64,000 nt of DNA, taken from the NCBI RefSeq assembly GCF_024228675.1, contig NZ_CP100461.1, positions 1,178,001 through 1,242,000 of the forward strand. Direction: 5' to 3'. The notes under the pieces are model-generated. The model ran no database searches, was not told where the DNA came from, and saw only the letters and a program-made list of their open reading frames with translations. How positions within the stretch are numbered: the stretch's first letter is position 1; each line of letters begins with the position of its first letter. Positions 1 to 64,000 of this stretch are shown in pieces. Both the position numbers and the translations under genes were made by a program. The DNA comes from Salinigranum marinum. GTDB taxonomy: Archaea; Halobacteriota; Halobacteria; Halobacteriales; Haloferacaceae.

Positions 1-1994
1 CTCGTCACCAGCACCTTGCCGGGGCCGGCGAAGAACTCGCTTTTCAACGACTCGGTGGCGGTGTCGTCCGACGACTCGTCGAGCAGGACGGTCTTGTCGA
101 TCCGGTCGTGGAGGCGCTCGGCCAGCCAGCGCGCTTCGGCGTAGTTCGGCATCCCGACGAGGACGTTTCCGGGTGAGCGTGCGACTTCGCAGACGGCGTC
201 GACGTACACCTCCCGCGTCTCGGAGTTCGATCCCACCGAGCCGCGGTTCTCGTAGGTGTACTTCGGCGCGTCGACGGCGAAGCTCGCACGGTGTTGCTCG
301 GGGAAGCCGAGCCCGTAGGTCCGCTCGACGACCGGTCGGCCCGCGGCCGAGAGCGCGTCGAGCCCCGTCACCTGCCGGAAGACGGCCGTCGGTTCGAGCG
401 TCGCGCTCATCAACACGCCGCCGCCGAACTCCCCGAGGCGGTCGGCGATCGCGTCTCCGGGGAGGCAGTTGTGGAGCGCGAGGCGGGCGTTGTAGCCGCG
501 ACGCCACTCTCTCGACCCCTCGTCCCACGTCCGTTCGAGTTCGATCTCGCGGAAGTAGTTCCCGTGGTCGAGCGAGCGCCAGGCGGTGAGGGCGTGGCCG
601 GCGGCCGTCACTGCCCGAGAGCGGTCCTCGTCGTCGAGTTCGTCGAGGACGCGAGCGACCACTGCCCCGACGGCCTCGGCGCGGGTCCACGCGTCGAGGT
701 GGCCCGCCTCGCGCGCCCACCGGGTAAGTTCGTCCTCATCGGTCGCAGTGGGGTCTCTGAGAGGGAGCTCGTGGTCGTCGAACGTCTCGGGCGCGTCGGC
801 GAGCGACGCGCGCCAGTCCGGGCGTTCGCGATCGAGGTAGGCACGGACGCGTCGGTCGATCTCCTCCCGGAGTGCCTCGATCGCGTCCCGGACGGCGCGG
901 ACCTCGTCGAGAGTGACGTCCGCGTCGGCGAACCCCGCCCGGACAAGTTCGGCCCCCTCGGTCTCGTGGCCCGCGTCGTCGAACTCCAAGGGCGTGACGA
1001 TCCGGTTCAGCTCCGTGGCGGCGTCCCGGAGCGTCGCGTCGCCGACGCCGTCGCTCACGAGATCCCTGACCCGTGGTTCGAGCATGTGCGCCTCGTCGCA
1101 GACGACGAACGTCGACTCGTCCAAGAGCGCACCCGTGAACGTCGCGGCCGTCGTGGGGTCGAAGGCGTGGTAGTAGTTGCCGATGACGACCTCCATCTCG
1201 GGGAGGAGCGCGCCCATCACGGAGTGGGGACAGGAGCCGCGTGAGGCCGCGAGACCCACGAGTGTCTCGGTGTCGACGAGCCCCCGGTCGTCGAACGCGA
1301 ACGGGACGGCCTCGACGGGATCGCCGTCCTCGGGGAGATCTTCGAGGTAGCCCGCGTAGAAGGGACAGAACTCCGTCCCGTCGAACTCGGGCGTCTCGGG
1401 GAGATACGGCGTCGGCTCCGCGGCGGTTTCGAGGTATCGCACGCCGTCGGCCCCGGAGTCGGCGAGTCCGGTCTGTGCCCGTCGAGCCTCCTGGACGAGC
1501 GCGTTCGTGGTGGCGGGACCGTTCTCACCGGCGAGGTTGCGGGTCCGCTCGCGGAGCCCCTCACACCGCTCGTACACGTTCGTCGGGTCGACCCCGCCGG
1601 TGCGCTCGCGTGCGTACGGACAGACGTCGGCCTTGCCGACGAGCGTCAGCCCCGAGACGGGGCGCCACTCGTCGGGGAGGTTCTCGTTGATCGCGTCGAG
1701 GTCGGACTCGAACTGGCGGAGTTGCTGTTTGACGCTCGTCAGCACGACGACGCGCTCGTAGTCGGTGTCGGGGTCCCGGACGAGGTCGATCCCCGCTGTC
1801 AGGGCGAGCATCGTCTTGCCCGTCCCGCACGCGCCTTCGAGCACGGTGAAGCCGCCCCGGCGCGCCGTCTCGATCGCGGTCTCGATGCCGTCGACCTGCT
1901 CGGGGTACGGCGAGTCGTGGCCGAACACCTCCTCCCACTGCACGCTCGCCCCTCGCTCCTCGACGTAGAAAGCGGTGTCGCCCTCGGTTCTCAC
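1..1994 (-). CDS. XPD/DinG-like superfamily 2 DNA helicase with Fe-S cluster (3' end outside window)
   Basis: About 664 residues are visible, starting from a GTG at 1994; the C-terminus lies beyond the left edge. Walker A GACGTGKT is at residues 54-61 and the Walker B DEAH box at 300-303. Four cysteines between them (C125, C144, C210, C255) match the spacing of the 4Fe-4S domain of XPD, FancJ and DinG helicases. A SAT motif (LMSATLEP) follows in the second half. The family unwinds DNA 5' to 3' in repair. The upstream neighbour at 2102 is divergent across 107 bases. Seen: motifs and cysteines. Inferred: an Fe-S helicase in DNA repair; the exact subgroup is not decided. Confidence 0.9.
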   Translation of the reverse strand, partial: MRTEGDTAFYVEERGASVQWEEVFGHDSPYPEQVDGIETAIETARRGGFTVLEGACGTGKTMLALTAGIDLVRDPDTDYERVVVLTSVKQQLRQFESDLDAINENLPDEWRPVSGLTLVGKADVCPYARERTGGVDPTNVYERCEGLRERTRNLAGENGPATTNALVQEARRAQTGLADSGADGVRYLETAAEPTPYLPETPEFDGTEFCPFYAGYLEDLPEDGDPVEAVPFAFDDRGLVDTETLVGLAASRGSCPHSVMGALLPEMEVVIGNYYHAFDPTTAATFTGALLDESTFVVCDEAHMLEPRVRDLVSDGVGDATLRDAATELNRIVTPLEFDDAGHETEGAELVRAGFADADVTLDEVRAVRDAIEALREEIDRRVRAYLDRERPDWRASLADAPETFDDHELPLRDPTATDEDELTRWAREAGHLDAWTRAEAVGAVVARVLDELDDEDRSRAVTAAGHALTAWRSLDHGNYFREIELERTWDEGSREWRRGYNARLALHNCLPGDAIADRLGEFGGGVLMSATLEPTAVFRQVTGLDALSAAGRPVVERTYGLGFPEQHRASFAVDAPKYTYENRGSVGSNSETREVYVDAVCEVARSPGNVLVGMPNYAEARWLAERLHDRIDKTVLLDESSDDTATESLKSEFFAGPGKVLVT

Positions 1995-2101
1995 GGGAGC
2001 GGGTTGTGCCGGCTTCGTATTTGAACGTCCGGACGGTCGGTGCCGCCGTCCCCGGAGCGTGGCGGCGCGGAGCATATGCCCGCTCGGTCCGTAGCCCGTC
2101 C

Positions 2102-2425
2102 GTGAACTCGACGATCGCCGAGCACGACGGACGACTGCTCGCCCGCATCGAGGACGACCACATGGTGTTCGAGGTCAACTTCGACACGCTCGATCCGACG
2201 GACGTCACGCTCCACTTCCTGCGCGACGGCGAGAAGGTGGGGAGCATCTACAACGACTACGGCACGCAGAAGACGATGGCGCGCTTGACCGTCCCCGGCG
2301 GCGCCGACTTCATCGGGGTCGAGGTGCCGAAGTCGTTCGTCGCGGAACTGCTCGACGTCGCCGCCGAGACCGGACGCCTCGCGGCCCCGACCGCCGCGGA
2401 GGCGTATCGGCTCCGCGTCCTCTGA
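2102..2425 (+). CDS. Conserved haloarchaeal-type hypothetical protein, 107 aa
   Basis: Acidic soluble protein without a recognised catalytic motif. The frame is open from 2006, but the residues before the GTG at 2102 are Arg/Ala-rich and unlike the rest, so that GTG is preferred (first residues VNSTIAEHDG). The middle contains an EVNFDTLDPTDVTLHF strand-rich segment and the C-terminus is helical. It is divergent from the helicase at 1994 and 52 bases before an NAD(P)-binding protein gene. Function unknown. Confidence 0.7.
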   Translation: MNSTIAEHDGRLLARIEDDHMVFEVNFDTLDPTDVTLHFLRDGEKVGSIYNDYGTQKTMARLTVPGGADFIGVEVPKSFVAELLDVAAETGRLAAPTAAEAYRLRVL

Positions 2426-2477
2426 CGGGAACGGGTTGGCCGAAACCCTCTCGAACGTGTGACACCGACGACACGCC

Positions 2478-3182
2478 ATGTCGAGTCGTCCTCGCGTGCT
2501 CGTCGCCGGCGCCTCAGGAAAAACCGGCCGCGAGATCCTCCGGTTGCTCGCGCCCCGCCCCGTGACCGTGCGTGCGCTGACGCGCTCGGGGACCCGAACC
2601 GCGGAGCTCGAAGCCCGCGGCGCGGACGAGGTCCTGGTGGGGAACCTGTTCGACCCCGCGGACGCGACGGCCGCCGTCGCGGACGTCGACGTGGTGCTGT
2701 CGGCGGTCGGCTCCGACCTCCGGGCGCTTCGGGGGGCGCGGTTCGTCGACGGCGAGGGCGTGGGAGCCCTCGTGTCTGCGGCGGCCGACGCCGGCGTCCG
2801 AGCGTTCGTCATGGAGTCGGCGCTCGGGGTCGGCGACGAGCCGACCAGCCCGCTCGGGAGTGTCTTCAACGCCGTCATCGGGCCGATCCAGCGGGCGAAA
2901 GCCGAGTCGGAGGCGGCGCTCCGCGACGCGGCGATGGAACACACGATCCTCCGACCCGGGCTCCTGACCGGCGGCCGGCGGACGGACACGGTCCAGGTCG
3001 CGCCGCCGGGTGCGGAGCTCTGGGGCTGTGTCTCGCGGGCCGACGTCGCTCGGCTCATGACCGCCGCGCCGTGGACGCCGGCGGTGACCGACCGCACGTT
3101 CGAGGTCGTCGACAACCCCCTCCTGACTGGTCACCCGGACCGCGTCGCGATCGACTGGGTGGACGGGCCGCGTCGGCCCTGA
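2478..3182 (+). CDS. NAD(P)-binding (SDR a5-type) protein, 234 aa
   Basis: The N-terminal glycine-rich nucleotide motif GASGKTG sits at residues 11-17 after a beta strand (RVLVA), as in atypical short-chain dehydrogenases of the NAD(P)H-binding (NmrA/SDR_a5) group. The length is usual for that group. There is no clear Tyr-x3-Lys catalytic pair, so it may be a redox sensor or a reductase of unknown substrate. A convergent small membrane-protein gene follows after 6 bases. Confidence 0.85.
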   Translation: MSSRPRVLVAGASGKTGREILRLLAPRPVTVRALTRSGTRTAELEARGADEVLVGNLFDPADATAAVADVDVVLSAVGSDLRALRGARFVDGEGVGALVSAAADAGVRAFVMESALGVGDEPTSPLGSVFNAVIGPIQRAKAESEAALRDAAMEHTILRPGLLTGGRRTDTVQVAPPGAELWGCVSRADVARLMTAAPWTPAVTDRTFEVVDNPLLTGHPDRVAIDWVDGPRRP

Positions 3183-3188
3183 GGCGGT

Positions 3189-3605
3189 TCACAGCAGGCT
3201 CACGCCGTGGACGACCACGGTGAGGTTGTTGGCGAAGACGATGAGCCCGCCGGCGACGAGCAATCCGAGCCAGGCTTCGACGGCCAGCGCGAACCCGGGT
3301 CGCTGTCGGAGCGGCGTCCGGCGGAGCAGTCCGAGCAGGGCGGCGAAGCCGCACGTGACGGCGACGACGGTCGCGAGGTTGGCCGCGACGAGCCGCCAGG
3401 TCGGCCCCGCGAGCAGGGCTGCGACGACCGGGTTCGCCTCGGCACCGACGCCGAACCGCGCGGCCGCCCCCAGCGTCGTCAGCAGGTCGACCGTGACGAG
3501 GAGGAACAGCGCAACCGCGAACCAGTCCCAGTACTCGTCGTGTCTGCCGGACGGGGACGACGCCGGCGGGAGGAGAGCGGGCATCGGTCGGAGATCCGGC
3601 GGCAT
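3189..3605 (-). CDS. Small membrane protein, 138 aa (DUF5658-like)
   Basis: About four hydrophobic segments follow a proline-rich N-terminus of roughly 27 residues. The ANPVVAALLAG segment and overall layout resemble small multi-spanning membrane proteins of the DUF5658 type; this assignment is from memory. A second Met at residue 8 is an alternative start. It lies only 6 bases after the MFS transporter gene on the same strand, so the two are probably co-transcribed. Confidence 0.75.
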   Translation of the reverse strand: MPPDLRPMPALLPPASSPSGRHDEYWDWFAVALFLLVTVDLLTTLGAAARFGVGAEANPVVAALLAGPTWRLVAANLATVVAVTCGFAALLGLLRRTPLRQRPGFALAVEAWLGLLVAGGLIVFANNLTVVVHGVSLL

Positions 3606-3611
3606 TGCGTA

Positions 3612-4811
3612 TCAACCCTCGTGTGGCTCGCCCCCCGGGCGAACCTCGTCCGTCGTTCCGGGCAGCCGTCCGACGGCCGAGAGCGCGACGAGCATCACGA
3701 CGACGACCGCGAGCCCCGCGGCGAACGCGCGAAACACCGTGTCGAAAGCGTAGCCCGCCTCCGTGAGCACCCCTACGGCACCGCTGCCGTTGGCCTCGAC
3801 GAGGAGCGAGAGCCCGCTGAAGACGGCGTAGGTGCTCCCGCGGGCGTCGGCGGGGAGCGCGCCGAGGACGTAGGTGTCGAGGGCGGGGAAGAGGCTGTGG
3901 ATCACGTAGCCGACGAGGAGCGAGACGGCGACGAGGCCGGCGAGGTCCTGCACGACGGTGAGCGCGAGGACGCCCGTGGTGAACGCGACGAGTAGCCCGA
4001 CGATGTACGGGACGTGCGGGAGGCGGTCGGCGAGGCGGCCGCCGAGCCAGAAGGCGGGGACGCCGGCAGCGAACGTGATCGTGAGGAGCGTACTCGCGGT
4101 CGCCGTGTCGAGGGCCTTCACGGTCGTGAGATACGAGACGTAGAAGTTGAACAGCCCCTGCCAGACGAACCCCGCGGTGGCGATCATGAGGATCCCGGTG
4201 CCGATCACGCGCCAGTGGCCGAGCGCGGCGCGGAAGTTCCGGTCGGCCCCCGCGTCCGCCGGGACACCCTCTCCCCGGGTCGCGACGACGAGGACGCCCG
4301 TCACCAGCAGGCTCCCGCCCGCGAGGAGCCAGAACACCGCCCGCCAGGAGGCAGTCGCGAGGACGACCACGACGACCGTCGGGGCGACGACTGCGGCCAC
4401 CTGGGCGGACATGCCGTGGACGCCGACCGCGCGCCCGACGCCCTCGGGGAAGAGGTCGCCGATGAGCGGGACCGCGGTGGCGAAGTACGTGCCCGAGGCG
4501 AGGCCGATCAGGAGCGACCCGGCCTGGAGCGCACGGACGGAGTCGGCCCCGGCGGTGAAGGCGGCCGCGGCCGCTAGGACGACCCCCGAGACGACGACGA
4601 CCCGGTGGCGGGCGACGCGCGTCAGGAGGTAGCCGACGGGGAAGCGGACGGCTCCGGTCCCGAGCCAGACGAGCGAGGCGACGACGCCGACCGTGGCGGG
4701 GCCGACGCCGAACGCCGTCTGCAACTCGGGCAACAGCGGCGCGAACGCGGTCCGCCCGAAGTTGACGAGGAAGACGAGACCGAGGAGGGAGCCGAAGAGG
4801 CGGCGGGTCAC
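3612..4811 (-). CDS. Major facilitator superfamily transporter, 399 aa
   Basis: About twelve hydrophobic helices occupy nearly the whole length, with the MFS loop 2-3 region (GYLLTRVARHRVVVVSG) around residues 60-76 and a long central loop near residues 180-195. The GTG at 4811 is chosen because the first transmembrane helix (LLGLVFLVNFG) starts a few residues later. The frame stays open far upstream only because it is antisense to nnr. Substrate unknown. The small membrane-protein gene at 3189-3605 follows directly. Confidence 0.9.
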   Translation of the reverse strand: MTRRLFGSLLGLVFLVNFGRTAFAPLLPELQTAFGVGPATVGVVASLVWLGTGAVRFPVGYLLTRVARHRVVVVSGVVLAAAAAFTAGADSVRALQAGSLLIGLASGTYFATAVPLIGDLFPEGVGRAVGVHGMSAQVAAVVAPTVVVVVLATASWRAVFWLLAGGSLLVTGVLVVATRGEGVPADAGADRNFRAALGHWRVIGTGILMIATAGFVWQGLFNFYVSYLTTVKALDTATASTLLTITFAAGVPAFWLGGRLADRLPHVPYIVGLLVAFTTGVLALTVVQDLAGLVAVSLLVGYVIHSLFPALDTYVLGALPADARGSTYAVFSGLSLLVEANGSGAVGVLTEAGYAFDTVFRAFAAGLAVVVVMLVALSAVGRLPGTTDEVRPGGEPHEG

Positions 4812-4956
4812 ACAGAGGGTGACTCCGGTCGGCGGAAAACGGTTGCTCTTCGCACCGGCGTCCCGCGGTCGGTAGCGAGCAGCCGTCACCGGTCTGCCCC
4901 GCGCCCCCCGAGCGCGGACACGGTCATTTAGGTACCGGCCGGCCGAAACTGGCGCT

Positions 4957-6408
4957 ATGATCTCCGCGAGACGGATGGCGGCCGTCGACGCCAACGCAGC
5001 CGCGCTCGGCGTGCCACGCAAGCAACTGATGGAGTCGAGCGGGAACGCGGTCGCCCGCGTCGTCCGCGAGGTGGCCGACGCCGAACGCGACGGCGACTCC
5101 CGGGTAGCGATCGTCGCCGGCCGGGGGAACAACGGGGGCGACGCCTTGGTCGCCGCGCGCTTTCTCGACGCGTTCGACACGCGGGTCGTCCTCCTCGGCC
5201 GGCCCGAGACGATCACGACCGACATCGCCCGGGAGAACTGGGCGGCGCTTGTCGACGCCGAGTACGACACCCACGTCGTCGGCGACTCCCGCGAGCTCGA
5301 CCTCCGCGAGCCGGACGTGATCGTCGACGCGATGCTCGGGACGGGCGTCACGGGCGCGCTCCGCGAACCGGAGGCGACCGCGGCGGCGGCGATCAACGCG
5401 GCCGAGGCGACCGTCGTGGCGGTCGACATCCCCTCCGGCGTCGACGCCGACACCGGCGAGTTCGAGGGAGAAGCCGTCGACGCCGACCACGTCGTCACGT
5501 TCCACGACGAGAAGCCGGGGCTCTCCGCCTTGGACGCGACCGTCCACGTCGCGGACATCGGGATCCCCGAGGCGGCCGAGTCGTTCGTCGGCCCCGGTGA
5601 CCTCCTCTCGCTGGGTCGCGACCCACAGTCACACAAGGGCGACCACGGCGAGGTGCTCGTCGTCGGCGGCGGGCCGTACGCGGGTGCCCCCGCGCTGGCC
5701 GCGGGCGCGGCCCTCCGGGCGGGCGCGGACCTCGTCCGCGTCGCCTGTCCCCGCGCCGTCGCCCACGAGATCCAGGGGTACAGCGAGAACCTCATCCTCG
5801 TGCCGTTCGAGGGCGAGACGCTCGCGCCGGGACACGTCGACGCGCTGCTCGAACGGGCGGCCGACCACGACGCAGTCGTCTTCGGCCCCGGGCTCGGGTC
5901 GGCGGACGAAACCCTCGCGGCCGTTCGTGCGTTCCTCACGGGGTACGAGGGCCGGGCGGTCGTCGACGCCGACGCGTTGCAGGTCGTCCCCGAGGTGGAG
6001 ACCGAGGCGACGCTCGTCTGTACGCCACACCAGGGGGAGTTACGGAAGATGGGCGGCACCACCGCCGAGGCGTGGCGCGAGCGCCGGACGCTCGTCGCGG
6101 AGTTCGCGGGCGACCTCGGCCACACGCTCTTGGTGAAAGGCGCGTACGACGTCGTCGCCGACCCACACGAGACGAGAGTGAACCGGACCGGGAACCCGGG
6201 GATGACGGTCGGCGGCACCGGCGACGTCCTCGCGGGCGTCACGGGCGCGCTCTGCTGTACGCAGGACCCGCTCGACGCGGCGGCCGTCGCGGCGTACGTG
6301 AACGGTCGCGCGGGCGACATCGCCGTCGACGAACGCGGCTTCGGCCTCGTCGCCACCGACCTCCTCGATCGGCTCCCCGCGGCGCTGTGGGGTGAGCGCG
6401 ATGAGTGA
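4957..6408 (+). CDS. nnr: Bifunctional NAD(P)H-hydrate epimerase / ADP-dependent dehydratase
   Basis: Repairs damaged NAD(P)H hydrates: the N-terminal YjeF_N domain (about residues 1-215) epimerises them and the C-terminal ribokinase-like domain (about 220-478) dehydrates them using ADP. Visible motifs are GRGNNGGD at 55-62, VDIPSGVDADTG in the epimerase half, then SHKGDHGEVLVVGG, GPGLG, CTPHQGEL and the nucleotide-site TGGTGD near residue 417. The 483-residue length suits the fused form. It overlaps moaC by 8 bases, indicating translational coupling. Confidence 0.95.
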   Translation: MISARRMAAVDANAAALGVPRKQLMESSGNAVARVVREVADAERDGDSRVAIVAGRGNNGGDALVAARFLDAFDTRVVLLGRPETITTDIARENWAALVDAEYDTHVVGDSRELDLREPDVIVDAMLGTGVTGALREPEATAAAAINAAEATVVAVDIPSGVDADTGEFEGEAVDADHVVTFHDEKPGLSALDATVHVADIGIPEAAESFVGPGDLLSLGRDPQSHKGDHGEVLVVGGGPYAGAPALAAGAALRAGADLVRVACPRAVAHEIQGYSENLILVPFEGETLAPGHVDALLERAADHDAVVFGPGLGSADETLAAVRAFLTGYEGRAVVDADALQVVPEVETEATLVCTPHQGELRKMGGTTAEAWRERRTLVAEFAGDLGHTLLVKGAYDVVADPHETRVNRTGNPGMTVGGTGDVLAGVTGALCCTQDPLDAAAVAAYVNGRAGDIAVDERGFGLVATDLLDRLPAALWGERDE

Positions 6409-6928
6409 CACCGGCGAGACGCCCCCGAGCGAAGACCCCAGGGAGACCGAAGCGAGCGACGAACTCACCCACACCGACGAGGAGGGGAACGTCCAGATGG
6501 TCGACGTCGGCGCGAAGCCCGACTCCGATCGTCGCGCGGTCGCCCGCGGCACCATCCACCTCCAGGCGTCGACGGTCGACGCGATCCGCGCCGACGACAT
6601 CGGCAAGGGCGACGTGCTCGCCACCGCCCGCGTCGGCGCGGTGCAGGCGGTGAAACACACGTGGGAGACGATCCCGATGTGCCATGGGATCCCGATCACG
6701 AACGTCGAAACCGACTTCGACCTCGGCGACGACCGGGTCGTGCTCACGGTGGCGGTCGAGACGACGGGCAAGACGGGCTGTGAGATGGAGGCGCTCGAAG
6801 GCGTGACGACGGGGCTGAACGTCGTCTGGGACATGGTGAAGGCGGCCGAGAAGAACGAGTCGGGACAGTACCCCGACACGCGGATCACGGACGTCCACGT
6901 CCTCGAAAAGGAGAAAGAACGGGTCTGA
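6401..6928 (+). CDS. moaC: Cyclic pyranopterin monophosphate synthase (molybdenum cofactor biosynthesis)
   Basis: Second step of molybdenum-cofactor synthesis, converting the MoaA product to cPMP. After an acidic N-terminal extension, the family signatures follow: MVDVGAKPDSDRRAVARG, KHTWETIPMCHGIP and TGCEMEALEGVTTGL. The family core is complete. The motif usually read as CHPIP or similar has Gly here. The ATG at 6401 is preferred over a GTG at 6392; the gene overlaps the end of nnr. No other Mo-cofactor gene is nearby. Confidence 0.95.
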   Translation: MSDTGETPPSEDPRETEASDELTHTDEEGNVQMVDVGAKPDSDRRAVARGTIHLQASTVDAIRADDIGKGDVLATARVGAVQAVKHTWETIPMCHGIPITNVETDFDLGDDRVVLTVAVETTGKTGCEMEALEGVTTGLNVVWDMVKAAEKNESGQYPDTRITDVHVLEKEKERV

Positions 6929-6953
6929 CGGCTCGGCCGAGCCGACCGGTGTG

Positions 6954-7034
6954 ATACGGTCTGTTGTCACCGGTTACCGGTCGTCGACGCCCCGGGGGCG
7001 GCGACAGACGGCGCTGACTGACGACAGACCGTAT
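6954..7034. repeat. Imperfect 15-bp inverted repeat between moaC and the next gene
   Basis: The left arm at 6954-6968 (ATACGGTCTGTTGTC) pairs with the right arm at 7020-7034 (GACGACAGACCGTAT) at 14 of 15 positions, with 51 bases between. The interval itself holds smaller palindromes (ACCGGTTACCGGT and CGCCCCGGGGGCG). It could be a paired operator upstream of the gene at 7082, an RNA structure in the moaC 3' end, or a remnant. No choice can be made from sequence alone. Confidence 0.6.
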
Positions 7035-7081
7035 GAGAGACCGACACAACCGTCATTAGTGTCCGACCGAAGCCACAGACG

Positions 7082-7963
7082 ATGCGAGTGCTCGTCGCGG
7101 GTGCGACCGGGTTCGTGGGGTCCCGTTTAGTCCACGCGTTGGCCGACCGAGGACACGACGTCGTGGCCTTCTCCCGGAGCGCGAGCGAGACCACGTTCCC
7201 CGACGGCGTCGAACCGTTCGAGGGTGATCTCGGCGACCCCGGCTCGCTCGGTGGGCTCTGTGCGGGCGTCGATGTCGCGTACTACCTGATCCACTCGCTC
7301 ACCGCCGAGAACTTCGCCGGGCAGGACCGGCGGTACGCACGCCGGTTCCGCGAGGCGGCGTCGGGGGCCGGCGTCGACCGGGTGGTCTACCTGAGCGGAA
7401 TCAGCGGCGACGAGACGGATCTGTCGCCACATCTGGCATCGCGGCGGGAGGTCGAGTCCGTCCTCTCGGCCGGTGCGTTCGACCTGACCGTCCTTCGGGC
7501 GGCGATCATCATCGGTCCCGAGAGCGCGAGCTTCCGCATCGTCGACGATCTGACCGACCGCCTGCCGGTGATGGTCGTCCCCGAGTGGGTCCGGACGCCG
7601 TGTCAACCCATCGGCGTCGACGACACCGTCGCGTATCTCGTCGGCCTCCTCGGCGTCGACGAGACCCGTGGGGAGACGTACGACATCGGGGGGCCGTCGG
7701 TGTGGTCGTACGAGTCGCTGCTCGAACTGACCGCCGCCGAGAAGGGCAGACGGGTAGTTATCCTCCCCGTCCCGGTGATGACGCCGGAACTGTCCTCGCA
7801 CTAGCTCCGGTTCACGACCGACGTCCAGTACGCCATCGCCCGGCCGCTGGTCGAGAGCATGCGTCATCCGGTGACGGTGAGCGACGAGATGGACCTCCAG
7901 CGCGTCGTCCCCATCGAGCGGACGCCGATCGACGATGCGGTGCGACGGGCGCTCTCCGCGTGA
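7082..7963 (+). pseudogene. NAD-dependent epimerase/NAD(P)H-binding protein interrupted by in-frame TAG
   Basis: The N-terminal Rossmann motif GATGFVG (residues 7-13) and the SDR-like pattern (VVYLSGISGD, LRAAIIIGP) mark an atypical short-chain dehydrogenase family protein. Reading stops at a TAG at 7802-7804 after 240 codons. The same frame then continues as coding-like sequence for 52 more codons (LRFTTDVQYAIARPLVESM onwards) to a TGA at 7961-7963. The sequence around the TAG looks like a family segment where a Trp codon (TGG) would fit. This is either a recent nonsense mutation, a sequencing error, or a functional shorter protein. Confidence 0.75.
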
Positions 7964-7968
7964 GTCGC

Positions 7969-8382
7969 TCAGGCCGTCTCGACAGGAATCGTGTACCCCC
8001 GACGCAGCGGGTCGAGGTGGGCACGTGCGTCGTCGTCGAGCGGGAACGTCCCGTGGATGTCGGCGGGTTCGCGGCCGTGGACCGCGCGTCCGAACGGGGC
8101 CGCGACCGTCGGGTACGCCCGGGTGAGAAACCGCACCACGGGGCCCGAGATCCCCCGGCGCCGGAGCAACCGTTCGACCGTGTCGCCACCGACGTGGACG
8201 CTGTCGCCCTCGACGAGGACGAACGCGAACGGCCGCGATCCGAACTGGGCGTCGAGGAAGGCCTGGATCTCGGCGGTCTGCCACGGCACGGTGAGGACGT
8301 CCGACGAATACCGCGTGGCCGCCTCGGCGGCGGTTCGGAACAGGGCGTTGCTGCCGTCATAGACGAGGAGCGAACGGGTCAC
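7969..8382 (-). CDS. Hypothetical protein, 137 aa; degenerate DCC (DUF393)-like fold suspected
   Basis: The start LLVYDGSNALFRTAA resembles the DCC-family signature (YDGxCxxC), but both cysteines are replaced (S and F). The rest (VHVGGDTVERLLRRRG, then a helical C-terminus) also fits that family's layout. If related, it has lost the thiol-disulfide active site. It is convergent with the interrupted epimerase gene and ends 6 bases after it. The function and family call are tentative. Confidence 0.65.
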   Translation of the reverse strand: MTRSLLVYDGSNALFRTAAEAATRYSSDVLTVPWQTAEIQAFLDAQFGSRPFAFVLVEGDSVHVGGDTVERLLRRRGISGPVVRFLTRAYPTVAAPFGRAVHGREPADIHGTFPLDDDARAHLDPLRRGYTIPVETA

Positions 8383-8426
8383 GAACGCCTATTGGCGCTC
8401 GTGCGTTTGAACCTTGCTGCCCGGAC

Positions 8427-9728
8427 TCAGGCCGACTCGACCGTGGCCAGGTCGCCCGCCTTCGCCCGTGCCTTCGAGACGACGGCGGGGCGCGCCTCGA
8501 ACTCCAGGGTGACGGAGTCGCCGTCGTACTCCTCGCGTTCGACGTGGCCGTGGTCGTGGACCCACGAGACGAGGCTCATCGTGTCGTCCGTCATCGGGAG
8601 GAGCAGGCGCTCGCGCTGCCAGTCGGGGAGTTCGGCCTCGATCCGGTCGGTGAGTTCGCCGATGTTCTCGCCCGTCAGTCCCGAGACGACGATGGGGTTC
8701 GGCGCGAGCGCCGAGAGGGCACGTTTCTTCTCCTCAAGTTCGCTCTCGTCGACCTTGTCGATCTTGTTCAACACGGTGACGATGGGGGCCTCATTGCGCT
8801 CGTACAGCGTGTCGTGACAGGTGACGAGCTTCTCGCGCATCTCTTCTGTGGACTCGGAGGCGTCGACGACGAGGAGGACGAGGTCGGCTCGATAGACGGA
8901 ATCGAGGGTGGACTTGAACGACTCGACGAGCCAGTGCGGCAGGTCGGAGATGAAGCCGACCGTATCGGTGAGCAGGACGTCCCTGGTTCCCGTCTCGGCG
9001 CGACGAGTCGTCGTGCCGAGGGTGGTGAACAGGCGGTCCTCGGACTCCGCCGTCGGGTCCAGGTCGGGGTGGAGGTCGTCGTTCTCGTCGACCGCGAGGT
9101 CCGCGGCGAGTTGACGCATCAGCGTCGACTTCCCCGCGTTCGTGTAGCCCGCGAGCGCCACGAGGTCGAAGCCGGACTCGCGGCGTTCCTCCCGGCGGGT
9201 CTCTTCTTTCTCCGCGATGGCGTCGAGTTCCCGCTTGATGCGGGCGATCTGCGCCTTGATGTCCTGTTCGCGGCTCTCGTCGTACTCGCCGAGTCCCATG
9301 AAGCCGGGGCGCTCGTCGCGTTTCGCGAGCGACGCTTTCGCCTCCGCGCGCGGGAGTTCGTACCGCAACTCGGCCAGTTCGACCTGCAATTGTGCCTTCT
9401 TCGTCTGGGCGCGCTGGCCGAAGATGTCGAGAATCAGCGTAAAACGGTCGACGACCTCGGCGTCACCCGGGAGTTTCGCCCCGACGTTGTACGTCTGGTA
9501 CGGGCCGATCCGGTTGTCGACGACCACCGCGTCGGCGTCGGTCTCGGCGACGAGCGCCGCGAGTTCCTCGACTTTGCCCTCGCCGAACATGAACGCCGCG
9601 TCCTCCTCGCGCGTCTGCGTGAGTTCGCCCACGACCTCGTAGCCGGCCGCACGGGCGAGATCCCTGATCTCCGAGAGGTCGGCCGTTCCGGCATCGACGC
9701 GCTTGGCGACGATCGTGCTACGGCTCAT
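8427..9728 (-). CDS. hflX: GTPase HflX
   Basis: Ribosome-associated TRAFAC GTPase. The N-terminal HflX domain contains the glycine-rich GPYQTYNVGAKLPGD region, then a coiled-coil-like linker. The G domain shows G1 GYTNAGKS (about residue 197), G2 TLGTTTRR, G3 DTVGFI, G4 NKID and a G5-like SGLTG. The 433-residue length is normal. The HflX family splits or rescues ribosomes under stress. Monocistronic, with ATG at 9728. Confidence 0.95.
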   Translation of the reverse strand: MSRSTIVAKRVDAGTADLSEIRDLARAAGYEVVGELTQTREEDAAFMFGEGKVEELAALVAETDADAVVVDNRIGPYQTYNVGAKLPGDAEVVDRFTLILDIFGQRAQTKKAQLQVELAELRYELPRAEAKASLAKRDERPGFMGLGEYDESREQDIKAQIARIKRELDAIAEKEETRREERRESGFDLVALAGYTNAGKSTLMRQLAADLAVDENDDLHPDLDPTAESEDRLFTTLGTTTRRAETGTRDVLLTDTVGFISDLPHWLVESFKSTLDSVYRADLVLLVVDASESTEEMREKLVTCHDTLYERNEAPIVTVLNKIDKVDESELEEKKRALSALAPNPIVVSGLTGENIGELTDRIEAELPDWQRERLLLPMTDDTMSLVSWVHDHGHVEREEYDGDSVTLEFEARPAVVSKARAKAGDLATVESA

Positions 9729-9949
9729 CCGTCCACCACCGGGGTGTGTTCCAGCACTGTTGTCCCACGTTGGCCGTCGAGCGGCTTAAGCGGGCGGGCA
9801 GTCGTGATGACGGTCTCACACCTCCATGGCCGCCCGTAGACACCACGTGCTCTTGTATGTTACCTCGTGGCACGCCGACGGCACTCGTCACCTCCACTGA
9901 CTGTCAGGATACCCACAAACGACTTATGTAGACCCGTGAGATTGTGGCT

Positions 9950-10267
9950 ATGGTCGATATCAATCTCCAACAACTCGGTCTCGAACTCGGGAGCGGGGCA
10001 GTCGTCGGCGGCATTATCGGGTTCGCGGCGAAGAAGGTCGCGAAGATCGTCGCGATCATCGTCGGGCTCGAACTCGCGCTGTTCAAGTTCCTCGAGTCCC
10101 GACAGATCCTCTCGGTCGACTGGGAGGCGCTCACCGGAGGGATGGCCGGTGCCGGCGAGGCCGCCACCTCGGGCACCCCACCGGACTGGGCGATGACGAT
10201 CCTGTCGACGCTGTCGGTGTCGGCGGGCTTTACCGGAGGGTTCCTGCTCGGGTTCAAGAAGGGATAG
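9950..10267 (+). CDS. FUN14 family small membrane protein, 105 aa
   Basis: Short hydrophobic protein with glycine-rich helices: GAVVGGIIGFAAKKVAKI near the N-terminus and GFTGGFLLGFKKG at the C-terminus, the hallmark layout of FUN14 (FUNDC1-like) proteins. The role in archaea is unknown. ATG 9950 is preferred to the GTG at 9944. A TATA-like element (CTTATGTA) lies about 26 bases upstream at 9923-9930. Convergent with the SBDS gene. Confidence 0.8.
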   Translation: MVDINLQQLGLELGSGAVVGGIIGFAAKKVAKIVAIIVGLELALFKFLESRQILSVDWEALTGGMAGAGEAATSGTPPDWAMTILSTLSVSAGFTGGFLLGFKKG

Positions 10268-10288
10268 CTCGGGTCTCCCGCTCGACGG

Positions 10289-11014
10289 TCAGCGGACGTT
10301 CAGGTCGTCCTTGTCCTTGATGATGCGCGTCTCCGCCTCGCCGCTCGTCACGTCGTTCACCAGGTCGTAGAAGTCGTTCTGCATCCCCGCGGGGAACGTG
10401 AGCACGCCGACCCACGAGCCGTCGTTCTGCCACTCCTCGCGTTCGAGGTCGCCGAACGTTCGGATGCGAGCCTGTGCGCTTCCGGCCTTGTCGGCCGACA
10501 CCTGCACGGCGATCGTGACCTCCGAAAACCGGATCGGGATCACCGGCCGGAGCGCCTCCAGGGCGTCGTCGACCTGTGTCTCGACCGGTTCCATCGGATC
10601 GACGCGGAAGCCGGCCTCTTCGAGCGCGCGCTCAATTCGATCCGGCGGATGCGGTGCGTCGTCCATCTGCGGGTTGACCGCGTTGCGCGCGATGCGGTCG
10701 ATCAGCTGTCGCCGCTTCTGTTCTTGCATCTCCCGACGCTGGTCGGCCGTGATCTGGATCTCCCCGCGTCGGACGACCTCCGGGATGATCTCCATGGGAT
10801 CGGTCGTCTCGAACACCGTTTCGAGGTCCGATTCGGCGGGGCGATCGCCACGCGAGGCGTCCTCGAAGACGTCCTCGGCGGCGATGACCTCCTCCAGGTC
10901 GCCGTCGAACTCCCCTCGTTTCATCGCGAGCGCGGCGTCGGGGTGGATGAGGACCTCGAACCTGGCACCGTGTGATTCGAGGCGGGCGGTGACGGCTTCG
11001 TCGAGTGAAATCAT
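10289..11014 (-). CDS. Ribosome assembly factor SBDS
   Basis: Archaeal orthologue of the Shwachman-Bodian-Diamond syndrome protein, which acts in 60S/50S maturation. It shows the three-domain layout: N-terminal FYSH (FEVLIHPDAALAMKRGE, VIAAEDVFEDASRG), a central helical domain (ADQRREMQEQKRRQLIDRI) and a C-terminal ferredoxin-like domain (VTIAVQVSADKAGSAQARI). 241 residues. On the minus strand a TATA-like TTTTAAAT and a GGAGGTGG Shine-Dalgarno-like element precede the ATG at 11014. Confidence 0.95.
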   Translation of the reverse strand: MISLDEAVTARLESHGARFEVLIHPDAALAMKRGEFDGDLEEVIAAEDVFEDASRGDRPAESDLETVFETTDPMEIIPEVVRRGEIQITADQRREMQEQKRRQLIDRIARNAVNPQMDDAPHPPDRIERALEEAGFRVDPMEPVETQVDDALEALRPVIPIRFSEVTIAVQVSADKAGSAQARIRTFGDLEREEWQNDGSWVGVLTFPAGMQNDFYDLVNDVTSGEAETRIIKDKDDLNVR

Positions 11015-11024
11015 GTCGAGGACT

Positions 11025-11043
11025 ACCACCTCCGAATTTAAAA
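11025..11043 (-). promoter_or_regulatory. TATA-like box and Shine-Dalgarno-like element of the SBDS gene
   Basis: Read on the minus strand, TTTTAAAT (about 11036-11043) is followed by GGAGGTGG (11026-11033), which ends 11 bases before the ATG at 11014. The strong purine-rich element supports that start. Having both so close would leave a very short leader. Confidence 0.5.
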
Positions 11044-11144
11044 GCCCTCGCTGCGTCCGAAGACGACTCGGGCCGCCGCTGTCCGGTCTTCGCTGTCGGC
11101 ATCGGGGCGGAACCGCTATCACCGCTGGCCGCGCTCGGAGAGGT

Positions 11145-11447
11145 ATGGAGACGACCGAAGCGGAACCGCTCGCACGGCGGCTCGAACGGTTCATGCGGCG
11201 GAACTTCCCGCAGATCGAGATGCACGGCGGCACTGCCGGGATCGACGCGATCGACGAAGAGACGGGCCAGGTGTGGCTCACCCTCGCGGGTGCCTGTTCG
11301 GGCTGTGGCATCTCGCCACTGACGATCCAGGCGCTCGAAGCGCGCCTGGTGACCGAGTTCGACGAGATACGCGAGGTACACACCGCCACGGGCGACGGGT
11401 TCGACGACCGCAGCGGGCGACCGGACCTCTCCGACGTGCCGTTCTGA
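11145..11447 (+). CDS. NifU-like C-terminal domain protein (Fe-S scaffold), 100 aa
   Basis: A single NifU C-terminal domain. The conserved C-x2-C pair appears as ACSGCGIS in the usual place after GQVWLTLAG, and FPQIEMHGG matches the family N-terminal region. The domain assembles or carries Fe-S clusters. The Asp/Pro-rich tail is extra. Stand-alone domains of this size are common in haloarchaea. It is divergent from SBDS. Confidence 0.9.
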   Translation: METTEAEPLARRLERFMRRNFPQIEMHGGTAGIDAIDEETGQVWLTLAGACSGCGISPLTIQALEARLVTEFDEIREVHTATGDGFDDRSGRPDLSDVPF

Positions 11448-11538
11448 GGCCGTTTAGTGGTGGATTAATCGGCTGAAGGAGTGGTTTAACGAACACACGC
11501 GGCGCGTACTTATCACGGACGCGTGTCTGTGGAGAAAC

Positions 11539-11688
11539 ATGCTCTCCCCCGAGAACGCGACGTTCCACATCGTCTGTCGGGACTGTGCGTTCGAGTCGCT
11601 GGAGTCGGACTCGACCGCCGCCCGGCGTCTGGCGGACGAACACGCGGCGACCGCGGATCACTCGACACAGTACGCCCGGATCCAGTAA
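11539..11688 (+). CDS. Small protein with one CxxC pair, 49 aa
   Basis: Begins at ATG 11539 (MLSPENATFHIVCRDCAFE) and ends at TAA 11688. One C-x2-C pair and a His-rich helix (RRLADEHAATADHS) suggest a small metal-binding or zinc-ribbon-like protein of the type frequent in haloarchaea. An AT-richer segment upstream (around 11505-11515, CGTACTTATCAC) could be its promoter. Function unknown. Convergent with trxA. Confidence 0.65.
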   Translation: MLSPENATFHIVCRDCAFESLESDSTAARRLADEHAATADHSTQYARIQ

Positions 11689-11698
11689 CGTCTTTTCC

Positions 11699-11732
11699 GT
11701 TCCGGTTACGACTTCGGAGTTCCGGTTACGAC
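11699..11732. repeat. 14-bp direct repeat at the 3' end of trxA
   Basis: GTTCCGGTTACGAC occurs at 11699-11712 and again at 11719-11732. The second copy contains the stop codon and last codons of trxA read on the minus strand; the first lies just beyond it, in the convergent intergenic gap. It looks like a short local duplication. Confidence 0.7.
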
Positions 11733-12058
11733 AGTTCCGCGATGACGTCGAGCAGGTCGCCTTTATCCTGGACGCCGATGAGTCGCTTCGCCTGCTCGCC
11801 GCCCGCGTAGAACTGCAGCGTCGGAACGCTCCGGACGCCGGCGTCGCGCGCGAGGTCCTGGAGTTCGTCGATATCGACCTTCAGCACTGCGGCCTCGGAG
11901 TCGGCGGCGATCTCCTCGATCGTCGGTTCGAGCATCTTGCACGGCCCACACCAGTCGGCGTGGAAGTCGACGAGGACGACGTCGTGTTCGGCGACGAGTT
12001 CGTCGAGGTGCTCTTTGCTCTGTACGTGGATGGGTTCGCCGGGCTGTGCGGTGCTCAT
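11726..12058 (-). CDS. trxA: Thioredoxin, 110 aa
   Basis: Classical thioredoxin with active site WCGPC and the cis-proline region (SVPTLQFYAGG). It reduces protein disulfides in the cytoplasm. The N-terminal 20 residues are a short acidic extension. A CTTAAGA TATA-like element lies about 28 bases upstream of the ATG at 12058. The gene for the reductase at 12127 is upstream on the same strand with a 68-base gap. Confidence 0.95.
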   Translation of the reverse strand: MSTAQPGEPIHVQSKEHLDELVAEHDVVLVDFHADWCGPCKMLEPTIEEIAADSEAAVLKVDIDELQDLARDAGVRSVPTLQFYAGGEQAKRLIGVQDKGDLLDVIAELS

Positions 12059-12126
12059 GCGTGCACGTACCGGTGGCACAGTCTTAAGAGTTGAGACGGT
12101 TTGCCGCGCGACCGCACATCCGGGGC

Positions 12127-12798
12127 TCAGCCGACGTCGTACCGGAGCACGACGCCGTCGTCGACCCGCTCGACGTCGCGGAGTTCCAGCCGCGGGAACT
12201 CGTCGACGAACCCGTCGCCGTCGGCGAGCGTCGGTGCGTCCCGCCCGCCGACGACGAGCGACCCGACGTAGACGGAGAGTTCGTCGACGAGGCCCGCGGC
12301 GAAGAGCGATGCGACGAGTTCGCCTCCGCCTTCGACCATGAGGCGGTCGATCCCCTCGGATTCGAGGGAGTCGAGCCCAGCCGTGAGGTCGACGTGTCCC
12401 CCGCCGTCGGCCGCCGTGACGACGACGCGTGCGCCCGCCTCGGCGAGCGCATCGCGGCGGTCCTCGGAAGTGACGTCGGTCACGAGGAGGTACGTCTCGG
12501 CCGCGTCGTCGAGGATCCGCGCGTCGAGTGGCGTCCGGCCGCGGGAGTCGGCGACGACGCGTGCCGGATTGCCGGACCGCCCGGAGCGGAGTCGGTGGAC
12601 GCGTCGATCGTCGTCGTCGAGCGTGAGGTGTGGGTCGTCCGCGAGAACGGTCCCGACGCCGATCATGACGGCGTCGGCCGCGGCCCGGAGCCGGTCGACG
12701 CGGTCGAAGTCGGCAGTACCGCTGATCCGCAACTGTTCCCGCCGCCGCGTCGAGAGCTTCCCGTCGACGCTCGTCGCGGCGTTGACGACGACGTCCAT
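12127..12798 (-). CDS. arfC: Probable 2,5-diamino-6-ribosylamino-pyrimidinone 5'-phosphate reductase (riboflavin/F420 pathway)
   Basis: RibD C-terminal (dihydrofolate reductase-like) domain. It begins VVNAATSVDGKLSTR, with DRLRAAADAVMIGVGTVLADDP and the EGGGELVASLF motif, as in archaeal ArfC/RIB7 reductases. 223 residues fit the stand-alone archaeal enzyme. gch3/arfA, the first enzyme of this pathway, is at 49487, so two steps lie in the window though not adjacent. Confidence 0.85.
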   Translation of the reverse strand: MDVVVNAATSVDGKLSTRRREQLRISGTADFDRVDRLRAAADAVMIGVGTVLADDPHLTLDDDDRRVHRLRSGRSGNPARVVADSRGRTPLDARILDDAAETYLLVTDVTSEDRRDALAEAGARVVVTAADGGGHVDLTAGLDSLESEGIDRLMVEGGGELVASLFAAGLVDELSVYVGSLVVGGRDAPTLADGDGFVDEFPRLELRDVERVDDGVVLRYDVG

Positions 12799-12943
12799 GC
12801 CGCCGACTTACCGGGCGGAGCGAATGAGACTGTCGGTCGATCGACGGTGATCGACGGCGTTCTCCCGGGTCTGCGGCCCGACGTTCGGATCGGGGCGGTG
12901 AGCGACCGCACACCGCCTTTGTGAGGGGTGGCCCACCGCCATG

Positions 12944-12952
12944 AATTATATA
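12944..12952 (+). promoter_or_regulatory. TATA box of the GT4 glycosyltransferase gene
   Basis: AATTATATA is centred about 31 bases before the ATG at 12979 in otherwise GC-rich sequence. Archaeal transcription starts about 25 bases downstream, which would give a nearly leaderless transcript. A GAGGTG element at 12967-12972 is nevertheless present just before the start. Confidence 0.7.
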
Positions 12953-12978
12953 CCCACTCCCGAAAAGAGGTGTCAACG

Positions 12979-14022
12979 ATGTCGCCAAAAGTGCTCTGGC
13001 TGGGATGGGGATACCCACCGAACGTCACGGGTGGTCTCGACACGTTCGTCGGTGAGATGTTCGAGCGGTTCCTCGATCGCGGGGTCGACATCGAACTCGT
13101 CCTGCCGGGGGAGTACGCCCCCGAGGACCGTGAGAACATCATCGGCGTCCCGACCGGAGACGGTGACATCATCACCCGCATCGGTCGGCTCTCCGCGGAG
13201 TTCGCAAAGCGCGCGGAGGACAAGGACATCATCCACACCCACGACTGGTTCGGCTACGGGCCGGGGTCGCGCGCGATGAACAACAGCGACGCGACGTGGG
13301 TGACGACGTTTCACTCGCTGTCGTCGGACCGGAACATCGACCCGCCCCAGCGCGAGGTCGAGACCGAACGGCGCGTCGTCGAACGCTGTGACGAACTCGT
13401 CGCGGTGAGTCACATCACCGCGCGCAAGATCAACGCGGAGTACGGCGGCGAGTCCGAGGTCATCCACAACGGCTTCTCCTCGCTCGAACGCACGGGCCGC
13501 GACATCAAAGACGAACTGGACATCGACGGGAAGATGCTCTTTTACGTCGGTCGACACACCGACCAGAAAGGGCTGTCACACCTCATCTACGCGCTGGAGA
13601 AGCTCCGGCGCGACGACGTGACGCTCGTGATGGGCGGACACGGCCACCTCACGGACCAGCTGAAGAAGTTCGCGGAACTGCTCGGCGTCGACGACCGGAT
13701 CGTGTGGGCCGGCTTCATCGAGGAGCAGTATCTCGGCGACTACTACGGCTCGGCGGACCTGTTCGTCTCGCCGTCGTACTCCGAGCCGTTCGGGATCACC
13801 ATCACGGAGGCGCTGTCGGTCGGGACCCGCGTCGTCGCCACCGAGTGCGGGGCCGCCGAGGTCATCCCCGAGTCCTGTGTCGTCCCCGCGGAGGTCGACT
13901 CCGGCTCGCTCGCCGACACCATCGCCCGAGCGCTCGAGATGGACGAACCCCTCGACTACGAGGTCCGAACCTGGGACACCGTCGTCGACGAGCATCTCGA
14001 GTTATACGAGCGCATCGCCTGA
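12979..14022 (+). CDS. Glycosyltransferase family 4 (GT-B fold), 347 aa
   Basis: The N-terminal domain starts KVLWLGWGYPPNVTGG with the glycine loop that binds the acceptor. The C-terminal domain holds FYVGRHTDQKG and the E-x7-E nucleotide-sugar motif (EPFGITITEAL). The glycogen synthase-like pattern is clear, but donor and acceptor are unknown. The ATG at 12979 is favoured over 12928 because the TATA box lies between them. No other sugar genes are adjacent. Confidence 0.9.
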   Translation: MSPKVLWLGWGYPPNVTGGLDTFVGEMFERFLDRGVDIELVLPGEYAPEDRENIIGVPTGDGDIITRIGRLSAEFAKRAEDKDIIHTHDWFGYGPGSRAMNNSDATWVTTFHSLSSDRNIDPPQREVETERRVVERCDELVAVSHITARKINAEYGGESEVIHNGFSSLERTGRDIKDELDIDGKMLFYVGRHTDQKGLSHLIYALEKLRRDDVTLVMGGHGHLTDQLKKFAELLGVDDRIVWAGFIEEQYLGDYYGSADLFVSPSYSEPFGITITEALSVGTRVVATECGAAEVIPESCVVPAEVDSGSLADTIARALEMDEPLDYEVRTWDTVVDEHLELYERIA

Positions 14023-14154
14023 ACCGCCGGGGCCGGCGGGATCGCCCTCGACCAGCCAGGCGGGCTTGCCCGCCGGATCGGTCGGTTCTCGTCCGCGACG
14101 ACGCGAGCGGCGCGGCTCTCGGCGCGACGGGTACGAAAAGGGGGAACGGCCGGT

Positions 14155-14574
14155 TTACCTGAGAACGCGGACGTCGGTGACGGGTTCGGGATGTCTGATG
14201 GCGTAGCCGTCGGCCGTCGACCGCAGCCCCTCCTCGGGGAACTGCTGTCGTGCGGACTGGTACGGGCTGTCGCTCTGGGCGGCCGACTGGTACGGGCTGT
14301 CGCTCCGGGCGGACTGGTACGGGCTGTCACTCTGGGCGGACTGGTACGGGCTGTCACTCTGGGCGGCCGACTGGTACGGGCTGTCGCTCCGGGCGGACTG
14401 GTACGGGCTGTCGCTCGTCTCGGGCGGGCGCTCGAAGTCTTCGGGCGGGAGATAGATCCGTTCGCCCGACTCCGAACGGACGATGACGGCCGTGTCGCGG
14501 TCGCCCGTCATCTCGATCAGCGTTTCGCCCGCTGTGATCTCCACGGTGAACTCGACGTCGTCGGCGGCGGCCAT
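14155..14574 (-). CDS. Hypothetical protein with six SDSPYQSA repeats, 139 aa
   Basis: An N-terminal strand-rich domain (about 50 residues, ending VIVRSESGERIYLPPEDFERPP) is followed by six tandem SDSPYQSA units separated by R, AQ or Q in the order R, AQ, Q, R, AQ, R. A basic C-terminus of about 35 residues follows. The Ser/Tyr/Gln/Pro-rich array looks disordered and could be a phosphorylation or interaction platform. Start chosen at the ATG (MAAADDVEF) at 14574. Convergent with the glycosyltransferase and divergent from RPA. No known function. Confidence 0.75.
   Translation of the reverse strand: MAAADDVEFTVEITAGETLIEMTGDRDTAVIVRSESGERIYLPPEDFERPPETSDSPYQSARSDSPYQSAAQSDSPYQSAQSDSPYQSARSDSPYQSAAQSDSPYQSARQQFPEEGLRSTADGYAIRHPEPVTDVRVLR
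14251..14415. repeat. Six-copy tandem repeat (24-bp core, 27-30 bp period) inside the SDSPYQSA gene
   Basis: A 24-base core (beginning TGCGGACTGGTACGGGCTGT on the plus strand, with small variation at its left edge) recurs six times with 3- or 6-base spacers. All spacings are multiples of three, so copy changes keep the frame. Near-identity at synonymous positions points to recent expansion or ongoing homogenisation. Confidence 0.9.
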
Positions 14575-14684
14575 ACGTGTCAGTGTGTCGGGACGGTACT
14601 TAACTGTCGGGCTCACGGTCGGCGGCGTCCGGCTGCCGCCCGCGTGGAACGCTTTTTACCACAGCCCGCCCATACCTCCGTCCG

Positions 14685-15971
14685 ATGGACATCGACGATC
14701 ATGCCGAGGAGCTCGCCTCCGCCCTCGGCGTCGACAAAGCGGAGGTCAAAGCGGACCTGCAGAACCTGCTCCAGTACAGCGTCCCGGTCGACGAGGCGAA
14801 ACAGAGCGTCCGGCGCAAGCACGGCGGCGACACCGGCGGGTCGACGTCGGCCCCGTCCTCGAAGGGGATCGGCGAGATCACGACCGACGACGGGAACGTG
14901 ACGGTCACCGCGCGCGTGCTCACCGTCGGAACGCGCTCGATCCGGTACCAGGGCGAAGACCAGGTCATCCGCGAGGGCGAACTCGCCGACGCGACGGGGA
15001 CGATCTCGTACACCTCGTGGGAGGACTTCGGCTTCGAAGCCGGCGACGCCGTCACTATCGGCAACGCGGGCGTCCGCGAGTGGGACGGAAACCCGGAACT
15101 CAACCTCGGGAGCTCCACGACCGTCGCGATGGCCTCTGAGGCCGTCGAGACGCCCTACGACGACGCCGTCGGCGGGGAGGCCGCCCTCGCTGAACTACAA
15201 CCGGGCGATCGCGGGCGGAGCGTCGAGGTCCGCGTCGTCGAGGTCGAGTCGCGGACGATCGACGGCCGCGACGGCGAGACCGACATCCTCTCGGGCGTCC
15301 TCGGCGACGCGTCCGGTCGGCTCCCCTTTACCGACTGGGACCCACACGACCGCGTGACTGCGGGTGCGGACCTCCGGCTCGACGACGTGTACGTCCGGGA
15401 GTTTCGGGGCGTACCGTCGGTGAACCTCTCGGAGTTCACGACCGTCTCCGTCCTGGACGAGGGGGTCTCCGTCCGCGAGTCCGCGCCGCGGCTGTCGATC
15501 CGCGAAGCCGTCTCTTCGGGTGGGTTGTTCGACGTGGAAGTCGTCGGCAACCTCCTCGAGGTGCGTGACGGCTCCGGGCTGATCGAGCGCTGTCCCGACT
15601 GCGGGCGCGTGATCCAGAACGGCCAGTGCCGCTCACACGGCGACGTCGACGGCGAGGACGACATGCGCGTGAAGGCCATTCTCGACGACGGGACCGGGGC
15701 CGTGACTGTCGTCCTCGACCGTGACCGCACCGAATCGGTGTACGGCGGGACGATGGCCGAGGCGCGCGAGCAGGCCCGCGAGGCGATGGACAAGGAGGTC
15801 GTCGCCGACCGCATCCGCGACCGACTCGTCGGTCGGGAGTACCGAGTCAGAGGAAACCTCTCCGTCGACGACTACGGCGCGAACCTCGACGCCGCCGAGT
15901 TCGCCGAGTCCGACGAGGACCCGGCGGCGCGGGCGCGTGAGCGACTCGCCACCGAGGGGGTGTCGAGGTGA
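14685..15971 (+). CDS. rpa1: Single-stranded DNA-binding replication protein A (RPA1)
   Basis: A short N-terminal helical domain (about 40 residues) is followed by three OB-fold-like segments (about 70-150, 170-260 and 275-390). A zinc motif lies near residues 304-319 (CPDC, then CRSHG: C-x2-C-x8-C-x2-H) within the third. RPA coats ssDNA in replication and repair. 428 residues fit haloarchaeal RPA1. It overlaps RPAP1 by 4 bases (GTGA), and the phosphoesterase follows: the three-gene rpa1-rpap1-rpe operon known from Haloferax. A CTTTTTACC element at 14651-14659 is the likely promoter. Confidence 0.95.
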   Translation: MDIDDHAEELASALGVDKAEVKADLQNLLQYSVPVDEAKQSVRRKHGGDTGGSTSAPSSKGIGEITTDDGNVTVTARVLTVGTRSIRYQGEDQVIREGELADATGTISYTSWEDFGFEAGDAVTIGNAGVREWDGNPELNLGSSTTVAMASEAVETPYDDAVGGEAALAELQPGDRGRSVEVRVVEVESRTIDGRDGETDILSGVLGDASGRLPFTDWDPHDRVTAGADLRLDDVYVREFRGVPSVNLSEFTTVSVLDEGVSVRESAPRLSIREAVSSGGLFDVEVVGNLLEVRDGSGLIERCPDCGRVIQNGQCRSHGDVDGEDDMRVKAILDDGTGAVTVVLDRDRTESVYGGTMAEAREQAREAMDKEVVADRIRDRLVGREYRVRGNLSVDDYGANLDAAEFAESDEDPAARARERLATEGVSR

Positions 15972-17728
15972 GTTCGAACGCGGACGGCTCGGACGCCGCC
16001 GAGCGGCCGAGCCGCGAGGTCGCCTACCGGCTGTTCGCCGCCGAGTTCGACGACGCCTCCCTCTCGTACTCCGAGTCGGACGAGGAGCGCGCCCCGAACT
16101 ACGTCGTGACGCCGAGCGGCGCGCGGATCAACCGACTGTTCGCCGTCGGCGTCCTCACCGAGGTCGAACGCGTGAACGACGACGTGCTCCGGGGGCGGGT
16201 CGTCGACCCGACGGGCGCGTTCGTCAGCTACGCGGGGCAGTACCAGCCCGACGAGATGGCCTTCCTCGACCGCGCCTCCCCGCCGGCGTTCGTCGCGCTC
16301 TCGGGCAAGGCCCGGACGTTCCAGCCGGAGGACTCCGACCGCGTCTTTACCTCGGTCCGGCCGGAGTCGCTGAGCCGCGTCGACGCCGACACGCGCGACC
16401 GGTGGACCGTCTCGGCCGCCGAGGCGACGCTCAATCGAGTGGGAGTGATGGCCGCCGCGGCCCGCTCCGGGCTCGAAGGCGACGAACTCCGCGCCGGGCT
16501 CGAAGCGGCTGGCGTCGACGCGTCGCTGGCGTCGGGTGTCTCGCTCGCGCTCAACCACTACGGCACGGCACCGGCGTATCTCGCGGCCCTGCGCCGCCTC
16601 GCGTTCGACGCGCTCGAAGTCGTCGCCGGCGACCGCGACAGCGTCCGGGCGCTCGAACTCACACCCGGCGACGCCGGCACGGACGAGGCGGACCTCGACG
16701 CGCTGGCGGCCGATCTCGACCTCGTCAGTGCGGGACCCGTGCCCGATGCCGACGAGGCGGAGCGCGTGACGGCGGCCGATTCCGAAGCCGAGACCGACGT
16801 CGAAACCGACGCTCCGACCGCGGCCGGGTCGGAGAGCGCCCCCGGGGCGGCGGCCGGAGCCGGGGAATCCGAACCCGCCGACGCTACGCCCACCGACGCC
16901 GCGGCCGTCGACACGGGCGAGGCGTCGACGGAGTCCGAGACGGTGCCGTCGTTCGACGCAGGGGCCGCGACCGAGAGCGACTCGGCCGACGCCCAACCGG
17001 CCGGGGAGGACACAGTCGAGTCACCCTCGGCGGCGGAGGCATCCGGCGCCGCCGAGCGCGGGACGGAGTCGGCTCCCGACGAGACGACCGACGCGACGGC
17101 CGACACGCCCGAGACGAGCGACCGCGGGGCCGGGGACGAACTGGGTGACTTCGACACCGGCGGATCGACGGGCAGGACGGACGCCGCGGACGATCCGACG
17201 GGGCCGGAGTCGGAACCGGGGACGGAGGTGGACGTGGACACCGACGTCGCCGGCGACGAGATGTACGAACTCGACGCGGACGAGCGCGAGGAGATCGAAG
17301 CCGAGTTCGGCACGGAGTTCTCGACTGGGAGCGAGGTCGACCCAGCGGGCGAGGCAGGCATCGACGTTCCCTCCGTCGAGGAACTCGAAGACGAACTCGA
17401 CGAGGACCTCGGCTCCGGGTCGGGAACGGCCGACGAGCCGACGGGCGCCGCGGACGCGTCGACCGGGCAGGAGTCGACCGACGCGGCCGAGACGGAACCC
17501 GACGACCCCGAGGGTACCGCGGACGCCACGGACGTCGACGTCGAGGCGGTCGCCGTCGAGGCGATGGAGGAACTCGACGACGGCGACGGTGCGTCGCGCG
17601 AGGCGGTCGTCGCATGGGTCGTCGACGAGTACGGCGTCGCTCCGGGCGACGTCGAGGACGCCATCCAGAGCGCGCTGATGAGCGGGCAGTGTTACGAGCC
17701 CGCGGAAGACTCGCTGAAGGCCATCTGA
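15968..17728 (+). CDS. rpap1: RPA1-associated protein with long acidic linker, 586 aa
   Basis: Partner of RPA1 in haloarchaea. The N-terminal OB-fold domain (EVAYRLFAAEFDDASLSYSE; VVTPSGARINRLFAVG) and a helical region cover about residues 1-240. Then come roughly 250 residues almost entirely of D, E, A, T, S, P and G with no fold expected. The C-terminal 60 residues (REAVVAWVVDEYGVAPGDVE to CYEPAEDSLKAI) look like a winged helix, as in the C-terminus of eukaryotic RPA32. The GTG start at 15968 overlaps the rpa1 stop. The next gene starts immediately after its stop. The acidic linker is unusually long. Confidence 0.9.
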   Translation: MSSNADGSDAAERPSREVAYRLFAAEFDDASLSYSESDEERAPNYVVTPSGARINRLFAVGVLTEVERVNDDVLRGRVVDPTGAFVSYAGQYQPDEMAFLDRASPPAFVALSGKARTFQPEDSDRVFTSVRPESLSRVDADTRDRWTVSAAEATLNRVGVMAAAARSGLEGDELRAGLEAAGVDASLASGVSLALNHYGTAPAYLAALRRLAFDALEVVAGDRDSVRALELTPGDAGTDEADLDALAADLDLVSAGPVPDADEAERVTAADSEAETDVETDAPTAAGSESAPGAAAGAGESEPADATPTDAAAVDTGEASTESETVPSFDAGAATESDSADAQPAGEDTVESPSAAEASGAAERGTESAPDETTDATADTPETSDRGAGDELGDFDTGGSTGRTDAADDPTGPESEPGTEVDVDTDVAGDEMYELDADEREEIEAEFGTEFSTGSEVDPAGEAGIDVPSVEELEDELDEDLGSGSGTADEPTGAADASTGQESTDAAETEPDDPEGTADATDVDVEAVAVEAMEELDDGDGASREAVVAWVVDEYGVAPGDVEDAIQSALMSGQCYEPAEDSLKAI

Positions 17729-18523
17729 ATGTCCGGCGAGGCGCTCGTCGAGCCGGTCCCCGGCGAGCCGGCGGCCGTGGCGTCGACCGGCGACGAGCGT
17801 GTGCTCTGTATCGCCGACTATCACGCGGGCATCGAGGTGGGGCTCCGGTACGAACGTGGGGTCGAACTGGCGAGCGCAGCCGACACGCGTCTCGCCCGTC
17901 TGGAGCGACTCCTCGACCGAACCGCCCCCGACCGCCTGCTCGTCCTGGGGGACCTGGTCCACCGGATCGGACGGCCCGACGGCGACGAGGTCGACGAACT
18001 CCGAACGCTCGTCGACAGGGTCACCGACCGAGTCCAGATGACGCTCGTCCCCGGCAACCACGACGGCGGGGTCGCCGACGCGGTCCCCGAACTGGAGGTG
18101 GCCGCCGCGGCGGGTCTCAGACTCGGCCCCGTCGGCTTCCTCCACGGCCACACCTGGCCCGCGCGCGACGTCCTCCGCGCCGAGGTCGTCTGCATGGGCC
18201 ACGAGCACCCCGCGGTGAAACTCGAGGATGCCGTGGGGGGGAGTCGGGTCGAGCGCGCGTGGCTCCGCGGTCCCCTCGATCGGGAGGCGTTCGCGGGACA
18301 CGTCGAGGACGACGGCGACGGAGAGGGAGTCGGAGTGGGAGACCGAAATCGGATCGAGGGAACGGAACTCGTCGTCGTGCCGGCGTTCAACGACCGCTCC
18401 GGGGGGACGTGGGTCAACGTCGACGGCCAGGGCTTTCTCGCCCCGTTCCTCCCCGGTGCGCTCCCCGACGCCGACCTGTACCTCCTCGACGGCACCAGAC
18501 TGGGCCACTACCGGCAGGTCTGA
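17729..18523 (+). CDS. rpe: Calcineurin-like metallophosphoesterase of the RPA operon
   Basis: Complete two-metal site signature: D30-x-H32 (IADYHAG), GDLVH at 74-78, GNHDGG near 110, GHTW, and MGHEHP. 264 residues. The substrate is unknown; its invariant place behind rpa1-rpap1 in haloarchaea suggests a role in nucleic-acid metabolism, but this is inference. An acidic Gly/Asp insertion (DDGDGEGVGVGDRN) lies near residues 195-210. It begins with no gap after rpap1. Confidence 0.9.
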   Translation: MSGEALVEPVPGEPAAVASTGDERVLCIADYHAGIEVGLRYERGVELASAADTRLARLERLLDRTAPDRLLVLGDLVHRIGRPDGDEVDELRTLVDRVTDRVQMTLVPGNHDGGVADAVPELEVAAAAGLRLGPVGFLHGHTWPARDVLRAEVVCMGHEHPAVKLEDAVGGSRVERAWLRGPLDREAFAGHVEDDGDGEGVGVGDRNRIEGTELVVVPAFNDRSGGTWVNVDGQGFLAPFLPGALPDADLYLLDGTRLGHYRQV

Positions 18524-18553
18524 GACGCCGGGGCCCCGAGCGGGTCCCCCAGG

Positions 18554-18832
18554 TCAGACGATCGTCGCGAGCGTGAACACGGAGTAGACGGTCGCCCCGA
18601 GCACGGCGACGAGCAACAGCGGCGTCGGTTCCGTCGGGGCCCCGGAGGCCTCGGGATGTTTCAATCCCCGTGCGGCCGTCCCGAAGACGACCATCCCCGC
18701 GACGAGGAGCACGAGCGTCTGGAGCGTGACGGCCGACAGCCCCTGGACGACGGCACGGACGAGCGTGACGAGCCCGGCGACGGCGAAGGAGAGCCAGTAC
18801 AGCCGCGGGTAGTCGACTTCGACGTGGGCCAT
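18554..18832 (-). CDS. Small membrane protein, 92 aa, unknown function
   Basis: Three hydrophobic segments: SFAVAGLVTLVRAVVQGL, LQTLVLLVAGMVVFGTAA and the C-terminal LLLVAVLGATVYSVFTLATI. No known motif. Convergent with the RPA operon and divergent from the Lhr gene with 92 bases between. Confidence 0.7.
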   Translation of the reverse strand: MAHVEVDYPRLYWLSFAVAGLVTLVRAVVQGLSAVTLQTLVLLVAGMVVFGTAARGLKHPEASGAPTEPTPLLLVAVLGATVYSVFTLATIV

Positions 18833-18924
18833 AGGGAGGGGTTGGGAGCGGGGGTGAAGAGCCCACCGCCTCCGCGGATCGAGCGAAACGAGTGGCTTAA
18901 TCCGCTCGCGTCGCTACCGCGGGT

Positions 18925-21774
18925 ATGACCGGCCCCGCGGCCGAGAGCGACGGGATGGACGCGTTCACTCATCTCCACCCGCGGGTCCGCGAGGCACTCT
19001 CCGACCGGGGCTTCTCGACGCCGACCGATCCACAGCGCCGGGCGATCCCGCCGCTCGCGTCGGGGCGAAACGCGCTCGTCATCGCCCCCACCGGGACGGG
19101 CAAGACGGAGACGGCGATGCTCCCGGTGTTTTCCGACATCTGTGGGATGGACGAAACGGAGCGCGAGGGCGTCTCGGCGCTGTACATCACGCCGTTGCGG
19201 GCGCTGAACCGCGACATGCGCGACCGCCTGGAGTGGTGGGGCGAACAGTTGAGGATCGACGTCGACGTCCGTCACGGTGACACCACGCGGTACCAGCGGA
19301 CGAAACAGGCGAACGACCCGCCGGACGTCCTCGTCACCACGCCCGAGACGCTCCAGGCGATGCTCACCGGGAAGAAACTCCGGCGCGCACTGTCTGACGT
19401 CTCGCACGTGATCGTCGACGAGGTCCACGAACTCGCCTCCTCGAAACGCGGCGCGCAGTTGTCGGTGGGGCTCGAACGGCTCCGCCTTCTCTCGCAAGCG
19501 TACCAGCGGATCGGCCTCTCCGCCACGGTCGGCTCGCCAGCGGAGGTGGGGAAGTTCCTGACAGGCAACCGTGACTTCACTATCGTCGAGGTCGACGTGG
19601 GCAATCGGGTCGACTTCTCCGTCCGGTGGCCGGAGTCGAGGGACGAGGATCGTCTGCTCGCCGGTGAGTTGGCCTGCGACGAGGAGATGGCGACGCACGT
19701 CCGGTTCGTCAGGAATCTGGTCCGCGAGAACGAGTCGACGCTCGTCTTTGTCAACACGCGCCAGACCGCCGAGGCGCTCGGCGCGCTCTTCACGAAGCTC
19801 GATGAGCCGATCGGCGTCCACCACGGCTCGCTCTCCCGGGAAGCCAGGGTGGACGTCGAGGACGCATTCAAGACCGGCGAGATCGACGGACTCGTCTGTA
19901 CGTCGTCGATGGAACTCGGCATCGACGTGGGCCGGGTCGACCACGTCGTCCAGTACGGCAGTCCCCGGGAGGTGGCCCGGCTGCTCCAGCGCGTCGGCCG
20001 CGCGGGCCACCGCCAGGATCTGGTGTCTGAGGGGACCGTCGTCGTCGGCCACCCCGACGACGCGCTGGAGGCGCTGGCCATCGCCCGCCGGGGGGTCGAA
20101 GGAGCCGTCGAACCCGCGAGCATCCACCACGGCAGCCTCGACGTCGTCGCCAACCAGATCGTCGGGCTGTTGATGGACGTCGGCGACGTGCGTGCGCCGG
20201 AGGCGTACGACCTCGTCACCCGGGCGTACCCCTTCCGCGACCTCTCCCGAGAGGCCTTCAAATCCGTGGTTCGGGAGCTGTCGACGAACCGGCTGGTGTG
20301 GCTCGACGAGGAGGCGGACCGCCTGGAGAAGTCGGGCGGGACGTGGCAGTACTTCTACGCGAACCTCTCGATGATCCCCGACGAGGAGACGTACGAGGTG
20401 TACGACCTCTCGAGTCGGACGCAGGTCGGGACGCTCGACGAACGGTTCGTCGTGAACTTCGCCGAACCGGGAGCGTCGTTCATCCAGCGCGGGGAGATGT
20501 GGCGCATCGACGAGATCGACGACGAGGAGAGCCGCGTGAACGTCAGCCCCATCGCGGACCCCACTGGCGAGGTTCCCTCCTGGATCGGCCAGGAGATCCC
20601 CGTCCCCCAGGCGGTCGCCCGAGAGGTCGGCGAACTCCGGGCGGTCGCCGGCAGCCAGTTGGCGGCGGGGGCCGACCTCGGATCCGTGGCACGCGACCTC
20701 TGCGGGCGGTATCCGACGGACGTGGAGACGGTGAAACGGGCGCTCGAACCGATCGAGCGCCACGTCGAGACCGGCCATCCGCTCCCCACCGATGACCGAC
20801 TGGTGGTCGAGGGGGACGCTCGCACCGTGGTGTTGAACTCGACGAACGGCCACCAGGTGAACGAGACGCTCGGCCGCCTGCTGGCGGCGCTCGTCGGCCA
20901 GCGCACCGGTTCCTCCGTCGGCATGGAGGTCGACCCCTACCGCGTGACGTTCGAGGTACCTCAGCGGACGCGCGCGTCGGCGTTCGTCTCCACCCTCGAA
21001 GAGACCGACCCGGCCCACGTCGAGGCGCTCTGCGAACTCGCGCTGAAGAACTCGGACACGCTCAAGTTCACGCTGGCGCAGGTCGCCGCGAAGTTCGGCA
21101 CGCTCAAACGCTACCAGGGCCGGGGTCGGTTCGGCGGCGACCGCCTGCTCGCGGCGCTCGAAGACACGCCGGTGTTCGACGAGGCCGTCCGGGAGGTGTT
21201 CCACCGCGACCTCGCGCCGGAGGCGACGAGGGAGCTTCTCACCCGGCTCCACGACGGCGAGCTCGGGCTCGAGGTGGCCCGCGAGCGAACCCCGCTCGGG
21301 ACGGGCGGGCAGTCATCGGGGCGCGAGTTGCTCGTCCCCGAGAACGCCGACGCGAGCGTCATCGAGGCGGTGCGCGAACGCATCCGGAACGACCGCGTCA
21401 TCCTCTTCTGCCTGCACTGCCAGGAGTGGCGGCGGAAGACCAAAGTGCGAAGAGTACCCGACCGCCCCGAGTGCCCCGACTGCGGCGCGACGCGGATCGC
21501 GGCGCTGAACCCGTGGGACGACGACGCGGTAAAAGCGGTGCGTGCGCCCGAGAAGGACGACGAACAGGAGCGGCTCACGAAGCGCGCGTACCGCTCGGCG
21601 AGCCTCGTCCAGGCCCACGGCAAGCAGGCACTGATCGCGATGGCCGCCCGTGGCGTCGGGCCGCACAACGCCGCGCGCATCATCTCGAAGCTCAGGGAAA
21701 ACGAGGACGACTTCTACCGGGACATCCTCGAACAGGAGCGCCAGTACGCGCGGACGCAGTCGTTTTGGGACTGA
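18925..21774 (+). CDS. Lhr-family DEAD/DEVH-box helicase, 949 aa
   Basis: Lhr-type superfamily 2 helicase. Walker A APTGTGKTETAML, DEVH Walker B, LVFVNTRQTAE (motif IV) and QRVGRAGHR (motif VI) are visible, followed by the Lhr-specific C-terminal region. A C-terminal four-cysteine zinc ribbon is formed by CLHC and CPDC about 20 residues apart (around 832-855). The family is implicated in DNA repair and unwinds RNA-DNA hybrids. Normal length. Single gene with divergent neighbour. Confidence 0.95.
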   Translation: MTGPAAESDGMDAFTHLHPRVREALSDRGFSTPTDPQRRAIPPLASGRNALVIAPTGTGKTETAMLPVFSDICGMDETEREGVSALYITPLRALNRDMRDRLEWWGEQLRIDVDVRHGDTTRYQRTKQANDPPDVLVTTPETLQAMLTGKKLRRALSDVSHVIVDEVHELASSKRGAQLSVGLERLRLLSQAYQRIGLSATVGSPAEVGKFLTGNRDFTIVEVDVGNRVDFSVRWPESRDEDRLLAGELACDEEMATHVRFVRNLVRENESTLVFVNTRQTAEALGALFTKLDEPIGVHHGSLSREARVDVEDAFKTGEIDGLVCTSSMELGIDVGRVDHVVQYGSPREVARLLQRVGRAGHRQDLVSEGTVVVGHPDDALEALAIARRGVEGAVEPASIHHGSLDVVANQIVGLLMDVGDVRAPEAYDLVTRAYPFRDLSREAFKSVVRELSTNRLVWLDEEADRLEKSGGTWQYFYANLSMIPDEETYEVYDLSSRTQVGTLDERFVVNFAEPGASFIQRGEMWRIDEIDDEESRVNVSPIADPTGEVPSWIGQEIPVPQAVAREVGELRAVAGSQLAAGADLGSVARDLCGRYPTDVETVKRALEPIERHVETGHPLPTDDRLVVEGDARTVVLNSTNGHQVNETLGRLLAALVGQRTGSSVGMEVDPYRVTFEVPQRTRASAFVSTLEETDPAHVEALCELALKNSDTLKFTLAQVAAKFGTLKRYQGRGRFGGDRLLAALEDTPVFDEAVREVFHRDLAPEATRELLTRLHDGELGLEVARERTPLGTGGQSSGRELLVPENADASVIEAVRERIRNDRVILFCLHCQEWRRKTKVRRVPDRPECPDCGATRIAALNPWDDDAVKAVRAPEKDDEQERLTKRAYRSASLVQAHGKQALIAMAARGVGPHNAARIISKLRENEDDFYRDILEQERQYARTQSFWD

Positions 21775-21777
21775 GCC

Positions 21778-22185
21778 TCAGTCGAGGTTCCACTCGTCGA
21801 ACAGGTGGCCCACGGCGGTCGCCAGCTCCTCGAAGTCGCGGAGGGTGACGTTGTCGGTGGTGATGATGACGCCGTGGTTGTGGGTCGTTACCCTGACCAG
21901 AAAGCCGTTCTCGAACACCCGGATAGTGTAGCGGTAGTCGCCGAGTTCGGAGCCCTGGTAGGCGTTCTGCGTGATGTTGAAGTCCTGCCACTCGCTCCCG
22001 ACGAACGTGTCGAGGTCGGCGTCGCGTTCGAGGTCTCCCCTGAGATAGACCTGTTCGTAGTCGGTCCGGGAGAAGTAGACGACCGAGCGGACGCTGTCGC
22101 CGGCGGCGGTCCGGCACGTCGTCGCGAGGTGTCCTCGTGCCTCCTCGGGAAGGAGTTCGACGTCCGTCGGGGTATCGTCGCTCAT
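21778..22185 (-). CDS. Conserved haloarchaeal hypothetical protein, 135 aa
   Basis: Acidic soluble protein, starting MSDDTPTDVELLPEEARGHL at 22185. Strand-rich centre (SVRSVVYFSRTDYEQVYLRG; YTIRVFENGFLVRVTTHNHG) and helical end. I believe similar proteins are widespread in haloarchaea, but no function is known to me. Convergent with lhr with a 3-base gap. Confidence 0.75.
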   Translation of the reverse strand: MSDDTPTDVELLPEEARGHLATTCRTAAGDSVRSVVYFSRTDYEQVYLRGDLERDADLDTFVGSEWQDFNITQNAYQGSELGDYRYTIRVFENGFLVRVTTHNHGVIITTDNVTLRDFEELATAVGHLFDEWNLD

Positions 22186-22281
22186 GCGCGAGCAACCGCG
22201 CCCCGAGTACAAGAAGGTGGGGACGCCGGCGGTCGGTGCAGGGGGCAGCGTCGTGGTAGTCGAGGCCGCGGGGATGACCGT

Positions 22282-22590
22282 TCAGGTGTCGTGCGGGTCG
22301 CGGTCGGGCAGGAACGGCAGGACGAACGCGACGCCGGCGACGATCGCGAGAAAGCCGACGAGCGTCGGCGTCGTGAGCGCCCACGGGAGGAGCGACAGCG
22401 GTGATGCGGTGCCGGCGAGGACGTCAGCGAGCATCGGCGGCTCGAAGTAGACGAGGCCGATCACGCCGAAGACGGCGACGGCGAACGCGACGCGCCCGAG
22501 CGCCCGCACTACCCACCACGAGAACGAGACGGGCCCGCCGGTGAGCGCCCGCCACTCCCGCCGCAGCTTGGTCGGCCACGGCGTTCTCAC
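22282..22590 (-). CDS. Small two-helix membrane protein, 102 aa
   Basis: Basic N-terminus (MRTPWPTKLRREW) then two hydrophobic segments: VAFAVAVFGVIGLVYF and TPTLVGFLAIVAGVAFVLPF. No motif of known function. Same strand as its neighbours but with gaps of about 90 bases on each side. Confidence 0.65.
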   Translation of the reverse strand: MRTPWPTKLRREWRALTGGPVSFSWWVVRALGRVAFAVAVFGVIGLVYFEPPMLADVLAGTASPLSLLPWALTTPTLVGFLAIVAGVAFVLPFLPDRDPHDT

Positions 22591-22680
22591 CTGTCATCAC
22601 CCCGCCCCGGTCGGCACTGACGAGACCTGTCGGACATACCGACCGTCTCGCGCCGCGAGGGGATAACAGTAGAGGGCGGA

Positions 22681-24903
22681 TCAGTCGCCCGCTGGCGCGA
22701 CGGCCGAGAAGGCCGCCTCGAACTCCTCGGCTCCGATCACCAGTTCGTCGGCGTGTTCGTTCGCCGCCGGGCCGTCGTAGCGCTCGGCGACGAGCGTGAC
22801 CGCCCGCACGGCGGCCTCGCGGCAGAGCGCTTGGAGGTCGGCCCCCGAGAAGCCGGTCGTCCGCTCGGCGAGCGAGTCGAGGTCGACGTCGTCGGCGAGC
22901 GGCTTCTCGCGCGTGTGGACGCCGAGGATCGCCCGCCGGGCGGCTTCGTCCGGCAGCGGCACCTCGATGTGCTGCTCGAACCGCCCCGGACGGAGCAGTG
23001 CGGGGTCGAGCGCCTCGCGGCGGTTGGTGGCGGCGAGCACGACGAGCGAGGGGTTCTCGGCGGCCCGGTCGAGCTCCGTGAGCAGTTGCGAGACGACGCG
23101 TTCTGTGACTTCGGTGTCCCCGCCAGTCCCACGGGTGGAGGCGATGGCGTCGACCTCGTCGAAGAAGACGACGGCCGGGGCGGTCTGTCGGGCCCGTTCG
23201 AACAGTTCGCGCACCGACTTCTCGGACTCGCCGACGTATCTATCTAAGAGTTCGGGGCCGGCGACGTGAATGAAGTTGACGCCCGACTCGGCGGCGGTCG
23301 CGCGGGCGAGGAGTGTCTTGCCGGTGCCCGGCGGGCCGTGCAGGAGGACGCCGGAGGGGGGTGCGGCGTCGGCCGCCTCAAACAGCGGGCCGTACGTGAG
23401 CGGCCAGGAGACGGCGCGTTCGAGCGACGCTTTCACCTCGTCGAGGCCGCCGACGGCGTCGAACCCTTCGGTGGGTTTCTCGGCGACGTACTCCCGCATC
23501 GCCGAGGGCTCGACGCCCGCCATCGCCGTCTCGAAGTCCGCGCGGGTCACCCGAAGTTCACCGATCGCACTCCCGGCCTCCCGGCGGCGGAGCGCCGTCA
23601 TCGCCGCCTCGGTCGTCAGCGATTCGAGGTCGGCACCGACGAAGCCGTGGGTTCTCGCCGACAGACGGTCGAGGTCGACGTCGTCGGCGAGCGGCATCCG
23701 ACGGGTGTGGACCTCGAGCACCTCCCGCCGGCCGGCCTCGTTCGGGACGCCGATCTCGATCTCGCGGTCGAACCGGCCTCCTCTTCGGAGCGCGGGGTCA
23801 AGCGAGTCGACCCGGTTGGTCGCGCCGATGACGACTACCTCCCCGCGAGCGTCGAGCCCGTCCATCAACGACAGCAGCTGGCCGACGACGCGGTTCTCGA
23901 CGTCCGAGTCGTCGTCGCGTTTGGCCGCGATCGAGTCGATCTCGTCGAAGAAGACGATCGCCGGTGACTCCTCGCGGGCGCGCTGGAACACGCGCCTGAG
24001 GTTCTCCTCGGAGTCGCCCTTGTACTTCGACATGATCTCGGGGCCCGAAACCGTGTGGAACGAGGCGTTGACCTCGTTGGCGACCGCCTTGGCGATCAGC
24101 GTCTTGCCGGTTCCCGGGGGACCATGAAGGAGAACGCCCTTCGGCGGGTCGACGCCGAGGTGGGCGAACACCTCGGGTTCGGAGAGGGGCAGTTCGATCA
24201 TCTCCCGGACGAGTTCGAGTTCGCGGTCCAGCCCACCGATATCCTCGTAGGAGACGCCCGTCTCCGCGGCCGTCGGCGCGCCTCCGGACGTCGGCTCGGA
24301 CGTCGTCCGTGGCTCACCGGTGCGGCCCGTCTCGTCGGGCGAAGCGCGGGTCGACGGCGGGGTGGACGCCGACTCGCCCGCGCCGGACGACCCCGACCGT
24401 TCCCCGTCGTCGCGCATCCGGACGAACACCTTGGTTCCCTCGGTCACGCGAACCGTGCCGTCGGGCTTCGTCGCGTGGACGAGAAACGGTGCCTCACTCA
24501 GGTGTTCGAGGTGGACGCGGTCGCCCTCCCGCACCGGCCGCTCGCGGAGCCCGCGCTTGACGTGGCGTTCCAGCGCGTTCTCGTCGGTGACGTGACCGGG
24601 GGCGACAACGGTCACGGCGTCGGCGTCGTCGACGTCGACGGCCGAGACGCGGACGGTCTCGCCGATCTTCACGCCGGCGTTGGCCCGCGTGTCGGCGTCG
24701 ATCTGGAGGCCGTCGGGCGGGAGCGAGCCACGGCCGGGCCATACCTTCGCGACGGTCGTCCGGTCGCCTTCGACGACGACGCTATCGCCGCTCAGGACGC
24801 CGAGCCGTCTGCGAACCGTCTCGGGCAGCCGAGCGATCCCCCGGCCGGCGTCGCGTTTCTCCGCACCGCGGACGGTCAGTTCGACCGCCGCGTCGTCTGT
24901 CAT
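22681..24903 (-). CDS. Cdc48/VAT-family AAA+ ATPase, 740 aa
   Basis: Protein-unfolding ATPase. The N-terminal double-psi barrel and second subdomain occupy residues 1-165, followed by a Ser/Thr/Pro/Gly-rich linker of about 55 residues that canonical Cdc48 lacks. D1 (about 225-450) and D2 (about 485-720) each show Walker A GPPGTGKT and Walker B FFDE(I/V)D. The second-region-of-homology arginines are seen at RRGGRFDRE and RPGRFEQH. Haloarchaea carry several Cdc48 paralogues, and the linker marks this as a divergent one. Partner unknown. Confidence 0.9.
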   Translation of the reverse strand: MTDDAAVELTVRGAEKRDAGRGIARLPETVRRRLGVLSGDSVVVEGDRTTVAKVWPGRGSLPPDGLQIDADTRANAGVKIGETVRVSAVDVDDADAVTVVAPGHVTDENALERHVKRGLRERPVREGDRVHLEHLSEAPFLVHATKPDGTVRVTEGTKVFVRMRDDGERSGSSGAGESASTPPSTRASPDETGRTGEPRTTSEPTSGGAPTAAETGVSYEDIGGLDRELELVREMIELPLSEPEVFAHLGVDPPKGVLLHGPPGTGKTLIAKAVANEVNASFHTVSGPEIMSKYKGDSEENLRRVFQRAREESPAIVFFDEIDSIAAKRDDDSDVENRVVGQLLSLMDGLDARGEVVVIGATNRVDSLDPALRRGGRFDREIEIGVPNEAGRREVLEVHTRRMPLADDVDLDRLSARTHGFVGADLESLTTEAAMTALRRREAGSAIGELRVTRADFETAMAGVEPSAMREYVAEKPTEGFDAVGGLDEVKASLERAVSWPLTYGPLFEAADAAPPSGVLLHGPPGTGKTLLARATAAESGVNFIHVAGPELLDRYVGESEKSVRELFERARQTAPAVVFFDEVDAIASTRGTGGDTEVTERVVSQLLTELDRAAENPSLVVLAATNRREALDPALLRPGRFEQHIEVPLPDEAARRAILGVHTREKPLADDVDLDSLAERTTGFSGADLQALCREAAVRAVTLVAERYDGPAANEHADELVIGAEEFEAAFSAVAPAGD

Positions 24904-24992
24904 ACGCGTGGTTGGGTCTCGACGCTACTTAGCTTTCCGCGGACTGCGGCGCGGGGGAACCGTTTTTGTCGAACGACACCGTACCGCACGGT

Positions 24993-25127
24993 ATGGTTAC
25001 GACGACCCGCCGAGAGGACGGGACGTGGTACGAGTGTGAGGACTGCGGGATGCTGTTCGACGCCGAGGAGGACGCCGAGGCGCACGAAGGACACTGCGAC
25101 ACCGAATCCCCCTCGTATCTGCAGTGA
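24993..25127 (+). CDS. Tiny zinc-finger-like protein, 44 aa
   Basis: MVTTTRREDGTWYECEDCGM continues into an acidic helix. The pattern C-x2-C then H-x2-H-C fits a C2H2-like zinc finger. Such micro-zinc-finger proteins are frequent in haloarchaea. The upstream element CCGTTTTTGTC lies about 30 bases before the ATG and may be its promoter. Divergent from the Cdc48 gene, function unknown. Confidence 0.75.
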   Translation: MVTTTRREDGTWYECEDCGMLFDAEEDAEAHEGHCDTESPSYLQ

Positions 25128-25275
25128 CGGACAGGGAGGGGAGAAGGGTCGCCGGCGACGCGGGGAGCGACGGCTCCGAGACGATCCGGGTCGGATCGAG
25201 TCGATCACCCTCACGGGGTGGATCGCAGTCGGTCATCCTCCCGGGGACGCGCGAGCACGGCGTCGACGGCGCGGT

Positions 25276-25509
25276 TCAGCGGTGATCGTCGAGCATCGAC
25301 TCGGCGTGTTCGCGCGAGGTGGCGACCTGCCACCGGACCGTCGAGCCGTCGCCGTACGCGAGCGCCTCCTTCAGTTCGTCCCGGAGCGGGCCGGCGTCGA
25401 CGCCGAGGGAGTTCCCGTCGTCGTCACCGAGTTCGTACACGCCGTACCGGTCCGGCACCGCCCGAAGCGTCTCCTTCGACAGGGGTTTCCAGGGCTTGCG
25501 GAGGCTCAC
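25276..25509 (-). CDS. Hypothetical protein, 77 aa, coupled to DUF5796-like gene
   Basis: GTG start at 25509 (VSLRKPWKPLSKETLRAVPD); the longer open frame upstream is antisense-like and Arg-rich. The middle RYGVYELGDDDGNSLGVDAG resembles the first strands of a GIY-YIG fold, but key catalytic residues are not seen. The gene overlaps the stop of the upstream gene by 4 bases (GTGA), so the pair is an operon. Confidence 0.65.
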   Translation of the reverse strand: MSLRKPWKPLSKETLRAVPDRYGVYELGDDDGNSLGVDAGPLRDELKEALAYGDGSTVRWQVATSREHAESMLDDHR

Positions 25510-25976
25510 GGCCCGGCCTCTGAATCGTCCCCAGCCTCGCTTTCGGCGTTCACGAACTCGTAGGAGTCTTCTCCCCAGTCGTCCTCGACGAACGCGAACA
25601 CCCGGCCGCGGGCGGTTTCGGGGTCGGCTTCGACCTCGTAGCGGAGTTCGCCGACGCGACGGACGACGACTCCGGGGAACAGTTCTTCGTCCTCGTCCTG
25701 GTCGAGGACGACGCGGCCGACGCCGGTCGATTCGAGGATGTCGTCGTGGGTCTTGCGGTCGTTGACGTAGACGAGGACGCCCTCGGAGTCGGTCGGATCG
25801 GTGACGAGGACGTGGAGGTCCCGCCCGGGCTTCGTCGTGAGCGTCCCCGGCACTCTCTCGGGAACGCCACGGTAGAGGGTCCGGCGGCCGTCGGTGTACT
25901 CGACCTCGACGCCTTCCTCTAAGAGTGCGACCGAGAGCGTGCTCGGGGCGACGTCGGTTCGGTGCGGCGCGCTCAT
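25506..25976 (-). CDS. DUF5796-like haloarchaeal protein, 156 aa
   Basis: Acidic protein with an N-terminal segment VALLEEGVEVEYTDGRRTLY and strand-rich remainder ending in an acidic tail. It resembles a haloarchaea-restricted family of unknown function (DUF5796, from memory). Translationally coupled to the gene at 25276 by a 4-base overlap. Confidence 0.75.
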   Translation of the reverse strand: MSAPHRTDVAPSTLSVALLEEGVEVEYTDGRRTLYRGVPERVPGTLTTKPGRDLHVLVTDPTDSEGVLVYVNDRKTHDDILESTGVGRVVLDQDEDEELFPGVVVRRVGELRYEVEADPETARGRVFAFVEDDWGEDSYEFVNAESEAGDDSEAGP

Positions 25977-25980
25977 ACAT

Positions 25981-26416
25981 GGGCGTTGGCGTCGAGCGGT
26001 AAAGAGCGTCCGTATTCGGTTGGCGGTTTCGACCCCCGGGGGTGGCGCGTGGCGTCGCGCCGGCTCATCGGCGTTCCTGTGAGGTGAGCGAACGGGAGCC
26101 GGCGAGACCGCAGGTCTCGCCAGACGACCCGCGCGCGAGGGGAGACCATCGGAGCCGCGAACGCAGTGAGCGACGAGGAGCGCGCTCGGTTGGGGGGACG
26201 TGGCGTTTCGCCGCCCTGGCGACTGCGCTCACGTCACGCTCGCGGCCGTGTTCGTCCCGAGAGACTCCGTCCTCACGCGCGTCGGTTCGTCCTCGGCCGT
26301 CGATCCGGGCGGGGCCGGGTCCGAGGCGAGTCGGATGCCGCTCTCGACGCTCAGCCGACACACGCCCACCACGCGAACCGTCACACCTAAACGACGGGTT
26401 CGCACACGGGACACGT
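25981..26416. other. 436-base gene-free stretch with hairpin and GAGCGAAC-type repeats
   Basis: No convincing gene on either strand; open frames here are Arg/Pro/Ser-rich shadows. It contains TGAGCGAACGGGAGCC (about 26084-26099), a perfect 9-bp hairpin at 26101-26121, and GCGAACGCAGTGAGCGACGA (about 26157-26176), a sequence style dispersed in many haloarchaeal intergenic regions. The 3' part should hold the aroK promoter; a CACACCTAAACGACG segment lies about 35 bases before the aroK start. Confidence 0.6.
26101..26121. repeat. Perfect hairpin, 9-bp stem, 3-base loop
   Basis: GGCGAGACC-GCA-GGTCTCGCC is a perfect inverted repeat in the gene-free stretch. It could be part of a dispersed intergenic repeat; a terminator role is less likely because no T-run follows and it is about 140 bases from the nearest gene end. 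Confidence 0.6.
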
Positions 26417-27295
26417 ATGAAGGGTCGCGGTCGCGCAGTCGCGCTCGGTGCCGGGACGGTGTTGAACGCGCTCGCCACCGGCGTCGGTTCGGCGTTCGCA
26501 CTCGACGTCGAGACGACGGCGACGGTCGAACTCGACGGCTCCGGCCGGATCGAGGGCGCGGTCGCGGAACAGCCCGACGCCGACACGAGACTCGTCGAAC
26601 GGTGCGTGGAACTGACCGTCGACCGGTACAGCCCCGACGAGCGCGTCGGCGGCCACGTCCGCACCGAGAGCGAGGTGCCGATGGCGGCGGGGTTGAAGTC
26701 GTCGAGCGCCGCGGCGAACGCGACCGTCCTGGCGACGCTGTCGGCGCTCGGCGTCGACGTCGGTGACGGCCCCGCCGCGGTGAGCCGGCTCGACGCCTGC
26801 CGGCTCGGCGTCGCCGCCGCCCGCGACGCAGGCGTGACCGTGACCGGCGCGTTCGACGACGCCTCCGCGTCGATGCTGGGCGGCGTCACCCTCACCGACA
26901 ACACGGCCGATGAACTCCGCTCTCGCGAGGAACGCGACTGGGACGCCCTCGTCTGGACCCCGCCGGAGCGCGCGTACAGCGCTGAGGCCGACGTCTCCCG
27001 CTGTGAACGCGTCGCGCCGATGGCGCGGCTCGTCGCCGACCTGGCCTCCGAGGGAAGATACGCCGAGGCGATGACCGTCAACGGCCTCGCGTTCTCGGCG
27101 GCGCTCGGCTTCCCCACGGAGCCGGCGATCGAGGCGATGCCCCACGCCGCGGGCGTCTCCCTGTCTGGGACGGGCCCGAGCGTCGTCGCCGTCGGCGAAC
27201 GGGCGGCGCTAGAACCCGTCGCCGCCGCCTGGGACGAGCGCGACGGGACGACACGGCTGACGACCACGCGAACCGACGGCGCGCGCGTCCTGTGA
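26417..27295 (+). CDS. aroK: Shikimate kinase, archaeal GHMP type
   Basis: GHMP-superfamily kinase, unrelated to bacterial AroK. The ATP loop PMAAGLKSSSAAANA is near residues 93-107, the N-terminal strand GAGTVLNALATGVGSAFALD precedes it, and the C-terminal motif is GVSLSGTGPSVVAVG. It phosphorylates shikimate in aromatic amino-acid synthesis. 292 residues. ATG 26417 is chosen because the upstream in-frame extension is Arg-rich. Chorismate mutase follows after 55 bases. Confidence 0.95.
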   Translation: MKGRGRAVALGAGTVLNALATGVGSAFALDVETTATVELDGSGRIEGAVAEQPDADTRLVERCVELTVDRYSPDERVGGHVRTESEVPMAAGLKSSSAAANATVLATLSALGVDVGDGPAAVSRLDACRLGVAAARDAGVTVTGAFDDASASMLGGVTLTDNTADELRSREERDWDALVWTPPERAYSAEADVSRCERVAPMARLVADLASEGRYAEAMTVNGLAFSAALGFPTEPAIEAMPHAAGVSLSGTGPSVVAVGERAALEPVAAAWDERDGTTRLTTTRTDGARVL

Positions 27296-27350
27296 TCCGA
27301 CACGCCACGACGGACTGACCGAGACCACACCGATCGACACCACTCACAGC

Positions 27351-27641
27351 ATGACAGAACCCAAGCCCGAGGACATGGACCTCGACGAACTCCGCACAGA
27401 GATCGAAGACATCGACCGCGAGATCGTCGAACTCGTCGCCCGCCGAACGTACGTGGCCGACACGATCGCCGACGTGAAAGCCGAACGCGACCTGCCCACG
27501 ACCGACGAGTCCCAAGAAGAGCGCGTGATGGAACGCGCTGCGCAGAACGCAGAACGGTTCGAGGTGGACGCAAACCTCGTGAAGGCCGTCTTCCGGTTGC
27601 TGATCGAACTGAATAAGGCGGAGCAACGGCGGAGTCGGTAG
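27351..27641 (+). CDS. aroQ: Chorismate mutase (AroQ type), 96 aa
   Basis: All-helical AroQ fold: MDLDELRTEIEDIDREIVEL with the conserved Arg, then ARRTYVADTIADVKAER (catalytic Arg/Lys region) and a final helix with LVKAVFRLLIELNKAEQ. It converts chorismate to prephenate, the substrate of TyrA at 39162. Probably co-transcribed with aroK. Confidence 0.95.
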   Translation: MTEPKPEDMDLDELRTEIEDIDREIVELVARRTYVADTIADVKAERDLPTTDESQEERVMERAAQNAERFEVDANLVKAVFRLLIELNKAEQRRSR

Positions 27642-27817
27642 ACTAGGCGTTCCGGACCAGTGTTGCTGACGGACGGGTAGACTCCGCGTCCGACACCAGT
27701 TCTCTCGAGGTCACAAGAGGACCTGCCCGTGGTCGTTCAGCGGGCGTGAGTGGGCCACACGTCACGCCACGATCCGGTGGGTTTTCCCGTCGGGCGTCGG
27801 GAGTCGCAACCCGGCAG

Positions 27818-28924
27818 ATGGTCACCACCGCTACACTGGGACGGCTCGTAGCCGGCCTCGTCTTGCTCCTCGGCAACGGCTACTTCGTCACCATCGAGTT
27901 CGCGATGACTCGCGTCCGGCAGTTCTCGGAGGCGGAGTTCACGGGATCGAGCGGCCTCGAGCGGGCCTGGGAGATGACCGAACGGCTCGAGATCTACCTC
28001 TCCGGCTGTCAGCTCGGGATCACGATCTGTAGCGTCGGCCTGGGCGTCGTCGCCGAGCCCGCGCTCGCGGCGATCGTCGACCCCCTGCTGATCGCCGTCG
28101 GCGTCGAGGGCATCCTCGGGGGCACCACCGGCGGGCACTCGGCGCTCGCGGCGCTGACGGCGCTCGCGATCATCAACCTGCTGCATCTGACGGTCGGCGA
28201 GCAGGCACCGACGTATCTCGGCATCGAGCGGACGAAGACCATCGCGAAGTACGGTGCGCCGATCCTCTACTGGTGGACGCGGCTCCTCTCACCGGTCATC
28301 CGCCTCGCCGACCGGGTCGCGAAGGCGCTCCTCTCGCTCCTGGGGGTCGAGATCACTCGCTCGTGGGCCGAAGAGGAACTCGAAGGGGACGAGGAACCCG
28401 CCACGCGCGCGGAGCTACTCAGCCGGATGGGCGACGTGTTGACCACGATGGACCTCTCGCCCGAGCGCCGCCGCGAGGTGATCAGCGCGCTCGCGATCGA
28501 CCGGATCCAGGTCCAGGACGTCATGGTCGACCGCGAGGAGATCGTGGCCGTCTCGACCGAGCAGTCGACGGGCGAGAACCTCTCGATGATCAGCGCGACA
28601 CCACACACCCGGTTCCCGCTCGTCGGCGAGAGCCTCGACGACGTCGCCGGCACCGTCTACGTCCCGTCGCTGCTGGAGCACTGGGGGGCGCTTGAACGCG
28701 AGGAGGCCGACTTCGCCGACCTCGCCGCCGCCCCGATGACGGTCCCGCCGGAGCTCGCCGTGAGCGACCTCATCGACCGGTTCCAGACCGAACAGCAGGA
28801 ACTGGCGGTCGTCGTCGACGACGGCCACACCGTGGGGTTGGTCACGACGACGGACGCATTCGAGACCATCGCGGGCGAACTGGAGGACCCACTCGACGGC
28901 GAGGCGTCGGTCACCGCCGACTGA
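27818..28924 (+). CDS. CNNM/CorC-type membrane protein with CBS domains, 368 aa
   Basis: N-terminal DUF21 (CNNM) transmembrane domain (about residues 1-180) with FVTIEFAMTRVRQFSEAEF and GCQLGITICSVGLGVVAEPA, then a CBS pair (about 225-355; IQVQDVMVDREEIVAVS, AVVVDDGHTVGLVTTTDAFE). The family transports or regulates Mg2+/Co2+ or Na+. The ATG at 27818 is preferred over 27746 because the first membrane helix starts soon after. A C-terminal CorC_HlyC domain is not seen. Confidence 0.9.
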   Translation: MVTTATLGRLVAGLVLLLGNGYFVTIEFAMTRVRQFSEAEFTGSSGLERAWEMTERLEIYLSGCQLGITICSVGLGVVAEPALAAIVDPLLIAVGVEGILGGTTGGHSALAALTALAIINLLHLTVGEQAPTYLGIERTKTIAKYGAPILYWWTRLLSPVIRLADRVAKALLSLLGVEITRSWAEEELEGDEEPATRAELLSRMGDVLTTMDLSPERRREVISALAIDRIQVQDVMVDREEIVAVSTEQSTGENLSMISATPHTRFPLVGESLDDVAGTVYVPSLLEHWGALEREEADFADLAAAPMTVPPELAVSDLIDRFQTEQQELAVVVDDGHTVGLVTTTDAFETIAGELEDPLDGEASVTAD

Positions 28925-28958
28925 GGGTGTCCGGGAGCAGGGAGATCGTGTCCGGGAG

Positions 28959-29525
28959 TCACCCGGCGAGTGCGGCCTGAACCCGGTCGTCGGCCAGCGA
29001 GTCGATCGAGCGTGGCGGATCGGGCGCGGCAGCCTCGGGAAGCCGGAGCCGCCACCAGCCGACGTCGTGCCAGTCGCCGTCTTTGTAGCCGACGTCGTCG
29101 AAGACGCCGACGCGGTCGAAGCCGAGCGCCTCGTGGAGGGCGACGCTGGCGGGGTTCGGCAGGGTGATCACGCCGTACGCGTTCGCGTACCCCTGGGCCG
29201 TCAGGAGGGTGAGCAACGCCTCGTACAGCCGGCGGCCGACGCCCTCGTGCTGGGCGGTCGCGTCGACGTACACGGAGAGTTCGGTTGACCAGCGGTAGGC
29301 GTCGCGCTCGCGGAGCGCCCCGGCGTACGCGTAGCCGGCCACGCCGTCGTCGCGCTCGCAGACGAGCCACGGGAACTGTTCGAGCGTCTTCGAGAGCTTC
29401 GTCTCGAGCGTCGCGACCGACGGGACCGTCGTCGCGAACGAGACGGCCGTCTCCTCGACGTAGGGCGCGTAGATGCGCCGGATCCCGGGTGCGTCAGCCG
29501 GCGTCGCCATCCGGAGGCAGTCCAT
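28959..29525 (-). CDS. GNAT-family N-acetyltransferase (phosphinothricin acetyltransferase-like), 188 aa
   Basis: Starts with the PAT-like pattern LRMATPADAPGIRRIYAPYVEE. The acetyl-CoA site is HEGVGRRLYEALLTLL (Q/R-x-x-G-x-G/A variant EGVGRR), followed by NPASVALHEALGFDRVGVF. The substrate is unknown; in this subfamily small amino acid-like amines are typical. ATG at 29525. Divergent from the winged-helix regulator. Confidence 0.9.
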   Translation of the reverse strand: MDCLRMATPADAPGIRRIYAPYVEETAVSFATTVPSVATLETKLSKTLEQFPWLVCERDDGVAGYAYAGALRERDAYRWSTELSVYVDATAQHEGVGRRLYEALLTLLTAQGYANAYGVITLPNPASVALHEALGFDRVGVFDDVGYKDGDWHDVGWWRLRLPEAAAPDPPRSIDSLADDRVQAALAG

Positions 29526-29591
29526 GAGCCGACGCCGCAACCCGAGGCAGTAAGTCCAGTGGTTCGGTGGCGGACGCCGACGCCGGGAGAG

Positions 29592-29600
29592 AGTATATAT
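29592..29600 (+). promoter_or_regulatory. TATA box of the winged-helix regulator gene
   Basis: AGTATATAT ends 22 bases before the ATG at 29623. With start of transcription about 25 bases downstream, the mRNA would be leaderless. Confidence 0.75.
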
Positions 29601-29622
29601 CACACCTCGTGAATGTCTGTGT

Positions 29623-30417
29623 ATGACGCCACCGTTCGACGAGATCGCCTTCCTCACGCGATCGCCGAATCGGGTTGCGGTGTTGGGGGCGCTCGCCGAG
29701 GGGCGGTACTCCCGCCGGGAACTCGTCGACGAGACGCCCGCCTCGCGCGTGACGGTCGGCCGGATCCTGCACGACTTCGGGGAGCGCGGATGGGTGCGAA
29801 ACAGCGGTGAGGGGTACGAAGCGACGACACGGGGCCGACTGCTCGCCCAGGAGCTGCTGTCGGTTCTCGACCGGCTCCGGGCGATCGACCGGCTCGATCC
29901 GGTGTTACCGTGGTTCCCGATCGACCGGCTCGACGTCCCGCTGTCGGCGTTCGGCGACGCGGACGTGACCGTCCCCACCACGGCCGAGCCGAACCGTCAC
30001 CACCGACGGATCGGAACCGTCGGTGGGATCGCCGACCACGCCCGGATGTACTCCCAGGGGGCGACGAAGGAGGCGATCGACATCCACCGGTCGGCGATCC
30101 GGAACCGTGGACAACGGCTCGAACTCGTCCTCACCCGCCCCGCGCTCGACGCCATCGCGGCGGACGATCAACTCCGTGCCGAGTTCCGCACGCTCGCGGC
30201 GGCGGCCGCGTTCGTCGGCACGGTCGAGCGAGAACTGTCGCTCCCGTTCGTCGCCCTGTTCGACGGGCGCTGTTTTCTCGGGGCCGTCACCGACAGCGGT
30301 GCGCCGGCGGGCGTCGTCGAGTCCGACGACGACGCTCTCGTCGCCTGGACGCAGCGGACGCTCGACGAGATCCGGGCAGCGGCGGTGCCACTGGACCTCG
30401 ACGCGTTCACGGCGTGA
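29623..30417 (+). CDS. Winged-helix transcriptional regulator (FilR1/DUF1724-type), 264 aa
   Basis: The N-terminal winged helix (residues 1-80) shows the pattern FLTRSPNRVAVLGALAEG...RRELVDETPASRVTVGRILHDF. A C-terminal sensor-like domain of about 150 residues matches the FilR1 (methanogenesis regulatory) architecture common in haloarchaea. Ligand and target are unknown. The large surface-protein gene begins 111 bases after its stop, so it could be a target, which is inference. Confidence 0.85.
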   Translation: MTPPFDEIAFLTRSPNRVAVLGALAEGRYSRRELVDETPASRVTVGRILHDFGERGWVRNSGEGYEATTRGRLLAQELLSVLDRLRAIDRLDPVLPWFPIDRLDVPLSAFGDADVTVPTTAEPNRHHRRIGTVGGIADHARMYSQGATKEAIDIHRSAIRNRGQRLELVLTRPALDAIAADDQLRAEFRTLAAAAAFVGTVERELSLPFVALFDGRCFLGAVTDSGAPAGVVESDDDALVAWTQRTLDEIRAAAVPLDLDAFTA

Positions 30418-30528
30418 ACGGCCGTTCACGGGGTGAGCTTAAGACACTCCTGTCAGTATTTCAATTATGAAGGAAGTGCGTACTAACAGACTGTTCGACA
30501 CGTCTGACTGTCGGCGTGTCGGTGAGGA

Positions 30529-33500
30529 GTGGTCGACGGCGGACGGACGCGTCGGGGCGCGACGGTGAACGTGTCGACGACAGACGGCCTGCAGGGCGGT
30601 CTCGCGGTTCTGCTCGTCCTGACGGTCGTCCTCGGAAGCGTCGGCGTCTACGTCGCGACCGTCCCGGCAAGCGCGGCGACGACACGGGTCGTCGACGCGG
30701 GCGGCGGCACTCCCTACAAGACGATCCAGGCCGCGCTCGACGCGTCGGACGCCGGCGACACGGTCGAGGTACGACCGGGCGTCTATCGGGAGGCGATCAC
30801 GGTCACGAAGGAGGTGACGCTCGTCGCCCCGAACGGCGCGACGCTGAACGGGTCGACCGTGCAGGAGCAGTCGCTCGGCGCGGGGACGGTCGGCATCACC
30901 GTCGACCCGGCTGTCGGATCGGGCCTGACCATCGACGGGTTCACCGTCGAGCGGTACACCGATGGGATCACCGTGGGGGCGTCCGCCATGGAGAGCTCCC
31001 GGAACGCTGACGAGTCGATCATCACGGGCGGGTGGACCATCCGTGACGTCACGGCTCGGGACAACGCCGAGGACGGCGTCGACGTCGGGGCAGTCGACGG
31101 CACCCCGTGGACGATGACCCGCGTCACCGCCGTCGGCAACGGCGACGTCGGTATCGAGGTCGACGGATATCCGAACCCGAACGCCGTCGGCTGGACGATT
31201 CGGGAGAGCAACGCGTCCGACAACGGCTACTACGGTGTGTACACGAGCAGCTCGATGGGCAGGTGGCGACTGCTGGACTCGACGACCAACGACAACGGGG
31301 CGTCGGGCGTCCAAACCACCGCCGAGGACAGCGCGTGGGTCATCGGGAACCACACCGCGTCGGGCAACGCCGACTTCGGCATCCACCCTATCGGGAACTT
31401 CCAGGGTGACTGGACCATCCACAACGCGACCGTCACGGACAACGGCGACAGCGGCATCGGGGGTGGGTTCGGGAGCAGCGGCGACTGGACCATCCGCGAC
31501 TCGGTGGTCACGGGGAACTACGACTGGGGGCTGTACGTCCCGAACAACCCGGGTGACTTCCGAATCGAGAACGTGACCGTCCGCGACAACAGTTGGGGCG
31601 GCATCGCGGTGACTCGCGCGGAAGGGAACTGGCGCATCGACGACTCGCGGATCGAGAACAACGGCGACTACCGGGGCTACTTCGGCGTCAACGCGGAGTT
31701 CACGCTCGGCTCGTGGGCCGTCAACAACACCGTCATCACCGGCAACGTCAACGGTGGCATCAACGCCGAAGAGGGGCGGGACGGCCGACCCGTCGGCGAC
31801 GCCACCGACAACTGGTGGGGGCAGGCCAGCGGCCCGCTCGCGGGGCAGTGCGTCGGCAACGTCGACTGTGGCTCACCGCTCACCGCACCGCCAGGGACGA
31901 CCGCATCGCCGGCAGTCGTCTCGGGAACGGTGACGAACGACAGCGGCGTCGGACTCGCGGGAGTAGAGGTGGCCGTCTACCGCGACGACGGCACGGGGAC
32001 GTTCACCGCGTACGAGACGAACACGACGGATGCAGCCGGTCAGTACCGCGTCGACGTCGACGTCCCGGCGGGCGAGACGACCGCCCGGTTCAAAGTCGAG
32101 TTCGAGGACCCGAGCGGCGTGTATCTCGGCGAGTGGTACGACGACGCTGCGGGAGAGAGTACGGCCGACACGCTCGACGTCCAGAGCGGCTTCACCGCGT
32201 TCGCCGACGCGGAACTGGCCGACAACACCGCCACCGTCTACGGCCGGGTCAGAAACGAGAGCGGCGACCCCATCGAGGGGATACTCGTCGTCCCGTATCG
32301 CGAGGACGCCGGTGGCGACCTCAGACAGCTCCCTGGCGTCGGAACCGACGCGACAGGGCAGTACACGTACGAGATGGACGTCCCGCCGGGCCAGTCGGGC
32401 GCCAGGGTCAAACTGCTGTTCGCCGACCCCGACGACGTGTACGCCTCGCGGTACTACGACGACGCCGAGACGCTGGCAGACGGGCTAGAAGTGTACGTGC
32501 CGGCTGGCGAGCGCCGGCTCGTCAGCGGGACCCTGCCTAGAGAAGCCGACGTCACGGCCGGCTTCTCGGGGACGGTGACGGACGGGTCGGGCGCGCCGCT
32601 GTCGGACATCGACGTGGCCGTGTTCCGTGACGATGGCACCGGCACGTTCCGCGAGTGGACGACCGAATCGACCGATTCGAGCGGGGAGTTCGACGTCGAC
32701 GTCGACCCGGTCGACTCGGACAACGCTCTCGTGCGCGTCAAACTCCGCTTCACCGACCCGAGCGGCCAGTACACCGAGCAGTGGTACGACGGGGCGAGCC
32801 AGTCGACCGCAACCGTCGTCGCGGGGCTTGTGAGCGCCGAGCGCGCCGATCTGAACGCGACACTCGTCGACGACGCCCCGCCTGCGCCCGACGTCGCCCG
32901 CGTCTCCGGCTGGGTGACGAACGAGTCAGGAGCACCGATCGAAGACGCGTTCGTGAACGTCTACATCGACGACGGGACCGGCGCAGCCTCGCTGGGCGCT
33001 TTTACGTTCACAAGCGCCAGCGGCCAGTACGCCGCCGAGGTCGACCTGCCTGCCGGTGAGTCGAGTGTCGACGTGAAGGTCGAATTCACCGACACCGACG
33101 ACGTCTATGCCTCTCGGTACTACGACGACGCGACACGCTACAGCGACGCGACAGCCGTGACCGTTCCCGGTGGCGAGACGCGCTTCGTGAGTGAGTCGCT
33201 CCCCGTGGCGGACGACGTCACCGGCGGGTTCTCGGGCACGGTGACGAACGAGTCGGGTGACCCACTCCCCGGTATCGAGGTGACGGCGTTCCGCGACGAC
33301 GGCACCGGCAGCTTCCGCGCGTGGACGACGGAATCGACCGACGCACAGGGACGCTACGACATCGACGTCGAGCCCGCGAATCCGAGTGACAACCGCGTCA
33401 CAGTCAAACTCCGTTTTACCGACCCGACGTGGGAGTACGCCCAGGAGTGGAACAGCAGCGGCTACCAAGACATCCGGACGATGGCCGATGCCACCGAGAT

Positions 33501-35790
33501 TAGCGCACTCGTCGGTGACTCACGGGTCCGGAACGAGGAACTCGAGCGAAACGTCGTCACGGTCAGCGGCGTCGTCAGGAACGAAGCCGGCGACAGCCTA
33601 GAGGACATATTGGTCGTCACGTACCGCAAGGAGGCGGATGGAGGGTTCACGCAGTACGATTCGGCAGCGACCTACACCGACGAGTTCGGCAGATACGAGA
33701 CGGAGGTGCCCGTCCGAGATGGGGAGACGACGGTCGACCTGAAGGTCGGCTTCGCTGACCCCGACGGTGAGTACGCGAGAACGTACTGGCGGGACGCGCG
33801 GACGGTGTCGAACGCAGACGTCATCGACGACGCAGTCGCCGGCTGGACGCTCCCGAACGTGATGGCGACGATGCCCCGTCGCGACGACGTGGCTGTCACG
33901 TACTTCGGCATCGTCTACGACGAGAACAACGACGTGCTGGAGGACATCCGCGTGACGGTGTTCCGCGACGACGGCACCGGTAGCTACGGCGAGTGGACGA
34001 ACCTGCGGACCGACGAGAACGGCTACTGGGAAGGAGCAGTGTATCCGCCGCCGGGCGAACAGAACGTCTCAGTGAAAATTCGCTACCGCGACGACAGCGG
34101 CGACTACCTCGAAGAGTGGGAGTCCAACGAGAGCAGTAAGGCAACGGCCGACGTCGAGAGCGGCACCGTGGGAGAGTACATCGACCTCATCGGCACAGTG
34201 CTCGCACCAGCACCGAAAACACAGGTGTCGGGCGTCGTCCGCGCAGACACAGACGGCAACGAGGCACTCGACGGCATCCGAGTGACGGCCTTCCGTGACG
34301 ACGGGACAGGAGACTTCGACCCGTTCGCCACGCTGACGACGGACGAGTTCGGCTACTACGAGTTCCAAGTGCCGCCACCGCCGGGGTCGTCGACAGTGTC
34401 GACTCGACTCTATTTCCGCGACCCGACGGGCGAGTATTCGTCGATGTGGTATCGCGATGCGCGGCGCGCGGCGGGGGCGACACAGCTAAACAGCCCTGCC
34501 GGTGAGGGGAACTACTTCAACGACCAGTGGCTTCCCGAGGCGGGGATGCTCCTCGGCGTGTCGGTGCAGGCGCTGTCGACCTGTCAGAACCCAGCCGACG
34601 AGTCGAGTTGCACCTTCCCGAACGACGAGGACACGGTGACAGTCGGGCCAGGAGAAGAAGTGGCCGTCCACTACGAACTGTGGAACGGTGACGACGAGGT
34701 GTACACCGACTACGACGTCGACGACCCCGCGACGGGGACCACGATGTTCGGTGCGAACCACCGGGTCGCTACCCTCACGACGCGCACCACGACGACGACG
34801 CTGACGTCTCCACTCGTCGACGGAAGCTACGATTATCAGGCGAACGCCACGAGTATCTCCGAGAGCGGCAAGGTGAGTAACTCCTCGGCGTCGTACACGA
34901 TCGGGGTCCAGGGCTCGGTCGTCCAGCAGGCGAGAGCCGGTGACCGCTTCGACGCGTCGGTGTCGAACCCGGGGGCGGGAACGCCGGTGCTCGTCGACGG
35001 AGGCACGCAGGGCCTAGCGAATCTGTCGAACACGACGTTCCAGAGCGTGCTCCTGACGACCGACGGCGGAGATTTCAGCCTGAACCTCACCGGCAGCGAC
35101 GACGCACCGAGCGGGACGTCTTCGCTCCCGCTCGCGGCGGGCGGAACGTCGCTGGGGTACGTCACCGTCGACCACTCCGTGCCCGACGAGAACGTCGACG
35201 AGGTGGTCTTCCGGTTCCGCGTCTCACGGCTTCGACTCGCCACCGCGGGCGTCTCCCCGGGTGACGTCACGCTGTACCGCTACGTCGACGGCTCGCCGAC
35301 GGCGCTGTCGACGGCGCTCGTCAGGACCACGCCGACCGCGTCCGTCTTCGAGGCGACGTCGCCCGGACTCTCGGTGTTCGCGGTCGGCGCGGGCGAGTTG
35401 ACATCGACGCCGGCGGACAGTGACGGCGGCAGTGGGAGCGCCGACACCGACCGGGACAGCGACGACAGGGAGTCACCGACACCGACCCCGGTGCCGACGC
35501 CAGTGTCGTCCGATTCCGACGCGACGGTCACTCCGCAGGCGACGGAGACACCGGCGTCCGAGTCGACGACAGCGACCGGAGGTGTGTCGACCGCAGTCGA
35601 GACGTCCGAACCCGAGACGTCCGTTGCCGACTCCGAGGGGACGACAACGGTCGGTGCCGACGCCACGACGCCGACCGACGCCGAGCCGGCGACCACGTCG
35701 ACGACGTTCGACGGCTTCGGAGCGCTCACGCTGCTGCTGGCGCTGTTCGCCGTGCTGTCGGTCGTCCTGTCCAGGCGACGCCGACGGTAG
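30529..35790 (+). CDS. Large surface protein: beta-helix, eight Cna-B-like repeats, PGF-pre-PGF domain, C-terminal membrane anchor
   Basis: 1,753 residues. Signal-like segment at about 15-48 (LAVLLVLTVVLGSVGVYVAT). Right-handed beta-helix (about 55-430), opening with TIQAALDASDAGDTVEVRPG and closing with a DNWWG element. Eight tandem prealbumin-like (carboxypeptidase-regulatory/Cna-B) repeats of about 110 residues (463-1337), each starting like VSGTVTNESG and containing FRDDGTG. A sandwich region, a PGF-pre-PGF-like domain (about 1544-1624), a Ser/Thr/Pro stalk, and a final helix with RRRRR follow. The anchor reads DGFG, not PGF. The start may instead be the GTG at 30565. Probably an adhesin or polysaccharide-binding protein. 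Confidence 0.9.
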   Translation: MVDGGRTRRGATVNVSTTDGLQGGLAVLLVLTVVLGSVGVYVATVPASAATTRVVDAGGGTPYKTIQAALDASDAGDTVEVRPGVYREAITVTKEVTLVAPNGATLNGSTVQEQSLGAGTVGITVDPAVGSGLTIDGFTVERYTDGITVGASAMESSRNADESIITGGWTIRDVTARDNAEDGVDVGAVDGTPWTMTRVTAVGNGDVGIEVDGYPNPNAVGWTIRESNASDNGYYGVYTSSSMGRWRLLDSTTNDNGASGVQTTAEDSAWVIGNHTASGNADFGIHPIGNFQGDWTIHNATVTDNGDSGIGGGFGSSGDWTIRDSVVTGNYDWGLYVPNNPGDFRIENVTVRDNSWGGIAVTRAEGNWRIDDSRIENNGDYRGYFGVNAEFTLGSWAVNNTVITGNVNGGINAEEGRDGRPVGDATDNWWGQASGPLAGQCVGNVDCGSPLTAPPGTTASPAVVSGTVTNDSGVGLAGVEVAVYRDDGTGTFTAYETNTTDAAGQYRVDVDVPAGETTARFKVEFEDPSGVYLGEWYDDAAGESTADTLDVQSGFTAFADAELADNTATVYGRVRNESGDPIEGILVVPYREDAGGDLRQLPGVGTDATGQYTYEMDVPPGQSGARVKLLFADPDDVYASRYYDDAETLADGLEVYVPAGERRLVSGTLPREADVTAGFSGTVTDGSGAPLSDIDVAVFRDDGTGTFREWTTESTDSSGEFDVDVDPVDSDNALVRVKLRFTDPSGQYTEQWYDGASQSTATVVAGLVSAERADLNATLVDDAPPAPDVARVSGWVTNESGAPIEDAFVNVYIDDGTGAASLGAFTFTSASGQYAAEVDLPAGESSVDVKVEFTDTDDVYASRYYDDATRYSDATAVTVPGGETRFVSESLPVADDVTGGFSGTVTNESGDPLPGIEVTAFRDDGTGSFRAWTTESTDAQGRYDIDVEPANPSDNRVTVKLRFTDPTWEYAQEWNSSGYQDIRTMADATEISALVGDSRVRNEELERNVVTVSGVVRNEAGDSLEDILVVTYRKEADGGFTQYDSAATYTDEFGRYETEVPVRDGETTVDLKVGFADPDGEYARTYWRDARTVSNADVIDDAVAGWTLPNVMATMPRRDDVAVTYFGIVYDENNDVLEDIRVTVFRDDGTGSYGEWTNLRTDENGYWEGAVYPPPGEQNVSVKIRYRDDSGDYLEEWESNESSKATADVESGTVGEYIDLIGTVLAPAPKTQVSGVVRADTDGNEALDGIRVTAFRDDGTGDFDPFATLTTDEFGYYEFQVPPPPGSSTVSTRLYFRDPTGEYSSMWYRDARRAAGATQLNSPAGEGNYFNDQWLPEAGMLLGVSVQALSTCQNPADESSCTFPNDEDTVTVGPGEEVAVHYELWNGDDEVYTDYDVDDPATGTTMFGANHRVATLTTRTTTTTLTSPLVDGSYDYQANATSISESGKVSNSSASYTIGVQGSVVQQARAGDRFDASVSNPGAGTPVLVDGGTQGLANLSNTTFQSVLLTTDGGDFSLNLTGSDDAPSGTSSLPLAAGGTSLGYVTVDHSVPDENVDEVVFRFRVSRLRLATAGVSPGDVTLYRYVDGSPTALSTALVRTTPTASVFEATSPGLSVFAVGAGELTSTPADSDGGSGSADTDRDSDDRESPTPTPVPTPVSSDSDATVTPQATETPASESTTATGGVSTAVETSEPETSVADSEGTTTVGADATTPTDAEPATTSTTFDGFGALTLLLALFAVLSVVLSRRRRR
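31918..34540. repeat. Eight tandem ~330-bp repeats within the surface-protein gene
   Basis: Units begin near 31918, 32230, 32560, 32890, 33220, 33550, 33885 and 34219, a spacing of about 330 bases. Units 1, 3, 5, 7 and 8 carry the RDDGTG signature, unit 4 a DDGTG variant; units 2 and 4 share DDVYASRYYDDA, so the array probably grew partly by two-unit duplication. Confidence 0.75.
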
Positions 35791-35802
35791 TAGCGCGGGG
35801 TT

Positions 35803-36579
35803 TTATCTCCGGTACGCTGTCGCGAGGCCGTCGAGCGCCTCGTGGTGTCGGGTCGGATGCGGGGCGAGAAGCGGCGAGACGCTCACGTGGCCGTCGACGA
35901 CCGCCCGTCGGTCGGTCCCATCGGGGTCCGGGAGGTCGTCGTCGCGCATGCGCTCCCAGATCCGGTCGTGGAGCGTGAGTCGGTCGTCGCCGTCGGGCCG
36001 AGCGGTCATGTCGTACATCGTCGACGGCTCGGTGATGCGCATCTCGGGCTCGTCGACCGCGTCCAGCGGCGCGTTGACGTTCAGGTAGTCGGCACCCTCG
36101 AAGACGCCGGCCTCGAGGGCGTGGGCGGCGAGGTACGTGGCGGCGTCGGTCGCCGGCCGGAAGTCCTCGGTGTCGGTCGCCAACTCCTCCCAGGGTCGGT
36201 CACCGCCGGGGACGTACAGCGAGACGGCGATGGCGGGCACGTCGAAGAACGCGGCTTCCACGGCGGCCGAAACGGTGCCCGAACGACCGAGGACGTACGC
36301 GCCGAGGTTCGCACCCTTGTTACAGCCGGCGACGACCATGTCGACGTCGGGACAGAGCGACTCCAGCCCGACGACGGTGCAGTCCGCGGGCGTCCCGTGG
36401 ATCGCGTAGCCGAGTGCGTGCTCCTCGACGAGCACGTCGGCCGACATCTGTCGCCCCACCGCGCTCTTGTCCTCCGCGGGTGCCACGGCGGTCACGTCGG
36501 CGACCGACGACAGCGCGTCGTACAGCGCGCGAAAGCCCACGCTGTCGATGCCGTCGTCGTTCGTCAGGAGGATCTCCAT
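35803..36579 (-). CDS. surE: 5'/3'-nucleotidase SurE
   Basis: Metal-dependent survival protein. It opens EILLTNDDGIDSVGFRALYD with the DD metal ligands at residues 8-9, then AEDKSAVGRQMS, and GCNKGANLGAYVLGRSGTVS in place of the usual SGINxGxN stretch. 258 residues. It hydrolyses nucleoside monophosphates. Convergent with the surface-protein gene with a 12-base gap. Confidence 0.95.
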   Translation of the reverse strand: MEILLTNDDGIDSVGFRALYDALSSVADVTAVAPAEDKSAVGRQMSADVLVEEHALGYAIHGTPADCTVVGLESLCPDVDMVVAGCNKGANLGAYVLGRSGTVSAAVEAAFFDVPAIAVSLYVPGGDRPWEELATDTEDFRPATDAATYLAAHALEAGVFEGADYLNVNAPLDAVDEPEMRITEPSTMYDMTARPDGDDRLTLHDRIWERMRDDDLPDPDGTDRRAVVDGHVSVSPLLAPHPTRHHEALDGLATAYRR

Positions 36580-36639
36580 AGTCTACACATCGATGGTGTC
36601 TGCAAAAACGCTCCGCTTGCGCGACGGACGGAGCAGGCG

Positions 36640-37632
36640 TCAGGCGACGCCCTCGTAGAACTCCCGGGCGTCGACGCGGCGGTCGTCGGCCGCGGTCACC
36701 AGCGCCGCCGCGACGGCGGCAAACCCCTGTCCCTGCGGCGGGATGGCGCTGGCCACGCTGTCGAGCGACGCCCTCCCGCGCACGAACGCCGTTTCGGCGT
36801 CCCTAGCCAGCCTGGCGGCGGCGTACGGTGCTCCGCTTCGGCGCTTCCCGCGGGCCTGCGAGAGGAGACGGACGCCCTCGATCACCCCTCCCAACGCGTC
36901 GAACAGCCGATCGAGCACCTGCGCTTCGGTCTCGAGTTGCAGGCGCTTGTCGTCGTACTCGGCGCGCGAGAGCCGGTCGACGACGCCGACCGACTGCACG
37001 TACCGCCTCTGGGAGAGTTCGGAGACGACGGCGGTCGCCCGCTCCCGGCGGCTCGCGACCCGGTCGCTGATCGAGCCCACCGACTCGGCGTCGACGTACT
37101 CGACGGCGTCGACGAACTCCTCGAGGTCGATGTGCGCCTGGACGAGCAGTGACTGGGCGTCGATCGCGAGCCGGAGGAGCGTCTTGACCCGGCGGAGGCG
37201 CTGGATCGTCTGCTCCTGCTCGGCCGAGATACCCTGTCGGTTCGCCGCCTCGTAGGCCGCCTGCGCGTTGTACAGGTGTTCGATGGACGGCGTCGGGTCG
37301 AAGGAGGCGGTCGCGGCCGTGATCGCCGTCAGCGAGCCGCCGTCGCCCGCGTACGCGTCGACGGCGCGGTCGGTCTGGTCCCGGGCCCGGTCGAGCAGTG
37401 CCGGGACGTCCATTCGGCGCAACGCCGCGGCCGACGGCGTGCCGCCCGACGGCGTGGCCGCCGCCGTGGCGGTCGCCGTCCCTCCTTGCCTTCCCCCGGG
37501 AGCCTCAGACTCGTCCGTATCGCTGGCAGAACCGCTCGACTGGCCGGCCGACCCGGTCCCCCCACCGAGCGGGACGAGACCGGTACAGCCGGAGAGTCCG
37601 GCGACGGCGACGAGAAGGGCGCGCCGGTGCAT
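36640..37632 (-). CDS. Predicted lipoprotein, mostly helical, 330 aa
   Basis: The N-terminus MHRRALLVAVAGLSGC fits a lipobox with Cys at residue 16, followed by a Ser/Gly/Thr-rich tether to about residue 70. The rest is helical (VKTLLRLAIDAQSLLVQAHI; LETEAQVLDRLFDALGGVIE), suggesting helical bundles or coiled coils. No family recognised. It would be anchored outside the membrane. surE follows 60 bases downstream on the same strand. Confidence 0.8.
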   Translation of the reverse strand: MHRRALLVAVAGLSGCTGLVPLGGGTGSAGQSSGSASDTDESEAPGGRQGGTATATAAATPSGGTPSAAALRRMDVPALLDRARDQTDRAVDAYAGDGGSLTAITAATASFDPTPSIEHLYNAQAAYEAANRQGISAEQEQTIQRLRRVKTLLRLAIDAQSLLVQAHIDLEEFVDAVEYVDAESVGSISDRVASRRERATAVVSELSQRRYVQSVGVVDRLSRAEYDDKRLQLETEAQVLDRLFDALGGVIEGVRLLSQARGKRRSGAPYAAARLARDAETAFVRGRASLDSVASAIPPQGQGFAAVAAALVTAADDRRVDAREFYEGVA

Positions 37633-37734
37633 ACCCGCTCTGCCGTCCGGCGACGGTTAACGCTATCGCCGCTGATATCCATACTGATAACGAGCTGGCG
37701 GGTGCGGGGTCGGGTCGGCCGCGCTCGGGGACGG

Positions 37735-39165
37735 CTACCCGACGAAATCGACCACGGTCGTGTCGTCGACCACAAGGTTGTACGCCCCCTCGTCGTCGTT
37801 CCAGAGAACGAGCGCCTGCTCGAACGAGAGGACGCTCCCGTACGGGGCTCCCGCGAGCACCTCGTTCAGCGACGTCTCCCGCGTGAGGACCGCGAACACG
37901 CCGGTGGACTCGCTGCCGTCGCCGATCTTGAAGACGGGGTTCGTGTCGTCGTCGTCCGTCAGATCGTGGCTCAACTTGACCGCGAGGAGATCGACCCGCC
38001 GCGTGACGTGTCGGTCGGCGTCGGCCAGTTTCGCGTGCCGTGCGGGGTCCGCCCGGACGGCGAGTCGTCTGGTCCCGTCGGGTCGGAAAACGGCGTACGC
38101 GAACTGAACCGTCGGGTTGGTGAACGCGCCGGGGTCGTCGCCGGCCTCGTCGAGGCGCGACTGGAACGACGGCACCGCGAGGTCGGCCCGGACGTCGAAC
38201 GACCAGCCACGGTCCGAGGGCTCCGCGTCGGGCCAGAGGCGGAGCGTCGGTGCGTACACCGTCGCGCCCGTTCGCGAGACGACTTCGCGTTCGACCGTCC
38301 GGAGCGCCGTCGCCGTGTTGAGATCCGCGGGTTCGAGCGCGACGACCGCGCCGTCGGGCGCGAGCACGTCGAGCGACCGCTCGACCGCGGCCACGGGGTC
38401 GTCGAGTTCGCTCAACACGTTCGAGAAGACGACGAGGTCGAAGCCACCGCCCGAGACGCCCGAACCGGGGTCGTCGACGAGTCCCGGGAGATCGAGCGCT
38501 TCGATCGTCGTTCGGTGGATCGTCGGGTGGAAGTTCCGCCCGGTCTCGCCGAGCAGGCGTTCGAGGACGTCGGCCGCGGCGCTCGGTTCGACGGCGTGGT
38601 AGTCGACCAGCGCCTCGCGTGGGAAGAAATCATGCAGGCCGAGCGCCGGGCCGCCGGTGCCCGCGCCGACGTCGAGGACGCGGAGCGGCGTCTTGACGAG
38701 GCCGCGCTCGGCCAGCGTGTCGAGGACGTACCCCACGGTGGCGTAGTAGTCGGGCAGGTGGTAGAGCCCGTAGCCGAGCGCGACGCGGTCGTCGTACGCG
38801 ACGGACTGGCGGCGGTAGTACCGCTCTTTCAGTCGGCGGATCGTCTCGCGCAGGCGATCGCCGGACTCACCTCGGTGCCAGTCGATCCCCTCGCGCTCGA
38901 CGAGGAACTCCTCGAACGCGTGGGCGTACCGCTCCGGAAACGCCGTCGGGGCCCACCCGGGTTCGACGACGCATTCGGGAGCCGGGACGAACGTGCCGTC
39001 GTCGCGCTCGACGAGACCCAGGTCGACCGCCTCCTCGCGGAGCACCTGCCGCACGACCGCGGGGTGGGGGCTCCCGTCGACGTACTCGTAGATCTCGTCT
39101 GGATCGATCGGTCGGACCTCGCGCAGGTACTTCGCGTTGGCGCGGATCCCCTCGCGGTCGGTCAT
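37735..39165 (-). CDS. Class I SAM-dependent methyltransferase (Rsm22-like), 476 aa
   Basis: The SAM motif I LRVLDVGAGTGGPALGLHDF lies near residues 160-180, with FDLVVFSNVLSELDDP as the motif IV region and DVLAPDGAVVALEPADLNTA after it. The N-terminal 150 residues and C-terminal 150 residues are family-specific. Length and layout resemble Rsm22-type methyltransferases, but the cysteines of their Fe-S site are not evident, so the call stays general. The start overlaps the tyrA stop by 4 bases (ATGA). Confidence 0.8.
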   Translation of the reverse strand: MTDREGIRANAKYLREVRPIDPDEIYEYVDGSPHPAVVRQVLREEAVDLGLVERDDGTFVPAPECVVEPGWAPTAFPERYAHAFEEFLVEREGIDWHRGESGDRLRETIRRLKERYYRRQSVAYDDRVALGYGLYHLPDYYATVGYVLDTLAERGLVKTPLRVLDVGAGTGGPALGLHDFFPREALVDYHAVEPSAAADVLERLLGETGRNFHPTIHRTTIEALDLPGLVDDPGSGVSGGGFDLVVFSNVLSELDDPVAAVERSLDVLAPDGAVVALEPADLNTATALRTVEREVVSRTGATVYAPTLRLWPDAEPSDRGWSFDVRADLAVPSFQSRLDEAGDDPGAFTNPTVQFAYAVFRPDGTRRLAVRADPARHAKLADADRHVTRRVDLLAVKLSHDLTDDDDTNPVFKIGDGSESTGVFAVLTRETSLNEVLAGAPYGSVLSFEQALVLWNDDEGAYNLVVDDTTVVDFVG

Positions 39166-40010
39166 CGGCGGTCCTCGTGGGCGCGGTCGTCGGCATCGTC
39201 GGTGCCTTCGCTGTCGTCGGCATCGTCGGTGCCTTCGCCGGACTCGACGGCGTCGCGGTTCCCGACGGCTCCGCTCGCCTCCCGATAGAGCGCGTCGAAC
39301 GTCTCGTCGTCGGCGGCCGCCAGGCGGGCGGCGGCGTCGGCGACCCGCTCGGCCCCGTCGAACGTCGCCTGGATCTCGCGGTAGACCCGCGGGGTCCCGC
39401 CCGTGACCGTCTCGACGAGCTCGGCGAGCGCGCCGGAGACCGGGGTGTGGAACTCCGGTCGTACCTCGCGGGCGGCCAGGGCGTACGCGATGACGGCGGC
39501 GTGAGCGCTCGACTGGACCGTCTCCATCGCCCGGTCGTGCTCCGCGGCGGTCGTCTCGAAGAGGGTGTTGCCCGCCGCTTCGAGCGCGGCGCGGAGTCGG
39601 TCGGTCGCCGGCCCGGGTTCGTCGGCGGTGACCGCGACGTTGCCGGGCGCGTTCGCGGGCGCGAACAGGGGGTGGAAGCTGACCCGCTCTCGATCGGGGA
39701 CGTGGGCACGCATCGCCGCCAGGGGCGGTGCCATCACGCCCGTGACGTCGACGGTCGCCTCCCGGACCCGGTCGGCCTGCGCGGCGACGCTCGCGTCGAT
39801 GGCCGAGATGGGAACCGCCAGACAGATCACGTCGAACCGCTCGGTCCCGTCGACGGGGACGGTCCGGGCGTCGAGTGCGGCGGCGGCGTTCGCGGCGGTG
39901 GCGGCGTCCGTGTCGGCGAACGCGACGTCGATCTCGCCGGGTGCGGCGCGCTCGACGGTGTCGGCGAACCACCGCCCCATCGACCCCGCGCCCACGACGA
40001 GCAACTGCAT
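39162..40010 (-). CDS. tyrA: Prephenate dehydrogenase
   Basis: NAD-dependent oxidative decarboxylation of prephenate in tyrosine synthesis. N-terminal Rossmann GAGSMGRW (residues 7-14), ICLAVPISAID, and the catalytic-domain motif RVSFHPLFAPANAP, with ETVQSSAHAAVIAYAL later. 282 residues. The C-terminus ends with a duplicated EGTDDADD acidic tail encoded by a 27-bp tandem repeat. Operon with the methyltransferase. Confidence 0.9.
   Translation of the reverse strand: MQLLVVGAGSMGRWFADTVERAAPGEIDVAFADTDAATAANAAAALDARTVPVDGTERFDVICLAVPISAIDASVAAQADRVREATVDVTGVMAPPLAAMRAHVPDRERVSFHPLFAPANAPGNVAVTADEPGPATDRLRAALEAAGNTLFETTAAEHDRAMETVQSSAHAAVIAYALAAREVRPEFHTPVSGALAELVETVTGGTPRVYREIQATFDGAERVADAAARLAAADDETFDALYREASGAVGNRDAVESGEGTDDADDSEGTDDADDRAHEDRR
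39186..39238. repeat. 27-bp tandem duplication in the tyrA tail
   Basis: Two near-perfect 27-base units (each opening GTCGTCGGCATCGTCGGTGC) encode the two EGTDDADD blocks of the TyrA C-terminus. Period divisible by three, so the frame is kept. Confidence 0.85.
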
Positions 40011-40110
40011 CGCGCACCTGTAGCCCGGGACGTCGCAAAAGGCTTCGGAAGCGGTACGGGCTGACCGCCGCCGGCCGAGCGAGCGAACCCCACGAGACGA
40101 GAGCGGGCGG

Positions 40111-40629
40111 TCAGTCCACCGGAGTGAGCCGAACCCGCGACCACGGGACCGGTTCCTCGTCGTGTCCGTCGACGGTGCCGTCGAGCGACACCGTGTCGGG
40201 ATCGACCGGTGCGCCGAACCGGACGACGAACAACGGGGCCGCCGCCTCGATCGTCCGTCCGTGGCCCTCCATGTCGACCGCGCGGGCGCGGACGGTCCCG
40301 GTCCCCTCGTCGAACGCTTCGAAATGTGAGGTCAGTAGTTCGGGGTCGACGTCGGTGACGGGGACGCCCGCCCGGAGGGTGAGCTCGAACCGTCTGATAC
40401 CCGCCGGCGGGGCCTGCACCACGACAGCGATCGCATCGGTGTCGCCGTCGCCCCCATCTCCTCGGTCGCTGGCGGCCCCGCCGCGGTCTTCACTCGCGCT
40501 CCCGGATTGACCGTCCCCGTCCGCGCGCGCACGCCGCGAACCACCGTCGTCCGTCGTCCCCGTCGCGGCCGCCCCGTCGGTCGGTTCACGGAACAGTCGG
40601 AGGAGCCGACTCAGGACCCCCTCGGTCAT
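40111..40629 (-). CDS. Hypothetical protein, 172 aa
   Basis: Begins MTEGVLSRLLRLFREPTDG at 40629, then about 45 residues of acidic, Gly/Ser/Asp-rich linker. A strand-rich domain (AIAVVVQAPPAGIRRFELTL; VDMEGHGRTIEAAAPLFVVR) follows, which could be an immunoglobulin-like or cohesin-like sandwich. No known motif. Tail-to-tail with nothing; tyrA lies 100 bases downstream on the same strand. Confidence 0.65.
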   Translation of the reverse strand: MTEGVLSRLLRLFREPTDGAAATGTTDDGGSRRARADGDGQSGSASEDRGGAASDRGDGGDGDTDAIAVVVQAPPAGIRRFELTLRAGVPVTDVDPELLTSHFEAFDEGTGTVRARAVDMEGHGRTIEAAAPLFVVRFGAPVDPDTVSLDGTVDGHDEEPVPWSRVRLTPVD

Positions 40630-40949
40630 GGGTGCGCGGACGGTCGGCGGGCGTCGGCGCTCGCGGCCGTCTCGGTGCGTGGACGGGGACGGACCCGGGA
40701 CTCGTCGGGGTCGTGGCGACGCGGATGACACTGTCGCGACATAGCCGTCTCGAAGCGTTCGACGGACAAGACGGTGCCGGCCGACGGAGCCGGATCCCGA
40801 CCGGACCGACCGTTTCGTCTCCAGGTTCTAACAGTATACTCTCGTTGAAACGACTCGAAGAATCCGTCTGACATTCGTCACACTCTAATAATCTAATTTG
40901 ATATTTGAAACTAATATGTTATACACAGAGCCAAATTCTGTTTCGAATA
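40630..40949. other. 320-base gene-free stretch ending in an AT-rich control region
   Basis: The first 200 bases hold only Arg-rich shadow frames. From about 40826 the sequence becomes strikingly AT-rich for this genome (for example TCTAATAATCTAATTTGAT and CTAATATGTTATACACAG), directly before the gene at 40950. A minus-facing TATA-like AGTATACT is at about 40831-40838. It probably holds divergent promoters for 40629 and 40950. Confidence 0.6.
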
Positions 40950-41435
40950 ATGAGATTTCCGCGAGTTTCGGGATCGACACTCGACGGGAGACATATATCA
41001 CTTCCCGGGGGTTTCGACGGTGACCCGACGCTGCTCGTCGTCTCGTTCCAGTGGCAGCAACGCTCCCTCGTCGACCCCTGGTGTTCGGTCGCCGACCGAC
41101 TCGCGGAGCGGTACGACGAGTTCGAGTACTACGAACTGCTCGTCGTCGACTGGCGGAGCCGGATGCTCGTCGGGCGGACCCGGCGCGCGGATCTCCTCTC
41201 GGGGGATCAGCACGAACGGATGCTCGTCCTACGCGTGAACAAACGCCAGTTCCGCCAGTCGCTGGGGCTGCTCGGCGAGGAGACGATCTACGCGCTCTTG
41301 ATCGACGAGGACCACGTCGTTCGCCAGGCGGCAGGATTCCCGTCGTCGTCGACGATCGAGGGGCTCCTGTCGCTGCTCGACGACTGGGACGCGGCCCGGC
41401 CGACGACGAGTCAGAGCTCGAACTCGACCGGGTAG
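40950..41435 (+). CDS. ATP10-like/thioredoxin-fold protein, 161 aa
   Basis: The pattern LLVVSFQWQQRSLVDPW, then EYYELLVVDW, VLRVNKRQFRQSLGL and IYALLIDEDHVVRQAAGF matches the layout of ATP10-like/redoxin-fold proteins seen in bacteria, which resemble the mitochondrial ATP10 assembly factor. The typical peroxiredoxin CxxC or catalytic Cys is absent; one Cys follows the VDPW element. The ATG at 40950 is preferred to a TTG at 40905. Its end overlaps the convergent M24 peptidase gene by 25 bases. Function unproven. Confidence 0.7.
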   Translation: MRFPRVSGSTLDGRHISLPGGFDGDPTLLVVSFQWQQRSLVDPWCSVADRLAERYDEFEYYELLVVDWRSRMLVGRTRRADLLSGDQHERMLVLRVNKRQFRQSLGLLGEETIYALLIDEDHVVRQAAGFPSSSTIEGLLSLLDDWDAARPTTSQSSNSTG

Positions 41436-42598
41436 TCGGTCAGGTTCTCGTACCCCGTCTCGGTGATCACGGCCAGGTCCTCGATGCGGACGCCCCCCAC
41501 CGAGGGATCGTACAGTCCGGGTTCGATCGTGACGACGTGTCCCGGCTTCAGCTCCTCGCCGTCGGGGCTCACCCGCGGGCGCTCGTGCACGTTGAGTCCG
41601 ACGCCGTGGCCGGTCGAGTGGATGAACCCGACCTCCGTTTCGGGATCGGACCGCAGCGTGGGATAGCCCGCCTCCTCGTAGACGTCGCAGACCACGTCGT
41701 GGACCTCCTCGCCGGTCACGCCCGGTTCGAGCGCGTCGAGCGCCGCTTGTCGCGCCGCGTCGGTCACGTCGAACCGTCGCTGGAGTTCGGCGGAGGCGTC
41801 GCCCTTCAGGAAGGTCCGCGTCATGTCCGCGTGGTACTTCGTCGCCTTCGAGCGCGGGAAGATGTCGACGATGACCGCCTCTTCGGCCCGGATCGGGCCG
41901 CTTCCGCGGTCGTGGGGATCGGCGGCGTCCGCACCGCAGGCGACGATCGTCTCGTCGAGCGCACAGCCGTGGCGCAAAAGCGTGATCTCGATCTCCTCTT
42001 TGACCCGCTCGGCTGTCAAGGTCCCGTCGTCGCCCTGGAGACGCCCGTCGGCGTCGACCGTCGCCTCCCGGAGGAGGCGTTCGGCGGCCGCCATCGCCGC
42101 CTCGTTCGCGCGCTGGGCCTCGCGGACGTGGTCGACCTCCTCGTCCGTCTTCGTCGCCCGGATTCCCGTGAGGACGTCCGTGTCGTCGGCCACGACCGTC
42201 AGGTCGGCCTCGCGGAGCGCGTCGCCGACGCCGAGCGGGAAGTCGGCCGGCACCACGACGCGCTCGACGCCGTGCTCGGCGAGGAAAGCCGCGATCGTCC
42301 GCGCCCGCCCGACGAGCGCGCCGTGGTCGGCGACCCGGTCGCGGTAGCCGTACTCGACGAACCGGGAGACGGACGCCGCACGGGACTCGGTGCGCGCCCG
42401 GCCGTACTCCAGGCTCGACACGAGCAGGTGGACGCCGCCGTCGTCGTCGCTACCGGGGAGATAGAGCGTGACGAACGAGTCCGGTGCGTCGAACCCCGAG
42501 AGGTACCGCTGGTTCGAGTCGGTCCCGTCGGCGTCGATCAGGTAGCCGTCGAAGTCGCCGCCGAGACGGCCGTCGAGGGGAGTGAGATCGCGGCTCAT
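41411..42598 (-). CDS. M24 family metallopeptidase (Xaa-Pro dipeptidase-like), 395 aa
   Basis: N-terminal creatinase-like domain (about 1-150) and C-terminal pita-bread fold. The dinuclear metal ligands can be read: Asp in VIVDIFPRS and YHADMTRTF, His in IHSTGHGVGLNVHE, Glu in TIEPGLY and Glu in RIEDLAV. It hydrolyses Xaa-Pro bonds. Normal length. Single gene. Confidence 0.95.
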   Translation of the reverse strand: MSRDLTPLDGRLGGDFDGYLIDADGTDSNQRYLSGFDAPDSFVTLYLPGSDDDGGVHLLVSSLEYGRARTESRAASVSRFVEYGYRDRVADHGALVGRARTIAAFLAEHGVERVVVPADFPLGVGDALREADLTVVADDTDVLTGIRATKTDEEVDHVREAQRANEAAMAAAERLLREATVDADGRLQGDDGTLTAERVKEEIEITLLRHGCALDETIVACGADAADPHDRGSGPIRAEEAVIVDIFPRSKATKYHADMTRTFLKGDASAELQRRFDVTDAARQAALDALEPGVTGEEVHDVVCDVYEEAGYPTLRSDPETEVGFIHSTGHGVGLNVHERPRVSPDGEELKPGHVVTIEPGLYDPSVGGVRIEDLAVITETGYENLTDYPVEFEL

Positions 42599-42692
42599 GC
42601 GGTCCGATTGGACAGCGGCGGCAAAACGGTTGTCCCCGGCGGGTACACCGACGCCGGAGACACCGACGCCGGAGCCGACGCGCCGTGAGCCG

Positions 42693-43115
42693 CTATCGGT
42701 CCGGGAACTCGCTTTTCACGACCGACACGAGACAGTCGAACTCCTCGCCGAGGTGGACGAGAAGGTCGTCGAGCGTCACGATCCCGACGAGGTCGTGGTC
42801 GGCCATCACGGGGACGCGCCGGACGCCCTGCTCGCACATCTGTCGGGCGACCGTCGCGACGCCGTCGTCGGGGTCGACGGCGAAGACGTTCGTCGAGAGG
42901 ATGTCGTTGGCGATGCACTCGTCGGGGTGACGACCCTCGGCGAGGCCCGACACCACGAGATCGCGGTCAGTGAGCAGTCCCGCGACCGTCCCTTTGGCGT
43001 CGACGACGACGACGCTTCCGACCCGTTCGTCCCGCATCACGCGGGCGATCTCCGTCACCGTCGCCTCGAGGTCGACCGTCACGACGTCTCGCCGTGCAAT
43101 CTCTCGGATCGTCAT
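42693..43115 (-). CDS. Two-CBS-domain protein, 140 aa
   Basis: Tandem CBS domains (about 7-58 and 72-125): VVTVDLEATVTEIARVMRDE with VVVDAKGTVAGLLTDRDLV, and VFAVDPDDGVATVARQMCEQ with VMADHDLVGIVTLDDLLVHL. CBS pairs bind adenosyl ligands and regulate partners in trans. Partner unknown. Minus strand between M24 and aroA. Confidence 0.9.
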   Translation of the reverse strand: MTIREIARRDVVTVDLEATVTEIARVMRDERVGSVVVVDAKGTVAGLLTDRDLVVSGLAEGRHPDECIANDILSTNVFAVDPDDGVATVARQMCEQGVRRVPVMADHDLVGIVTLDDLLVHLGEEFDCLVSVVKSEFPDR

Positions 43116-43255
43116 ACCGGACGTACGAGCGCGGGAAGTAAATCGCTGCGGTCGTGGGGTCACGTCGCACAACCGACCACAGCCCCACCACCGTCACGTG
43201 ACCCACGCCTCGCCGCGTTCGGTAGCCTTTCGTCTCCCCTCCGCGATGCCCGCGT

Positions 43256-44542
43256 ATGGACGTCTCTCTCGCTCCGTCGGCCGTGGCGGGCGACGCGCGC
43301 GCGCCGCCGTCGAAGAGCTACACACACCGTGCGATCCTCGCCGCGGGGTACAGTTCGGCGGCGACGGTCAGAGACGCGCTCGTCAGCGCCGACACGCGGG
43401 CGACGATGCGCGCGGTCGAGGCGTTCGGCGGGACGGTCGACCGCGACGGAAGCACGGCCGTCGTCGAGGGGTTCGACGGCCGGCCCGCGGTGCCCGACGA
43501 CGTCATCGACTGTGCCAACTCGGGGACGACGATGCGGCTCGTCACGGCCTGTGCCGCGCTCGGCGACGGGCTCACCGTCCTGACGGGCGACGACTCGCTC
43601 CGGTCGCGTCCACACGGCCCGCTCCTCGACGCGATCGACGGGCTGGACGGACGCGCAGAGAGCACCCGCGGCAACGGCCAGGCACCGCTCGTCGTCGGCG
43701 GCAACGTCCAGGGCGGCCACGTTTCGATTCCCGGCGACGTCTCCTCGCAGTTCATCACTGCGCTGTTGATGGCCGGCGCGGTCACCGATGCGGGGATCGA
43801 GATCGAGCTCGAAACCGAGCTCAAGTCAGCGCCGTACGTCGATATCACGGTCGAGGTCCTCGACGACTTCGGCGTCACGGTCGACCGCACCGACGCGGGG
43901 TTCTCCGTCGCCGGGGAGCAGACGTACGAGCCCGCGGGGGGCGAGTACCACGTCCCCGGTGACTTCTCCTCGATGTCGTACCTCCTGGCGGCGGGAGCCG
44001 TCGCCGGCGACGACGGCGTGACCGTCCACGGCGCGCGGCCCAGCGCCCAGGGCGACTCGGCCATCGTCTCGATCCTCGAACGGATGGGGGCCGACGTCGA
44101 CTGGGACCGCGACGCGGGCGTCATCGACGTCGCCCGCACGCCGCTCTCGGGCGTCGAGGTCGACGTCGGCGACACGCCCGACCTCCTGCCGACGATCGCC
44201 ACGCTCGGTGCCGTCGCCGATGGCGACACCCGGATCGTCAACTGCGAACACGTCCGGTACAAGGAGACCGACCGAGTGCGCGCGATGGCGAAAGAACTGA
44301 CGAAGATGGGCGCGTCCGTGACCGAAGAACACGACACGCTGACCGTCCACGGCGGCCAGACCGACCTCGTCGGGGCCGACGTCCACGGCCGGCACGACCA
44401 CCGGATCGTCATGTCGCTCGCGGTCGCGGCGCTCGTCGCCGAGGGGACGACGACCATCGCCGGCGGCGAACACGTCGACGTCTCGTTCCCCGGCTTCTTC
44501 GACGTCCTCGAAGGGCTCGGCGTGACGGTCGACCGAGCCTGA
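43256..44542 (+). CDS. aroA: 3-phosphoshikimate 1-carboxyvinyltransferase (EPSP synthase)
   Basis: Complete 428-residue enzyme. [15 protein letters not shown] near the start binds shikimate-3-phosphate; [15 protein letters not shown] with the active loop, [15 protein letters not shown], and [14 protein letters not shown] (PEP-binding Lys/Arg) near 340 follow, with [17 protein letters not shown] at the end. It catalyses the step after shikimate kinase. TATA-like sequence is not evident upstream. Confidence 0.97.
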
Positions 44543-44654
44543 CACCGGGAGCGGCCTCCTGACGCCCGACGGTTCGCCCGATCGGCGGCTGGGTGCGACC
44601 GCGCGAGGCGTGTGAGCGACCTCCGGCGTGCGTCTGTCTCTCCTGCTCACGGCT

Positions 44655-44664
44655 GATTTATATC
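44655..44664 (+). promoter_or_regulatory. TATA box of the beta-helix lipoprotein gene
   Basis: GATTTATATC lies 22 bases before the ATG at 44687, an arrangement consistent with leaderless transcription. Confidence 0.7.
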
Positions 44665-44686
44665 GACTCACGGCCATGTACGCCTG

Positions 44687-46051
44687 ATGGAACGGTCCCG
44701 GAACCCGGACGGACGCGCCACGGCTCAGCCGTCGCGCCGCCGGTTCCTCACCCGTGTGGGCGGGGTCGCGGCCGTGGGACTGTTCGCCGGCTGTAGCGGC
44801 CGGCGGGCGGACCAGCCCGCGCCGGAGTCCGAGACGCCGTCACCGACGCCGACGCCGACGCCGTCACCGACGCCGACGCCGACGCCGACGGGGCTGACGG
44901 GGACGTACTTCGTCGATCCCGTGGACGGCCGGAACGATCAGTCGGGAGGGAGCCCCGAGACGGCATTCCGTGACCTCCAGCCGCTGACCGCCGGCGGGCG
45001 CGTGACGCTCCGCCCCGGCGACGTGGTCAAACTCCGTGCGACCGCACCGATCGTCCTCGAAGACAGCGTCGACTTCTTCCGCGTTACGGGCACGAAGACG
45101 GCACCGATCGTCGTCGAGCCGTACGGCGACGGCCGGCCGCTGATCGACGCCAGCGGCGCGGGATCGTCCGCGATCCGCATGGAGGGCGCCCAGTACATGA
45201 CGCTTCGCGGCTTCGACCTCGCGAACGCCGACAACGACGGAATCCGGGTCCCCGGCGTCGCAAAGGGCGATCAGCCGGCGATCGGCTGCGTGTTCGAGGA
45301 CCTCGAGATCCACCACTACGGGCAGGGCGACGCGACCGAGGGCAACGGGATCGGCTTCTACCGTGACTCGTACGATCACGTCGTCCGGGACGTCGTCTGC
45401 CACCACGGGAGCGTCGACGGCAACTCCGACGGCTTCTACATCGGCGGGCAGAACCGGCGGTTCAGCGGCGGCCACCGCTTCGAGCGCTGCGTCGCCCACC
45501 ACAACGCCGACGACGGCTTCGACTTCTTCAGATGTGACCCCGACCGGCCGAGCGTCCTCGTCGACTGCCTCGCCCACTCGAACGGGAGCGACGGCGAGGG
45601 GGCGGTCGGCGACGGCAACGGCTTCAAGATGGGTGGGGGGTGGCGAACCGGGGGTAACCAGGTCGTCCGGGCCGTCGCGTTCGGCAACGACGCGATCGGC
45701 TTCGACTGCAACGGCGCGTCGGCGGCGAACTCGTTCGACAACTGCACCGCCTACGACAACGGCACGTACGGCTTCGAGTTCACCGGCGACACCGAACCCG
45801 ACCACGTCGTCCGCAACTGCATCGCCTTCGCCAACGGGGAGGGCCCGGCGAACCTGCTGTACAACGCCCGCTCGACGGCCAACACGTGGGACCTCGACAT
45901 CGACGACCCGCTGTTCGCGAGCGTCGCGACGGATCACGACCTGTTCCTCCACCTCCGGCAGGGGTCGCCGTGCATCGACGCCGGCGTCGACGTCGGCGTC
46001 GCCTACGTGGGTGACGCGCCGGATCTCGGGGCGTTCGAGTTCGACGGCTGA
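44687..46051 (+). CDS. Tat-exported beta-helix lipoprotein, polysaccharide lyase family 9-like, 454 aa
   Basis: Twin-arginine signal (RRRFLTRVGG, residues 17-26) combined with a lipobox ending at Cys36 (FAGC). A Ser/Pro/Thr tether built from PTPTP repeats (about 47-68) follows, then a right-handed beta-helix. The segments NADDGFDFF and DGNGFKMGGG resemble the conserved calcium-site and core strands of family 9 pectate lyases. If active it would cleave polyuronides at the cell surface, but catalytic Lys placement was not verified. The beta-solenoid gene follows after 181 bases. Confidence 0.85.
   Translation: MERSRNPDGRATAQPSRRRFLTRVGGVAAVGLFAGCSGRRADQPAPESETPSPTPTPTPSPTPTPTPTGLTGTYFVDPVDGRNDQSGGSPETAFRDLQPLTAGGRVTLRPGDVVKLRATAPIVLEDSVDFFRVTGTKTAPIVVEPYGDGRPLIDASGAGSSAIRMEGAQYMTLRGFDLANADNDGIRVPGVAKGDQPAIGCVFEDLEIHHYGQGDATEGNGIGFYRDSYDHVVRDVVCHHGSVDGNSDGFYIGGQNRRFSGGHRFERCVAHHNADDGFDFFRCDPDRPSVLVDCLAHSNGSDGEGAVGDGNGFKMGGGWRTGGNQVVRAVAFGNDAIGFDCNGASAANSFDNCTAYDNGTYGFEFTGDTEPDHVVRNCIAFANGEGPANLLYNARSTANTWDLDIDDPLFASVATDHDLFLHLRQGSPCIDAGVDVGVAYVGDAPDLGAFEFDG
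44837..44890. repeat. Hexanucleotide-type repeat (CCGACG) coding the PTPTP tether
   Basis: About nine CCGACG-like units, interrupted twice by CCGTCA, encode the Ser/Pro/Thr tether of the lipoprotein. A variable copy number would alter tether length without changing frame. Confidence 0.8.
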
Positions 46052-46121
46052 ACCTCGGTCGGGCTCGGGTTCGGTCGGTTCTGGGCGCACGTCCAGCGCG
46101 ACGGCGAACGGTGTGGGATAG

Positions 46122-46130
46122 ATTTATGTT
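46122..46130 (+). promoter_or_regulatory. TATA-like box upstream of the beta-solenoid membrane protein
   Basis: ATTTATGTT sits about 103 bases before the GTG at 46233, leaving a predicted leader near 80 bases, long for a haloarchaeon. The leader includes the GGAGG at 46220-46224. Confidence 0.5.
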
Positions 46131-46219
46131 TGAGGGCCAAAGCTTGTCGTTTGACTACCGTGTCGCCAGCTGCTGGGAGGGGACGGTGGACCGAGAGACC
46201 GGCCGAACGCCGACCGACC

Positions 46220-46224
46220 GGAGG
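46220..46224 (+). promoter_or_regulatory. Shine-Dalgarno element deciding the 46233 start
   Basis: GGAGG with 8 bases to the GTG at 46233. Strong SD elements are uncommon in haloarchaea, and this one supports the GTG (MSADDRNRC) as start. Confidence 0.6.
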
Positions 46225-46232
46225 CATCGATC

Positions 46233-49200
46233 GTGAGTGCTGACGATCGGAACCGGTGTGCGTACGCGCTCGCCGTCGACGCGTGGAACGACCGTCACGG
46301 GAGCGACGTCGCGGTGGAGCCCCGGTTCCTCAACGACGGGTCGTGGCACTGTCACCGACGGACTCGCCCGGACGACGACTACTGCTTATTCCACGACCAC
46401 CGCGCCGAGACGAGCGTCGAGAGCCGACGCCCGGCGGGCGAGGTCGCACACGACCTGCTCAACGGCGAAACCGACGACCGGCCGTGGAACGAGGGGGAAC
46501 CGGACGGGCTGTGGGAGGTGCCGGCGGCGTTCCCCCGCGACGAGTACAAACACCGACAGAAGCAGTTCATCGGGGCCTCTCTCGGACCGGTTCGGCTGTC
46601 GAACGAGCGGATCGACGCGATGGACGCGTACCCGGTGGATCTGCGGTGTGTCCGCGTCGAGACGCTCGATCTCCGCAACGCGCGGGTCGGGCACGAACTC
46701 CGGCTGTCGGGGGTCGCACAGACGGACGAGTCGGGCGCTGTGGCGCTCGACCGGGCACGGATCGAGGCCTCGCTCGACCTCGACGGCGCGGTCGTCGCTG
46801 GAGACGCCTCGCTGGATAACGCGACGGTCACTGGCGACGTGTCGCTTGACCGTGTGACGGTCGCCGGCGACGTCACGGCCGCCAGGCTGACCACGCACGG
46901 GACGGTCGAGATGACAGACGCGAACGTGACGGGCGGCGTGTTGATCGAAGACGCGACCGTCGGTGAGACGCTCACCCTCGACGGCACCGAGGTCGCCGAA
47001 CTCGCCGCACTCGACCGGACCGACACCGGGGCACACGTAACGCTCGATGGCATGTCGGTCGGTCGTGGCGTGTCGCTGAGGGACGCGAGGGTGGGCGAGG
47101 GCGTGAGCTTCGATCGGTTGGCGGTTCGACGAGGCGTCTCCTTCGCCGGTACCGAGGTGGGGACACGCGTCGTGTCAGGGAGTGGAGAGATCGGTGACAA
47201 CGTGATTCTCGACGGCGTCACCCTCGGAACCTTCCTCGTGTTCGAGGACATCTCCGTTGGCGGTGACGTGCGCTGTCAGGGACTGGAAGCCGGGCAGGGC
47301 GTGACCTGCACCGACGGGGTGGTCGAGGGAGACGTCGACCTGCGAATGGCCACCGTCGACGGGCACGTCGACGGCAACCGGACCGAGATCGGGGGAACGC
47401 TCGACTGCCACCACGCGGCAGTCGAACTCCTCTCGATCGGGGGCGCCGACGTGGGCGGTGACGCCGCCCTCGGCGATGTCGACGCCGACGGGCTCCAGGC
47501 CGAGGCGGTTACTGTTCGCGGGCGGGTCGACCTCGACACCGCAAACATCAGAGGGCTGGTCGAACTCAATGGAGCGGACGTGGCCGACTCGGTGTCGCTG
47601 ATCTCGACGACCGTCGATGGACAGATCGAGCTTGCGGACGCGTCCGTGGACGACGACGTCGAACTGATCAGTACCGACGTCGACGGAGGAGTCAAGCTCG
47701 ATGACGCCGCCGTTGGCGGGGACGTCAGCACCTCCGTGACCAGCGTGACGAACTACATCAGGCTCGAAGACGCCGAGATCGCGGGCGAGGTCTCGGTATC
47801 CAACAGCGATGTGGAGGGCGTGTTCATGCGGGGCACCGATGTCGACGGCGACGTGGCGCTCGCGAACGCGACCGTCGACGACCGCGTCTTCTTCGTCGGC
47901 GGGTCGGCCGGCGGATCGGTGATCGTTGACGGATCGACCGTCGGGGGCCGCATCGCGGTCACCCGAGATCCGGAGACGGGAGCGACGGCGCGTGTCGGCG
48001 GCCGACTCGCCGTCGAGGAGACGACTGCTGCGAGCGTCGTCGTCGGATGTGAACTCGCCCATCCGGCCGTCGAAGCGGTCTCGCTCCGCGGGTCGACCGT
48101 CGACAGTGGCTCCCTCCAGGCCGCCGCGGGCAGATCGGCCGAGGTCGTCTACGACTTCGACCGGACGACGATCGGCGACGTCGACATCGCCGCAGACGCC
48201 CCGAACCCGTTCGCACACGCCCGGTTTCTCGAGACTTCCTTCGCCGGGTTCGTGTTCAGCAGCAAGCGCGAGCAGTTCCGCGACACGGACTGGATGGTCC
48301 ACCAGCCGCGCAGCGGGGGGTACAGGGCAATCGGAGCCGTGACACAGACGGTCTCGTTCGACGGCGAGGCGGCCGGCGACGACACCGGGCCACAGGTCGT
48401 CTTCGACGCCGCGAGCGACCTCGCGGCGTCGCTCGTGGACTGTCTCGTCGCCGAGTCCGTCGACCACGGTTCGGCGGAAGACCGGTCGCTCGTGGAGCTC
48501 GTCGAACGGTACGAACACCGGGTAGCGGGTACCGACCGTCTCCTCGCGTATCTCGACCGAGCGTACGAACCGGTCGACGTGCCGGACCGCAGAGCGCAGG
48601 GAGACCCCATCACGTGGCTGTTCGACCGGGTGCGAGCGGTCACTCCTCCTTCAGTCAGCCGCTCGGCTCCGATCAGGGGGAGTCTCGACGAGGTCGAGCG
48701 GTGCGCGGCCGCCGTTCGAGAGGCACTCGACGACGACGAGATACGGCGGGCACTGGCGACCGACGGCGTCGACTCTCGGGCCGCGACCGAACTGGTACAC
48801 AGGACCGAAGCCGCGATCGCGCGCGACCTCGCCGATCCAGACGCCGTCCGCGGAACGGACAACCAACTAGAGTCGACGTACGCGAAGGCGAAAAACGGCG
48901 CGAGCGATGCGGGCGACGAGACGGCCGCGGGGAACTTCTTTCAGAAGGAAGCCGCCTACGCTCGTCGCCAACACTGGAACCGGGCACTCGGACGGATCGA
49001 AAGCGACTCCGGACCGGTCGAAGCCGGGCTCGACTGGCTCGGCAACGTCTTTCTCTGGGCGACGATGGGTTACGGTGAACGGCCGCTGCGTGTCCTCGGC
49101 TTTGCGGCCTCAATCGTGGTGGCGTTTGCGATGTTCTTCTGGGCCGCGCAAGCGGTCGGGGGCGTGGCGCCGTTTGCCGGGTCGGGGGTGCTCGGCTATC

Positions 49201-49355
49201 TCTCGGGCAGCCTCGGCCTGTTCGTCACGCTCGTCATCACACAGCCGGAGATCCAGAACGACTGGATTCGGCTCGCCGCCCAGTTGGAGGGGTTTCTCGG
49301 CGTGTTCGTCGTCGGGATGTTCGTCGTCGCGGTCACGCGTGCGATCCACCGCTGA
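46233..49355 (+). CDS. 1,040-aa beta-solenoid membrane protein with degenerate channel-like C-terminus
   Basis: N-terminal Cys/His cluster (C9, C40-H41, C51-x2-H54) with a spaced pattern resembling small zinc modules in haloarchaeal pentapeptide proteins. From about 115 to 650 runs a continuous array of roughly ten-residue units of the type GDVSLDxATV, about 45-50 of them, closer to a bactofilin/polymerising beta-solenoid than to canonical A(D/N)LXX pentapeptides. A helical region (about 700-945) includes YAKAKNGASDAGDETAAGNF, as in pentapeptide-linked channels. Two membrane helices (about 953-976 and 1012-1036) flank a pore-like stretch without the TxGYG filter. No signal peptide, so the solenoid is probably cytoplasmic. 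Function unknown. Confidence 0.85.
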   Translation: MSADDRNRCAYALAVDAWNDRHGSDVAVEPRFLNDGSWHCHRRTRPDDDYCLFHDHRAETSVESRRPAGEVAHDLLNGETDDRPWNEGEPDGLWEVPAAFPRDEYKHRQKQFIGASLGPVRLSNERIDAMDAYPVDLRCVRVETLDLRNARVGHELRLSGVAQTDESGAVALDRARIEASLDLDGAVVAGDASLDNATVTGDVSLDRVTVAGDVTAARLTTHGTVEMTDANVTGGVLIEDATVGETLTLDGTEVAELAALDRTDTGAHVTLDGMSVGRGVSLRDARVGEGVSFDRLAVRRGVSFAGTEVGTRVVSGSGEIGDNVILDGVTLGTFLVFEDISVGGDVRCQGLEAGQGVTCTDGVVEGDVDLRMATVDGHVDGNRTEIGGTLDCHHAAVELLSIGGADVGGDAALGDVDADGLQAEAVTVRGRVDLDTANIRGLVELNGADVADSVSLISTTVDGQIELADASVDDDVELISTDVDGGVKLDDAAVGGDVSTSVTSVTNYIRLEDAEIAGEVSVSNSDVEGVFMRGTDVDGDVALANATVDDRVFFVGGSAGGSVIVDGSTVGGRIAVTRDPETGATARVGGRLAVEETTAASVVVGCELAHPAVEAVSLRGSTVDSGSLQAAAGRSAEVVYDFDRTTIGDVDIAADAPNPFAHARFLETSFAGFVFSSKREQFRDTDWMVHQPRSGGYRAIGAVTQTVSFDGEAAGDDTGPQVVFDAASDLAASLVDCLVAESVDHGSAEDRSLVELVERYEHRVAGTDRLLAYLDRAYEPVDVPDRRAQGDPITWLFDRVRAVTPPSVSRSAPIRGSLDEVERCAAAVREALDDDEIRRALATDGVDSRAATELVHRTEAAIARDLADPDAVRGTDNQLESTYAKAKNGASDAGDETAAGNFFQKEAAYARRQHWNRALGRIESDSGPVEAGLDWLGNVFLWATMGYGERPLRVLGFAASIVVAFAMFFWAAQAVGGVAPFAGSGVLGYLSGSLGLFVTLVITQPEIQNDWIRLAAQLEGFLGVFVVGMFVVAVTRAIHR

Positions 49356-49486
49356 CCGGCGACGGTCCAGCGCCCGATCGCGGTGACGGAGTCGCAGTTC
49401 ACCCTACCGGGTCGGAGATCCGTCGACTCCGGCGTCCGCCGGTGTGCGCCGGACGGCGAAGCCGCCGAGTCGAACCCGCACGGCCG

Positions 49487-50278
49487 TCAGTCCGACTCGA
49501 CTTCTGCCGGCGCCGCGTGCGAGCCGAACTCGACGACAGTGCCGTCGTGCCGGCAGGTCTCGAGCGCGTGTTTCGCCATCATGCCGGCCTCGTGTGCGGT
49601 CGCGCCGACCCCGACGCCGACTTTCAGTTCGACGCCGACGCTCTCCTCGACGTGCTCGATCGCGGTGTGATACGCCTCGGTCGACAGCGCCGGACAGGCC
49701 GCGATGATGTTGTCCCCTCCCACGAAAAACGAGAGCGCGCCGTGCGCCTCGCGCATGTAGCGCATCAGCGCCGCGTACCCCTGTTCGATCTCGATGAACG
49801 AGTCGAACTCGTTGAGCTGGTCCGTGTACTTCTCCGTGGCGTCGTTGACGTCGAAGTGCGCGATCCGGACGTCGTCGTCGCGCCGGGCCGACGCCTCGAT
49901 CGGCGCGCCTTTCAGGACCTGCCGGCGGTTGCCGTCCTGTGCGCTCCCCATCCGCTGGAGTCGCTCGGTGGCGCGTTCGAGTGCGACCGCAGGCACCTCG
50001 TCGACCCCGATCCCGAGACTCACCGTCACGGGATACCGGTTCCCGATCGACTCCTGAAGGAGGGCGTGGTCCTCGGAGGTCAGGCCGTTCGTGACCGCGA
50101 TCATGTTGTCGAAGCGCGTGAAGAAGACGTAGCCGTCGCGCGCGCCGACGAAGTTCGCGAGATCGGCGAACAGCCGCGACTGCATCGTCTGCAGGTCCAT
50201 CTCCCGGCGGGGTTCGGGAGTGACCGTCCACGGGCCGTAGTTGTCGATCTGGACGAGAGTCAGCTGCGTGTTCGTCAC
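49487..50278 (-). CDS. gch3: GTP cyclohydrolase III (archaeal, riboflavin/F420 pathway)
   Basis: Archaeal GTP cyclohydrolase (also arfA), which opens the imidazole ring of GTP to give the formamido-pyrimidine first intermediate. It starts at GTG 50278 (TNTQLTLVQIDNYGPWTVTP). Signatures: DLQTMQSRLFADLANFVGAR, TRFDNMIAVTNGL, and the second GGDN motif (FFVGGDNIIAACP), a tandem GGDEF/palm-like fold. 263 residues. Confidence 0.95.
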   Translation of the reverse strand: MTNTQLTLVQIDNYGPWTVTPEPRREMDLQTMQSRLFADLANFVGARDGYVFFTRFDNMIAVTNGLTSEDHALLQESIGNRYPVTVSLGIGVDEVPAVALERATERLQRMGSAQDGNRRQVLKGAPIEASARRDDDVRIAHFDVNDATEKYTDQLNEFDSFIEIEQGYAALMRYMREAHGALSFFVGGDNIIAACPALSTEAYHTAIEHVEESVGVELKVGVGVGATAHEAGMMAKHALETCRHDGTVVEFGSHAAPAEVESD

Positions 50279-50376
50279 ACCCGCACCCAAGGAGGGCGGG
50301 AATATGCCTCCTTTGGTTTACGTCACGATCGTGAGGCACCCATCACAGTTGTGAGACGCGGGTGGCGCCCGAACTG

Positions 50377-50652
50377 TCAGTAGCTCGTTGCGTCTCCCGT
50401 CCGATCCCGCACGTACGCGACGCCCACGACGAGGACGAACCACGTGACGAGCCACAGGAACGCCCAGGTGAAGACGATCGCCGTCGTCGACAACAGCGGA
50501 ACCGCCATCGCGACCGCGACGACGACCGAGTAGCCGAAAGTGAGAACGACGACCGTCAGCCCCAACCCGACGGCACCGCAGGCGGCCCCCTCGACACGAC
50601 CGACCGTCGGCCACTCCTCCGTCTGCCCGTGTGTCCCCCCGTGCCCGTTCAT
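50377..50652 (-). CDS. Small two-helix membrane protein, 91 aa
   Basis: His/Gly-rich N-terminus (MNGHGGTHGQTEEWPTV), then hydrophobic segments GAVGLGLTVVVLTFGYSVVV and TTAIVFTWAFLWLVTWFVLV with a basic tail. Function unknown. Divergent from the HAD gene; AT-rich sequence (GTAACATTACTTAACCG) at about 50668-50684 likely holds both promoters. Confidence 0.7.
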   Translation of the reverse strand: MNGHGGTHGQTEEWPTVGRVEGAACGAVGLGLTVVVLTFGYSVVVAVAMAVPLLSTTAIVFTWAFLWLVTWFVLVVGVAYVRDRTGDATSY

Positions 50653-50732
50653 GTGTATTGATACCACGTAACATTACTTAACCGTATCCCCGACCGCGAC
50701 ATTGAACCACATCGCGTCCTTCTCCCCCGGTG

Positions 50733-51518
50733 ATGCTCAGCGGGGTGATCCTTGACGTCGACGGAACCGTGGTGCGTGGCGACGAGCCGATTCCGGGCGC
50801 GCGGGCGGGGCTCGACTGGATCGACGAGTCGGGCCTCAGGCGACTGTTCGTCTCGAACAACCCGACGAAAGCGCCCGAGGCGTACGAACCGCGCTTTGCC
50901 CGCGCGGGCTTCGACGTCTCGGCCGACGAGGTCGTCACGGCCGCCACCGTCACCAGTACATATCTCGCCGCCGAACACGACGGGGACCGACACTACGTCG
51001 TCGGCGAGGACGGACTGCGGGAGATCCTGCGGACGACGGGCGTCGACCTCGTGGACGACCCCGCGGCGGCGTCGGTGCTCGTCGCCTCGATCGACCGCGA
51101 GTTCGACTACGACGACCTCCGAGTCGCGATGCAGGTGCTCCGGAACGAGTCGGTCGCGTTCGTCGGCACGGACCCCGACATGGTCATTCCCGCCGCCGAG
51201 GGTGACGTGCCGGGATCCGGCGCGGTCATCCACGCCATCGCAGGCGTCGCCGGCCGCGACCCCGACATCGTGCTCGGGAAACCCTCCCGCACCGCCCGGG
51301 AACTCGTCCAGTCGCGCCTCGGCCTCCCCCCCGAGGAGTGTCTCGTCGTCGGTGACCGCCTCGACACGGACATCGCCATGGGTGCGGCGGCCGGCATGAC
51401 GACCGCGCTCGTCACCACGGGCGTGACCGACGCGGCGACGACTCCGGCGTCGGAGATCGAAGCCGACTACGTCGTCGACTCGCTCGCCGAACTCGCCGAG
51501 ATCGACGCACTGAACTGA
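50733..51518 (+). CDS. HAD-superfamily IIA (NagD-like) phosphatase, 261 aa
   Basis: Motif I ILDVDGTVVRG with both Asp, motif II FVSNNPTKAPE, motif III LGKPSRTARE and motif IV VVGDRLDTDIAMGAAAGM. The C2-type cap between I and III is typical of NagD/p-nitrophenyl phosphatase-like enzymes. Substrate unknown. ATG at 50733, close to an in-frame GTG at 50730. Confidence 0.95.
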   Translation: MLSGVILDVDGTVVRGDEPIPGARAGLDWIDESGLRRLFVSNNPTKAPEAYEPRFARAGFDVSADEVVTAATVTSTYLAAEHDGDRHYVVGEDGLREILRTTGVDLVDDPAAASVLVASIDREFDYDDLRVAMQVLRNESVAFVGTDPDMVIPAAEGDVPGSGAVIHAIAGVAGRDPDIVLGKPSRTARELVQSRLGLPPEECLVVGDRLDTDIAMGAAAGMTTALVTTGVTDAATTPASEIEADYVVDSLAELAEIDALN

Positions 51519-51567
51519 GACTGTCACGGCCGCGATGATCCATGAGGCGTGTTACCGTCTAACGAAG

Positions 51568-51576
51568 ATTTATATA
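51568..51576 (+). promoter_or_regulatory. TATA box of the 45-aa protein gene
   Basis: ATTTATATA ends 23 bases before the ATG at 51600; the transcript should be leaderless. Confidence 0.75.
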
Positions 51577-51599
51577 GATGCCGCGTGCTACTGGTAGAC

Positions 51600-51737
51600 A
51601 TGGAACCAGACGAAGAACGGAACAGCCCGTACGTCTTCCGCGAGGAGCACGAATCGCCCCCGTCACACGACCCCGAAGAGCGCGAGGTCGTCATCGTCGA
51701 CGGTCGGGCGATGAGTTACCGGATGTACCGACGGTAG
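51600..51737 (+). CDS. Small acidic protein, 45 aa
   Basis: MEPDEERNSPYVFREEHESP followed by an Asp/Glu-rich stretch and VVIVDGRAMSYRMYRR. A clear TATA box and a T-run after the stop mark it as a transcription unit. No known motif; likely a haloarchaeal small protein. Confidence 0.75.
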   Translation: MEPDEERNSPYVFREEHESPPSHDPEEREVVIVDGRAMSYRMYRR

Positions 51738-51743
51738 TCCCGC

Positions 51744-51748
51744 TTTTT
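51744..51748 (+). terminator. T-run after the 45-aa protein
   Basis: TTTTT begins 7 bases after the stop at 51737; archaeal termination commonly uses such runs. Confidence 0.4.
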
Positions 51749-51837
51749 CGTGACTCCGCCGTGAGCCGCGGCTCTCGGGTGTCGGTGTCGGAGAACGTCG
51801 AGCGAGCACCGCGCAAACGCCGCCGGATGCGCCCCGC

Positions 51838-52245
51838 TTACGCGTCGATCTCGACGCCGCCGTGGACCGTAACGTCGGCGTAGAGGTCCTCTCGGAGCGC
51901 CGCGTGGACGTGGCAGATCCCCTCGGCGCGCTCCGTGATGTCGGCGAGCGTCTCGTCGTCGAGGTCGGCCTCGACGTAGATGTCGAACCGGATCCCGGAG
52001 AGGTCATCGCCGTCGTCGAGGTCGGCCTCGGCGTCGATCTGGATCGCTCCGAGGTCGTCGTGGCCCGTCTGCTGGCCGCCGACGCGGAACGCGGGCAGGA
52101 AGCACGCCGCGTAGTCCGCGACCAGCACCTGGTTCGGGTTCGGGCCGGTCTCGTTGGTCGCGTCGATGTCGATCGTGTAGTCGCCGACCTGGCTCTTCGA
52201 AGCGAAGCCGTCCGTACTGAGCGTGTGAGTCTGAATATCTGCCAT
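51838..52245 (-). CDS. OsmC family protein, 135 aa
   Basis: OsmC/Ohr fold with two cysteines in the expected places: AACFLPAFRV and GICHVHAAL. The region NQVLVADYAACFLPAF matches the family's buried helix. Acts as a peroxide or organic-hydroperoxide reductase in relatives. It differs strongly from the neighbouring paralogue at 52356, with the same strand. Confidence 0.85.
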   Translation of the reverse strand: MADIQTHTLSTDGFASKSQVGDYTIDIDATNETGPNPNQVLVADYAACFLPAFRVGGQQTGHDDLGAIQIDAEADLDDGDDLSGIRFDIYVEADLDDETLADITERAEGICHVHAALREDLYADVTVHGGVEIDA

Positions 52246-52355
52246 GCAATCATAATCGGAGGGCCACGGCGTCATAAAAGCTGATGACTCGGGCCGACCG
52301 CGCGCACGACCTGGGATCGACTGCGCACCGACCGCGACGTCTCCGTCGCGCCGGA

Positions 52356-52775
52356 TCAGACCAGCGTCGCGTCGAGTGTGATCTCAGCGCCGGCGAGCAC
52401 CCGCGACACCGGACAGTTCTCCTTCGCCCCCTCTGCGTACTCCATGAACGTCGCCTCGTCCATCCCGGGGATCGACGCCTCGACCACGAGTTCGATCGTG
52501 TCGATCGTGAGGCTCTCCATGTCGAGATGGACGTTCGCCGTCGCGTGGACGCGTTCGGGGTCGTGGCCCTCCGAGGCGAGGTCGTTCGACAGCGCCATGG
52601 CGTAACAGCCCGCGTGGGCGGCCGCGATGAGTTCCTCGGGGTTCGTCCCCTCGCCGTCTTCGAACCGCGAGAGGAACGAGTACGACCCCTCGTACGCGCC
52701 GCTCCCGAGCGCCATCGTCCCCTCTCCGTTCTTCAGGTCACCTTCCCACGTCGCTTCCGAGCTTCTAATTGGCAT
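52356..52775 (-). CDS. OsmC family peroxiredoxin-like protein, 139 aa
   Basis: Canonical OsmC: EATWEGDLKNGEGTMALGSG at the start, GTNPEELIAAAHAGCYAMAL with the first Cys, and EGAKENCPVSRVLAG with the second. It should detoxify organic hydroperoxides. It lies upstream of the other OsmC gene on the same strand with a 110-base gap. The ATG at 52775 is preferred over the longer Arg-rich frame. Confidence 0.92.
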   Translation of the reverse strand: MPIRSSEATWEGDLKNGEGTMALGSGAYEGSYSFLSRFEDGEGTNPEELIAAAHAGCYAMALSNDLASEGHDPERVHATANVHLDMESLTIDTIELVVEASIPGMDEATFMEYAEGAKENCPVSRVLAGAEITLDATLV

Positions 52776-52948
52776 ACGGGTGATAACTCTCGCCGCGACC
52801 TGATAAAGACTCCCCCAAACGCGGCGGTCGCCCCGGGGGGAGAGCCGCCTGCCATGAGAGTTAGGTGGACCGAGTCCTGAGCGTCGACCGAACCGTCGCC
52901 GGGGTCGACCCGCGGCCCGTCGACCGCGGCCGCCGGCAGTCCACACCG

Positions 52949-53548
52949 ATGACCGACGACCCCGACGACCCCCTCGCCCGGACGGTGCTCGACGGGACGG
53001 CGTTCCACAGGCAACGCCTCGCGGTCGGGATCACCAACCTCTCACAGCGGCGAAAGCTCGCCGCGTTCGCGCTGACTGCCGGCGTACTGTCGCTGCTGCT
53101 CCCGATCGGGCTGACGCTCCCACCGGCCGTCCGCGACGGCTTCCTCGGCGGCGCGCCGCTCTCGGCGTCGCCGGCCATCTTGATCGTCGCGGTGTTCGGG
53201 CTCGCCGCCGAACTCGCCGCCGGCGTCGCCGTCGCCCTCGTCGCCGCCCGCGCCCGCGACGCGGCGCTCACGGAGCGCGAGGCGCTTCACCTGGTCGCCG
53301 TCGACAACGTCGCGACGATGGTCGGCCTCGGCGTCGGCGCGTTCGCCGTGGCCGCCGCGCTCTGTGGGTTCGGGCTCGGCTACGCCGGCGTCGAGGCCGT
53401 CCGGGCGTTCGCGTCGCCGGCCAACGGCGTCGCCGGACCGTACACGACCCTCGCGTGGGTACCCACCGTCGGCACCGTCGGCGCGATCGCGGCCGGCGTC
53501 GCGGTCGTCCTCGGACTGTTCAGCGTGGCCGTCGGGGCGGAGTCGTAG
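52949..53548 (+). CDS. Four-helix membrane protein, 199 aa
   Basis: ATG at 52949 (MTDDPDDPLARTVLDGTAFH). Hydrophobic segments follow: LAAFALTAGVLSLLLPIGLT, PAILIVAVFGLAAELAAGVA, ATMVGLGVGAFAVAAALCGF and PTVGTVGAIAAGVAVVLGLF. No family recognised. It stops about 125 bases before the PKD surface-protein gene. Confidence 0.75.
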   Translation: MTDDPDDPLARTVLDGTAFHRQRLAVGITNLSQRRKLAAFALTAGVLSLLLPIGLTLPPAVRDGFLGGAPLSASPAILIVAVFGLAAELAAGVAVALVAARARDAALTEREALHLVAVDNVATMVGLGVGAFAVAAALCGFGLGYAGVEAVRAFASPANGVAGPYTTLAWVPTVGTVGAIAAGVAVVLGLFSVAVGAES

Positions 53549-53662
53549 CGCGGCGGACGCGCTCTCCCCCGTCGAGTATCACGAGAGATACTGTCGACTA
53601 CGGCTTTTTGTAACCCTCCGCTGTCTCAACGGGCAGGAGCGATACATGTCCACAGACCATCG

Positions 53663-53667
53663 GGAGG
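53663..53667 (+). promoter_or_regulatory. Shine-Dalgarno element of the PKD surface protein
   Basis: GGAGG with 7 bases to the GTG at 53675 supports that start. A T-rich GGCTTTTTGTAACC at about 53601-53614 is a plausible upstream promoter element or terminator of the previous gene. Confidence 0.55.
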
Positions 53668-53674
53668 GAACCGA

Positions 53675-56600
53675 GTGATTGGACCGAGGCTCGGAAGCGT
53701 ACGCGGGGTCGTCGTCGTGGTCGTCCTCGCGGTCGTGGTCGTCCTCGCGGTCGTCTTCGCCGCGGTCCCGCTCTACGGACCGATCGGGATCGCGAGCGGT
53801 GCCACCTGTACGACGGTCTCCGAGGCGACGGTCATCACGGAGCCCGGCTGTTACGTGGTGGGCGGCGACGTCGACGAACACGAGGACGGCGACTACATCA
53901 CGGTCGAGGCGAGCGACGTGGTCGTCGACGGCGACGGTCGCACGCTCGACGGCGAGGGGAACAACAACGCGGTCCACGTCGACGGCTCGTACACCAACGT
54001 CACCGTGCGGGATCTCACGGTCCGGGACTGGGACCGCGGCGTCTTCTTCAAGGACGTCACCGATGGGGTCGTCCGGAACGTCGAGGGCACGGGTAACAAA
54101 CACGCCGTCGAGTTCGACACGACGGCGTCGTCGACGGTCGACGGCGTCACCGCGTCGTCCAACGCCGAGTACGGGCTCTACCTGAAGGACGCGACCGGGT
54201 CGACCGTGGTCGACAGCACGGCGACGGGCAACGGTCGTCACGGGCTGTTCGTCGACGGGGGCGACGCGTCGGTAACCCGGATCACGGCGGACAGCAACAC
54301 CGAACACGGCGTTCACCTCAAGGCGGCCGACGGATCGACCGTCCGGTCGGCGACCGCGACGGGCAACAGCCTGCACGGCGTCTCCGTCGAGGACGTCGCC
54401 GACGGCGTCGTCGCCGACGCGACGGCCGACGACAACGGTGACGCCGGCTTCAGGGTCCACCACAGCGACCGCACCGTCGTAACGAACGTCACCGCCGACG
54501 GCAACGCACACGGCGTCCACCTCTCCTCGGCGACGACGACGCTGAACGACAGCACGCTCACCGCGAACACGGAGGGGGTCCGGCTCCAGAAACACGTCCA
54601 CACGGTGGCGAACGTCACGGTCGCATCGAGCACCGACTACGGGTTCTACCTCGATGAACCGGACAACAACGTCGTCAACGGGAGCCGGATCAACGACAGC
54701 GGCGTCGCCGGGATCTACTTCCCCGACGACAAGCCCGAGGACAACCTCTTCTACGACAACTACCTCAACAACTCGGACAACGTCCGGTTCGCCGACGATG
54801 TCCCCCCGACCGACTGGCACGTCTCTCGACGGACCGGAACGAACGTCGTCGGCGGGTCGCTCGTCGGCGGCAACTACTGGGCCGCCCCCGACGGGTCGGG
54901 GGCGAGCCAGATGTACGACAACGCCGACGGCGACGCGTTCCTCGACACGTCCTACACCGTCGCGGCGGGGACGACTGACGACCTCGCGCTCACCGACGTG
55001 ACCACCGCGTTCGACGTGACGCCGTCGCCGGTCGACTTCGGCACCGTCGGGTTCGGATCGACCACGACGCGGTCACTCCACGTCGAGAGCCGCGTTTCGG
55101 GCGACGTCACGGTCGAGGCGTTCGATCTCGCCGGCGACACCACCTCCGTCTCGGTGTCGAGCGACCCCTCGCCCGTCACGCTCTCGACGGGCGAGGCGAC
55201 GACCGTCGACGTGACCCTCGCACCCGCGACCAGCGGGTCGCTCTCGGCGACGCTCACGACGAACGCGGCCACCGACGCCTTCGACACGGAGACGGCGCTC
55301 ACGGCGACGGTCACCGACGACGAGTCGCCCACGGCGGCCACGGGAGCGGACGCGACGGTCGACGAGGACACGCCGGTGGCGTTCGACGGCTCGGGCTCGG
55401 ACGACAACGTCGCCGTCGCCTCGTACGCCTGGGCGTTCGGTGACGGGGCGACGGCGACCGGCCCGACGCCGTCACACACGTACGACGACCCCGGGACGTA
55501 CACCGCGACGCTCACCGTGACCGACACCGCCGGCAACACGGACACGGCCACGCGGGAACTGACCGTCGCGGACGCGACCGCGCCGGCCGCGGAGGCCGGG
55601 TCGAACCGGACGGTCCACGTCGACGAACCGCTCTCGTTCGACGGCTCGGGTTCGACCGACAACGTCGGCGTCGACACGTACTCCTGGACGTTCGGCGACA
55701 GCACCGGCGACTCGGGCGAGACCGTGTCGCACACGTACACGACGAAGGCGACGTACACCGTGACGCTCACGGCGGCGGACGCGGCCGGCAACACGGACAC
55801 CGACACCGCCACGATCGAGGTCGTCGACACGACGTCGCCGATCGCCAGACCCGGCCCCGACCGGACGGTCGACGAGGACACGCCGGTGACGTTCGACGGC
55901 TCGGCCTCGACCGACACGGGGAGCATCGTCTCGTACTCGTGGGAGTTCGGCACCGGCGACACCGCGACCGGGGAGTCGACGACTTACACGTTCAGCGATC
56001 CCGGGACGTACGCCGTGACGCTCACCGTCGAGGACGACGGGAACAACGAGGCGTCGAACGAGACGCTCGTCACGGTCCGGGACGTGACTCCGCCGACGGT
56101 GGACGCAGGGACGGACACGACCGCCGAGGAGGACACGGCGGTGTCGTTCACCCCCGCGACCGCGACGGACAACGTGGGCGTCGCCTCGTACACCTGGACG
56201 TTCGGCGACGGCAACACCTCCAGCGCCGCGAGCCCGAGCCACACGTACGCGACGCCGGGCACGTACACCGCGACACTCACCGCGACCGACGCCGCCGGCA
56301 ACACGGCGTCCGACACCCGGATCGTGACCGTGACGGACGTGACCCCGCCCACCGCGACGGCCGGTCCGGCGCGAACCGTCTCGGTCGGCGACCCCGTCTC
56401 GCTCGACGGGTCGGCCTCGACCGACAACCGCGGCGTCGACGCGTACGACTGGAGCCTCGGCGACGGTTCGACGGCGAGCGGCGCGACCCCGTCGCACACG
56501 TACGCGACGCCGGGGACGTACACCGCGACGCTCACCGCGACCGATGAGGCCGGCAACGCGGACACCGACTCCACGACGGTGTACGTCTCGGACACGACCG

Positions 56601-57895
56601 ATCCGGTGCCCGACGCCGGCGGTGATCGGACCGTGCCCGTCGGCGACCCGGTCACCCTCGACGCGACCGCCTCGACGGACGACGTCGGCATCGACTCGTA
56701 CATGTGGGACGTCGACGGCACGGCACGGCTGGAGGGGGGCACGGCGACCGAGACGTTCGACACCCCCGGGACGTACGCCGTGACGCTCACCGTGCGGGAC
56801 GCCGCCGGGAACCGCGCGTCCGAGAGCGTCCGCATCACCGCCGAGGCCGACTCGACGGCCGGTGGCGGGGGCGGGGGGAGCGGTGCCGGATCGGCCCCGG
56901 CACCGTCGACGCCCGGCGCGACCACGCCGGCACCGACGAGCACCCCCGAGGCGACGACGCCCGACCCCGCGCCCACGGTCCGGACCGCGGAGACGGCCGT
57001 GACCGCGGGCGACCCCGTCTCGGTCGCGTTCGACGGCGACGACGGCGAGGCCGACGCCCCCGACGCGACCGTCGGCGTTACCGGCATCGGCTTTACCCCG
57101 TCGGTGAGCGAGACGGTCTCGCTCCGCGTCACGACCGGACGGGGACTCGACGGCTCGCCCGCGTTCGACCGGGACGACAACACCGACCTGCTCTCGAACG
57201 TCAGGGTCGACCACTCGATCGACAACGCCGACGTGACGGACGTCTCGGTCGGTTTCCGCGTCTCGAAGGCGCGGCTCGCCGACCGCGGCGTGGCCGCCGA
57301 GGAAGTCGCGCTCTACCGCTATCAGGACGGTGCGTGGGCCGAGTTACCGACGACGGTCGTCGCCGAGGGCGACGACGCCGTTCGTTTCCGCGCGTCGTCG
57401 CCGGGACTCTCCGAGTTCGCCGTCGGCGCGAAACAGCCGAACTTCGAGCTCCGGACGGTCAGAGTCGCCGTCGACGAGATCCGGGTGGGCGACAGCCTCC
57501 AGGTGTTCGTCCGGATCACCAACGACGGCGGGGCCGACGGCGCGTTCGTCGCGAACCTCGTCATCGACGACGCGGTCGTCGACAGCCGGGAGCTGACCAT
57601 CGCCGCCGGGGGTCGCCGACAGGTCCAGTTCGAGCGCCCCATCGCCGAGGCCGGCTCGTACACCGTCCGGGTGAACGACGCCGTCGCCGGCGAGGTCATC
57701 GTCACGAGCGACGGGGACGACGACCCGGCGACGACGGCCGTCGGAACCGCCGCCGACGGGTCGGCGACCGTAACCGATCCCGGTGACGGCGGCACGTCCG
57801 GCACCGGGACCCTCGGTATGGCGGGTGCCGTCGCCGCGCTCGTCGTCGTGCTGGGCGGCGGTGTCGTCGGCTACTACCGGCGGCGATCGGGCTGA
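53675..57895 (+). CDS. Large surface protein: beta-helix, six PKD repeats, PGF-pre-PGF-like domain, CARDB-like domain, C-terminal helix
   Basis: 1,406 residues. Signal/anchor helix near the N-terminus, then a NosD-like right-handed beta-helix (about 50-420). A HYDIN/choice-of-anchor-like domain (about 445-545) precedes six PKD repeats of about 85 residues (550-1058), each with a W-x-F/L-GDG core and HTY element. A Gly/Ser/Thr/Pro linker, a PGF-pre-PGF-like domain (about 1172-1252), a CARDB-like domain (VRITNDGGADGAF) and a final helix followed by RRRSG complete it. No PGF tripeptide is present before the last helix. Likely cell-surface binding or adhesion. Confidence 0.9.
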   Translation: MIGPRLGSVRGVVVVVVLAVVVVLAVVFAAVPLYGPIGIASGATCTTVSEATVITEPGCYVVGGDVDEHEDGDYITVEASDVVVDGDGRTLDGEGNNNAVHVDGSYTNVTVRDLTVRDWDRGVFFKDVTDGVVRNVEGTGNKHAVEFDTTASSTVDGVTASSNAEYGLYLKDATGSTVVDSTATGNGRHGLFVDGGDASVTRITADSNTEHGVHLKAADGSTVRSATATGNSLHGVSVEDVADGVVADATADDNGDAGFRVHHSDRTVVTNVTADGNAHGVHLSSATTTLNDSTLTANTEGVRLQKHVHTVANVTVASSTDYGFYLDEPDNNVVNGSRINDSGVAGIYFPDDKPEDNLFYDNYLNNSDNVRFADDVPPTDWHVSRRTGTNVVGGSLVGGNYWAAPDGSGASQMYDNADGDAFLDTSYTVAAGTTDDLALTDVTTAFDVTPSPVDFGTVGFGSTTTRSLHVESRVSGDVTVEAFDLAGDTTSVSVSSDPSPVTLSTGEATTVDVTLAPATSGSLSATLTTNAATDAFDTETALTATVTDDESPTAATGADATVDEDTPVAFDGSGSDDNVAVASYAWAFGDGATATGPTPSHTYDDPGTYTATLTVTDTAGNTDTATRELTVADATAPAAEAGSNRTVHVDEPLSFDGSGSTDNVGVDTYSWTFGDSTGDSGETVSHTYTTKATYTVTLTAADAAGNTDTDTATIEVVDTTSPIARPGPDRTVDEDTPVTFDGSASTDTGSIVSYSWEFGTGDTATGESTTYTFSDPGTYAVTLTVEDDGNNEASNETLVTVRDVTPPTVDAGTDTTAEEDTAVSFTPATATDNVGVASYTWTFGDGNTSSAASPSHTYATPGTYTATLTATDAAGNTASDTRIVTVTDVTPPTATAGPARTVSVGDPVSLDGSASTDNRGVDAYDWSLGDGSTASGATPSHTYATPGTYTATLTATDEAGNADTDSTTVYVSDTTDPVPDAGGDRTVPVGDPVTLDATASTDDVGIDSYMWDVDGTARLEGGTATETFDTPGTYAVTLTVRDAAGNRASESVRITAEADSTAGGGGGGSGAGSAPAPSTPGATTPAPTSTPEATTPDPAPTVRTAETAVTAGDPVSVAFDGDDGEADAPDATVGVTGIGFTPSVSETVSLRVTTGRGLDGSPAFDRDDNTDLLSNVRVDHSIDNADVTDVSVGFRVSKARLADRGVAAEEVALYRYQDGAWAELPTTVVAEGDDAVRFRASSPGLSEFAVGAKQPNFELRTVRVAVDEIRVGDSLQVFVRITNDGGADGAFVANLVIDDAVVDSRELTIAAGGRRQVQFERPIAEAGSYTVRVNDAVAGEVIVTSDGDDDPATTAVGTAADGSATVTDPGDGGTSGTGTLGMAGAVAALVVVLGGGVVGYYRRRSG
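55322..56850. repeat. Six tandem ~255-bp PKD repeats in the surface-protein gene
   Basis: Units begin near 55322, 55574, 55829, 56085, 56338 and 56594, a period of about 255 bases. Units 4 and 5 are closest to one another (both contain SPSHTYATPG or TPSHTYATPG), suggesting a more recent duplication. Confidence 0.8.
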
Positions 57896-57933
57896 ACCGC
57901 TCGACCGGCTCGCGTCTCACTCTTGGTCGTCAC

Positions 57934-58001
57934 GTTCGTCACGAGTCTCTCGTCACCGTCCGGTTCGTCACGAGTCCCTCATCACTGTCCGGTTCGTCTC
58001 G
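57934..58001. repeat. 29-bp tandem repeat, 2.3 copies, 3' of the PKD gene
   Basis: Units at 57934-57962 and 57963-57991 (both opening GTTCGTCACGAGT) differ at four positions; a third partial unit (GTTCGTCTCG) follows at 57992-58001. They lie between the PKD gene and the convergent histidine kinase gene. Confidence 0.8.
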
Positions 58002-58025
58002 ACCCTAACCCGGGAGCGACCCGAC

Positions 58026-59747
58026 TCACTGCGCGTCGTGGGTCGCCCGTGCGAACGACAGCGTCACGACGGTGCCGCGCGGCAGGTTGTCATCGAAGTC
58101 GAGCGTCCCGCCGGAGTGTTCGACGAGCCACCGCGAGAGCCACAGGCCGATGCCGCTGCCGTGTTCGAGCGCCGTCTCGCGGTCCCCCGTGACGACCTCC
58201 CGCTCGTAGTCTGAGATGCCGGGGCCGTTGTCGGCGACGACGATCCGAACCCGTCCGCCGTCGCCGCCGTCGGGGGCCGGGACCGGGTCGGCGTCGGTGT
58301 TCGCCCCCGACTCGGCGTCAGCGCCGTCGGCTGACGGGTCGCCGGCTCCGACCGTCACCGCCACGTCGACCCGTGGCTCGGCGGCGTCGTTGTGCTCGCA
58401 CGCGTTCTCGACGACGTTGCGGAGCGCCGTCTCGACCGCCGGGGCGACGAGCGCCGGCGCGGACGACGCGAGCGCGGTCCGGACCTCGACCGCAGGGTAC
58501 GCCGCCGACAGGTCGGCGACGACGTCGTCGACCAGCGGGACGACGTCGATCTGGCGCCGTTCGGCGGCGGAGTCGTCGAGCCCCTCGTCGATCCACTGGG
58601 CCTTCCGGCCCAGGTCGACCAGATCGCTCCCCGTCTCGTGGATCGTCTCGGCCGCGTCGACGACGACCGCACGCTCGGACTGGCTGCTGATGACGTCCGC
58701 GTAGCCGAGCACGACGTTCATGTCGTTGCGGAGGTTGTGCCTGAGGATCCGGTTCAGTACTTCGAGCCGCTGTTCGCGCTCGTTGACGGCCGCCTCGCGC
58801 GCTGCGAGCCCCGTCGAGAGCTCGTTGAACCCCTCGCCGATCTGCATCCACTCCTCGCTCGCCGTCATGTCGAGGGAGTAGCCGTGGTCGCCGTCGAGCA
58901 GCGCCGAGAAGCCGTCGAGCAGCCGCTCCGTCTGCCGGAGGTTCATCCGGTACTCCCACGTCCAGAAGCCGACGACCGCCAGCAACACCAAGAAGAGACC
59001 GACACCCTGTGCGAGCGCCAGCGACTGGAGCTGCGCGTTCAGCCGTGAGCGGTCTCGAGCGACCGTGAGCTCCCAGCCGGTCCCCTCGACGGTGGCCCTC
59101 CCGACGAGCACCTGGCTGAACCGGTCGTCGCTGTCGAGCAACACGGTGTCGTCGGCGGTGACGGTCACCCGCTGTGTCCGCGTGTCGAGCGCCGCGACCG
59201 GGTCGAGCAGCGTGTCGGTCGAGACGTAGATCGAGGCCGCGAACACGCCGTGAAGCCCGTCGTCGGTGATGATCGGCGCGCTGATGACGACGAGCGTGCG
59301 GTCCCGGGACGGGACCGACTCGGGGGCGGAGACGTACGAACTCCGCGTCGTCGCCTCCGCGAAGTACGCCTCGTCGGAGACGTTCGCCCCGAGCGTCCCT
59401 CGACGGACAGTCTCGTTGATCTGGCCGCCGAACGCCACGACAGTCCCGTTGGCCGCGACGATCTGTGCGGCGAAAAACCGGCTGTTGTTGACGACGCCCC
59501 CGACGGTTGCCTCGGCCTTCGAGAAGTTCGCCGTGGCCGGCTGTGAGGCCACGTAACCGATGTAGTCGCGGCGCTCGCGGACCTTGCTCGCGATCTGGTC
59601 CGCCGCCAGCCGCGCCGACTCGTCGACGCTCTCTTGGTTCCGTTCGAGCGTCTCCTGTTTGTACAGCTCCAGCCCACCGTAGGTGACGCTACTGAGTACC
59701 ACCGTCACGGCGAACAGGACGACGACGAACTTGGTTCTGAGCTTCAT
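58026..59747 (-). CDS. Membrane sensor histidine kinase, 573 aa
   Basis: The first membrane helix is at residues 6-28, then an extracellular sensor of about 210 residues (dCACHE/PAS-like; SDEAYFAEATTRSSYVSAPE). A second helix near 240-262 (GVGLFLVLLAVVGFWTW) and a HAMP-like segment follow. The phosphoacceptor H-box RILRHNLRND is around residue 335, then NVVENACEHND (N-box), VADNGPGISD (G1) and GSGIGLWLSRWLVE (G2) of the ATPase domain. Typical haloarchaeal kinase; no response regulator is adjacent. Confidence 0.95.
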   Translation of the reverse strand: MKLRTKFVVVLFAVTVVLSSVTYGGLELYKQETLERNQESVDESARLAADQIASKVRERRDYIGYVASQPATANFSKAEATVGGVVNNSRFFAAQIVAANGTVVAFGGQINETVRRGTLGANVSDEAYFAEATTRSSYVSAPESVPSRDRTLVVISAPIITDDGLHGVFAASIYVSTDTLLDPVAALDTRTQRVTVTADDTVLLDSDDRFSQVLVGRATVEGTGWELTVARDRSRLNAQLQSLALAQGVGLFLVLLAVVGFWTWEYRMNLRQTERLLDGFSALLDGDHGYSLDMTASEEWMQIGEGFNELSTGLAAREAAVNEREQRLEVLNRILRHNLRNDMNVVLGYADVISSQSERAVVVDAAETIHETGSDLVDLGRKAQWIDEGLDDSAAERRQIDVVPLVDDVVADLSAAYPAVEVRTALASSAPALVAPAVETALRNVVENACEHNDAAEPRVDVAVTVGAGDPSADGADAESGANTDADPVPAPDGGDGGRVRIVVADNGPGISDYEREVVTGDRETALEHGSGIGLWLSRWLVEHSGGTLDFDDNLPRGTVVTLSFARATHDAQ

Positions 59748-59878
59748 CTCTCGCGGTCGGTCCGTCGGGAGCGACGTGAGCCGCCGCTGTCACCGGTGAG
59801 AGCCGGTCGGTGTGTAAAAAGCCGCCGTCGGGAGTATCGACTGCGAGAACCGGCCGGGGTCGAGCGACGCCGACGCAG

Positions 59879-60325
59879 TCACGACCGTGTGTCGAGCGCT
59901 TCGAGCACCGCTTGCAGGTTCGCGAGCGTCCGGTCCAGCTCCCGCTGGTTGTACGCGCGGACGACCGGTTCGACCACCGACCCGAAAGCGCCGCCGGGCA
60001 CCTCGAACGTCGCCTCACAGGTGACGAGCGCCCCCTCGGGGTCGGCGTCGATCCGCCAGTCCATCTCCCCGTCGATCCCGCCGGTGATGGCGAACCGCAG
60101 CCGTCGCGGCGGGTCGTGGGCGACGACCTCGATCTCCCCGCCGAGCGTGACACCGACCATCCGATACGTGTACGCCGCGCGGTGGCCGCCGCTCTCGAGC
60201 GGTTCGACGTCGTGGACGGACGCGATACTCGGCGAGATCCGCTCGTGGTTCGCCGGCGTGTCGAGGAACGCGAAGACGCGCTCGGGGGCGACCGACACCC
60301 GTTCGATCGTCGAGACGGAGACCAT
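59879..60325 (-). CDS. SRPBCC/polyketide cyclase-like protein, 148 aa
   Basis: START/Bet v1-like ligand-binding fold: VSTIERVSVAPERVFAFLDT at the N-terminus, strands MVGVTLGGEIEVVAHDPPRR and a C-terminal helix LDRTLANLQAVLEAL. The ligand is unknown. ATG at 60325. It lies between the kinase gene and the MBL-fold gene on the same strand. Confidence 0.85.
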   Translation of the reverse strand: MVSVSTIERVSVAPERVFAFLDTPANHERISPSIASVHDVEPLESGGHRAAYTYRMVGVTLGGEIEVVAHDPPRRLRFAITGGIDGEMDWRIDADPEGALVTCEATFEVPGGAFGSVVEPVVRAYNQRELDRTLANLQAVLEALDTRS

Positions 60326-60372
60326 CGGTCGACGGTGTGACGGCGGTGGGCGAAAGCGTGCCGGTCCCGGGC

Positions 60373-61095
60373 TCAGAGCTCGAACGTCTCGTCGCCCGCG
60401 AGGACGTGGACCTCGGCGTCGCTCCCTGTTCCGGCGACCTCGTTCACGAAGTCGTCTGTGTCGATCTCGATCGGCGGGAACGTGTCGTAATGCATCGGGA
60501 ACGCGTGGTCGACGTCGAGCCAGTCGACGGCGACTGCGGCCTGCCACGGTCCCATCGTGAAGTGGTCGCCGACCGGGAGGGCGGCGGCGTCGGGTTCGAG
60601 ATACGGCCCGATGACGTCACGCATTTCGCTCATGAGCCCGGTGTCGCCGGCGTGGTAGAACGTGGTCGACTCCTCGTCGGAGACCTGTGTGGGCACCGTG
60701 TCGGAGATCACGAACCCGCCGGGCATCCCCGCGTTGCTCGCGTAGCCGGTCATGATGCCGTTCGTGTGGTCCGCGCGGTGCATCGTCACGTAGGCGTCGC
60801 CGCACTCGACCGTCCCGCCGATGTTCATCCCCATGCCGCCGACGGCCTCCTCGAAGCCCAGCTCCTCCGTGGCGTACTCGACGAGCTCGGGCGTGGCGAC
60901 GAGCGTCGCCTCGGAGAACTCGCCCGCGTGGGCGATGTGGTCGGCGTGCCCGTGTGTCAAGAGCACGTAGTCGGGCGTGTCGACGTCCGCCGGTTCGAGC
61001 GACGTGTGGGGGTTGTCGAAGAACGGATCGATCAGGAGCGAGGTGTCGCCGACCTGTACGTGCCAACAGGAGTGTCCGTGCCAGGTGAGTTCCAT
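60373..61095 (-). CDS. UPF0173-type metal-dependent hydrolase (metallo-beta-lactamase fold), 240 aa
   Basis: Begins [17 protein letters not shown], with LLIDPFF and the metal motif [13 protein letters not shown] (HxHxDH), then HADHTNG- and [10 protein letters not shown]-type later ligands and FPMHYDTFP near the end. The UPF0173 group is a stand-alone hydrolase family of unknown substrate. 47 bases upstream of the SRPBCC gene. Confidence 0.93.
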
Positions 61096-61269
61096 GGTAC
61101 GTCACGGAGTTGTACCGAGAACCACATAAAAGATGTCGCGGCGGCAGGACGGCCCCGGGGTCGGTGGGGCCACCGACGCCGTGTGGGACGCCACAGCGTG
61201 ACAGGCTGGTGCGTCGGACGCACACGCCCGTGTCTTACTATCCCGCGGGGTCCACACGCTCAACTGCAG

Positions 61270-61623
61270 ATGACGAAGGCAGCGATCGTAATCCTGGCCA
61301 GCACGGAATCGCACGAGAACCTCGGCTACCTGGTCAACGGACTGGAGGCCGCAAAGGAGTTTCAGGACCACGACGACGAACTGAAGGTGATCTTCGACGG
61401 CGCGGGCACGCAGTGGATCCCGGAGCTCTCCGAGGGCGACCACGACGCGTCGCCGCTGTACGAGGCGCTTTCGGAGCACGTCTACGTCTGTGACCACTGC
61501 GCCGGCGCGTTCGGCGTGACCGAGGCCGTCGAGAACTCCTCGGCGGACGCGCTCGCCGAGTACGACGGCCACCCCTCGGTCCGCCAGCTCGTCGCCGACG
61601 GCTACGAGGTCATCACCTTCTGA
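61270..61623 (+). CDS. DsrE family protein, 117 aa
   Basis: AAIVILASTESHENLGYLVN starts the DsrE/F-like fold; KVIFDGAGTQWIPELSE and VCDHCAGAFGV follow. The CDHC pair occupies the area of the sulfur-carrying cysteine in DsrE relatives. Possibly sulfur transfer or a redox role. ATG at 61270 with no clear TATA box. Confidence 0.88.
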   Translation: MTKAAIVILASTESHENLGYLVNGLEAAKEFQDHDDELKVIFDGAGTQWIPELSEGDHDASPLYEALSEHVYVCDHCAGAFGVTEAVENSSADALAEYDGHPSVRQLVADGYEVITF

Positions 61624-61702
61624 GCCGAGCCACGCTCCCGCCGCACCGCGCCCCGATTTCTCTTTTCCCAACCTCTTCCTCGCTCCGCTCGTACGGGAGC
61701 GT

Positions 61703-62437
61703 ATGCGTCACGTCAGATTCACCGACCCCGCAGGCGCAGTGCGAACCGGCGAGTGGCTCGACGACGGCGTCGCCTTCGCCGGCGACGAGTACGGGCTCGA
61801 CGAAGTCGACCTCCTCCCGCCGTGCGAGCCGACGAAGCTCGTCTGTATCGGGCGCAACTACGCCGACCACGCCGCGGAGATGGACAACGCTGTCCCCGAC
61901 CGACCGCTGCTCTTCTTGAAGCCGCCGAACACCCTCGCCAGCCACGGCTCGACGGTGACGCTCCCGGCCGGGAAGGACCGCATCGACCACGAGGCCGAAC
62001 TGGGCGTCGTCGTGGGCTCGCAGGCCCGGAACGTCTCGACCGACGAGGCGATGGACCACGTCGCCGGCTTCACCTGCGTGAACGATCTCTCCAACCGAGA
62101 CGATCAGCGCCAAGAGCAAAACTGGGTCCGCGGGAAGGCGTTCGACGGTGCCGCGCCCATCGGGCCCGTGCTCGCGGCTCCCGAGGACGTCCCCGACGAC
62201 GCACGGGTGCAGGCGCGGGTCAACGGCGAGACACGACAGGACGGTTCGCGCGCGCACCTCATCTTCTCGGTTCCCGAACTCGTCGCGGAGATCACCTCGT
62301 ACCTGACGCTCGAACCCGGCGACGTGATCTCGACGGGGACGCCCGCGGGCGTGGGCCCGCTCGCCGACGGTGACCACGTCGAGATCGAGATCGACGGCGT
62401 CGGGACCCTCGAACACGCCGTCCGCATCCCCGAGTGA
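61703..62437 (+). CDS. Fumarylacetoacetate hydrolase family protein, 244 aa
   Basis: KLVCIGRNYADHAAEMDNAV marks the family; metal-binding region DHEAELGVVVG (Glu/Glu) and CVNDLSNRDDQRQEQNWVRG, GKAFDGAAPIGP, then GDVISTGTPAGVGPL near the C-terminus. It acts in degradation of aromatic or acylpyruvate-type compounds; the true substrate is unknown. Confidence 0.95.
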   Translation: MRHVRFTDPAGAVRTGEWLDDGVAFAGDEYGLDEVDLLPPCEPTKLVCIGRNYADHAAEMDNAVPDRPLLFLKPPNTLASHGSTVTLPAGKDRIDHEAELGVVVGSQARNVSTDEAMDHVAGFTCVNDLSNRDDQRQEQNWVRGKAFDGAAPIGPVLAAPEDVPDDARVQARVNGETRQDGSRAHLIFSVPELVAEITSYLTLEPGDVISTGTPAGVGPLADGDHVEIEIDGVGTLEHAVRIPE

Positions 62438-62575
62438 GCCGTCGGGAGCGGCGGCTCCCTCGCCCGTTTCCTCGACGGGCGTCGCCATCCTGCGGCCGTC
62501 GGCTTCGGCCACCGCGGCGCTCGCGTCCCGAACGGGATGACAACGCATAAGTTTAGGTCGGCCAAAATCAGACCG

Positions 62576-63169
62576 ATGAGACTGTCGCGACGCGACGCGC
62601 TCGCCGCGCTCGCCGGCATCGGTGCCGTCGGCGGTGGCGCGGGGATCGTCGAACTCGCGGCGCGCGGCCCGCCGGTCGCCGGCGACGACGCGGGTACTGT
62701 CGACGCGACTCCGGACGGCCCCGCGTCCGCAGGCTTGGACGAGGACGCCCGGGCGGTCCTCGTCGCCACCGCCGAGGTGCTCTACCCCTCGGCGGTGACG
62801 GGTCACGAGGCGTTCGTCGACACGTACGTGAACGGTCGGGTCAGGGGCGACCCGGACCACCGTGCGGGGCTGCTCTCGGCGGTCGCCGAACTGGACGCGA
62901 TCGCCCGTGACTGGCACAGCGACGCCTACCCGGAGCTCGCCCGCGAGACGCGCGACCGACTCCTGCGCGACCTGGGTGTGGACGTGGCCGACCCCAACCC
63001 CGAGGGTCCGATCTCCTCTCGGCTCCGGTGGTACGTCGTCAACGACCTGCTGTACGCCTTCTACACCTCGCCCACGGGCGGGCGGCTCGTCGGAACCGAG
63101 AACCCGACGGGCTACCCCGGCGGGACCGAATCGTACCAGCGCGGCCCGGAGGCGCTCGACGATGGCTGA
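62576..63169 (+). CDS. Gluconate 2-dehydrogenase subunit 3-like protein with Tat signal, 197 aa
   Basis: MRLSRRDALAALAGIGAVGG is a twin-arginine signal (RR at 5-6) with a hydrophobic core. The rest (AGLDEDARAVLVATAEVLYP; SRLRWYVVNDLLYAFYTSP) resembles the small subunit of membrane-linked sugar/alcohol dehydrogenases. It would help export or anchor the GMC partner at 63162, which has no signal of its own. The two genes overlap by 8 bases. TATA-like TAAGTTTAGG lies 19-28 bases upstream. Confidence 0.88.
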   Translation: MRLSRRDALAALAGIGAVGGGAGIVELAARGPPVAGDDAGTVDATPDGPASAGLDEDARAVLVATAEVLYPSAVTGHEAFVDTYVNGRVRGDPDHRAGLLSAVAELDAIARDWHSDAYPELARETRDRLLRDLGVDVADPNPEGPISSRLRWYVVNDLLYAFYTSPTGGRLVGTENPTGYPGGTESYQRGPEALDDG

Positions 63170-64000
63170 GTCCGACGCCGGCCGCCGGGACCGGACACCC
63201 TCGCCGCGGACGGACGTCTGCGTGATCGGCTCCGGGCCCGCGGGAGCGCTCGTCGCCTGTCGGCTCGCCGAGGCGGGCCACGACGTCGTGATCCTCGAGG
63301 CTGGGCCGCGGTTCGACGGCGACCGGAAAACCCGGATGGAGACGCATCTCAGACCCGACCGGTCGAACCCATGGGAGATGGGTGGCCCCCGCGACGCGTA
63401 CGCCTCGTCGGGCGAGCGACACTACCCGCTGAACGCCGCGCGCGTCAAGGGCGTCGGCGGGTCGTCGCTCCACTGGCACGGGATGGTGATGCGGCTCCAC
63501 GAGCGGGACTTCGAACTCCGAACCAGACACGGCATCGGCGTCGACTGGCCGATCTCGTACGACGACCTCCGCCCCTTCTACCACGGCGCGGAGCGCGAAC
63601 TCGGCGTCGCGGGCGCGGTCGACAACCCGTACGCGCCGCCCCGCGAGGAGCCGTTCCCCCTGCCGGCGTTTCCGCCCTCGTACGCCGACTCGCTCTTCGC
63701 GCCCGCCTGCGAGGTGCTGGGGATCGACATGCACTCGGTGCCGAACGCGCGCAACTCCGAGCCCTACGACGACAGGGGTGCCTGCGTCGGCTACGGCACC
63801 TGCAAACCCGTCTGTCCCTCGGGCGCGAAGTACACCGCCGAGGTCCACGTCGCCCGCGCGGTCGACGCCGGTGCGCGCGTCGTCGACCGCGCGCCGGTCC
63901 AGCGCCTCGTTCACGACGCCGCGGGCGACCGGGTCGAGGCGGCGGTGTACGCCACGCCCGACGGCACCGAACACGAACAGGAAGCCCGCCGGTTCGTCGT
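63162..64000 (+). CDS. GMC-type FAD oxidoreductase (3' end outside window)
   Basis: The first 279 residues are visible from ATG 63162. FAD-binding DVCVIGSGPAGALVACRLAE, then EAGPRF, GVGGSSLHWHG and the Cys-rich CVGYGTCKPVCPSGAKYT typical of gluconate/sorbitol dehydrogenase large subunits. No export signal is visible, so the Tat-bearing small subunit upstream probably carries it across. Substrate unknown. The gene runs out of the window. Confidence 0.92.
   Translation, partial: MAESDAGRRDRTPSPRTDVCVIGSGPAGALVACRLAEAGHDVVILEAGPRFDGDRKTRMETHLRPDRSNPWEMGGPRDAYASSGERHYPLNAARVKGVGGSSLHWHGMVMRLHERDFELRTRHGIGVDWPISYDDLRPFYHGAERELGVAGAVDNPYAPPREEPFPLPAFPPSYADSLFAPACEVLGIDMHSVPNARNSEPYDDRGACVGYGTCKPVCPSGAKYTAEVHVARAVDAGARVVDRAPVQRLVHDAAGDRVEAAVYATPDGTEHEQEARRFV

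Follow-up and report, generated by a model that had tools for sequence, protein, structure and literature searches.

Does an in-frame TAG in a gene of Salinigranum marinum mark the end of a naturally short protein, the disruption of a longer gene, a codon that is read through, or an error in the sequence? The window analysed here is a 64,000-nt stretch of contig NZ_CP100461.1, with coordinates counted from its first letter. The gene concerned starts with an ATG at 7082 and runs for 240 codons to a TAG at 7802-7804. The same frame then stays open for 52 further codons to a TGA at 7961-7963, exactly as the initial annotation had placed it. The locus is laid out as follows.

6392..6928, plus strand: moaC, the upstream neighbour (Pfam MoaC; same order in S. 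salinum)
7082..7804, plus strand: truncated ORF of 240 aa with a Rossmann NAD(P)H-binding core, NmrA/NAD_binding_10-type atypical SDR (ORF reading, Pfam)
7802..7804, plus strand: in-frame TAG at codon 241, a Trp in all aligned relatives (alignments)
7805..7963, plus strand: conserved C-terminal end of the family, 52 codons plus TGA, untranslated if the TAG terminates (alignments, invariant residues)
7969..8382, minus strand: gene of 137 aa, convergent, without Pfam or NCBIfam match (64% identical counterpart beside the S. salinum gene)
8427..9728, minus strand: HflX-like GTPase, used as flank marker (flank comparison, family match)

The 7082 and 7969-8382 genes converge because the latter lies on the opposite strand, where its stop codon begins at 7969. 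Between moaC and the 7082 gene, a repeat of about 80 bp (6954-7034) carries 16-nt terminal inverted repeats that are 94% complementary, and can be described as MITE-like. It is missing at the corresponding place in S. salinum. Matches to it number 12 in the window's own genome (some being one place matched on both strands), and 9, 4 and 0 in the genus genomes G002, G003 and G001, respectively.

Judging from its sequence, the 7082 gene encodes an NAD(P)H-binding protein of the atypical SDR-like type. The 240-aa part matches PF13460 (NAD_binding_10; E 8e-17, 62 bits against a cut-off of 27.2), PF05368 (NmrA; E 9e-13) and PF01370 (Epimerase; E 2e-12), while none of the NCBIfam models listed for it reached its curated cut-off. 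The Pfam-matched NAD(P)H-binding part spans residues 7-155, entirely upstream of the stop. The glycine-rich nucleotide-binding motif is present at the N-terminus, with G7, G10 and G13 invariant among 18 sequences. The orthologue in S. salinum matches 34 distinct PDB sequences, including NDUFA9-type subunits and an NmrA-family protein, and the best-matching stretches all fall within residues 1-236 of its 293. The window copy thus shares the glycine-rich start and the Pfam matches with NmrA/NAD_binding_10-type atypical SDRs (NDUFA9-like by sequence search), but it ends ahead of the conserved C-terminal stretch. In the haloarchaeal subfamily this stretch covers approximately residues 237-293; it is encoded in the window DNA, behind the TAG. 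Searched alone against Pfam, the tail gave no match. The AlphaFold model (mean pLDDT 56.7, with residues 201-293 under 50) is too poor to judge the role of the lost part.

The initial annotation had drawn attention to the open frame and its haloarchaeal-like composition. The open frame is confirmed, yet it carries little weight as evidence. Of the window's ORFs, 57 have a relative among three genomes of the genus, and in 34 of these the frame stays open for 52 codons or more behind the stop, so the open frame alone proves nothing and is by itself no more than chance. A smaller set, chosen by eye from the 57, gave 25 of 45; it left out 2006-2425, which is probably a real gene, and is superseded by the larger count. 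Where haloarchaeal DNA is GC-rich, the length of an open frame behind a stop is not evidence on its own, and homologues are required. What exceeds chance here is the homology of the tail and not the openness of the frame. Homologous in-frame continuation past the stop could be tested for nine of the 57 ORFs, the test covering those with a relative in the three genomes, and five have one, the 7082 gene included. The other four (1507-1761, 4014-4577, 11585-12094 and 29067-29288, all on the plus strand) are each antisense to another frame: an MFS gene and a thioredoxin gene, both with strong Pfam matches, a minus-strand frame open through 900-2060, and the minus-strand ORF 28959-29981. The 7082 gene is the sole one of the five that is read in the coding sense. 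A looser scan flagged 19 queries from three relatives, the 7082 gene among them; seven of the other 18 were aligned, and on visual inspection these looked like antisense ORFs or ORFs extended too far. The ORF at 28959-29981 resembles an acetyltransferase by eye, with no family call.

The relatives provide the decisive comparison. Codon-by-codon reading of 45 relatives shows Trp at position 241 and a full-length frame of 293-312 aa in every one of them. The set is made up of 15 of the 26 loci from a first homologue set, 29 loci from a class search and a further copy on contig C3 of the window's genome. Removal of eight exact duplicates leaves 37 distinct relatives, in all of which the Trp holds. 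Loci L030-L040 were left out of this count; L030 shows the Trp in a separate alignment. Among these relatives is the syntenic orthologue in S. salinum, 293 aa in length with 88% identity, whose codon in place of the window's TAG encodes Trp. In that genome, moaC is followed by the orthologue and then by the convergent homologue of the 137-aa gene, and 45 of the 52 tail residues are identical between the two species. The class search covered 391 genomes, of which 294 gave a match with an E-value of at most 1e-60. Among the 150 places listed, from a higher total, a single one has an internal stop, namely that of the window itself, and all of the listed alignments extend to residue 289 or further. 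Alignment to full-length homologues had been proposed as a check: all 45 relatives carry the tail, and a family whose members end near residue 240 was not encountered. The single TGG-to-TAG change suggested in the initial annotation is thereby strongly supported, and its suggestion of a naturally short protein finds no counterpart among the 150 places listed.

Apart from the stop, the window copy looks like a preserved gene. It retains all positions that are invariant in the 37 distinct relatives, 110 of 110 in the body and 19 of 19 in the tail. Private residues number four in the body and none in the tail, against seven and two in S. salinum. The dN/dS relative to S. salinum is 0.13 for the body and 0.27 for the tail, a difference that is based on few changes and is not significant (Fisher p 0.32). 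Measured as dN from 36 outgroups, the window copy is farther away than that of S. salinum in four of 36 comparisons for the whole gene, two of 36 for the body and 19 of 36 for the tail, the last giving no sign either way. No relaxed selection was visible in body or tail across the 37 distinct relatives, and no decay besides the TAG was seen in the window copy. With the copy otherwise intact, either the stop arose very recently or one base is wrong. When half the pairwise dS stands for the branch, the 129 unchanged invariant codons limit a neutral phase to at most ~4% of that branch, a crude bound that holds as an order of magnitude only.

The gene also looks dispensable in the genus. Of four genus genomes, G001 and G002 lack a close copy and have only relatives of about 52% identity. 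In G001, about 140 bases separate moaC from hflX, and the gap is empty; in G002, no copy of the 7082 gene was detected between these two genes, and the 137-aa gene has no match there in either genome. In the window's genome, contig C3 holds an intact copy of 294 aa that is 78% identical. In the tree, this copy stands separate from the window and S. salinum rows, among copies of several families. Contig C2 carries a 3' remnant from this gene family, with a broken frame and the Trp retained (L174 4813-5087; C2 ~430.8-431.1 kb), about 0.7 kb from a transposase gene. Loss of the 7082 gene is probably tolerated, given its dispensability in the genus and the intact relative on C3.

Taken together, these data probably reflect an incipient pseudogene, in which a gene that looks dispensable has recently acquired a nonsense mutation. 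An amber stop would have replaced the codon of the invariant Trp 241 in this atypical SDR/NmrA-like protein of 293 aa. The product would then stop at residue 240: it would keep the Rossmann core and lack the 53 conserved residues at the C-terminus. We infer that the cell truly carries this stop, that it ends translation, and that the shortened protein would be inactive or unstable. The Trp and the tail in the relatives examined, the synteny with S. salinum and the lack of any other sign of decay argue for this explanation, and the stop interrupts a conserved frame that orthologues preserve intact, as in a nonsense pseudogene. Of the three alternatives in the initial annotation, the young pseudogene accordingly fits best, with Trp 241 and the tail in 45 of 45 relatives. 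Against it, the TAG as lone defect equally fits a single wrong base. Such a base-call or assembly error, with the cell possessing the full 293-aa gene, is the main rival, albeit an unlikely one. In its favour, body and tail otherwise both look constrained, which is what a working gene would show. On the other side, the assembly consists of four contigs at 99.87% completeness, finished assemblies seldom contain lone wrong bases, and among the ORFs tested no other sense gene proved to run on in frame, with homology, past its stop. It is distinctly less probable that the stop is real and the 240-aa protein still works as a natural C-terminal truncation. The NAD(P)H-binding part matched by Pfam lies wholly ahead of the stop and the body shows no relaxation; nonetheless, the lost stretch has 19 residues invariant in the 37 distinct relatives in addition to the invariant Trp, and no truncated homologue occurs among the matches listed.

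Reading of the UAG by pyrrolysine, a suppressor tRNA or programmed readthrough, yielding the full-length protein, would agree with the intact tail. A review that covers archaeal recoding describes stop-codon readthrough for selenocysteine and pyrrolysine, and UAG recoding in some archaea (PMC8211752). For the 7082 gene, such decoding is very improbable, and the pyrrolysine and suppressor variants were rejected as far as the tRNAs recovered allow. PylS stays below its cut-off, with two matches of 24 and 22 bits against 178; among 14 control genomes, 13 give some match and one exceeds the cut-off. ARAGORN found no CUA anticodon at the 49 RF00005 matches, a set that lacks tRNA-Trp and a tRNA for Pro(cgg). 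One RF00005 match missed by ARAGORN (L166) is read with the intron option as an intron-containing tRNA-Asp(gtc), a doubtful call. Pyrrolysine recoding goes along with avoidance of TAG as an ordinary terminator, yet TAG serves as one elsewhere in the window: of ten other TAG-ended ORFs with relatives, six end flush with the relative, and that at 27351-27641 is 97% identical to its relative over all 96 residues. Moreover, the relatives of the 7082 gene have Trp, not TAG, at codon 241. Restoration of the codon at the RNA level, or its reading by a mutant tRNA-Trp, would still give full-length protein and, if true, would explain the unrelaxed tail; the chance of this is slight in the extreme, and the passages on archaeal recoding in PMC8211752 make no mention of either.

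What is seen here is most likely ordinary gene inactivation of recent date, or one wrong base in the sequence, rather than an unusual decoding of the codon. Stop-making point mutations are among the ordinary routes of inactivation given for haloarchaea (PMC4500146), and 337 and 314 pseudogenes are given for the two genomes of Haloquadratum walsbyi (PMC3119063). The present case is no different in principle from haloarchaeal genes disrupted by a sense-to-stop mutation, except that the window copy has a single defect and no further decay. Literature on Salinigranum genomes contained nothing on this gene among the matches listed. In annotation, the 7082 gene calls for a flag that marks it as disrupted, or for a renewed check of the base, instead of an entry as a 240-aa protein.

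The tRNA search yielded two further observations. Six tRNA genes (Arg tcg, Glu ttc, Met, Tyr gta, Thr cgt and Gln ttg) lie within about 2 kb on contig C1 (L173 4750-6816; C1 ~280.7-282.8 kb) and repeat isoacceptors present elsewhere in the genome; the cluster may be provirus-like. The 437-kb contig C2 carries a tRNA-Ser(gga) (L151; C2:254392-254475), which is a second copy besides one on C1.

What the first reader, a model, noticed from the sequence alone, without database searches (positions are those of the whole stretch)
46233..49355. Giant beta-solenoid fused to a two-helix, channel-like membrane end without a selectivity filter
Seen: Cys/His N-terminus, about 45-50 tandem ~10-residue G-x-V-x-L-x-x-A-x-V units, a helical linker with a YAKAKN...DETAAGNFFQKEA segment, then helix, pore-like loop and helix. 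Known: pentapeptide-repeat proteins in bacteria and archaea can carry a similar helical segment before a two-helix ion channel ending in TxGYG. Inference: this is the same architecture with the pentapeptides replaced by a different solenoid and the filter lost (the loop reads LFVTLVITQPEIQND), suggesting a non-potassium pore, a mechanosensor or a membrane tether rather than a classical channel. No signal peptide, so the solenoid probably hangs in the cytoplasm.
Basis: partly seen in the sequence, partly recalled or inferred. Interest (0 to 1): 0.65.

Follow-up and report, generated by a model that had tools for sequence, protein, structure and literature searches.

The report
Pentapeptide-solenoid channel without potassium filter
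A haloarchaeal gene encodes a long repeat-built rod joined to a membrane part that descends from potassium channels, but in this salt-loving lineage the signature ion filter was replaced, apparently once, by a conserved greasy motif, so the channel fold has probably been given another job.

Summary
The ORF (46233-49355, GTG start, 1040 aa) and its anatomy are real: Cys/His N-terminus, about 45 tandem repeats (period 11, not 10), conserved linker, then TM1, pore helix, loop and TM2. Relatives with the same architecture and a normal K+ filter (T-x-G-Y-G-D) occur in haloarchaea and bacteria, and the C-terminal domains align along their whole length. The window protein belongs to a haloarchaeal clade of at least 60 distinct proteins. 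In it the first filter glycine is V/I/L/F/M in every member, and the loop became S-x-[QE]-S-F-x-[TA]-[LF]-[VIL]-[LI]-G. A tree built without the pore loop puts them on one side of one branch (support 97/93). AlphaFold2 gives a two-helix channel fold, and the pore domain is under purifying selection. Correction: the solenoid was not swapped. It is still a Pentapeptide_3 solenoid, with the same 11-residue period as most filter-bearing relatives. The gene is accessory: two congeners lack it at the same site. HalA of anti-phage Hailong is the nearest solved analogue, but the membership test fails. Whether the remodelled pore conducts cannot be decided here; I narrowly favour a gated, non-K+-selective pore over a dead pore. 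New variant of a known kind.

The parts
46233..49355 (+). Whole gene: pentapeptide-solenoid protein with filterless two-helix channel fold, 1040 aa, GTG start
46257..46394 (+). N-terminal Cys/His motif (C9, W38, C40, C51, H54), zinc-finger-like by pattern only
   Evidence: at least 90% conserved in 24 relatives; the same kind of motif in the Aeromonas relative
46629..48191 (+). Pentapeptide-type beta-solenoid, about 45 units of 11 residues (residues 133-653)
   Evidence: period, Pfam PF13576, AlphaFold2 strands, pLDDT about 90 over most of it
48324..48776 (+). Query-specific helical insertion of low confidence (about residues 698-848)
   Evidence: pLDDT below 50; relatives are much shorter between the solenoid end and the TY motif
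48867..48986 (+). Conserved helical linker (residues 879-918, LESTYAKAKNGA..GDETAAGNFFQKEAAYARR)
   Evidence: family hallmark in filterless and filter-bearing members
49068..49085 (+). GYGERP motif just before TM1 (residues 946-951); not the ion filter
   Evidence: invariant or nearly so in both classes
49083..49160 (+). TM1, outer helix (residues 951-976)
   Evidence: AlphaFold2, pLDDT at least 90
49188..49229 (+). Pore helix (residues 986-999)
   Evidence: AlphaFold2; S993 and F997 are nearly invariant in the clade
49227..49241 (+). Replaced filter: T-L-V-I-T (residues 999-1003) where relatives have T-x-G-Y-G
   Evidence: gap-free column alignment of 63 filterless and 59 filter-bearing sequences
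49260..49349 (+). TM2, inner helix (residues 1010-1039) with hinge glycine and C-terminal TR..HR
   Evidence: AlphaFold2; hinge Gly 63/63 and Thr1035 61/63 in the clade

Best explanation
The protein is an accessory, cytoplasm-facing sensor or effector of the inner membrane. Shown by sequence: it belongs to a single haloarchaeal clade derived from pentapeptide-solenoid two-helix K+ channels, in which the TxGYG filter was replaced by a conserved hydrophobic motif, with matched changes in the pore helix and at the inner end of TM2. Inferred: it forms a tetramer like other two-helix channels. The Cys/His head and the solenoid sit in the cytoplasm and bind a partner or ligand. Through the TYxKAKN linker and the GYGERP collar they hold or open the membrane part. 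When open, the pore is not K+-selective; when closed, the hydrophobic ring seals it. HalA, a solved anti-phage effector that matches this architecture weakly, is the working model for a ligand-held pore (general knowledge).
For: Full-length C-terminal homology to filter-bearing channels, probability 100, E 3.8e-48, and over TM1-pore-TM2 alone. All filter-bearing members hit Ion_trans_2 and K+ channel structures. Gap-free replacement of the filter in 63 of 63 members with a conserved new motif. Co-ordinated class-specific changes at residues 991, 995, 1001 and 1035. Single branch, support 97/93, with the pore loop left out. dN/dS 0.04-0.28 in the last 95 residues of 11 close pairs. AlphaFold2 two-helix pore fold, mean pLDDT 84.6, whose best structural neighbours are almost all tetrameric cation channels. 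Charge pattern fits N-in/C-in: +1.0 before TM1, +1.9 at the C-end, -0.9 in both outer loops. Accessory status: empty site in two congeners and patchy presence.
Against: No direct evidence for conduction, ligand or tetramer. No Foldseek hit reaches E 0.001 (best 0.18). Bulky aliphatic side chains at the filter argue as much for a sealed pore as for an altered one. The window protein is itself a divergent member: it lacks the clade's Q/E-S pair and the third glycine (G-L and T instead). No conserved neighbour gene points to a ligand maker.
Confidence: 0.45

Rival explanations
1. Dead-pore scaffold: the channel fold is kept only as a tetramerising membrane anchor that clusters four solenoids under the membrane. 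No ion passes; the hydrophobic motif plugs the old filter.
For: First filter glycine replaced by V/I/L/F/M in 63 of 63 and Tyr by L/I/V. Independent further erosion elsewhere, including a member whose pore loop is missing but whose C-terminal TLTR end is kept (L024). The window protein has lost even the remaining motif residues.
Against: The replacement motif is conserved in detail (S 63/63, F 62/63, third Gly 55/63) and a new Q/E was gained at 995 (52/63). The TM2 hinge glycine is 63/63. Pure packing need not preserve a glycine at the old filter mouth.
Confidence: 0.37
2. It is still a K+ channel with an unusual filter.
For: Descent from K+ channel-like relatives.
Against: No glycine at the two key positions in the window protein, no filter Asp (48 of 59 in filter-bearing members), no Ion_trans_2 match in any of 13 members.
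Confidence: 0.05
3. It is a HalA-type anti-phage effector, held shut by a nucleotide or DNA signal.
For: NF051894 (HalA) matches solenoid and C-terminal domain of several relatives weakly, and one bacterial filter-bearing relative over positions 67-336 of 338 at 29.6 bits. 9nyi_A is among the Foldseek hits. Patchy, accessory distribution.
Against: The window protein has no NF051894 match and no relative is near the 250-bit cut-off. No PADLOC match. No conserved neighbour and no nucleotidyltransferase recognised beside the gene.
Confidence: 0.1
4. Artefact or unrelated membrane anchor: chance resemblance to a two-helix channel.
For: Foldseek E-values alone are not significant.
Against: Profile comparison, shared linker and GYGERP motif, gap-free pore alignment and tree.
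Confidence: 0.03

Closest known systems
Pentapeptide-repeat proteins ending in Ion_trans_2 (haloarchaeal, Omnitrophota, Aeromonas; annotated 'pentapeptide repeat-containing protein' or 'potassium channel family protein')
   Same: Cys/His N-terminus, pentapeptide-type solenoid (often period 11), TYLKAKNGA..GD linker, GYGE(R)P collar, two helices around a pore loop
   Different: They keep F-T-T-L-G-Y-G-D-x-x-P and hit PF07885. The window clade has no filter, Q/E in the pore helix and Thr for Gly at the inner end of TM2
HalA, effector of the anti-phage Hailong system (PDB 9nyi, NCBIfam NF051894; Tan et al. 2025, doi 10.1038/s41586-025-09058-z, not held, so not read)
   Same: Solenoid plus C-terminal channel domain, by partial HMM matches and Foldseek; described as an ion channel blocked by poly-dA adducts of HalB (PMC13275509)
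   Different: Window protein has no significant match, is about three times longer, and has no recognised partner nucleotidyltransferase. HalA's own pore loop could not be read here
Two-helix K+ channels and relatives (KirBac, NaK, GIRK2)
   Same: Predicted outer helix, pore helix, loop, inner helix; GIRK2 3syo probability 1.00, rmsd 2.6 A over 92 columns
   Different: No filter; the cytoplasmic domain is a pentapeptide solenoid
Bactofilins (PF04519)
   Same: Beta-solenoid with weak profile similarity
   Different: 20.9 bits, below the 27.9 cut-off; no membrane domain of this kind

Membership tests
Pentapeptide repeat proteins (PF13576 Pentapeptide_3) | Profile score above gathering cut-off | tested here: met
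   49.8 bits against 27; 24 of 24 relatives hit
Pentapeptide repeat proteins (PF13576 Pentapeptide_3) | Tandem five-residue repeats, 20-residue coil | tested here: not met
   Period is 11, 22 per putative coil; the same in most filter-bearing relatives, so a sub-type rather than another family
Ion_trans_2 two-helix K+ channels (PF07885) | T-x-G-Y-G selectivity filter | tested here: not met
   T-L-V-I-T at 999-1003; first Gly absent in 63 of 63 clade members
Ion_trans_2 two-helix K+ channels (PF07885) | Pfam PF07885 match | tested here: not met
   0 of 13, against 8 of 8 filter-bearing relatives
Ion_trans_2 two-helix K+ channels (PF07885) | Outer helix, pore helix, re-entrant loop, inner helix | tested here: met
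   AlphaFold2 monomer, pLDDT 84.6; best structural neighbours are channels, though E is 0.18 or worse
Ion_trans_2 two-helix K+ channels (PF07885) | Common descent with filter-bearing members | tested here: met
   hhalign probability 100, E 3.8e-48; TM part alone 99.2-99.5
Ion_trans_2 two-helix K+ channels (PF07885) | Tetramer that conducts ions | not testable with these tools
   No multimer prediction or assay available
Hailong HalA (NF051894) | Score above the 250-bit cut-off | tested here: not met
   No match for the window protein; best relative 29.6 bits
Hailong HalA (NF051894) | Partner HalB nucleotidyltransferase gene alongside | tested here: not met
   Neighbours are EPSP synthase, beta-helix lipoprotein, GTP cyclohydrolase III, HAD phosphatase, OsmC; no conserved neighbour across relatives. 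No dedicated HalB profile was run
Bactofilin (PF04519) | Profile score above cut-off | tested here: not met
   20.9 against 27.9 bits

The most novel reading that the evidence does not exclude
A haloarchaeal lineage turned a pentapeptide-crowned K+ channel into a new kind of gated pore with a conserved hydrophobic filter motif (SxQSFxTLVLG), working as an accessory, perhaps immune, membrane effector without K+ selectivity.
Probability: 0.3. Interest if true: 0.78.

Novelty: new variant of a known kind. Interest (0 to 1): 0.55.

Why it matters
The TxGYG filter is one of the most conserved motifs in biology. Here is a natural series in one protein family, from intact filter through partial variants to a clade-wide conserved replacement, in organisms whose cytoplasm is nearly saturated with KCl. 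It makes a clear question testable: can a two-helix channel fold keep working, and for what, after the filter is replaced by aliphatic residues? It also gives members now annotated only as 'pentapeptide repeat-containing protein' or 'hypothetical protein' a defined architecture and a link to a family that includes a solved, ligand-held ion channel (HalA).

Tried and rejected
(2) PDB sequence search with the window protein or its C-terminus: nothing; with the filterless profile: only chance-level hits. (3) Attempts to obtain HalA's own sequence to read its pore loop: PDB alignments, genome searches with NF051894 and the paper itself all failed. (4) Solenoid as bactofilin or left-handed hexapeptide: weak and below cut-off. 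(5) Gene neighbourhood as a clue: first script timed out; the second found no conserved partner. (6) Defence annotation: no PADLOC match. (7) First quick tree joined a long-branched Armatimonadota sequence to the window protein; judged long-branch attraction and removed along with other long rows before the careful tree. (8) A first regular-expression classifier of filters failed and was replaced by a column-based one. (9) A full-length Foldseek search gave no useful solenoid match.

Full report
OBSERVATION. The ORF at 46233-49355 is real. It starts with GTG about 9 nt after GGAGG and encodes 1040 residues. The N-terminal Cys/His residues, the YAKAKN...FFQKEA segment and the loop LFVTLVITQPEIQND are as described.

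WHAT THE SOLENOID IS. Pfam assigns Pentapeptide_3 (49.8 bits, cut-off 27); Bactofilin is below its cut-off. All 24 full-length relatives scanned hit Pentapeptide_3. Period 11 is the main period in 26 of 38 filterless and 11 of 11 filter-bearing proteins long enough to test; a minority of filterless ones use true 10-residue or 5-residue repeats. The solenoid was therefore not exchanged; this protein has an aliphatic-rich version of the family's own solenoid. AlphaFold2 models residues 167-653 mostly at pLDDT about 90, with two short strands per 11 residues, which suggests a 22-residue coil (inference).

WHAT THE C-TERMINUS IS. A search of 99 related genomes found the C-terminal domain in 39. 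Aligning it revealed two classes that share a linker (TYLKAKNGA..GD..AA..FF.RE..RR), a collar (N..L..T.GYGERP.RV), TM1 and TM2 (EGFxGAFxIALFVF), but differ in the pore loop. One class has F-T-T-L-G-Y-G-D-x-x-P. All 8 tested hit Ion_trans_2, and their profile finds K2P, NaK and Kir channels in the PDB (best 7e-8). The other class, to which the window protein belongs, never hits Ion_trans_2 (0 of 13). Profile-profile comparison joins the two over their full length (probability 100, E 3.8e-48). With the linker removed, TM1-pore-TM2 still aligns at 99.2 (haloarchaeal) and 99.5 (bacterial filter-bearing), and pore helix-loop-TM2 alone at 98.6-99.1. The rows had been placed on a joint HMM first, so its E-values are optimistic; one search used independent alignments.

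THE FILTER. In a gap-free alignment, 59 filter-bearing sequences have Gly at the first filter-glycine column (59 of 59) and Y/F/L/M next; by definition the classes were split on these columns. What is not by definition is that the filterless loop has its own conserved motif: S 63/63, Q or E 52/63 two residues later (V/I/L in the other class), F 62/63, then [TAS]-[LF]-[VIL]-[LI]-G with the last Gly kept in 55/63. The most class-specific columns lie at both ends of the pore: residues 991, 995, 1001 in the pore helix and filter, and 1035 at the inner end of TM2, where Thr is 61/63 and the other class mostly has Gly. The window protein is a divergent member: S-L-G-L-F-V-T-L-V-I-T lacks the Q/E-S pair and the last Gly.

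ONE ORIGIN. With the pore loop columns removed and long branches left out, the 54 filterless rows are one side of a branch (ultrafast bootstrap 97, SH-aLRT 93.8). The bootstrap had not fully settled and the alignment has only 139 columns, so the inner order is unreliable. In the first quick tree 61 of 63 grouped. By my count of the rows whose loops were read, about 46 of 170 genomes of the window's family carry a filterless member. Named carriers include Halorubrum, Halobellus, Haloferax, Haloarcula, Natrialba, Halobiforma and Natronoglomus. In a 393-genome sample of the phylum, strict filterless members appeared only in the haloarchaeal order. Bacterial relatives found are filter-bearing (Omnitrophota, Myxococcota, Latescibacterota, Armatimonadota; Aeromonas; Nostoc with a variant T-I-G-F-P-D).

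STRUCTURE AND SELECTION. AlphaFold2 of residues 861-1040 with 27 rows gives pLDDT 84.6 and pTM 0.73: helices 951-976, 986-999 and 1010-1039. Foldseek's best 50 PDB matches are almost all tetrameric cation channels (Kv, Kir, CNG, NaK; also GluA1 and HalA), for example GIRK2 at probability 1.00 and rmsd 2.6 A over 92 columns, but none reaches E 0.001; treat this as consistent, not as proof. Eleven close pairs of filterless genes show dN/dS 0.04-0.28 over the last 95 codons, so the membrane domain is maintained. Net charge is positive before TM1 and at the C-end and negative outside, fitting a cytoplasmic N- and C-terminus.

GENOME CONTEXT. The own genome has one member. In two congeners the flanking lipoprotein and GTP cyclohydrolase III genes end about 60 bp (L216) and under 10 bp (L217) apart, with nothing between. 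The gene is therefore an accessory gain in this genome or a loss in the others. GC3 is 0.83 against 0.89-0.92 in neighbours. No neighbour is conserved across relatives. Relatives also sit on haloarchaeal plasmids.

HOW IT MIGHT WORK. Shown: common descent with K+ channel-like proteins, loss of the filter, a conserved replacement, purifying selection, predicted pore fold. Inferred: tetramer; cytoplasmic solenoid and Cys/His head as sensor; linker and collar as the coupling; a pore that no longer selects K+. An aliphatic ring cannot offer the carbonyl cage of TxGYG (general knowledge of KcsA), so either the pore is a gated non-selective one or it is sealed. I put 0.45 on the first and 0.37 on the second. 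The kept third glycine, the gained Q/E and the fully conserved hinge glycine tip the balance. [quoted passage not shown] The primary paper was not available, and the window protein fails the HalA membership test.

LITERATURE. Searches for pentapeptide repeats together with ion channels or selectivity filters found no paper on this architecture. A 2021 review of pentapeptide repeat proteins does not contain the word 'channel' (PMC8145042). Only open-licence papers were searchable.

VERDICT. Observation confirmed, interpretation partly supported, new variant of a known kind, interest 0.55.

Noticed in passing
L107 5167-10099 (same region as L045), L050 3296-12108, L102 3-6543: Tandem pairs of pentapeptide-channel genes, one with a normal TLGYGDIQP filter and one with a variant TLEYVG/TLEYVN: a second, separate filter change, perhaps a subunit that assembles with its neighbour.
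   Followed up: partly
L024, L159, L231, L243, L246, L253: Further, apparently independent filter erosions in the family (for example FVTLTPPGYIPG, FTLQPHDSMPS, FLTMSYKEWIP), including one protein with the pore loop missing but the C-terminal TLTR end kept.
   Followed up: partly
window 44687-46051 (+): Beta-helix protein with an apparent twin-arginine/lipobox N-terminus and pectate-lyase-PelN-like similarity (67.7 bits, far below the 740 cut-off), directly upstream; conserved in congeners at the same site.
   Followed up: partly
window 46051-46233 and 49355-49487: Borders of the accessory segment; two congeners lack about 3.3 kb here. No obvious mobile-element gene seen.
   Followed up: partly
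window 53675-57895 (+): Large ORF of 1406 aa; a relative also lies near the filterless genes of L031 and L032.
   Followed up: no
window 49487-50290 (-): GTP cyclohydrolase III (archaeal IIa type), convergent with the finding.
   Followed up: no
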